A DNA stretch of 22,280 nucleotides from a virus (IMGVR_UViG_3300048591_001697:1-22280), one strand, 5' to 3'. Positions 1 through 22,280 are shown, counted from the first letter of the stretch. The notes: generated from the letters alone by a model not told the origin. Made by a program: numbers and translations.

Positions 1-450
1 ACGGTGGCGGGCGGCATCGCCAAGCTGGAGTTCTACAACAACCTGCGCAAGAGCGCGGACGTCGGCGAGGACGGATTGACCCCTGTGTTTCCTGCCGGGT
101 TCGTCCACCTGCCGAAGATCGACGCGGAGTTCATCCAGCAACTCTGCGCCGAGCAACTGATTACCCGCCGTGACCGCAACGGCTTCCCCGTGCGCGAGTG
201 GCAAAAGATGCGCGAGCGCAACGAGGCGCTGGACTGCTACGTCTACGCCCGCGCCGCCGCGTCCAGCGCTGGACTGGATCGCTTCGAGGAACGCCATTGG
301 CGCGAGCTGGAGCGACAACTGGGGATGGCAGATCCGCCTGACCCCTTGACCACCACCACGATTGACGAGGCCACCCAACGCGGTGGCCTCACTGTTTCTG
401 CGCCCCGCAGCACCGGGCGACGAGTGATTAAGAGCCGGTGGCTCAGCTGA
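1..450 (+). CDS. Phage terminase large subunit (GpA family), C-terminal part; 5' end outside window
   Basis: This is the end of the ATP-driven DNA packaging motor that cuts concatemeric phage DNA and pumps it into the prohead. The frame is open from base 1, so the GTG at 4 is an internal codon and the gene starts upstream. The last ~149 residues remain and belong to the nuclease half of the GpA family. The stretch containing EWQKMRERNEALDCYVYA, followed by alanine-rich sequence and GLDR, matches the conserved end of GpA terminases, where the RNEALD segment closes the nuclease domain. The tail after about residue 105 is low-complexity (PPDPLTTTT) and ends in basic residues, a normal place for portal contact. 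The next gene is a gpW-like protein and then the portal, the lambda A-W-B order. Family assignment is firm; the ATPase motifs cannot be checked because they lie outside. Confidence 0.92.
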   Translation, partial: TVAGGIAKLEFYNNLRKSADVGEDGLTPVFPAGFVHLPKIDAEFIQQLCAEQLITRRDRNGFPVREWQKMRERNEALDCYVYARAAASSAGLDRFEERHWRELERQLGMADPPDPLTTTTIDEATQRGGLTVSAPRSTGRRVIKSRWLS

Positions 451-472
451 CAGATGTGCCGATGAGGACACG

Positions 473-679
473 ATGACTTACACCACTACTGAGCTCGACG
501 CGTTGAAGCGTGCGCTGGCCACTGGCGAACGCCGTGTGAGCTTCGGCGACAAAACGATTGAGTACCGCTCAGTCGAAGAGTTGCAGGCCGCCATTCGAAC
601 TGTCGAGACAGAGATCGCCCGTAATTCAGGGAAAAGCCTCGTCCGTCAGTTGCGCGTCATGACCCGGAAGGCGACCTGA
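473..679 (+). CDS. gpW-like head-tail joining protein
   Basis: A 68-residue protein, the same length as lambda gpW, which plugs the portal after packaging and prepares the head for tail attachment. It has a helical N terminus (TTELDALKRALATG), a short beta hairpin region with a basic strand (RRVSFGDKTIEYRS) and a second helix (VEELQAAIRTVETEIAR), which is the helix-hairpin-helix layout of the gpW fold. The C-terminal tail is basic. The start is supported by a GAGGA Shine-Dalgarno at 464-468. The stop overlaps the portal start (TGATG at 677-681), implying coupled translation. Position between terminase and portal matches lambda. The call rests on length, predicted fold and context more than on strong sequence motifs. 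Confidence 0.82.
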   Translation: MTYTTTELDALKRALATGERRVSFGDKTIEYRSVEELQAAIRTVETEIARNSGKSLVRQLRVMTRKAT

Positions 680-2172
680 TGAGCTGGTTCTCCAAACTTC
701 GGCGCGGCATGTTTGGCGGCCCGTCGCCGACTTACGACGGTATCGGCGGTGGTCGGCGGGCGATTGCCTGGCAAGTCGGCAACCCCGGCGCGGTCGCCGC
801 TCTAGCTTTCACCCAGAACGAGTTGCGCGCCAAGAGCCGCGATCTGGTGCGACGCAATGCGTGGGCGGCCGCTGGCGTGGAGGCCTTCGTCGCCAACGCG
901 ATCGGCACGGGCATCAAGCCGCAGTCGATGCTTGCAGACAACGCACTGCGGGAAGCCATTCACGCACTCTGGTGGGACTGGTGCAGTGATGCGGACGCGG
1001 CTGGCTTGACCGACTTCTACGGCCTGCAAGCACTCGCTTGCCGGGCAATGCTGGAAGGCGGAGAGGTACTAGTGCGGCTGCGCTATCGCCGACCGGAAGA
1101 TGGCCTGGCGGTTGGCCTCCAGCTCCAGCTGCTGGAACCCGAACACCTACCCACGACGATGAACCTGGAGCTGCCTTCCCGCAATGTGGTACGGGCTGGC
1201 ATCGAGTTCGATCGGCTGGGCCGCCGCGTCGCCTACCACCTGTATCGCTCGCACCCCGGTGATGGCGCTTTGGCGCCGATGTCCGGCACGGGTGGCATGG
1301 ACACCGTGCGTGTGCCTGCCTCCGAGATCATCCACTTGTTCCGTCCGCTTCGCCCTGGCCAGATCCGGGGCGAGCCTTGGTTGGCGCGGGCCCTGGTCAA
1401 GCTCAATGAGCTTGACCAATACGACGACGCCGAACTGGTGCGCAAAAAGACGGCTGCGATGTTCGCGGGCTTCATCACCCGCCTGACGCCCGAGGACAAC
1501 CTCATGGGCGATGGGCTGGCGGACGCCAACGGCGTGTCTCTGGCAGGACTGGAACCCGGAACCTTGCAGCTGCTGGAGCCTGGCGAGGACGTGAAGTTCA
1601 GTCAACCAGCCGACGTCGGCGCCAGCTACGCCGAATTCCTGCGCATGCAGTTCAGGGCCGTAGCGGCCGCGATGGGCATCACTTACGAGATGCTCACCGG
1701 CGATCTGACGCAGGTGAACTACTCGTCGATTCGCGCCGGATTGCTGGAGTTTCGCCGCCGCTGCGAAGCGATCCAGCACGGCGTGATCGTCCACCAACTC
1801 TGCCGTCCGATCTGGCGCGCATGGATGGAACAGGCTGCGCTCGAAGGTGCACTCGATCTCCCGGACTTCGTCGGACGCAAACGGGAATACTTGGCTGCTA
1901 AATGGATTCCGCAGGGCTGGCAGTGGGTTGATCCGAAGAAGGAGTTCGACGCGATGCTCACCGCAATCCGTGCCGGGTTGCTTTCGCGCTCCGAAGCCAT
2001 TTCCGCCTTCGGCTACGACGCCGAAGATATCGACCGCGAGATCGCGGCCGACAACCAGCGGGCCGATGAGCTGGGGCTGGTCTTCGACTCCGACCCGCGC
2101 CACGACAAATCGCCTTTCAACGCGGTGGCGACAGCCACTCCGGCTCTGCCGCAAGAACCCCAGGACAACTGA
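679..2172 (+). CDS. Phage portal protein, lambda B family
   Basis: 497-residue portal subunit, which forms the dodecameric ring at one capsid vertex through which DNA enters and leaves and to which terminase and connectors bind. Family signatures are visible: an N-terminal segment with SRDLVRRN and then AVEAF/VANAIGTGIKP-like sequence (residues about 53-81), a central region with the turn LRPGQIRGEPWLA, and the conserved VNYSSIRAG motif at residues 346-354 followed by a basic helix (EFRRRCEAIQ). The C terminus (from about residue 425) has the FGYDAEDIDREIA helix typical of lambda-type portals. Length is close to the family norm (lambda B is 533). It starts on the TGATG overlap with the gpW-like gene and is followed after one base by the head protease gene. 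The gene is complete. Confidence 0.95.
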   Translation: MSWFSKLRRGMFGGPSPTYDGIGGGRRAIAWQVGNPGAVAALAFTQNELRAKSRDLVRRNAWAAAGVEAFVANAIGTGIKPQSMLADNALREAIHALWWDWCSDADAAGLTDFYGLQALACRAMLEGGEVLVRLRYRRPEDGLAVGLQLQLLEPEHLPTTMNLELPSRNVVRAGIEFDRLGRRVAYHLYRSHPGDGALAPMSGTGGMDTVRVPASEIIHLFRPLRPGQIRGEPWLARALVKLNELDQYDDAELVRKKTAAMFAGFITRLTPEDNLMGDGLADANGVSLAGLEPGTLQLLEPGEDVKFSQPADVGASYAEFLRMQFRAVAAAMGITYEMLTGDLTQVNYSSIRAGLLEFRRRCEAIQHGVIVHQLCRPIWRAWMEQAALEGALDLPDFVGRKREYLAAKWIPQGWQWVDPKKEFDAMLTAIRAGLLSRSEAISAFGYDAEDIDREIAADNQRADELGLVFDSDPRHDKSPFNAVATATPALPQEPQDN

Positions 2173-2173
2173 C

Positions 2174-3493
2174 ATGCAGCTCGTACACCTGGCGTCCCGT
2201 CTCTACGGGACGCCGCTTCTCATTGCGCGTTCGAAACTGGACGTGATCCTGTCCGTCCTCGGCCCGCGCATCGGATTGCCCGAGATCGATGCTGCCGTCC
2301 CGGTTCCCACTTCGAAACCGGGCACCTCGTTCGGGCAGCCCAGCATCGCGATCATTCACGTGCACGGCACCTTGGTGCGACGGGCGATGGGACTGGAGGC
2401 GGCGTCGGGTTTGACCTCCTATGGGGAGATCGCGGCACGCCTCGACGCCGCGCTGGCGGACCCACAGGTCAGCGGCATCCTGCTCGACGTCGACTCCCCT
2501 GGTGGCGAAGCGGGTGGCGTGTTTGAGCTGGCCGAGCGGATTCGCACCGCCAACGACATCAAGCCGGTCTGGGCGCATGCCAACGACTCGGCGTACTCGG
2601 CGGCATACGCGATTGCAGCCGCCGCATCGCGCCTGACCCTGTCGCAAACCGCAGGTGTGGGCTCCATCGGTGTCATTGCGCTGCACGTCGACCAGTCCGT
2701 CAAGGATGCCAAGGACGGCGTCGACTTCACCGCGATCTACGCCGGCCACCACAAGAACGACTTTTCTCCCCATGCGCCGTTGTCACCACAGGCGGCTTCC
2801 ACCCTGCAGGCGGAAGTGGATCGGCTCTACGGAATCTTCGTCAGCCAGGTCGCGCAGATGCGCGGTCTGGACAGCGATGCCGTGCGAGCGACCGAAGCAG
2901 GCTTGATCTTCGGGGATGCGGCGGTCGCAACAGGACTGGCCGACGCCGTGATGAGTTTCGACCAGGTTCTGGTCGAGTTCACCAACGCGCTGGATGCGCA
3001 ACGCCGACTGGCGACACCCAGCGCCAATACCGCGAAGCGCCGCCCCCAAGCTCGCGCCTCGCCCGTGGCACTGAACGCGAGCCATCAGATTTTCAGCCAT
3101 CAACACTCTCATTTGGAGCAGACCATGACCGACCAAGAACAGCAGCCCCCGATGGACGACCCCGATCCGGAGCTCACGCCAGAGCCGCCGGAGACCCCAG
3201 CGCAAGAACCCGCAGCACCGCCCGTTGCCGCATCGATCACCGGTGCGACCACCAACGGCCGTATCGAGGCACAAGCCATTGCCGAGATCTGCCTGATCGC
3301 TGGCACACCACAGCGCACGGCGGAATTTCTCGCATCCGGGATGAACGAGGCCCAAGTCCGCCGCGCACTGCTCGAGGCTCGCGCTGAACAGCCGGAGATT
3401 GCCTCACGCATCACCGCCGATGCGGGAACCACCGTGCGGCCGGAGAGCAGCCCGGTCGTTGCCGCCGTCAAGAAACTCGCCACGAAGGAGTAA
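2174..3493 (+). CDS. Head maturation protease, S49 (SppA/ClpP-fold) family, with C-terminal scaffold domain
   Basis: 439-residue protein corresponding to lambda gpC, which processes the portal and scaffold during prohead maturation. Residues 56-250 form an S49 serine peptidase domain: a strand IAIIHVHGTL, the DVDSPGGE oxyanion-type turn (105-112), then the nucleophile region with probable catalytic S142 (AYSAAYAIA) and the downstream VGSIGV, and K194 in AIYAGHHKND as the likely general-base lysine. Residues 270-315 are a basic, low-complexity linker. From residue 318 the sequence becomes acidic and proline-rich, then helical, as expected for a scaffold. The start was set at ATG 2174, one base after the portal stop; an upstream extension to 1847 would lie inside the portal gene and is not credible. 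The last third is probably also made as a separate protein from an internal start (see 3125). Confidence 0.92.
   Translation: MQLVHLASRLYGTPLLIARSKLDVILSVLGPRIGLPEIDAAVPVPTSKPGTSFGQPSIAIIHVHGTLVRRAMGLEAASGLTSYGEIAARLDAALADPQVSGILLDVDSPGGEAGGVFELAERIRTANDIKPVWAHANDSAYSAAYAIAAAASRLTLSQTAGVGSIGVIALHVDQSVKDAKDGVDFTAIYAGHHKNDFSPHAPLSPQAASTLQAEVDRLYGIFVSQVAQMRGLDSDAVRATEAGLIFGDAAVATGLADAVMSFDQVLVEFTNALDAQRRLATPSANTAKRRPQARASPVALNASHQIFSHQHSHLEQTMTDQEQQPPMDDPDPELTPEPPETPAQEPAAPPVAASITGATTNGRIEAQAIAEICLIAGTPQRTAEFLASGMNEAQVRRALLEARAEQPEIASRITADAGTTVRPESSPVVAAVKKLATKE
3125..3493 (+). CDS. Scaffold protein made from an in-frame internal start (Nu3-like)
   Basis: Inside the protease gene, and in the same frame, an ATG at 3125 is preceded by GGAG at 3115-3118 with a spacing of six bases, a better ribosome site than that of most genes here. 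Starting there gives a 122-residue protein: an acidic, proline-rich N terminus (DDPDPELTPEPPETP), a flexible PAAPPVAAS segment, and then two helices (about residues 40-95) with the sequence EAQAIAEICLIAG and NEAQVRRALLEAR, ending in a lysine-containing tail. This mirrors lambda C/Nu3, where the scaffold is the C-terminal part of the protease gene expressed on its own. The scaffold directs major capsid assembly and is then degraded. The site is seen in the sequence; separate expression is inferred. Confidence 0.75.
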   Translation: MTDQEQQPPMDDPDPELTPEPPETPAQEPAAPPVAASITGATTNGRIEAQAIAEICLIAGTPQRTAEFLASGMNEAQVRRALLEARAEQPEIASRITADAGTTVRPESSPVVAAVKKLATKE

Positions 3494-3496
3494 GCC

Positions 3497-3874
3497 ATGT
3501 CTGCAATTCAGGAAACCAACAATCTCGGTGATCTCCTCAAGTACGAGGCGCCGAATCTCTATTCACGCGACCTGGCCACGGTTGCTGCTGGTCAGAACCT
3601 GCAGCTAGGCACCATCGTCGGCCGCGACAGTACGACCGGCAAGCTGAAAGCTCTCGACCCGGCCGCCACCGATGGCACTGAGAACGCGGTCGGCGTGCTC
3701 GCCGCTGACGTGGACGCGACCCCGATCGACCGGGAAGACGCGCTGCTGGTCTCCCGCCACGCCATCGTCGCCAGCCATGCCCTGGTGTGGCCGGTCGCTA
3801 TCACCCCTACCGAGAAGGCCACTGCGATCGCTCAGATCGAAGCGCGTGGCGTCCTTGTCCGAACCGCCGCCTGA
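3497..3874 (+). CDS. Head decoration protein, lambda gpD family
   Basis: 125-residue capsid-stabilising protein that would bind as trimers on the expanded head surface. The sequence shows the gpD layout: a disordered N terminus with KYEAPNLYSRD, then a beta-rich core with GQNLQLGTIVGRDSTTGK, the conserved DGTENAVGVL turn, and SRHAIVASHALVWP near the C terminus. It is slightly longer than lambda gpD (110). The start has AAGGAG at 3485-3490, six bases upstream. It lies three bases after the protease/scaffold stop and just before the major capsid gene, the same order as lambda C-Nu3-D-E. Confidence 0.9.
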   Translation: MSAIQETNNLGDLLKYEAPNLYSRDLATVAAGQNLQLGTIVGRDSTTGKLKALDPAATDGTENAVGVLAADVDATPIDREDALLVSRHAIVASHALVWPVAITPTEKATAIAQIEARGVLVRTAA

Positions 3875-3888
3875 ATTAGGAGACAACC

Positions 3889-4893
3889 ATGCAGAACCCT
3901 TTTACCAATCCCGCGTTCTCGATGGCGGCGCTCACGGCGGCCATCAACATTCTCCCCAACCGTTATGGCCGCATCGAGGATCTCGGCCTAATGCCGGCCA
4001 AGCCAGTGCGCCAGCGCCAAGTCATCGTCGAGGAGATGAATGGAGTGCTGAACCTGCTGCCGACCTTGCCGCCGGGCGCCCCGGGCACGGTCGGTGTGCG
4101 CGGTAAGCGCACCTTGCGTTCGTTCGTGATCCCCCACATCCCGCATGACGATGTCGTCCTGCCGGAAGAGGTTCAGGGCATCCGCGCCTTTGGCTCGGAG
4201 ACTGAAACGGAAGCCGTCGCGGGCGTCATCGCGCGGCATCTGGAGACCATGCGTAACAAGCACGCGATCACGCTGGAACACCTGCGCATGGGCGCACTCA
4301 AGGGCGTCATCCTGGATGCCGACGGCTCTGTGCTGTATGACCTGTTCGACGAGTTCGACATCACGCCGCAGACCATCGCATTTGATCTCGGCAATGCCGG
4401 CACCAATGTGAAGGCGAAATGTCTCGCGACCCTGGCCGCGATCGAGGACAACCTCAAGGGCGAGTTCATGAGCGGTGTGCACTGCCTGTGCTCACCGGAG
4501 TTCTTCACCGCGCTGACCGGTCATGCCAAAGTCGAGAAAGCGTTCGAGAACTGGCAGCAGGGCGCCATCCTGATCAACGACGTGCGCCGGGGCTTCACCT
4601 ACGCCGGCATCACCTTCGAGGAGTATCGCGGGCAGGCAACCGATCCCACCGGCACCACCCGTCGCTTCATCGCGGCTGGCGAGGCCCATGCCTTCCCGCT
4701 GGGTACGGTGGATACCTTCGGCACCTACTTCGCGCCGGCTGACTTCAACGAGACGGTAAACACCATCGGGCAGACGCTCTATGCCAAGCAGGAGCCGCGC
4801 AAGTTCGATCGTGGCACCGACTTGCATACCCAGTCGAATCCGCTGCCCATGTGCCACCGCCCGGGTGTGCTCGTGAAGCTGACGGTGGCGTGA
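3889..4893 (+). CDS. Major capsid protein, lambda gpE family
   Basis: 334-residue main shell protein, close to lambda gpE (341). The N terminus (FTNPAFSMAALTAAINILPN, then YGRIEDLGL) and the following turn with PVRQRQVIVEEMNGVLNLLP are typical of this HK97-fold family. Further on it has an RGKRTLRSFVIPHIPHDD segment and then a helix with HLETMRNKHAITLEHLRMGALKG before the hallmark GVILDADGSVLYD stretch, where the spine helix meets the P domain. The C-terminal region carries EARRFIAAGEAHAFP-like and TYFAPADFNETVNT sequence, also typical. A strong AGGAG at 3878-3882 sits six bases before the ATG, fitting high expression. The stop overlaps the next start by one base (TGATG). Confidence 0.94.
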   Translation: MQNPFTNPAFSMAALTAAINILPNRYGRIEDLGLMPAKPVRQRQVIVEEMNGVLNLLPTLPPGAPGTVGVRGKRTLRSFVIPHIPHDDVVLPEEVQGIRAFGSETETEAVAGVIARHLETMRNKHAITLEHLRMGALKGVILDADGSVLYDLFDEFDITPQTIAFDLGNAGTNVKAKCLATLAAIEDNLKGEFMSGVHCLCSPEFFTALTGHAKVEKAFENWQQGAILINDVRRGFTYAGITFEEYRGQATDPTGTTRRFIAAGEAHAFPLGTVDTFGTYFAPADFNETVNTIGQTLYAKQEPRKFDRGTDLHTQSNPLPMCHRPGVLVKLTVA

Positions 4894-5195
4894 TGGGTCT
4901 CGTAGAACAGGTCTATTCGGCGGCCAAGAGCGCGGGTCTGCTGCACGAATGCCATTGGCAGCCTGCCGATGGCTCGCCGCTGCAGACGCACGCAGTCGGC
5001 TTCACTGCGCCGGATGACACCGTGTTCGACGGGCTGACCTCGACCACCGATTACCAGATGTCCTACCCGGCATCGGTCCTCAAAGGTCTGGCAGCACGCG
5101 ATACGGTCGAGATCGGTGGTGTGATCTATCAAGTGCGCAGCACCCGGGCTGTGGGCGACGGCTCGGAGATGCGCGCACAGCTCACCCGGGTGTAG
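4893..5195 (+). CDS. Head-tail connector, FII-like
   Basis: 100-residue protein in the position of lambda FII, the connector that joins the closed head to the tail. The sequence is mostly beta: after an N-terminal helix (GLVEQVYSAAKSAGLL) it has SPLQTHAVGFTAPDDTVFDG, a strand around YQMSYPASVLKGL, and the conserved pattern ARDTVEIGGVIYQVRST followed by a closing strand, which matches the '..l..GD.v.i.g..y.V' core of FII-type proteins. The start is the ATG overlapping the capsid stop (TGATG at 4891-4895); an earlier in-frame ATG at 4851 would overlap the capsid gene and is rejected. No FI-like gene precedes it. The call rests on context and pattern rather than strong identity. Confidence 0.68.
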   Translation: MGLVEQVYSAAKSAGLLHECHWQPADGSPLQTHAVGFTAPDDTVFDGLTSTTDYQMSYPASVLKGLAARDTVEIGGVIYQVRSTRAVGDGSEMRAQLTRV

Positions 5196-5199
5196 TGCC

Positions 5200-5646
5200 A
5201 TGTCTGGCAACTCGATCCGCGAACAGATTCTGCTCGCGGTGATGGCGGCTGTCCGCACGCCAGTGGAGTCGCTCGGGGCGACGCTGCACCGCTCGCCCAC
5301 GGTGGCCATCAGCCGGGAGCAATGCCCAGCGCTGGTGGTGTTCCCCGAGTCCGAGTCGATCACCGAGCGCGCCAACGACCGCGTCACGCGCGAGCTCACG
5401 GTGCGCCTGGTCGCGCTCGCCCGCGCAGTGCCTCCCGCAATTCCGGAGACAGAAGCCGACCGGCTGATCACTGCCGCACACGCCGCGCTGCTGGCCGACC
5501 GAAATCTGGGCGGCCTTGCCTTGGGGCTGCGCGAGCAGGAATGCGAGTGGGACGTCGAGGATGCCGATGCGGTGGCAGCCACCATCCCCGCACGCTACGC
5601 GATCACCTACCGGACGCTCGACACCGACCTTTCAACCAAGGGATGA
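5200..5646 (+). CDS. Probable tail terminator protein (U-like position)
   Basis: 148 residues, starting four bases after the connector stop. It has an N-terminal helix (NSIREQILLAVMAAV), a central strand pair with CPALVVFPESESI and RELTVRLVALAR, a long helix with ETEADRLITAAHAALLAD, and a final part containing WDVEDADAVAATIPARYAIT, which closes the sheet. This helix-strand-strand-helix-strand layout with the '..a.r...itYrT' ending is the pattern of tail terminator (lambda U/gp17-type) proteins that cap the tail tube and define the tail end that docks to the head. Function is inferred from layout and from its place between the connector and tail tube genes; no decisive motif is visible. It overlaps the following small gene's upstream ATG. 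Confidence 0.5.
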   Translation: MSGNSIREQILLAVMAAVRTPVESLGATLHRSPTVAISREQCPALVVFPESESITERANDRVTRELTVRLVALARAVPPAIPETEADRLITAAHAALLADRNLGGLALGLREQECEWDVEDADAVAATIPARYAITYRTLDTDLSTKG

Positions 5647-5651
5647 CACCC

Positions 5652-5873
5652 ATGACCTCCATCGTTCTGACCCGCCCGCACACCCACGCGGGCCAAGCCC
5701 ACAAGGCGGGCGAGCGGCTTGATGTGGACGGCGGTACTGCCGACTGGCTCATCGCCAACGGCATCGCTCGCCACGACCGCCCGTCTGCTCCCGTACCGCA
5801 GCCCGAAGGCGACGGCACATCCATCGAACCCATTCGCCCCATCACCACCCAACGCAAGGAATCCAAATCATGA
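5652..5873 (+). CDS. Small unknown protein of the tail operon
   Basis: 73 residues and not assigned to a known function. The first half (TRPHTHAGQAHKAGERL, then DWLIANGIARHD) looks like a compact domain in which a 'H..aG..h..G..l.v....a.wL...Gia' pattern is followed by a disordered proline-rich, basic tail. Small proteins of this kind are often found just upstream of the tail tube gene in proteobacterial phages. Two in-frame starts exist, 5643 and 5652. The AAGG at 5639-5642 directly abuts the first but is nine bases from the second, so 5652 is preferred. Its stop overlaps the tail tube start (ATGA at 5870-5873). Confidence 0.62.
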   Translation: MTSIVLTRPHTHAGQAHKAGERLDVDGGTADWLIANGIARHDRPSAPVPQPEGDGTSIEPIRPITTQRKESKS

Positions 5874-6622
5874 GCACCTACGCCAGTTTTCAGGGCCGCG
5901 TCTTTCTCGGCAAGCGCGACGAATCCGGCCTGCCCATCGAAGTGCGCTCGCCCGGCAACGTCGCCGAGCTCAAACTCTCGCTCAAGACCGACGTGCTGGA
6001 GCACTACGAGAGCCAGACCGGGCAGCGCTCGCTCGACCACCGGATGGTCAAGCAGAAATCGGCCACCGTGAATCTCACCATAGAGGAGTTCACCAAGGAA
6101 AACCTCGCCCTGGCGCTGTACGGCAACCACATCACCGGCAGCACGGGCTCGGTGACCGCTGAGACCATCGGCGGCGAGGCTCCGGTGGTCGGCGACCGCT
6201 ACTTCTTCGCTCACCCCAAGGTGTCGGCGGTCGTGGTCACCGACTCGGCAGGTACGCCCGCTACGCTGACCGCAGGCACCCACTACACGGTGGACACCGA
6301 CTTCGGTGCCCTCCAGTTTCTGGATATCACCAGCTTCACTGCGCCGTTCAAGGCAGCCTACACCTACGGCGTGACCACCGAGATCGGCATCTTCACGCAG
6401 TCGGTGCCGGAGCGGTATCTGCGCCTGGAAGGCATCAACACCGCGCAGGGCAACGCCAAGGTACTGGTTGAGCTGTACCGCGTCGCCTTCGATCCCTTGA
6501 AGGAAATCTCCTTCATCTCGGACGAGTACAACAAGTTCGAACTGGAAGGCTCGCTCCTGGCCGATACCACCAAGCCCTATGACGCAGTGCTGGGCCAGTT
6601 CGGCCGCATCGTCCAACTGTGA
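5870..6622 (+). CDS. Major tail tube protein
   Basis: 250-residue protein that should polymerise into the tail tube. The start has AAGGA at 5856-5860 and overlaps the previous stop. The core (residues 1-90) begins STYASFQGRVFLGKRDESG and contains the paired strands and helix (NLTIEEFTKENLALALYG) of tube proteins; the last part (from about 175) has QGNAKVLVELYRVAFDP and closing strands ending GQFGRIVQL. Between them, about residues 100-172, lies an inserted beta module with HYTVDTDFGALQFLD and AAYTYG, which resembles the tandem modules of the 1201-residue distal protein downstream. Position right before the tail-assembly chaperone is as in lambda V-G. No sheath gene accompanies it, arguing for a non-contractile tail. 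Confidence 0.8.
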   Translation: MSTYASFQGRVFLGKRDESGLPIEVRSPGNVAELKLSLKTDVLEHYESQTGQRSLDHRMVKQKSATVNLTIEEFTKENLALALYGNHITGSTGSVTAETIGGEAPVVGDRYFFAHPKVSAVVVTDSAGTPATLTAGTHYTVDTDFGALQFLDITSFTAPFKAAYTYGVTTEIGIFTQSVPERYLRLEGINTAQGNAKVLVELYRVAFDPLKEISFISDEYNKFELEGSLLADTTKPYDAVLGQFGRIVQL

Positions 6623-6630
6623 GGCCTGCC

Positions 6631-7029
6631 ATGAGCGACCTGGACAAACTCGTTCCACAAGCCGTCGAGATCTCCCTGGCGGGCGAAGTCGTCGCCGTCA
6701 AGCCGCTGAAAATCGGTCAGATGCCCGCCTTTCTGCGGGCCATCACCCCGGTGATGCAGCAGCTCGGCGGCGACGGCATTGACTGGCTGGCGCTGTTCGG
6801 CGAACACGGCGACGACTTACTCACAGCGGTATCGATTGCCATCGGCAAACCGCGCGCGTGGGTCGATGCACTCGATGCCGACGAAGCGATCCTCGTGGCT
6901 GCCAAGGTGATAGAGGTCAATGCCGATTTTTTTACCCGGACCGTGATGCCGCGTCTGAACGAGCAAATGGGCGGCCTGTTCGCGCAGGCGAGCACGGCGA
7001 CGGTTGGTTCGACACCGTCCAGCATCTGA
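6631..7029 (+). CDS. Tail-assembly chaperone, short (G-like) form
   Basis: 132-residue zero-frame product, equivalent to lambda gpG, which coats the tape measure protein before tube polymerisation. It contains AVKPLKIGQMPAFLRAI, a mid helix around WLALFGEHGDDLLTAVSIA, and the EVNADFF segment that is common in this family. The start at ATG 6631 has GAGG at 6621-6624 (spacing six); the in-frame GTG at 6619 would overlap the tube stop and is less likely. Right after VNAD the sequence runs through a T7 slippery run (6927-6933). Zero-frame translation continues to the stop at 7027-7029; a fraction of ribosomes probably shift to make the longer form. Confidence 0.82.
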   Translation: MSDLDKLVPQAVEISLAGEVVAVKPLKIGQMPAFLRAITPVMQQLGGDGIDWLALFGEHGDDLLTAVSIAIGKPRAWVDALDADEAILVAAKVIEVNADFFTRTVMPRLNEQMGGLFAQASTATVGSTPSSI

Positions 7030-7235
7030 TTGCCCACGGCCACCGGCTGCCGGACATCCTCGACTACACCCTGGCGCAGGTGCACGGCTTCGCTGCCGCC
7101 ACCGTGCGGGAGGACGCCGCACGCGATGCGCGGCTGCTCTCGCTGATCGCCATCGGCGCACGCGGCGATCCACGTCACATCGACCAGACCCTCGACAGGC
7201 TCCAAGACCATGCGCATCTCGGTTCGCATCGATAG
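6631..7235 (+). CDS. Tail-assembly chaperone, long (GT-like) form by -1 frameshift
   Basis: A -1 shift at 6927-6933 would join the first 101 residues of the short form to a 100-residue extension read from 6933 to the stop at 7233-7235, about 201 residues in all. The extension includes WFDTVQHLIAHGHRLPDILD and then YTLAQVHGFAAAT, a 'GH....il.yTl.Q...f..a' pattern seen in T-type chaperone domains, followed by a basic-acidic helical tail. There is no ATG, GTG or TTG in that frame between the shift site and 7080, inside the domain, so independent translation of an intact T domain is unlikely. In lambda the GT form recruits tail tube protein to the tape measure. The end overlaps the next gene's start (7210). 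The shift is inferred and not shown directly. Confidence 0.72.
6927..6933 (+). promoter_or_regulatory. Probable -1 ribosomal frameshift (slippery) site, T TTT TTT
   Basis: Seven consecutive T bases are placed in the zero frame as gaT TTT TTT acc, an X XXY YYZ heptamer on which both P-site and A-site Phe tRNAs can re-pair after slipping back one base. It is the only homopolymer of this length near the overlap of the two chaperone frames. No strong hairpin is evident at the usual 5-9 base spacing; a small GCCTG/CAGGC stem lies farther on at 6974-6989. Confidence 0.7.
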
Positions 7236-7854
7236 CAAGGCCGCGCAGGCGCAGTTGCGCCGCTGGGGCGGCGAGTTCCGCGAGAAAGTGCAGAAGGCGG
7301 TCGCTCGTGGCATCGCCAGTGAGGCCGCCGAACTCAAGCAGGACGTGCGCAGCCACGTTGCAGGCCAGATGACGGTGGTCAAGAAGTCCTTCGTCAAGGG
7401 CTTCACCGCCAAGGTGCTGGACAAGGATCGGAGTCGGCTGCCCGCGCTCTACGTCGGCTCGCGCATCCCGTGGTCGGGTATTCACGAGCGGGGCGGCGTC
7501 ATTGGAGGCCGGATGCTGATCCCACTACACGGGCGTGTCGGCCGCAAACGGTTCAAGGCGCAGATCGCCGAGCTGATGCGCGGCGGAAATGCCTATTTCA
7601 TCAAGAACGCCAAGGGGAACATCGTGCTGATGGCCGAGAACATCAAGGAATACGACCGGCCACTGTCGGGCTTCAAGCGTCGCTACCGCAAGGCCGAGGG
7701 CATCAAGAAGCTGAAGCGCGGTGCCGACGTGCCCATCGCGGTGCTGGTGCCGCGCGTGCAGCTCAAGAAGCGCCTGAACGTCGAGCGCATCGTCGCGGGT
7801 CGCATTCCGCGCCTCTCCGCGCGCATCGAGAAGCAGTTGCGGCTGGTGGACTGA
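7210..7854 (+). CDS. Minor tail protein, Z-like / DUF6441-like
   Basis: 214-residue, strongly basic protein. The N terminus (MRISVRIDSKAAQAQLRRWG) resembles the opening of gpZ/HK97 gp10-type tail completion proteins, followed by an amphipathic helix (QKAVARGIASEAAELKQDV). The middle has the motif IHERGGVIGGRMLIPLHG, which looks like the 'fe.G..i.g....aiPl' signature of the phage family DUF6441, and then FIKNAKGNIVLMAENI and LVPRVQLKKRLNVERI, a 'pvavLvprv.l.krl' ending common to such proteins. It starts inside the end of the chaperone long form and lies two bases before the tape measure start. In lambda, Z is upstream of the tube gene, so this location is unusual. Role in tail assembly is inferred from context. 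Confidence 0.6.
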   Translation: MRISVRIDSKAAQAQLRRWGGEFREKVQKAVARGIASEAAELKQDVRSHVAGQMTVVKKSFVKGFTAKVLDKDRSRLPALYVGSRIPWSGIHERGGVIGGRMLIPLHGRVGRKRFKAQIAELMRGGNAYFIKNAKGNIVLMAENIKEYDRPLSGFKRRYRKAEGIKKLKRGADVPIAVLVPRVQLKKRLNVERIVAGRIPRLSARIEKQLRLVD

Positions 7855-7855
7855 A

Positions 7856-10800
7856 ATGGCGAACCGCATTTCCATCCTCGTCGCGCTCGACGGGGCCGAC
7901 GAGGGGCTCAAGCGCGCCATCACCTCGGCCGAACGCAGCCTCGGCGGGTTCGGCTCCAGCGCCAAGACCGCAGGCGACAAGGCCGCCGCCGGGATGGCCG
8001 AGGTCAAGGCTGGGATGAACGCCTTCGGCGATCAGGTCGCCAAGGCCAAGACGCAGCTGCTGGCCTTCCTCACCATCAACTGGGCGGCGGGCAAGGTGCA
8101 GGAGATCGTCCAGATCGCCGACGCCTGGAACATGATGTCCGCGCGCCTCAAGCTCGCCACCGCAGGCCAGCGCGAATACACGGTCGCGCAGAAGGAGCTG
8201 TTCGTCATCGCGCAGCGCATCGGTGTGCCGATCCAGGAAACCGCCACGCTCTACGGCAAGCTGCAGCAGGCGGTGCGGATGCTGGGCGGCGAGCAGAAGG
8301 ACGCGCTCTCGCTCACCGAAAGCATCTCGCAGGCGTTGCGCATCTCCGGCGCATCAGCTTCTGAGGCGCAGTCGTCCCTGCTGCAGTTTGGGCAGGCCTT
8401 GGCATCGGGCGTTCTGCGCGGCGAGGAGTTCAACTCCGTCGTCGAAAACAGCCCGCGTCTGGCCAAGGCACTGGCCGACGGCCTGAACGTACCCATCGGA
8501 CGGCTGCGCAAGCTCGCCGAGGAAGGGCGGCTCACCGCTGACGTGGTGGTCAACGCGCTGATGAGCCAGAAGGACAAGCTGGCCGCCGAGTACGCGCAAC
8601 TGCCGATGACCGTCAGCCAGGCCTTCACGCGTCTGTCGAACGCCTTCGGGCAGTGGGTCAGCAAGCTCGATGAATCGACCGGCTTCACCAAGAAGCTCGC
8701 CGAGGCCCTGACGTGGCTGTCGGAGAACCTGGACACGGTGATGAAGTGGCTGGGCCGCATCGCCGAGGTCGGCCTCGCGGTGCTGGTCTACCGCCTAATC
8801 CCGGCGCTGATCATCGCGTGGCAGACGGCAGGTGCGGCGGCGGTGACGGCGGCCAGCACCACGGCGGCCGCGTGGGCAACGGCCAACCTATCGTTGTCGA
8901 ACGCCATCGCCACGGTGGGCAAGCTTCGCGTGGCGTTCGGGGTGCTGGGCGCGGCCATCATCGGCTGGGAGATCGGGACGTGGCTGTCGGAAAAGTTCGA
9001 GATCGTCCGCAAGGCGGGCATTTTCATGGTCGAGGTGCTGATGAAGGGCATCGAGCACCTGCGCTTCCAGTGGGAGGTGTTCGCCGCCATCTTTAGCTCC
9101 GACACCATCGCCGAGGCTACCAAGCGCCACGAGCAGCGGCTCGCGGAGATGAATCGCATCTTCGCCGAGATGTACGCCGACGCCACCGAAGGTGCGAACG
9201 CGGCCAAGGGCGCGATGAACACCGCCGCGACCGCCGCCGAGGAGATCGCCAAGCGGCTCGAAGCCGTGCGCCAGGGCACGCAGGAAGCGGTCGGACGCGG
9301 CATCGAAGCGGTGCACGCCGCGCTGGAAAAGCTCAAGTCCCGGCTGGGCGAGGTCGAACAGGCGGTGGGCAAGGCCCAAGGCGTGGTCAACGACGCCACC
9401 GCCAAGATGGCCGAGGCCTACAAGGGGCTGACCGCCATCGTCGAGGCCAGTCTCGCGCAGCAGGTGCAGGCGGTGAAGAACCGCTACGAGCAGGAGAAGG
9501 CGGAACTGGAGCGCACCCAGCAGTCCGAAACCGCCAAAATCGCCAAATCCACCCAGCTGCTCACCGAGGCGCTGACCCAGCAGGCAACCCTGCGCCGTCA
9601 GGCCACGACCGAGACGCTCGGTCTGATCGATCAGGAAACGCAGGCGCGCAAGGATGCCGCCGCCCGGCAAGGCCAGACCGAGGAAGAGCGCCGCGCCAAC
9701 GTGCAGCGGGTCGAGAACGACATCCTCGCCACCAAGCGCCAGACCTTGACGCAGGCGCTCTCCGAGTACCGCCAGCACATCGACGCGCTCAACGCCGAAG
9801 CCAACCGGCATCTGGCCGAAGTGCAGCGCATCGAGGAAGCCAAGCGCCAGTTGTCGATGTCCACGGAGGAGCGCATCCGCGAAATCCGCCGTCAGGGCAT
9901 GACGGAGTACGAGGCCACCGAGGATCGCAAGCGCCAGATTACTGAGATGCAGGAGCAGGCGCGCCGGGCGCTGGCCAATGGCGAGTTGGAACTTGCCCGC
10001 CAGCTCGCGCAGAAGGCGATGGACATGGCCGCGCAGGTGGCCACCAGCCAGACCAACGAGGCCAAGCGCGGCGAGGAAGCGCGCAAGCAGTCCGAACAGG
10101 CGGTGTCACAGGTCACGCAACTGGAAGCGCAGTCGCGCGAGGCCTACCGCAGGCAGGAATACCAGCAGGCCACCGATCTGATGCGGCAGGCCGATCAGCT
10201 GCGTGCCGAGCTGGCGCAGAAGACCAAGGACGCCGACGCGCAGGCCGTGCAAGGCAAACAGGGGGTGCGTGAGGCCATTGACCGCATCCGCGAGTCAGAG
10301 GAAATCCTCAATCAGACATTGGATGCCGAAAGCGCGGCGCACCAGACCGCCGCACGCTCGGCGCTCACCGCACGCGATGAGATTCAGCGCACGCTGGCCG
10401 AGACCACGCGCCAGATCGACGACATCACAGCGAAGCTCAGGGACGGCCTGAAGATCACGCTCGACGCCGACACCACGCGTTTCGATCAGGCCATCGCCGA
10501 TCTGGATACGGCATTGGCCGAGAAGGAGTACCTGCTACAGATCCAGGCCGACCTGCAGGAAGCGGAGAAGAAGCTCAAGGAATACGAGGCGCTGCTCAAG
10601 GAAGGCAAGACGCTGCCGGTCGATGCCGACGTGTCCAAGGCACGCGAGGCGCTGGACAAGCTCAAGGCCTACGCCGACCAGAACGCACAGTTCGAGCTGA
10701 AGGTGGCGACCGAGAAGGCGCAGGCGGCCATCACCAATGTCGAAGGAATGATCAAGGCGCTGGATCGCATCCAGACCGAGTCACAGCATCAGGTGGCCAG

Positions 10801-11896
10801 CAACGTCGGTGCGGTACGCGCGGAAATCGACAGCCTCAATGGGCGTAACACCTCCAGCACGCACACCATCTACGTGACCAAGGTGGAAACCAATGCCACC
10901 GGCGGTCTGGTTGGTGGCGTGCGACGGTTTGCCGAAGGCGGTTCGGTCGCTCCGGCCTTTCCCCGTATGAGCGGTGGCTCGGTGCCCGGCTCCGGCCACC
11001 ACGACACCGTGCCACGCACCCTGGACGCCGGTGCCTTCGTCATCCGCAAGGCGGCCGTGCAGAAATACGGCAGCGGCGCGCTCTCGCGGTTGGCCCGCGG
11101 GGTCGCCCACTTTGCACGCGGCGGCCCAGTGGCGATGTTCGGCGGCGGCAAGGCGCGCGATGCCGACCCGAACGACAAGCCGAGCAGGCCCAAGAAGAAC
11201 CGCGAAGCGTTCGAGGCCCTGAAGATGATCGATCTCGGCCTGCAGGGGATGAACGAGTACACGAGCTGGCTGCAGTGGAACTACGGCGCATCGGTCAGTC
11301 TGGATATGCGCAGCAAGACGATGGAGAACTACGGCAAGCAGGCGCAGCAGGATCGCCGCACGCTGGAAGAGTTCATGAGTCGCAAGACGCTCACCGGCAA
11401 CGAGCGCCAGAACCTGGAGCGGATCAAGCAGACGTGGCGGCAGGCGATGGCCCAGCCGCTGCTCTGGGGCAAAGACCTGGAGCGCGAGCTGATCGACTAC
11501 ATGGAGCAGAACCAGGGCGAGTTCTACCGGCGCGGCGGGTTGTCCAAATCCGACACCGTCCCCGCGATGCTCACGCCCGGCGAGTACGTCGTGAACCGGC
11601 AGGCCGTCGCCCGCTACGGCGCGGGCTTCTTCGAGGCCATCAACAACCTGTCCGCACCCGCGCAGAACTTGGCGGGCCGTGCGCTGGCGAGCATTCAAGG
11701 CTTCGCCAGCGGCGGCTTGGTGCAACCCATTGGCGCGAACCTGCCACGACCTGCCTTGAACGACGCCAGTGCGCCCGCGCGCACCGTGCGTGTGGAGCTG
11801 GCCGCAGGCGGCAGCAAGGTCAACGCCTCCATCGATGCGCGTGACGAGGCCCGCCTGCTGCAACTGCTGGACGCGGCACGCGCACGCACCGCCTGA
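7856..11896 (+). CDS. Tape measure protein
   Basis: 1346 residues, the longest gene in the window. It sets tail length by spanning the tube lumen during assembly and is ejected ahead of DNA. Residues about 85-270 match the N-terminal tape-measure domain (MMSARLKLATAG, ELFVIAQRIGVPIQETATLY, SGVLRGEEFNSVVENSPRLA, LTADVVVNALMSQ). Two hydrophobic stretches follow (about 302-322 and 357-377), which could act on the inner membrane during DNA entry. Residues about 450-1000 are Gln/Glu/Ala/Arg-rich with heptad character, consistent with long coiled coil. The C terminus is glycine-rich and carries two copies of a DTVP...(G)(E/A)(Y/F)V.....A...YG motif (about 1045-1075 and 1232-1256). At roughly 1.5 angstrom per residue the tail would be near 200 nm. 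It starts two bases after the previous gene. Confidence 0.95.
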   Translation: MANRISILVALDGADEGLKRAITSAERSLGGFGSSAKTAGDKAAAGMAEVKAGMNAFGDQVAKAKTQLLAFLTINWAAGKVQEIVQIADAWNMMSARLKLATAGQREYTVAQKELFVIAQRIGVPIQETATLYGKLQQAVRMLGGEQKDALSLTESISQALRISGASASEAQSSLLQFGQALASGVLRGEEFNSVVENSPRLAKALADGLNVPIGRLRKLAEEGRLTADVVVNALMSQKDKLAAEYAQLPMTVSQAFTRLSNAFGQWVSKLDESTGFTKKLAEALTWLSENLDTVMKWLGRIAEVGLAVLVYRLIPALIIAWQTAGAAAVTAASTTAAAWATANLSLSNAIATVGKLRVAFGVLGAAIIGWEIGTWLSEKFEIVRKAGIFMVEVLMKGIEHLRFQWEVFAAIFSSDTIAEATKRHEQRLAEMNRIFAEMYADATEGANAAKGAMNTAATAAEEIAKRLEAVRQGTQEAVGRGIEAVHAALEKLKSRLGEVEQAVGKAQGVVNDATAKMAEAYKGLTAIVEASLAQQVQAVKNRYEQEKAELERTQQSETAKIAKSTQLLTEALTQQATLRRQATTETLGLIDQETQARKDAAARQGQTEEERRANVQRVENDILATKRQTLTQALSEYRQHIDALNAEANRHLAEVQRIEEAKRQLSMSTEERIREIRRQGMTEYEATEDRKRQITEMQEQARRALANGELELARQLAQKAMDMAAQVATSQTNEAKRGEEARKQSEQAVSQVTQLEAQSREAYRRQEYQQATDLMRQADQLRAELAQKTKDADAQAVQGKQGVREAIDRIRESEEILNQTLDAESAAHQTAARSALTARDEIQRTLAETTRQIDDITAKLRDGLKITLDADTTRFDQAIADLDTALAEKEYLLQIQADLQEAEKKLKEYEALLKEGKTLPVDADVSKAREALDKLKAYADQNAQFELKVATEKAQAAITNVEGMIKALDRIQTESQHQVASNVGAVRAEIDSLNGRNTSSTHTIYVTKVETNATGGLVGGVRRFAEGGSVAPAFPRMSGGSVPGSGHHDTVPRTLDAGAFVIRKAAVQKYGSGALSRLARGVAHFARGGPVAMFGGGKARDADPNDKPSRPKKNREAFEALKMIDLGLQGMNEYTSWLQWNYGASVSLDMRSKTMENYGKQAQQDRRTLEEFMSRKTLTGNERQNLERIKQTWRQAMAQPLLWGKDLERELIDYMEQNQGEFYRRGGLSKSDTVPAMLTPGEYVVNRQAVARYGAGFFEAINNLSAPAQNLAGRALASIQGFASGGLVQPIGANLPRPALNDASAPARTVRVELAAGGSKVNASIDARDEARLLQLLDAARARTA

Positions 11897-11912
11897 CCTT
11901 TCGAGATCACCG

Positions 11913-12320
11913 ATGCAACTGAAGAACCTCGCCACCGGGGTGGCTCTGCCATTGCCGGACGACTTGCTGTGGGCGGACGAGCACGCGTGGTCGCCCGCCG
12001 TCACCGCCGTGTCCTACCTGCTCACCGGCGCGCTGCTGGTGCAGTCGGCAACTAAGCAGGCGGGCCGCCCGATCACGCTGGTTGGCCCATCGGACATGGC
12101 GTGGGTGACACGCGCGACGGTGGCCACCTTGCACACCTGGGCCGCTGCGCCCCTGGCTGCGACCAGTGGGCGGTTCGAGCTGACGCTACGCGATGCGCGC
12201 GTGTTCACCGTGGCCTTCCGTCACGCAGACACCGCTATCGACGCCGAACCCGTGCTGGGCTTCCCGGCGCAATCCGACACCGATTTCTATCGCATCACCT
12301 TGCGGCTGATGCAGCTCTGA
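11913..12320 (+). CDS. Unknown tail protein following the tape measure
   Basis: 135 residues; no function can be named with confidence. It begins MQLKNLATGVALPLPDDLLW, has a mostly beta layout with a run containing WADEHAWSPAVTAVSYLLTGALLVQSATK, then RPITLVGPSDMAWVTRATV and GRFELTLRDARVFTVAFRHAD, and ends FYRITLRLMQL. This recalls small distal-tail proteins with an N-terminal beta sandwich, and the place right after the tape measure is that of lambda gpM, which sits at the tail tip. The start at 11913 comes 17 bases after the tape measure gene, with only a weak GAGA upstream. The gene is complete, and its membership of the tail tip is inferred from position alone. Confidence 0.7.
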   Translation: MQLKNLATGVALPLPDDLLWADEHAWSPAVTAVSYLLTGALLVQSATKQAGRPITLVGPSDMAWVTRATVATLHTWAAAPLAATSGRFELTLRDARVFTVAFRHADTAIDAEPVLGFPAQSDTDFYRITLRLMQL

Positions 12321-12336
12321 TCAACCGGAGAATCCC

Positions 12337-15300
12337 ATGCCCATTCTTGCAGGCGACGTGAAGCTGGTCGCCAGTCAGGTGATGGACGACGTCGCCGAAG
12401 GCGGCGGCGCGCCCACCTCCAACGTCATCGTGGACGGCGCGAGCAACTCGCTGTTCAACGACATCTCGGAACTGGATCGTGCAGGCGGGCGCGTGAACCT
12501 GCGCAAGGTGTTCGCCAGCATCCAGACCGACACCACCGATACCTATCTGGGCGGCAACGTAGTGGTGTCCGATCCGCCCGCCGATCCGCGCGTGGCCGTC
12601 ACCATCTTCTCCACCGAGGAGGTGTTCGACCGCCGCACCAACGCGCGCGACCGCATCGAGGCCTACCTCAACAAAGGTTCGATGTGGAATGGCTTTCTGC
12701 TGGAGAACCACATCGCGGGCCAGCGCAGCATCCAGATCTTCCAGCGGGTGGGCGCGGAGCTGCCGACCATTGGCAAGACCCTGTTCCTGGTGATGAACGA
12801 AGGGCTGGCCAACGAATACTCGCAGTACATCCGGATCACGCGCATCGAGTCGGAAACACGCACCTTCAGCTACGGCTCGGGCAGCAGTATTCAGGACTAC
12901 CAAGCGGTGGTCGTCACCTGCGATCTGTCGGACGCGCTGCGCTACGATTTCCCGGGTTCGCCGCCGGATCGCCTGTTCACGATGGCCACCGGCAAGACCA
13001 AAACCCGCGACACCGTGGTGGCCGATGCCGCCAAGTATTGCGGGGTGGTCAAGACGACCCAGCCGGTGGCCATTGGCGACGTGGCTGCCAGCATCACCAG
13101 CGTGTTCACCCAACTCGTGCCCTCGGCGCAGACGGAAACTCCGCTGCTCGATCTCACTGCGGGCGGTACCTCGGAAACCCTGATCGAGTCCGACAACGGC
13201 ACGGTGTCCTACACCACCTCGGTCGCGTTCAATTCCTCGACCGTGCTGTCGGTCGGCAACGCCATCCAGCCGGGAACCCTCTCGATCACCGTCAGCGGCG
13301 CAACGCTTGTGGACAACGGTGGCGACCTGCTGTCGGGTGCGACCGTAGTGGGCACTGTGAACTATGGCCGGGGCCAGATCGCGCTGGCATCGAGTGCGCC
13401 GACCTATTCGGGCAGCAAGACCATCACCTTCCGGCCTGCCGCTGCGCCGATCCGCGTGGCTGACACGGCGGGCATCCGGGTCGACATCGAGAGCCGTTCG
13501 TACAACTACATCCTGACCATCGTGCCCAGCCCGTCGCCCGGCACGATTCAGGTGAGCTACCGCGCCCAAGGAAAGTGGTACGACTTGCGCGATAACGGCG
13601 CGGGCGTGTTGAAGGGGGCCAGCCCGGAGTACGGCGTCGGTACCGTCAGCTACACCACCGGCACGGTCGCCGTCACCTTGGGGGCGCTGCCCGATGTGGG
13701 CAGCGAGATCGTCTATGCCTGGGGCGGCAAGGCCAACTACTTCAACCGATCTGGCGGCAGCATTGCGCCGCCAGCGGTCGCCTTTCAGCTCTCCAACGCA
13801 GGTGTGACGCCGGGTTCGGTGTCCATCACCTGGAACGACGGCACGGCGCGAACCGCCACCGATGATGGCAAGGGCACGATCAGCGGGCACGCCAGCGGCA
13901 CCATCAACTACCAGACGGGCCTGATCCAGATCACGCCTGCTGCACTGCCTGCGGGCGGCCAGACCTACAGCGTTGCCTATACCTGGGGCCCGCCCAACGA
14001 GGAGGCGTTTCCCGCGCCGCTGCGCAACGGCGACGGCAGCATCGACGTGGAAGTCGAGTTCGATGGCCTGATCCCAGGCACGGTCGAACTGGAGTGGAAC
14101 CTGCTGATCGACCTGTACGAGTACATCTCCACCACGCCTGCCGAACTCCAGCTGATCCGCCAGATCGACCCGATCAAGATCGTCAAGGATGACGGTCTAG
14201 GCGTGCTGCGTGACCCGCAGGGTACGGCCTTTGGGACAGTGAACTACTCAACCGGCGTCGTTCACTTCAGCCCTGACACCACGGTTCGCATCCCGGTGGC
14301 GCGCTACAGCGTCACCCGCATCGGCTGGACACGCAATGCGAACAACGCGCTGGTGCCGGTGTACCGCAATCTGTTCTCGCATTGGGAGTACATCACGGCG
14401 GGTGCATCGATGCCCATCGACGAATCGGGCTGGGCGAAGGTGCGCTTCCGTGCTGCGGGCACATCGAATGCGGTCAATGACAGTTTCACGGCGGGCGCGC
14501 TGGCCATCGATCTCACCCCGAGTTTTGCAGAGAACATCGTCCCCGGCAGCATCAACTTCACGCTGGGCGGTAAGACTTACTTCGATCGGCTGGGCAGCCT
14601 CTACTACGACCTGAACCCAGTGACCGGCGAGGCCACGTTGGCGGGCGGCATCAACTACGCCACCGGCGCTGCGAGCATAACCGCGTGGGTGCCTGCCGCC
14701 TCGAACGCTGTCGGTCTGCGCTCACTGCTTACCACCCTGGATGGCACGCCGGTCGATGAGGTGACCTTCCGCGTCCCGGCCTCACCAGTGCGGCCATCGA
14801 GCCTGCAGTTACTGGCCACGCGCCTGACAGGCGGCACGATCAACGTCAGCGCCAACAACAACGGCGACATTACCGGCACCGACGTGGTGGGCACTATCGA
14901 CTACGAGACCGGGGTCGTGCGGGTTCGCTTCGGCGCCTGGGTGGTGGCAGCTGGCAACGAGGGACAGAGTTGGTACGACCCGGGTGCGGTAGTCACCATC
15001 GAAGGGGTTGCGAAGATCTTCAAGCCGGTGCCGGTGTTTGCCGACACCATCAAGTACAACGCGGTCGCGTACTCCTACCTGCCGCTGGACGCCGACATCA
15101 TCGGCCTCGATCCGGTGCGCCTGCCGCAGGATGGCCGGGTGCCAATCTTCCGAGCGGGCGACTTCGCCGTGATTGGGCACACCGCCACGGTCGGGCCGCT
15201 CACCGCGACCAGTGGGCAGATCGTGGATTGCGGGCGCGAGCGCTTGTCGCGCGTGCGCGTGCTGGATGGCAACGGCGACGTCGTGACCACTGACTACACC

Positions 15301-15942
15301 GCCGATCTCGAAGCCGGAACCGTCACCTTCGGTGTGGTCACTGGGCTCGTGCAGCCGCTCACGGTAGAGCACCGCATCGAGGACATGGCGCAGGTATCGG
15401 ACGTGCAGATCTCCGGACGGCTGGCCTTTACCCGCCAGATCACACACGACTATCCGGTCGGCTCGCACGTGTCCTCTGCGCTGGTGTCGGGCGACCTTCG
15501 CGCCTACGTCTCCAACCTGTTCGATCAGGCCACGTGGAACGGCACGTTTCTCGATGCCATCAGCGGCAGCGCGGCGACCGCCACTTACAACGACGTGTTG
15601 GCTCCCATCGTGGTCACCAATGCCGGGGCGATTACCGAGCGCTGGGCGATCCAGTTCACCAACGCCACCTCGTTCAACGTCATCGGCGAGCACGTCGGCG
15701 TGATCGCTACCGGAACCACGGGCAGCAACATCGCACCGATCAATCCGGCTACCGGCAAGCCGTACTTCACGCTGGCCGCCATTGGCTGGGGCTCGGGTTG
15801 GGCGACAGGAAACGTGCTGCGCTTTAACACCACGGGCGCGCTGTTTCCGGTGTGGGTCGTCCGCACCATTCAGCAGGGTCCGGAAACTGTCACCAACGAT
15901 GCCTTCACCTTGCTGGTGCGCGGCGACGTGGATCGTCCTTGA
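12337..15942 (+). CDS. Large conserved distal-tail protein with tandem beta modules
   Basis: 1201 residues with a strong start (GGAGAA at 12327-12332, ATG at 12337). The N-terminal ~270 residues (GDVKLVASQVMDDVAEGGGA, SNSLFNDISELDRAGGRVNL, IEAYLNKGSMWNGFLLENH, GQRSIQIFQR, LFTMATGKTKTRDTVVADAA, QLVPSAQTETPLLDL) are of a kind I recognise from tail regions of other proteobacterial phages, where it has no assigned function. From about residue 312 to 875 there are six repeated modules of 53-82 residues, each opening PG or PS and containing G-(T/G)-(I/V)-x-Y-x-(T/R)-G, then alternating hydrophobic strands. A related shorter unit follows near residues 970-1010. The C-terminal ~190 residues end with a WAIQFTNATSFNVIGEHVG-type segment. 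By size and place it is probably a central tail-tip or baseplate component. It shows no enzyme motif that I can identify. Confidence 0.8.
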   Translation: MPILAGDVKLVASQVMDDVAEGGGAPTSNVIVDGASNSLFNDISELDRAGGRVNLRKVFASIQTDTTDTYLGGNVVVSDPPADPRVAVTIFSTEEVFDRRTNARDRIEAYLNKGSMWNGFLLENHIAGQRSIQIFQRVGAELPTIGKTLFLVMNEGLANEYSQYIRITRIESETRTFSYGSGSSIQDYQAVVVTCDLSDALRYDFPGSPPDRLFTMATGKTKTRDTVVADAAKYCGVVKTTQPVAIGDVAASITSVFTQLVPSAQTETPLLDLTAGGTSETLIESDNGTVSYTTSVAFNSSTVLSVGNAIQPGTLSITVSGATLVDNGGDLLSGATVVGTVNYGRGQIALASSAPTYSGSKTITFRPAAAPIRVADTAGIRVDIESRSYNYILTIVPSPSPGTIQVSYRAQGKWYDLRDNGAGVLKGASPEYGVGTVSYTTGTVAVTLGALPDVGSEIVYAWGGKANYFNRSGGSIAPPAVAFQLSNAGVTPGSVSITWNDGTARTATDDGKGTISGHASGTINYQTGLIQITPAALPAGGQTYSVAYTWGPPNEEAFPAPLRNGDGSIDVEVEFDGLIPGTVELEWNLLIDLYEYISTTPAELQLIRQIDPIKIVKDDGLGVLRDPQGTAFGTVNYSTGVVHFSPDTTVRIPVARYSVTRIGWTRNANNALVPVYRNLFSHWEYITAGASMPIDESGWAKVRFRAAGTSNAVNDSFTAGALAIDLTPSFAENIVPGSINFTLGGKTYFDRLGSLYYDLNPVTGEATLAGGINYATGAASITAWVPAASNAVGLRSLLTTLDGTPVDEVTFRVPASPVRPSSLQLLATRLTGGTINVSANNNGDITGTDVVGTIDYETGVVRVRFGAWVVAAGNEGQSWYDPGAVVTIEGVAKIFKPVPVFADTIKYNAVAYSYLPLDADIIGLDPVRLPQDGRVPIFRAGDFAVIGHTATVGPLTATSGQIVDCGRERLSRVRVLDGNGDVVTTDYTADLEAGTVTFGVVTGLVQPLTVEHRIEDMAQVSDVQISGRLAFTRQITHDYPVGSHVSSALVSGDLRAYVSNLFDQATWNGTFLDAISGSAATATYNDVLAPIVVTNAGAITERWAIQFTNATSFNVIGEHVGVIATGTTGSNIAPINPATGKPYFTLAAIGWGSGWATGNVLRFNTTGALFPVWVVRTIQQGPETVTNDAFTLLVRGDVDRP
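13270..14961 (+). repeat. Six tandem beta-sandwich-like protein modules within the 1201-residue tail protein
   Basis: Approximate units are 13270-13440, 13537-13728, 13810-13989, 14074-14319, 14542-14700 and 14794-14961. Each starts with PG(T/S) or PSS, continues as (V/I/L)xhxh strand, passes a D/N-G-x-G turn, then reads GT(V/I)xY-x-(T/R)-G before one or two strands, often ending Y.WG. DNA identity between units is low, so the repetition is ancient at the protein level. It does not reflect recent duplication of DNA. Confidence 0.7.
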
Positions 15943-15952
15943 GAGGAATGCG

Positions 15953-17221
15953 ATGAGCAACAAGGTCAAATGGATGCACAATGGGTTTCCAGGCGCGCCG
16001 GTGCTGACCAACAACTGGGGCAGCCTAACGGCACTGCTGGACGCGTGCCTGGTCAACGGCTTCAACCTCAAGACGGTGACGGCACTCTCTCGCACGGACG
16101 ATACGGCCACCGCGACCATTGGCTCCGGGCACGGATTCATGGTCGATCAGGTTGTGCTGGTGGAGGGCTGCGATCAGCCGTCCTACAACGGCGAGTTCAC
16201 GGTCATAGGTGTCACCTCGACCACGGTGAGCTTTCGTGTGGCAGGCGAACCTGCGTCGCCCGCCACCACCCAGACCGGCATCACGATGAAGATCGCGCCG
16301 CTGGGATTTGAGATTGCGTTCACGGGCACCCACAAGCGTGCCTACCGAAGCCCAAACCCGCAGTCGAATCGGCACTTCCTGCGTGTCGACGATAGCCTCC
16401 CCACAGGCTACACATCGACGTGGGCCAAGTTCGGGCGCGTGACCATCGCCGAGGGCATGTCCGACATCGACACCTTCGTCGGCGCGCAAGCGCCGTTTAC
16501 GCCGGGTGCGCCGACGCGCAATGAGATCCCGACCGGAAGCGGCACGACGATGTACGCAGGTTGGTTCAAGTGGTACTACGCGCGCCAGTCCTACGCCGAG
16601 ACGTCCGGCGACAACGGCAACTGGGGCCGCAGCTGGGTACTGATCGGCGACGACCGTGGGTTCTTTCTAATCAACTCGTCGGGCTATCAGGGCGACTGGC
16701 GCGTACTGCACGCCTTCACTGATTTCGACAGCTACAAGCCCGGCGACAACTTCGCGTCCTACCTGATCGCTTCGGAACGGTATCAGCAGGCCAACTACAC
16801 GGGCGGCAGCTATCCCTACCAGGATGCCTACTCGTGCCAATCACTCGATACAACCGGCAAGATTTGCATGCGCGATTACACGCAGCTTGGCGGCAATGTG
16901 CGCCTTGGGATGCTCTCGCTCAACGACCAGAACGGTCAATCCATCTCCGGACGTTCTGGTGCGATCCCATTTCCAAACGGCCCGGACTACGGCCTCATCC
17001 TGCATCCGATTTACCTGCGCGAAAGCAGTGGTCATCTGCGAGGGACGTTGCCAGGAATGCTCTGGGTTCACCAAAACCAGCCCTACGGCCATCTGACCAT
17101 GATCGACAACGTCATCGGCTACGAGGATCGCAAGTTTCTCTACGTGACCATCGCTTCGTACTCGAGCGAGACCAACAGCTGCGGCTTTTGCTTTGACATC
17201 ACCGGGCCGTGGAGACCGTAA
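15953..17221 (+). CDS. Unknown distal-tail protein, aromatic- and glycine-rich
   Basis: 422 residues, starting after GAGAGGAA at 15941-15948. No enzyme motif is recognised. The N terminus (NKVKWMHNGFPGAPVLTNNW, then GSLTALLDACLVNGFN) looks like a binding segment that attaches the protein to the tip. Residues 45-105 form a small beta module (SGHGFMVDQVVLVEGCDQ, YNGEFTVIGVTSTTVSFRV) resembling the tail-surface domain seen in phage structural proteins. From about 110 it is rich in Tyr, Trp, Gly and Asn (KWYYARQSY, GDNGNWGRSWVLIGDDRGFFL, GYQGDWRVLHAF), and the end has CGFCFDITGPWRP. The composition suits a carbohydrate- or receptor-facing surface, but that is inference. Its start in the C-terminal overlap of the previous frame (an in-frame ATG at 15782) is rejected. 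Confidence 0.7.
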   Translation: MSNKVKWMHNGFPGAPVLTNNWGSLTALLDACLVNGFNLKTVTALSRTDDTATATIGSGHGFMVDQVVLVEGCDQPSYNGEFTVIGVTSTTVSFRVAGEPASPATTQTGITMKIAPLGFEIAFTGTHKRAYRSPNPQSNRHFLRVDDSLPTGYTSTWAKFGRVTIAEGMSDIDTFVGAQAPFTPGAPTRNEIPTGSGTTMYAGWFKWYYARQSYAETSGDNGNWGRSWVLIGDDRGFFLINSSGYQGDWRVLHAFTDFDSYKPGDNFASYLIASERYQQANYTGGSYPYQDAYSCQSLDTTGKICMRDYTQLGGNVRLGMLSLNDQNGQSISGRSGAIPFPNGPDYGLILHPIYLRESSGHLRGTLPGMLWVHQNQPYGHLTMIDNVIGYEDRKFLYVTIASYSSETNSCGFCFDITGPWRP

Positions 17222-17224
17222 GCC

Positions 17225-18205
17225 GTGGCCTATCCATTTGAGGAGAATTTCGCCTCCGGCATCCCTCCGGGCTTTTCAAGCAACGGCGGCAACGCTGGGA
17301 TCACGACCACGTGGAATGCAGTGGAGGAGTGCGCCGATCTCGTGTTCAACAACTCCCAGAGCTTTTGGCGCTTGTCGGATGCTCCGCTGAGCACGGATTT
17401 CTGGTTCGAGATGGACGTGGAGATCGTTGCATCGGCATCGCCGCCTCCACACTTCGGTTTCTGGCTCTGGACGGGGGTGGGCACCTACGAAGGGCATCGC
17501 CTCTGCGTCTACAACAGCAATTGGGTCCACTCGTACTGGACAAGCGGCGGCTCTGAGTACGAACAGGTCACCGAAGCATGGGCAGGCTGGGCTGTGGTCA
17601 GCGCGCGCCGCACCATCCGGCTAGAGATCAAGCGCCAAGCGAATCTCGACGTGTGGCTTCTGCAACTGTCGGTGGATGGCGAAATCGTCTGGAGCGACCT
17701 CAAGCGCTGGTATTCGTCCCTTCGTCCCTGCATCTTCGGCTACGGGATCACGCTGCGCGTGCATCGGGTCGCAGGTAATGCGGGCAGCGGGCTGGAGGAC
17801 ATGCCGCCTCCCGCGCATCGTCGACTCCCTGTCGCACTGGCGCACCGTGTCCTCGTCCCGGACAACGCAGCTGCGCTGCGTTATGGCCATCGCGGCCTGC
17901 GCCTACTACTCGGCACGCGCAACCACTACTACCACGGTGACCACCGCATCGCTGGCACCGTGAAACACCGCGTGAAAGGGGTTATCGCGGATGAGCCATT
18001 GCAGCGACGCGTGCTGCTGATCGATCAAGCCACGTACATCGTGGTGCGCGAGACCTGGAGCGACGCCAGTACCGGCGCGTACTCGTTCGACCACATCGAC
18101 CCGGTGCCTCACTACCTCGTCATCGCCTTCGACCACGCACGACAGCACCGCGCCGTCATCGCCGACGACCTGCGTGCGCAACCCATGACGGAGTCTCAAC
18201 CGTGA
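17225..18205 (+). CDS. Two-domain tail protein: N-terminal lectin-like beta domain and C-terminal regulatory-like beta domain
   Basis: 326 residues with a GTG start at 17225; GGAG at 17211-17214 lies ten bases upstream. Residues 1-190 (FEENFASGIPPGFSSNGG, then FWFEMDVEIVASASPPPHFG, LWTGVGTYEGHRLCVYNSN, TIRLEIKRQANLDVWLLQLS) have the order of strands expected of a jelly-roll or concanavalin-like fold. After a proline/arginine-rich linker (about 190-235) a second domain begins: GTVKHRVKGVIADEPLQRRV, then LLIDQATYIVVRETWSD, ASTGAYSFDHIDPVPHYLVI, ending AFDHARQHRAVIADDL. This is the 'G.v......p..rrv.l.d.....vr.t.sd..G.Y.f..i.....Y.via.D' pattern of carboxypeptidase-regulatory-like or prealbumin-type beta domains, and is frequent in phage tail proteins. 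The stop overlaps the next GTG start. Fold assignment is by pattern only; the receptor-binding role is a guess. Confidence 0.68.
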   Translation: MAYPFEENFASGIPPGFSSNGGNAGITTTWNAVEECADLVFNNSQSFWRLSDAPLSTDFWFEMDVEIVASASPPPHFGFWLWTGVGTYEGHRLCVYNSNWVHSYWTSGGSEYEQVTEAWAGWAVVSARRTIRLEIKRQANLDVWLLQLSVDGEIVWSDLKRWYSSLRPCIFGYGITLRVHRVAGNAGSGLEDMPPPAHRRLPVALAHRVLVPDNAAALRYGHRGLRLLLGTRNHYYHGDHRIAGTVKHRVKGVIADEPLQRRVLLIDQATYIVVRETWSDASTGAYSFDHIDPVPHYLVIAFDHARQHRAVIADDLRAQPMTESQP

Positions 18206-18591
18206 TCCAGATCTCGAACGCGCTCAACGACTACCGCCTGAACGCCGTCATCAACTTCCTGGCCATCGGCACAGAGAACGCCAGCGTCCGAATCTACAGC
18301 GGCGTGCGTCCGTCCTTCGGCGCGGCCCCGACCGGCGATCTGCTGGCCACCATCGTGTTGGTCGAGCCCATCGGCGAGGTGGAGGACGGGCTGCTGACCA
18401 TCACGCCCACCGGCGAAGCCCTGATTGAAACCAGCGGCGAGGCGACCTGGGCGCGCATCGTCAACGGCAACGGTGCGCTGGCCTGGGACTGCGACGTGTC
18501 CGATCTGGACGGTACGGGCGAATTACGCCTTCCGTCGACCACGCTCTACGCCGGGGGCTACACCCGCATCGTGTCCGGTATTCTGGGGTAG
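18202..18591 (+). CDS. Small conserved tail protein of unknown function
   Basis: 129 residues with a GTG start that overlaps the previous stop (GTGA at 18202-18205). The sequence runs ISNALNDYRLNAVINFLAIG, ASVRIYSGVRPSFGAAPTGD, LLATIVLVEPIGEVEDGLL, then ATWARIVNGNGALAWDCDVSD and a final GELRLPSTTLYAGGYTRIV. It is all beta in appearance, with the 'sGeAtWaRivnGnG' and 'GtGel.L.stt..aG' patterns that recur in phage tail-region proteins of proteobacteria. The compact size, beta composition and position next to the hub-like gene suggest a tip structural subunit, but I cannot assign a function. The gene is complete and ends three bases before the next start. Confidence 0.72.
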   Translation: MIQISNALNDYRLNAVINFLAIGTENASVRIYSGVRPSFGAAPTGDLLATIVLVEPIGEVEDGLLTITPTGEALIETSGEATWARIVNGNGALAWDCDVSDLDGTGELRLPSTTLYAGGYTRIVSGILG

Positions 18592-18594
18592 TCG

Positions 18595-20463
18595 ATGAGC
18601 GATCCCGGCGAAATCACTCTCGCCGCCACGCTGCCCGAACTGAGCTTCACTGCAACCGCGATTCCAAACGCCAACGCCGTATTGCAGACGGCGCTGCCCG
18701 CCCTGACGTTCACGGCGCATGCGGTGACCCGCACGGATGTGTCTCTGGTCGGCACCTTCCCGCCGCTGGCGATGCTGGCTGAGGCACGGTACCAGTCCTA
18801 CGCGGTGCGCCCCATCACTGGGCAGAATTCGACCCGCTGGCAGCACGCCAGCAGGCACAGCAACGGTGCCGAGGCTCGGCGCGAGGCTACATCACACCTG
18901 CACGACGCTTCGCGCTCTCGGTGGCAGAGCGCCGGGCCCTGGGTGATAGGTGTGGAAAACCGCCGCACCAGCACGCGCGTGCGCGCGCCCCTGGCCCGAC
19001 AAACGTGGCAGCAAGGGGCTGTGCCGGTGCCGTCCGGCGCGGTATTGAGCCATGCCGACGCCATCCGGCTGCGCACGACCCGGAAAACGACCTTCGACGA
19101 GGCCATCCGCACCCAGTGGCTGCGCTGGGTCATCCGGCACCAGGACGGTTGGCGCGACCGCAGGCTCACAGCCAACTCCCACTACCAGGAAGCGCAACGG
19201 CACGCCGGGCACTCCCACGCCGAGGGCATCCGCAGCGCGGTTTACCGGCGTCGCTGGTGGACGGCGCTCTGGCAGGCAGCGATGCGTCCCCGACCGGGTC
19301 GCCATCCGGTGGTGCCATTCGTGCCGCCATTGCCCCCGGCGTGCTACGCGCCGAACGGGCACTTGCTGTTTTCCGAGGACGTCGCCACCGATGGCGACCT
19401 CTTGTTCGTCTGCGAGCACTACGACCAGCCGCAGGCCGGGTCGGTGCCCGTTCCCATCCGGAGGATGTATTTCGTGATCAATGAGGTGACGCTGACGCGC
19501 TGGCCCGATGGCACGCCGGTGCCGGTGCAGGGCCTATCGCTATCGCTGGATGCAGATTCTTGGGCATGGGGCTTCGAGGCCACCTTGCCCCTGATCGCCG
19601 AGTCCCTGCTGCTGCCTGCCGAGGGTGCCGCCCCGGTAGAACTCATCGCTACGGTCAACGGCACCGCCTTCCACGTCCTGGCCGAAAACCTGAGCCGTGA
19701 GCGGGTGTTCGGCGACGCCAGTATTCGCATCTCTGGCCGGGGACGCAGCGCAGTCCTGGCCGCTCCTTACGCGCCGGTGATGGCCTTTGCCAACACCGAG
19801 CCGCGCAGCGCGCAGCAGTTGATGGAGGACGTGCTGATGTTCAACGGCATCCCTCTGGGCTGGACAGTGGATTGGGCTCTGACCGATTGGCTGGTGCCCA
19901 CCGGCGTGTTCGCCAAGCAAGGGACGTGGATCGAGGCACTGACCACCATTGTCGGTGCGGCGGGTGGCTACCTGCTGCCGCATCCGTCCGAGAAGATTCT
20001 GCGCGTGCGCCATCGCTACCCGGTGGTGCCGTGGGCCTGGTGGACGGAGGTGACGCCGGACTTCGTGCTGCCAGTGGACACGGTGGCGCGCGAATCGCTG
20101 CGCTGGATCGACAAGCCCGCCTACAACCGTGTGTTCGTTGCAGGCCAGGAGACAGGTGTGCTTGGACAGGTCACGCGCACCGGCACAGCGGGTGATGTGC
20201 TTGCTCCGATGTTGGTCGATGCGCTCATTACCCAAGCTGCGGCGGCACGCCAGCGTGGCATCGCGGTGCTGTCGGACACAGGTCGCCAGATCGAGGTCAC
20301 GCTGCGTCTGCCGGTTCTGCCCGAAACCGGAATCATCGAACCGGGCGCTTTCATTGCTTACCAGGACGGCGGCGTGGCACGGCTGGGGCTGGTGCGCTCG
20401 ACGCGCATCGATGCGGGTTTGCCGGAGGTCTGGCAGACCCTGGGAGTGCAGAGCCATGCATAA
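18595..20463 (+). CDS. Probable tail hub protein with an unusual N-terminal repeat extension
   Basis: 622 residues. Residues 6-68 are three 21-residue units (see repeat). About 69-255 is a strongly basic, Trp/His/Arg-rich stretch (TRWQHASRHSNGAEARREA, RSRWQSAGPW, VYRRRWWTALWQAAMRPRPG), with spaced tryptophans and little regular hydrophobicity. From about 285 the protein becomes well ordered: RRMYFVINEVTLTRWPDGTP, LSLDADSWAWGFEATLP, then ENLSRERVFGDASIRISGRG, SAQQLMEDVLMFNGIPLGWT, and a closing sheet with RVRHRYPVVPWAWW. Such 'v.l.r..Dgt.lp....sl..d.dSWaW' sequences are found in proteins that correspond to tail hub (gp27-like) rings in other phages, which is the basis of this call. The stop overlaps the next gene (ATG at 20456). 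N-terminal function is unknown. Confidence 0.62.
   Translation: MSDPGEITLAATLPELSFTATAIPNANAVLQTALPALTFTAHAVTRTDVSLVGTFPPLAMLAEARYQSYAVRPITGQNSTRWQHASRHSNGAEARREATSHLHDASRSRWQSAGPWVIGVENRRTSTRVRAPLARQTWQQGAVPVPSGAVLSHADAIRLRTTRKTTFDEAIRTQWLRWVIRHQDGWRDRRLTANSHYQEAQRHAGHSHAEGIRSAVYRRRWWTALWQAAMRPRPGRHPVVPFVPPLPPACYAPNGHLLFSEDVATDGDLLFVCEHYDQPQAGSVPVPIRRMYFVINEVTLTRWPDGTPVPVQGLSLSLDADSWAWGFEATLPLIAESLLLPAEGAAPVELIATVNGTAFHVLAENLSRERVFGDASIRISGRGRSAVLAAPYAPVMAFANTEPRSAQQLMEDVLMFNGIPLGWTVDWALTDWLVPTGVFAKQGTWIEALTTIVGAAGGYLLPHPSEKILRVRHRYPVVPWAWWTEVTPDFVLPVDTVARESLRWIDKPAYNRVFVAGQETGVLGQVTRTGTAGDVLAPMLVDALITQAAAARQRGIAVLSDTGRQIEVTLRLPVLPETGIIEPGAFIAYQDGGVARLGLVRSTRIDAGLPEVWQTLGVQSHA
18610..18798 (+). 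repeat. Three 21-residue protein repeats at the N terminus of the hub-like protein
   Basis: The units, 63 bases each, read EITLAATLPELSFTATAI..., NAVLQTALPALTFTAHAV... and DVSLVGTFPPLAMLAEAR.... They share xLxxT/G(L/F)PxLxFxA. At DNA level they have diverged, so they are best seen at the protein level. Confidence 0.75.
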
Positions 20464-20677
20464 CCTCTACCAGCAGTTCCGGCAGTTGCTGCCCGATGCA
20501 CCACTGCAAGCAGGGACCGTGCTCGAGGTCGGCTCAGGTATCGCCCTAGTGGTGCTACCCGGTGGCGGCCTGATCCGCGCGCGTGGCAACGCAACCGTGG
20601 GCCAAACCGTGTTCGTGCGCGACGAGGTGATCGAGGGCATTGCTCCCTCACTGCCGCTAGAACTCATCGACATCTGA
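20456..20677 (+). CDS. Small hub-associated protein, OB-like
   Basis: 73 residues starting inside the end of the hub-like gene (ATG 20456, previous stop 20461-20463). The sequence is a helix (NLYQQFRQLLPDAP) followed by short strands: AGTVLEVGSGIALVVLPGGG, then LIRARGNATVGQTVFVRDEV and a final IAPSLPLELIDI. The G-rich alternating hydrophobic pattern (V.v..G....v.lpGg..i.arG....G..V.V) resembles a small beta-barrel of the kind that accompanies hub proteins in other tails. No catalytic residue is visible. It is the last gene before the hairpin at 20702-20734 and so closes the tail operon. Structural role is inferred. Confidence 0.68.
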   Translation: MHNLYQQFRQLLPDAPLQAGTVLEVGSGIALVVLPGGGLIRARGNATVGQTVFVRDEVIEGIAPSLPLELIDI

Positions 20678-20701
20678 CGCCTGTCCTTCCTACTGACCCC
20701 G

Positions 20702-20738
20702 AACCCGCCTTGGTGCTCACGCATCAGGCGGGTTTCGC
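20702..20738 (+). terminator. Probable rho-independent terminator between tail and lysis genes
   Basis: The arms AACCCGCCT (20702-20710) and AGGCGGGTT (20726-20734) are perfectly complementary over nine bases, with a 15-base loop, and are followed by a short T-rich stretch (TTTCGCATTT). The hairpin lies in the 79-base gap between the last tail gene and the first lysis gene. The T tract is weak, so it may attenuate and not fully stop transcription. Confidence 0.68.
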
Positions 20739-20756
20739 ATTTCTGGAGACCTGCCA

Positions 20757-21062
20757 ATGACTGAACCCGAACAACACCCCGCCGCCCTCGTAGAAAACAT
20801 GCTTCTGCTTCGCCGCGAGGACTTCGACGAACTGCTCGACCGTGCAGCTGAACGCGGGGCCGAACGCTGCCTGGCCCACCTCGGGCTGGAGAACGGCAGT
20901 GCTGCGAAGGACATCCGCGAACTGCGCGATCTGCTGGAAGCTTGGCGTGATGCCCGCCGCACGGCGTGGCAGACCACCATCAAGGTCGTGACCACCGGCA
21001 TCCTGGCCGCGCTGCTGGTGGGTGCCGCCATCAAGTTGAAACTGATGGGAGGCGTGCAATGA
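20757..21062 (+). CDS. Single-TM phage protein (DUF6127-like), lysis-module associated
   Basis: 101 residues preceded by GGAGA at 20745-20749. Residues 1-70 are charged and helical (LLLRREDFDELLDRAAERGA, then AAKDIRELRDLLEAWRDARR), which looks like an amphipathic cytoplasmic part. Residues about 74-94 form one transmembrane helix (IKVVTTGILAALLVGAAIKL). This layout, acidic-basic helix followed by a C-terminal TM, matches DUF6127-type phage proteins that sit in lysis cassettes. It might be a holin of the one-TM type or a holin partner; the second membrane protein downstream is a better holin candidate. The stop overlaps the next start (ATGA at 21059-21062). Confidence 0.7.
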   Translation: MTEPEQHPAALVENMLLLRREDFDELLDRAAERGAERCLAHLGLENGSAAKDIRELRDLLEAWRDARRTAWQTTIKVVTTGILAALLVGAAIKLKLMGGVQ

Positions 21063-21286
21063 CTGCCAAGCCGAAGATCTGCCTTCTGGATGACTGGCAG
21101 CGCGTGTTGCAACGGGCCTGGAGCATTCGCTTCTCGCTGCTGGCCGCTGCCTTCACGGCGGCGGAAGTGGTGGTGCCGCTGTTCGGTGACGTACTGCCGC
21201 GCGGCGCGTTTGTGCTGCTGGCCTTTGCCGCCAGCATTGGCGCAACCGTGGCCCGAATCGTGGCACAGCCGGAGATGCACCGATGA
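21059..21286 (+). CDS. Probable holin, two transmembrane segments
   Basis: 75 residues with two hydrophobic helices, approximately residues 23-41 (IRFSLLAAAFTAAEVVVPL) and 47-67 (LPRGAFVLLAFAASIGATVA), separated by a short loop with FGDVLP. The N terminus is basic with WQRVLQRAWSIRFSLL, and the C terminus ends RIVAQPEMHR. Small two-TM proteins with this 'WSvrl..l......a....lP..lP....l.......a..arlvaQ' pattern occur right before endolysin genes in many proteobacterial phages and are treated as holins. A holin would form membrane lesions or depolarise the membrane to trigger lysis and release the SAR endolysin. The start was set at ATG 21059, overlapping the previous stop. The family fit is good, but no experimental proof is visible. 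Confidence 0.72.
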   Translation: MTAKPKICLLDDWQRVLQRAWSIRFSLLAAAFTAAEVVVPLFGDVLPRGAFVLLAFAASIGATVARIVAQPEMHR

Positions 21287-21783
21287 TCCGGCCACCGCAA
21301 AGACGCACGGTGGCCGCGCTGACGCTGTCCGCCGCTGCCCTGGTCGGCATCGTGCTGCACGAGGGCTACACCGACCGCGCGGTGATCCCGGTCAAGGGCG
21401 ATGTGCCGACCATCGGCTTCGGTACCACCACTGGAGTGAAGATCGGCGACACCACTACGCCGCCGAAGGCATTGGCTCGGGCCCTCACCGACGTGCAGCA
21501 GTTCGAGGGGGCGCTGAAAACTTGCGTGACCGTACCCCTGGCCCAGCACGAGTACGACGCACTGGTGAGCTTCTCCTACAACGTCGGCAGCCGGGCGTTC
21601 TGCCAGTCCACCCTGGTCAGAAAACTCAATGCCGGGGACTACGCTGGGGCGTGCTCCGAGCTGCTGCGCTGGCGCTTCTTCCAGGGCAAGGACTGCGCGC
21701 TGCCTGGAAACGCACGGCTGTGCGGAGGGCTGGCTACACGGCGGGAAGCCGAATACCGGCAGTGCATTGGGGAGGCATCGTGA
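21283..21783 (+). CDS. SAR endolysin, GH24 (T4 lysozyme-type) muramidase
   Basis: 166-residue peptidoglycan-cleaving enzyme. The N terminus has basic RR at 7-8 and then a weakly hydrophobic, Ala/Gly/Ser/Thr-rich segment (TVAALTLSAAALVGIVL, residues 9-25) typical of a signal-arrest-release sequence that exports the enzyme tethered to the membrane until depolarisation frees it. The catalytic glutamate is E27 in LHEGY, and T43 in VPTIGFG is the conserved threonine. The usual aspartate nine residues after the Glu is replaced (P36); D40 is the nearest acidic residue. Further conserved elements are PLAQHEYDALVSFSYNVGS, the STLVRKLNAGDY helix, and GGLATRREAEYR near the end. Six cysteines lie in the mature domain and none in the SAR segment. 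The start overlaps the holin stop (ATGA). Confidence 0.9.
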   Translation: MIRPPQRRTVAALTLSAAALVGIVLHEGYTDRAVIPVKGDVPTIGFGTTTGVKIGDTTTPPKALARALTDVQQFEGALKTCVTVPLAQHEYDALVSFSYNVGSRAFCQSTLVRKLNAGDYAGACSELLRWRFFQGKDCALPGNARLCGGLATRREAEYRQCIGEAS

Positions 21784-22280
21784 ACGTAATTCCCTGGCCG
21801 TACCGCCTACTGGCTATGGCGGCGCTCGGCGTAGCCCTGGTCAGCTTTGGCTGGATCAAGGGTGCGACTCACGTTCAGGCGCAGTGGGATGCCGCTGTCC
21901 AGCAACAAACCCTGCAGGCGGCCGCCAACCGCGAGATGCAGGCGCAAGCCACCGTCAAGGTCGTCACCCAGTACGTCGACCGCGTCCGCGTCGTTCGCGA
22001 GAAGGGCGAAACCATCATCAAGGAAGTTCCCGTCTATGTGCCCGTTAAAGCCGATGCTGCTTGCACTATCAACCGTGGCTTTGTGCGCCTGCACGACGCT
22101 GCCGCCGCCGGTGACTTGCCCGAGCCCGCCGGAGATGCTGATGCGGCCGCCGCAGGGGTTGCGCTCTCTGCCGTTGCCGGAACCGTTGCCGCCAACTACC
22201 AGACCTGCCACGAGAATGCCCAGCAACTGAGGGCCCTGCAAACGTGGATCAGGGAGATGAAGTTTGCCGCTGAACAGTAG
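21780..22280 (+). CDS. Inner-membrane spanin, Rz-like
   Basis: 166 residues starting at GTG 21780, which overlaps the endolysin stop (GTGA). An N-terminal transmembrane segment (about residues 8-25, YRLLAMAALGVALVSFGW) is followed by a periplasmic coiled-coil-like region rich in Gln/Ala/Glu/Arg (AAVQQQTLQAAANREMQAQA, then RVRVVREKGETIIKEVPVYV), and a C-terminal part with CTINRGFVRLHDAAAAG and two cysteines. The TINRGFVRLHDAA stretch is a recurring feature of Rz-type spanins. Together with Rz1, which is encoded inside it, it fuses the inner and outer membranes in the last step of lysis. The longer open frame reaching back to 21090 is rejected, since it covers the holin and endolysin genes. Confidence 0.86.
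   Translation: MNVIPWPYRLLAMAALGVALVSFGWIKGATHVQAQWDAAVQQQTLQAAANREMQAQATVKVVTQYVDRVRVVREKGETIIKEVPVYVPVKADAACTINRGFVRLHDAAAAGDLPEPAGDADAAAAGVALSAVAGTVAANYQTCHENAQQLRALQTWIREMKFAAEQ
22036..22230 (+). CDS. Outer-membrane spanin lipoprotein, Rz1-like, nested in Rz
   Basis: 64 residues in the +1 frame relative to Rz, wholly inside it. An AAGGAAG sits at 22019-22025, about 10 bases before ATG 22036; an in-frame ATG at 22054 has no clear ribosome site. The signal peptide (CPLKPMLLALSTVALCAC) ends in a lipobox L-C-A-C, so the lipidated residue would be C19. The mature 46-residue protein is proline-rich (CTTLPPPVTCPSPPEML, then LPLPEPLPPTTRP), which is the hallmark of Rz1. It would be anchored in the outer membrane and pair with the Rz periplasmic domain. 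No Asp is present at position +2, agreeing with outer-membrane sorting. Confidence 0.85.
   Translation: MCPLKPMLLALSTVALCACTTLPPPVTCPSPPEMLMRPPQGLRSLPLPEPLPPTTRPATRMPSN

Follow-up and report, generated by a model that had tools for sequence, protein, structure and literature searches.

A probable two-layer tail tip in a lambda-headed phage: a fixed hub core and an exchangeable adhesion device

Introduction

The closest described counterpart of the tail-tip genes analyzed here is a five-gene set, p45-p49, which was reported in 2021 from Shewanella phage MuM16-1 (PMC8541194). Three of the proteins (p45, p46, and p48) were detected in the virions by mass spectrometry, and the authors noted a connection through this set between Mu-like and other siphophages, and they proposed a role in receptor or surface recognition (PMC8541194). 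According to the same account, the module also occurs in Shewanella 1/44 and Nahant phages. In the virions of Pseudoalteromonas phage B8b, mass spectrometry found both halves of a homolog of the protein called g2 below, together with a homolog of g6 (PMC4294664). Curvibacter phage PCA1, a cultured relative, has a non-contractile tail of ~150 nm (PMC9763317).

Other siphophage tips offer further points of comparison. The tip genes of lambda are M-L-K-I-J. The hubs of T5 (pb3), JBD30 (gp53), and Chi are 700-1300 aa long and carry further domains, and the tip genes of JBD30 and Chi run in the order Dit (distal tail protein), upper baseplate, two small genes, hub, and RBP.

Results

The Tail-Tip Block and Its Surroundings

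The window, i.e., the whole stretch of DNA that was analyzed, is a 22,280-base record of an IMG/VR virus. The record is metagenomic, stems from an uncultured virus and is possibly a fragment. No close relatives at the DNA level were found among 50,697 phage records. Profile matches identified head genes of lambda type (gpA nuclease, W, portal PF05136, S49 protease, D PF02924, E PF03864, and FII PF05354), which bears out the lambda-like order up to the tape measure protein (TMP) in the original prediction. Between FII and the block lie, in order, the terminator, an Ig-like major tail protein, the chaperone, and the TMP. The seven genes of the block, g1-g7 (11913-20677, + strand), follow directly after the TMP and adjoin or overlap one another, and on the 3' side of g7 there are a DUF6127 gene, an endolysin gene, and an Rz-type gene. 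No sheath gene is found among the annotated genes of the window, and a non-contractile tail is therefore most likely. The features of the region are as follows.

7856..11896, + strand: TMP; PF20155 TMP_3 E=9e-65, phrog_8010; left flank of the module
11913-12320, + strand: g1, 135 aa; phrog_4408 E=5e-40; candidate distal tail protein (Dit)
12337-15942, + strand: g2, 1201 aa; phrog_6128 over the full length; read as a platform or skirt protein
12670..13023, + strand: g2 OB-like domain, residues 112-229; VIA Z 8.4 (8rk3_D) and 8.3 (8vjh_B)
13204..14946, + strand: g2 Ig-like repeats, residues ~290-870; six repeats with the signature G-T-[IV]-x-Y-x-[TR]-G
15953-17221, + strand: g3, 422 aa; phrog_9998 E=4e-99 and phrog_9600 'tail assembly protein'; part of the cassette; virion homolog p46 in MuM16-1
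17225-18205, + strand: g4, 326 aa; phrog_21337, weak and C-terminal
17225..17917, + strand: g4 N-terminal domain, aa 1-231; exchanged among relatives; by analogy likely a receptor-binding adhesin domain
17918..18187, + strand: g4 C-terminal domain, aa 232-321; conserved anchor, carboxypeptidase-regulatory-like; weak PF13620 in relatives
18202-18591, + strand: g5, 129 aa; phrog_3758 E=2e-20; virion structural protein of the cassette
18595-20463, + strand: g6, 622 aa; two parts, an N-terminal extension and a hub domain
18595..19464, + strand: g6 N-terminal extension, aa 1-290; variable, ~14.3-residue repeat [WYF][QE]x[AS], AF2 pLDDT <50; right-hand swap point near 19340
19465..20463, + strand: g6 hub domain, aa 291-622; AF2 pLDDT ~90; Foldseek E 1e-19; VIA Z 22.6/21.6; hhalign with Mu gp44 E=1e-4
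20456-20677, + strand: g7, 73 aa; phrog_5076 E=1e-19; putative small hub partner

The original prediction described seven adjacent or overlapping genes, several of them all-beta and without known function. The arrangement is as described and the all-beta character holds for g2 in its predicted model, but the genes are not without families, since six of the seven have strong PHROG matches and g4 has a weak one at its C-terminus. For the same reason, and because of the five-gene version published in 2021 (PMC8541194), the block cannot be called a previously undescribed system. In MuM16-1, homologs of g2, g3, g6, and g7 are found in the same order, with the g1 counterpart (p44) just upstream; MuM16-1 differs by its Mu-type head, a shorter g2 (~820 aa), and one small gene that replaces g4 and g5. 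The description of the module in the parts of that report available to us includes neither a hub fold nor an exchange unit nor adhesin modularity. What is new here is the hub fold of g6, the swap unit of g2-g5 and the N-terminal part of g6, the modular adhesin g4, the N-terminal repeat of g6, and the all-beta g2 that lacks a whole-chain match.

Distribution and Conservation of the Block

Using tblastn against phage records, g2 was found in 34 and g6 in 34, largely the same ones. In IMG/VR, a g6 alignment recovered 471 relatives, of which the 80 best were retained, and four more queries added loci. Another 14 loci came from bacterial genome contigs, belonging to named bacteria of Burkholderiales, Rhodocyclales, and Xanthomonadales type and to MAGs; in a sample of 300 genomes from one order, eight contained g2. 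The order g1-g2-g3-g4-g5-g6-g7 was intact in all 197 loci examined, and 86 loci have all seven genes. This constancy, with all seven genes in line in 86 loci and no exception to the order among the 197, marks g1-g7 as real genes. Wherever a locus was long enough, g1, g2, g6, and g7 formed a near-universal core, and g3-g5 were often unrecognizable among the 197 loci. In the Pseudomonas aeruginosa relatives (the L005 group) no homologs of g3-g5 were recognized, and unrelated ORFs occupy their positions.

The module follows lambda-type heads in the window, PCA1, and Acidovorax phage ACF1, a head in Y8A that combines capsid E with a Mu F-like protein, and a Mu-like head in MuM16-1, while B8b carries it together with an HK97-type prohead peptidase. 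The tip block of the window is also that of B8b, Stenotrophomonas phage S1, PCA1, and ACF1, but the contents of g3-g5 differ in these phages, as does the head type in B8b. When loci were tested for a module of the MuM16-1 type, L009 and L010 gave HMM matches for g1, g2, g3, g6, and g7, and tblastn agreed. Phages in the block-carrying group have Pseudomonas, Stenotrophomonas, Acidovorax, Shewanella, and Vibrio as named hosts. By analogy with the homologs found by mass spectrometry in MuM16-1 and in B8b (PMC8541194, PMC4294664), the products of g2, g3, and g6 are expected to be located in the virion.

The g4 Slot Encodes a Modular Protein

The g4-slot proteins fall into 18 clusters, and the last ~90 residues (232-321 in the window protein) are common to all of them, mostly with 40-52% identity. 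This C-terminal stretch is the sole part that aligns with the g4 of the window in 14 of the 17 other clusters. Six strong cases (L003, L070, L077, L081, L083, and L087) have a laminin-G domain as the N-terminal part, one has an F5/8C (discoidin) domain, and one has WD40 repeats; in others, including the window protein, this part belongs to no recognized family. As the N-terminal domain of the window protein matches neither a family nor a laminin-G profile, a lectin nature could be suggested for it by analogy only. In UFOVP1367, an FG-GAP propeller protein is found near the position of the g4 slot.

We infer that g4 is the likeliest host-range determinant of the block, because a fixed C-terminal domain combined with exchanged N-terminal domains of binding type is what one would expect if an adhesin could swap its heads. 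Receptor binding could instead reside in g2, g3, or the N-terminal extension of g6, with g4 as a decoration or an initial sugar-binding accessory, and this we consider unlikely, although the middle of g2 and the N-terminus of g6 vary as much as g4 does and the P. aeruginosa relatives retain g1, g2, g6, and g7 with unrelated ORFs in place of g3-g5. These ORFs may themselves be other adhesins in the same slot, and only in g4 were entire parts seen to be replaced by known but unrelated binding domains while the anchor remained fixed.

g1 and g2 as Candidate Distal Tail Proteins

For g2, AF2 modeling of residues 1-1200 gave an all-beta structure with a mean pLDDT of 81. Six Ig-like repeats were identified from internal profile self-matches (E~1e-24) and from the positions of the motif. 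The protein has conserved ends and a variable middle, and some phages encode it as two separate genes. There was no whole-chain fold match in PDB or BFVD, and the candidates from these databases were rejected because their TM-scores over the query did not exceed 0.1. Residues 112-229 resemble the OB domain (as assigned in PMC11445458) of the JBD30 distal tail protein with a Z of 8.4 and a tail-tip chain of Chi with a Z of 8.3; a capsule lyase scored higher, at 9.6.

The small protein g1 is likely to be the Dit ring, because its position and size are like those of T1 gp37, a distal tail protein that has been modeled to residue 117 and is numbered next to the TMP gp38 (PMC11945409). The profiles of lambda M and Mu gp43 gave no match to g1. 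A PDB sequence match of g1 to the 'Cake' designed propellers covered 16 residues and was rejected as short, repetitive, or due to chance.

The OB-like domain resembles those of distal tail proteins, and for this reason the Dit could be g2 and not g1, in the form of a trimer with Dit-like halves at the N- and C-terminal ends and the Ig-like repeats inserted between them. The model would be JBD30 gp49, in which two beta-sandwiches lead from sixfold to threefold symmetry. This is a rather improbable arrangement, to which the similarity of residues 112-229 to gp49 and to the 557-residue Chi chain, the conserved ends around a variable middle, and the two-gene form of g2 found in some phages would nevertheless correspond. 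The better fit of the capsule lyase argues against it, and the N-terminal, middle, and C-terminal parts of g2 matched none of the Dit profiles of JBD30, Chi, and YuA, nor did the N-terminal end match the C-terminal one. Moreover, g2 is swapped while the TMP and the hub stay in place (see below), which would be unusual for a core ring protein. We keep g1 as the likely Dit in the following.

g6 Combines a Hub Domain With a Repeat-Bearing Extension

The AF2 prediction for g6, which was built from 25 diverse homologs, has a pLDDT of about 90 for residues 291-622 and below 50 for residues 1-290. In this model, residues 294-622 form a complete hub fold of the gp27/Mu-gp44/VgrG type, as seen from both Foldseek and VIA. 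The VIA Z scores are 22.6 for phage Milano (8fqc), 21.6 for Mu gp44 (9ki1), 17.5 for T4 gp27, and 19-20 for VgrG and extracellular injection systems, and ~290 residues could be aligned with Milano, Mu gp44, and VgrG at an rmsd of 3-3.7 A. The scores for siphophage hubs are 12.4 for T5 pb3 (310 residues), and, over 208 residues, 11.9 for Chi and 11.2 for JBD30, and by this measure the g6 hub is nearer to the hubs of contractile machines than to those of T5, JBD30, and Chi. At the level of sequence profiles the same stretch aligns independently to Mu gp44 (hhalign E=1e-4), and no match was obtained between g6 and the YuA gp76 profile. As residues 294-622 hold a complete hub fold, the core of the tip is, on this predicted model, of the universal hub kind. 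The fold is common to Mu gp44, T4 gp27, VgrG, and g6 (Z 17.5-22.6), but g6 has an additional N-terminal repeat extension of ~290 aa that is lacking in gp44, the window phage appears to be non-contractile, and its spike partner would be at most a protein of 73 aa.

The gene for this 73-aa protein, g7, has a translational overlap with g6 in most loci, and in UFOVP1367 the two are fused, which suggests that g7 is possibly a small plug or an OB-like partner of the hub. It did not match the profile of Mu gp45, and PDB sequence matches of g7 to ribosomal S1 and TCP10 were rejected as short, repetitive, or due to chance.

The first ~290 residues of g6 are highly variable and contain aromatic-[QE]-x-[AS] motifs at multiples of ~14.3 residues. 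Autocorrelation over 52 dissimilar g6 N-termini gave 32 aromatic-[QE] pairs at lag 14, 43 at lag 28, and 28 at lag 57, with 0.7 expected at each of the three lags. The g6 of ACF1 has nine consecutive motifs spaced by 14-15 residues, with one double gap. The repeats may form a fibrous or helical shaft.

Comparison With the Tips of Lambda, T5, JBD30, and Chi

No lambda M, L, K, I, or J and no NlpC/JAB peptidase was found in g1-g7 (Pfam E<=1, NCBIfam E<=0.1), and profile alignments of g6 with L, of g6 with J, and of g2 with J gave no match (E 0.25-0.78). The earlier statement that L, K, I, and J homologs are not recognizable therefore holds at the profile level, and one of the tip proteins may still be related to J at the level of the fold. 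The likeness to the lambda system consists of the lambda-type head upstream and of g1 at the position of M. The order and the sizes of the genes differ from those of lambda, and the proposed tail tip of non-lambda design is supported.

The hub of g6 belongs to the same superfamily as T5 pb3, JBD30 gp53, and the Chi hub, but in g6 the hub domain terminates the protein. The order in the window (g1-g2-g3-g4-g5-hub-g7) does not match that of JBD30 and Chi, and sizes and families differ too. A one-to-one match with the tip proteins of lambda or T5 was not found: g6 alone was matched, at the level of the fold, with g1, g3, g4, g5, and g7 compared by sequence only. It is improbable that the block is a diverged tip of lambda or T5 type whose genes correspond one-to-one to M, L, K, I, and J or to pb9, pb3, and pb4. 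The hub fold that g6 has in common with pb3 (Z 12.4) and the M-like position and size of g1 speak for such an origin, but a gene of the K/I peptidase type is missing, g2-g5 and g7 are unmatched by profile, and gene order and sizes are different, with the hub in sixth place behind the adhesin genes.

An Exchange Unit Within the Block

In the comparison of the two relatives L014 and L060, the TMP and g1 are ~95% identical, identity falls to ~60% where g2 begins, and it returns to 87-98% at codon ~256 of g6, just 5' of the hub domain. The breaks are sharp: from one 100-nt bin to the next, identity changes from 91% to 58% where g1 ends and from 59% to 87% inside g6, and the right-hand point (~19,342 in the window) recurs in the comparisons of two other relatives. 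Because of these breaks we regard g2-g5 and the g6 extension as the unit that is swapped in this pair, and g1, the hub domain, and g7, which remain associated with the TMP, as the core. A cassette that can be exchanged thus exists, as the original prediction had suggested checking, but it does not comprise all seven genes, and the idea that all seven always move together was dropped on the L014/L060 comparison.

Other pairs have other breakpoints. In the comparisons with L026 and L071, the drop already occurs close to where the TMP ends, and identity is high again only after g7. Between the window and L026 the TMP is 94% identical and g2, g3, and g6 are 48-57% identical (g2 48%), whereas the direction is reversed for L020, with 50% for the TMP and 82% for g2. 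The trees of the TMP, g2, and the g6 hub conflict. In AU tests, the TMP grouping was rejected on the g2 data (p 7e-50), the g2 grouping on the TMP data (p 5e-95), and each of the two on the hub data (p 0.003 and 0.002); these p values are descriptive, since the groups were picked after the identities and trees had been seen. Rapid evolution of the tip genes in place, rather than exchange, is very hard to reconcile with the sharp breakpoints at the end of g1 and inside g6, with the reversal between L026 and L020, and with the rejection of a shared tree, even though adhesion genes often evolve fast and the identity of g6 declines gradually toward the N-terminus in several pairs.

Discussion

The conserved gene order, the homology of the genes, the hub fold of the g6 model, the exchange unit, and the modularity of g4 together point to a distal tail tip with two layers in a non-contractile, lambda-headed phage, in which a fixed core carries an exchangeable adhesion device, and we consider this reading probable. 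In the core, g1 would form a small ring (Dit), the C-terminal half of g6 would be a trimeric hub of gp27/gp44 type that closes the tube, and g7 would be a small hub partner that acts as a plug. The adhesion device would consist of the all-beta platform protein g2 with its Ig-like repeats, g3, g5, the g6 extension, and g4, and it would be linked to the hub by the repeat-bearing N-terminal extension of g6. In g4, the C-terminal domain may dock on the device and the N-terminal domain may bind the cell surface. Such binding would be relayed through the second layer to the hub, which would open and allow the TMP and the DNA to be released.

A more tentative suggestion, which we hold to be possible, is that these phages represent a distinct class of siphophage adhesion devices. 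In this class, a hub with a fibrous N-terminal extension of ~14.3-residue repeats would form a swappable module together with g2-g5, and specificity would reside in an adhesin of reversed polarity, anchored by its C-terminus and binding by its N-terminus, with lectin, discoidin, or propeller heads. A layout with an N-terminal hub extension and a reversed-polarity adhesin was absent from the solved tips matched here.

The carriers of the block form a large group of mostly unannotated siphophages of Proteobacteria, with hundreds of contigs in IMG/VR, and the present analysis provides a testable parts list for their tail tips. It also names a natural exchange unit and its breakpoints. Related phages swap the cassette as a unit, and the cassette probably decides which bacteria they stick to. 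With the g4 slot as the likeliest determinant of host range, this would aid the prediction of hosts from sequence.

Genes flanking the tail-tip block

In the tail chaperone region of the window (6634–7235), the chaperone ORF at 6634–7029 is overlapped by a second ORF in a different frame, the end of which (≈7005–7232) matches phrog_13355, a PHROG family of 58 residues. The two ORFs look like a frameshift pair of the lambda G/GT type; no obvious slippery heptamer was seen in this region. Lambda does not use the slot between tail chaperone and tape measure, whereas the window has a gene there. A further gene follows the tip block (g1–g7):

7210–7854, 214-aa gene of phrog_6367 (unknown function), between tail chaperone and tape measure
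20757–21062, DUF6127 gene (PF19622, E=1e-28), directly 3′ of the tip block

The DUF6127 gene also marks the right edge of the region of divergence in the relative loci L026 and L071.

Variation among relative loci

The locus of Psychrobacter phage Y8A (L008, 7503–19498) has an unusual order, with the tip block directly after the major tail protein gene and the tape measure gene ≈2.5 kb downstream of the block.

The long all-beta protein g2 is encoded by two adjacent genes in L003 (ACF1), L006 (AS1), L070, and L166, and the split parts its conserved N-terminal from its conserved C-terminal portion.

In UFOVP1367 (L007, 14456–16837) the hub protein g6 carries its small partner g7 as a C-terminal fusion, an arrangement that can be likened to VgrG, where hub and spike domains are fused.
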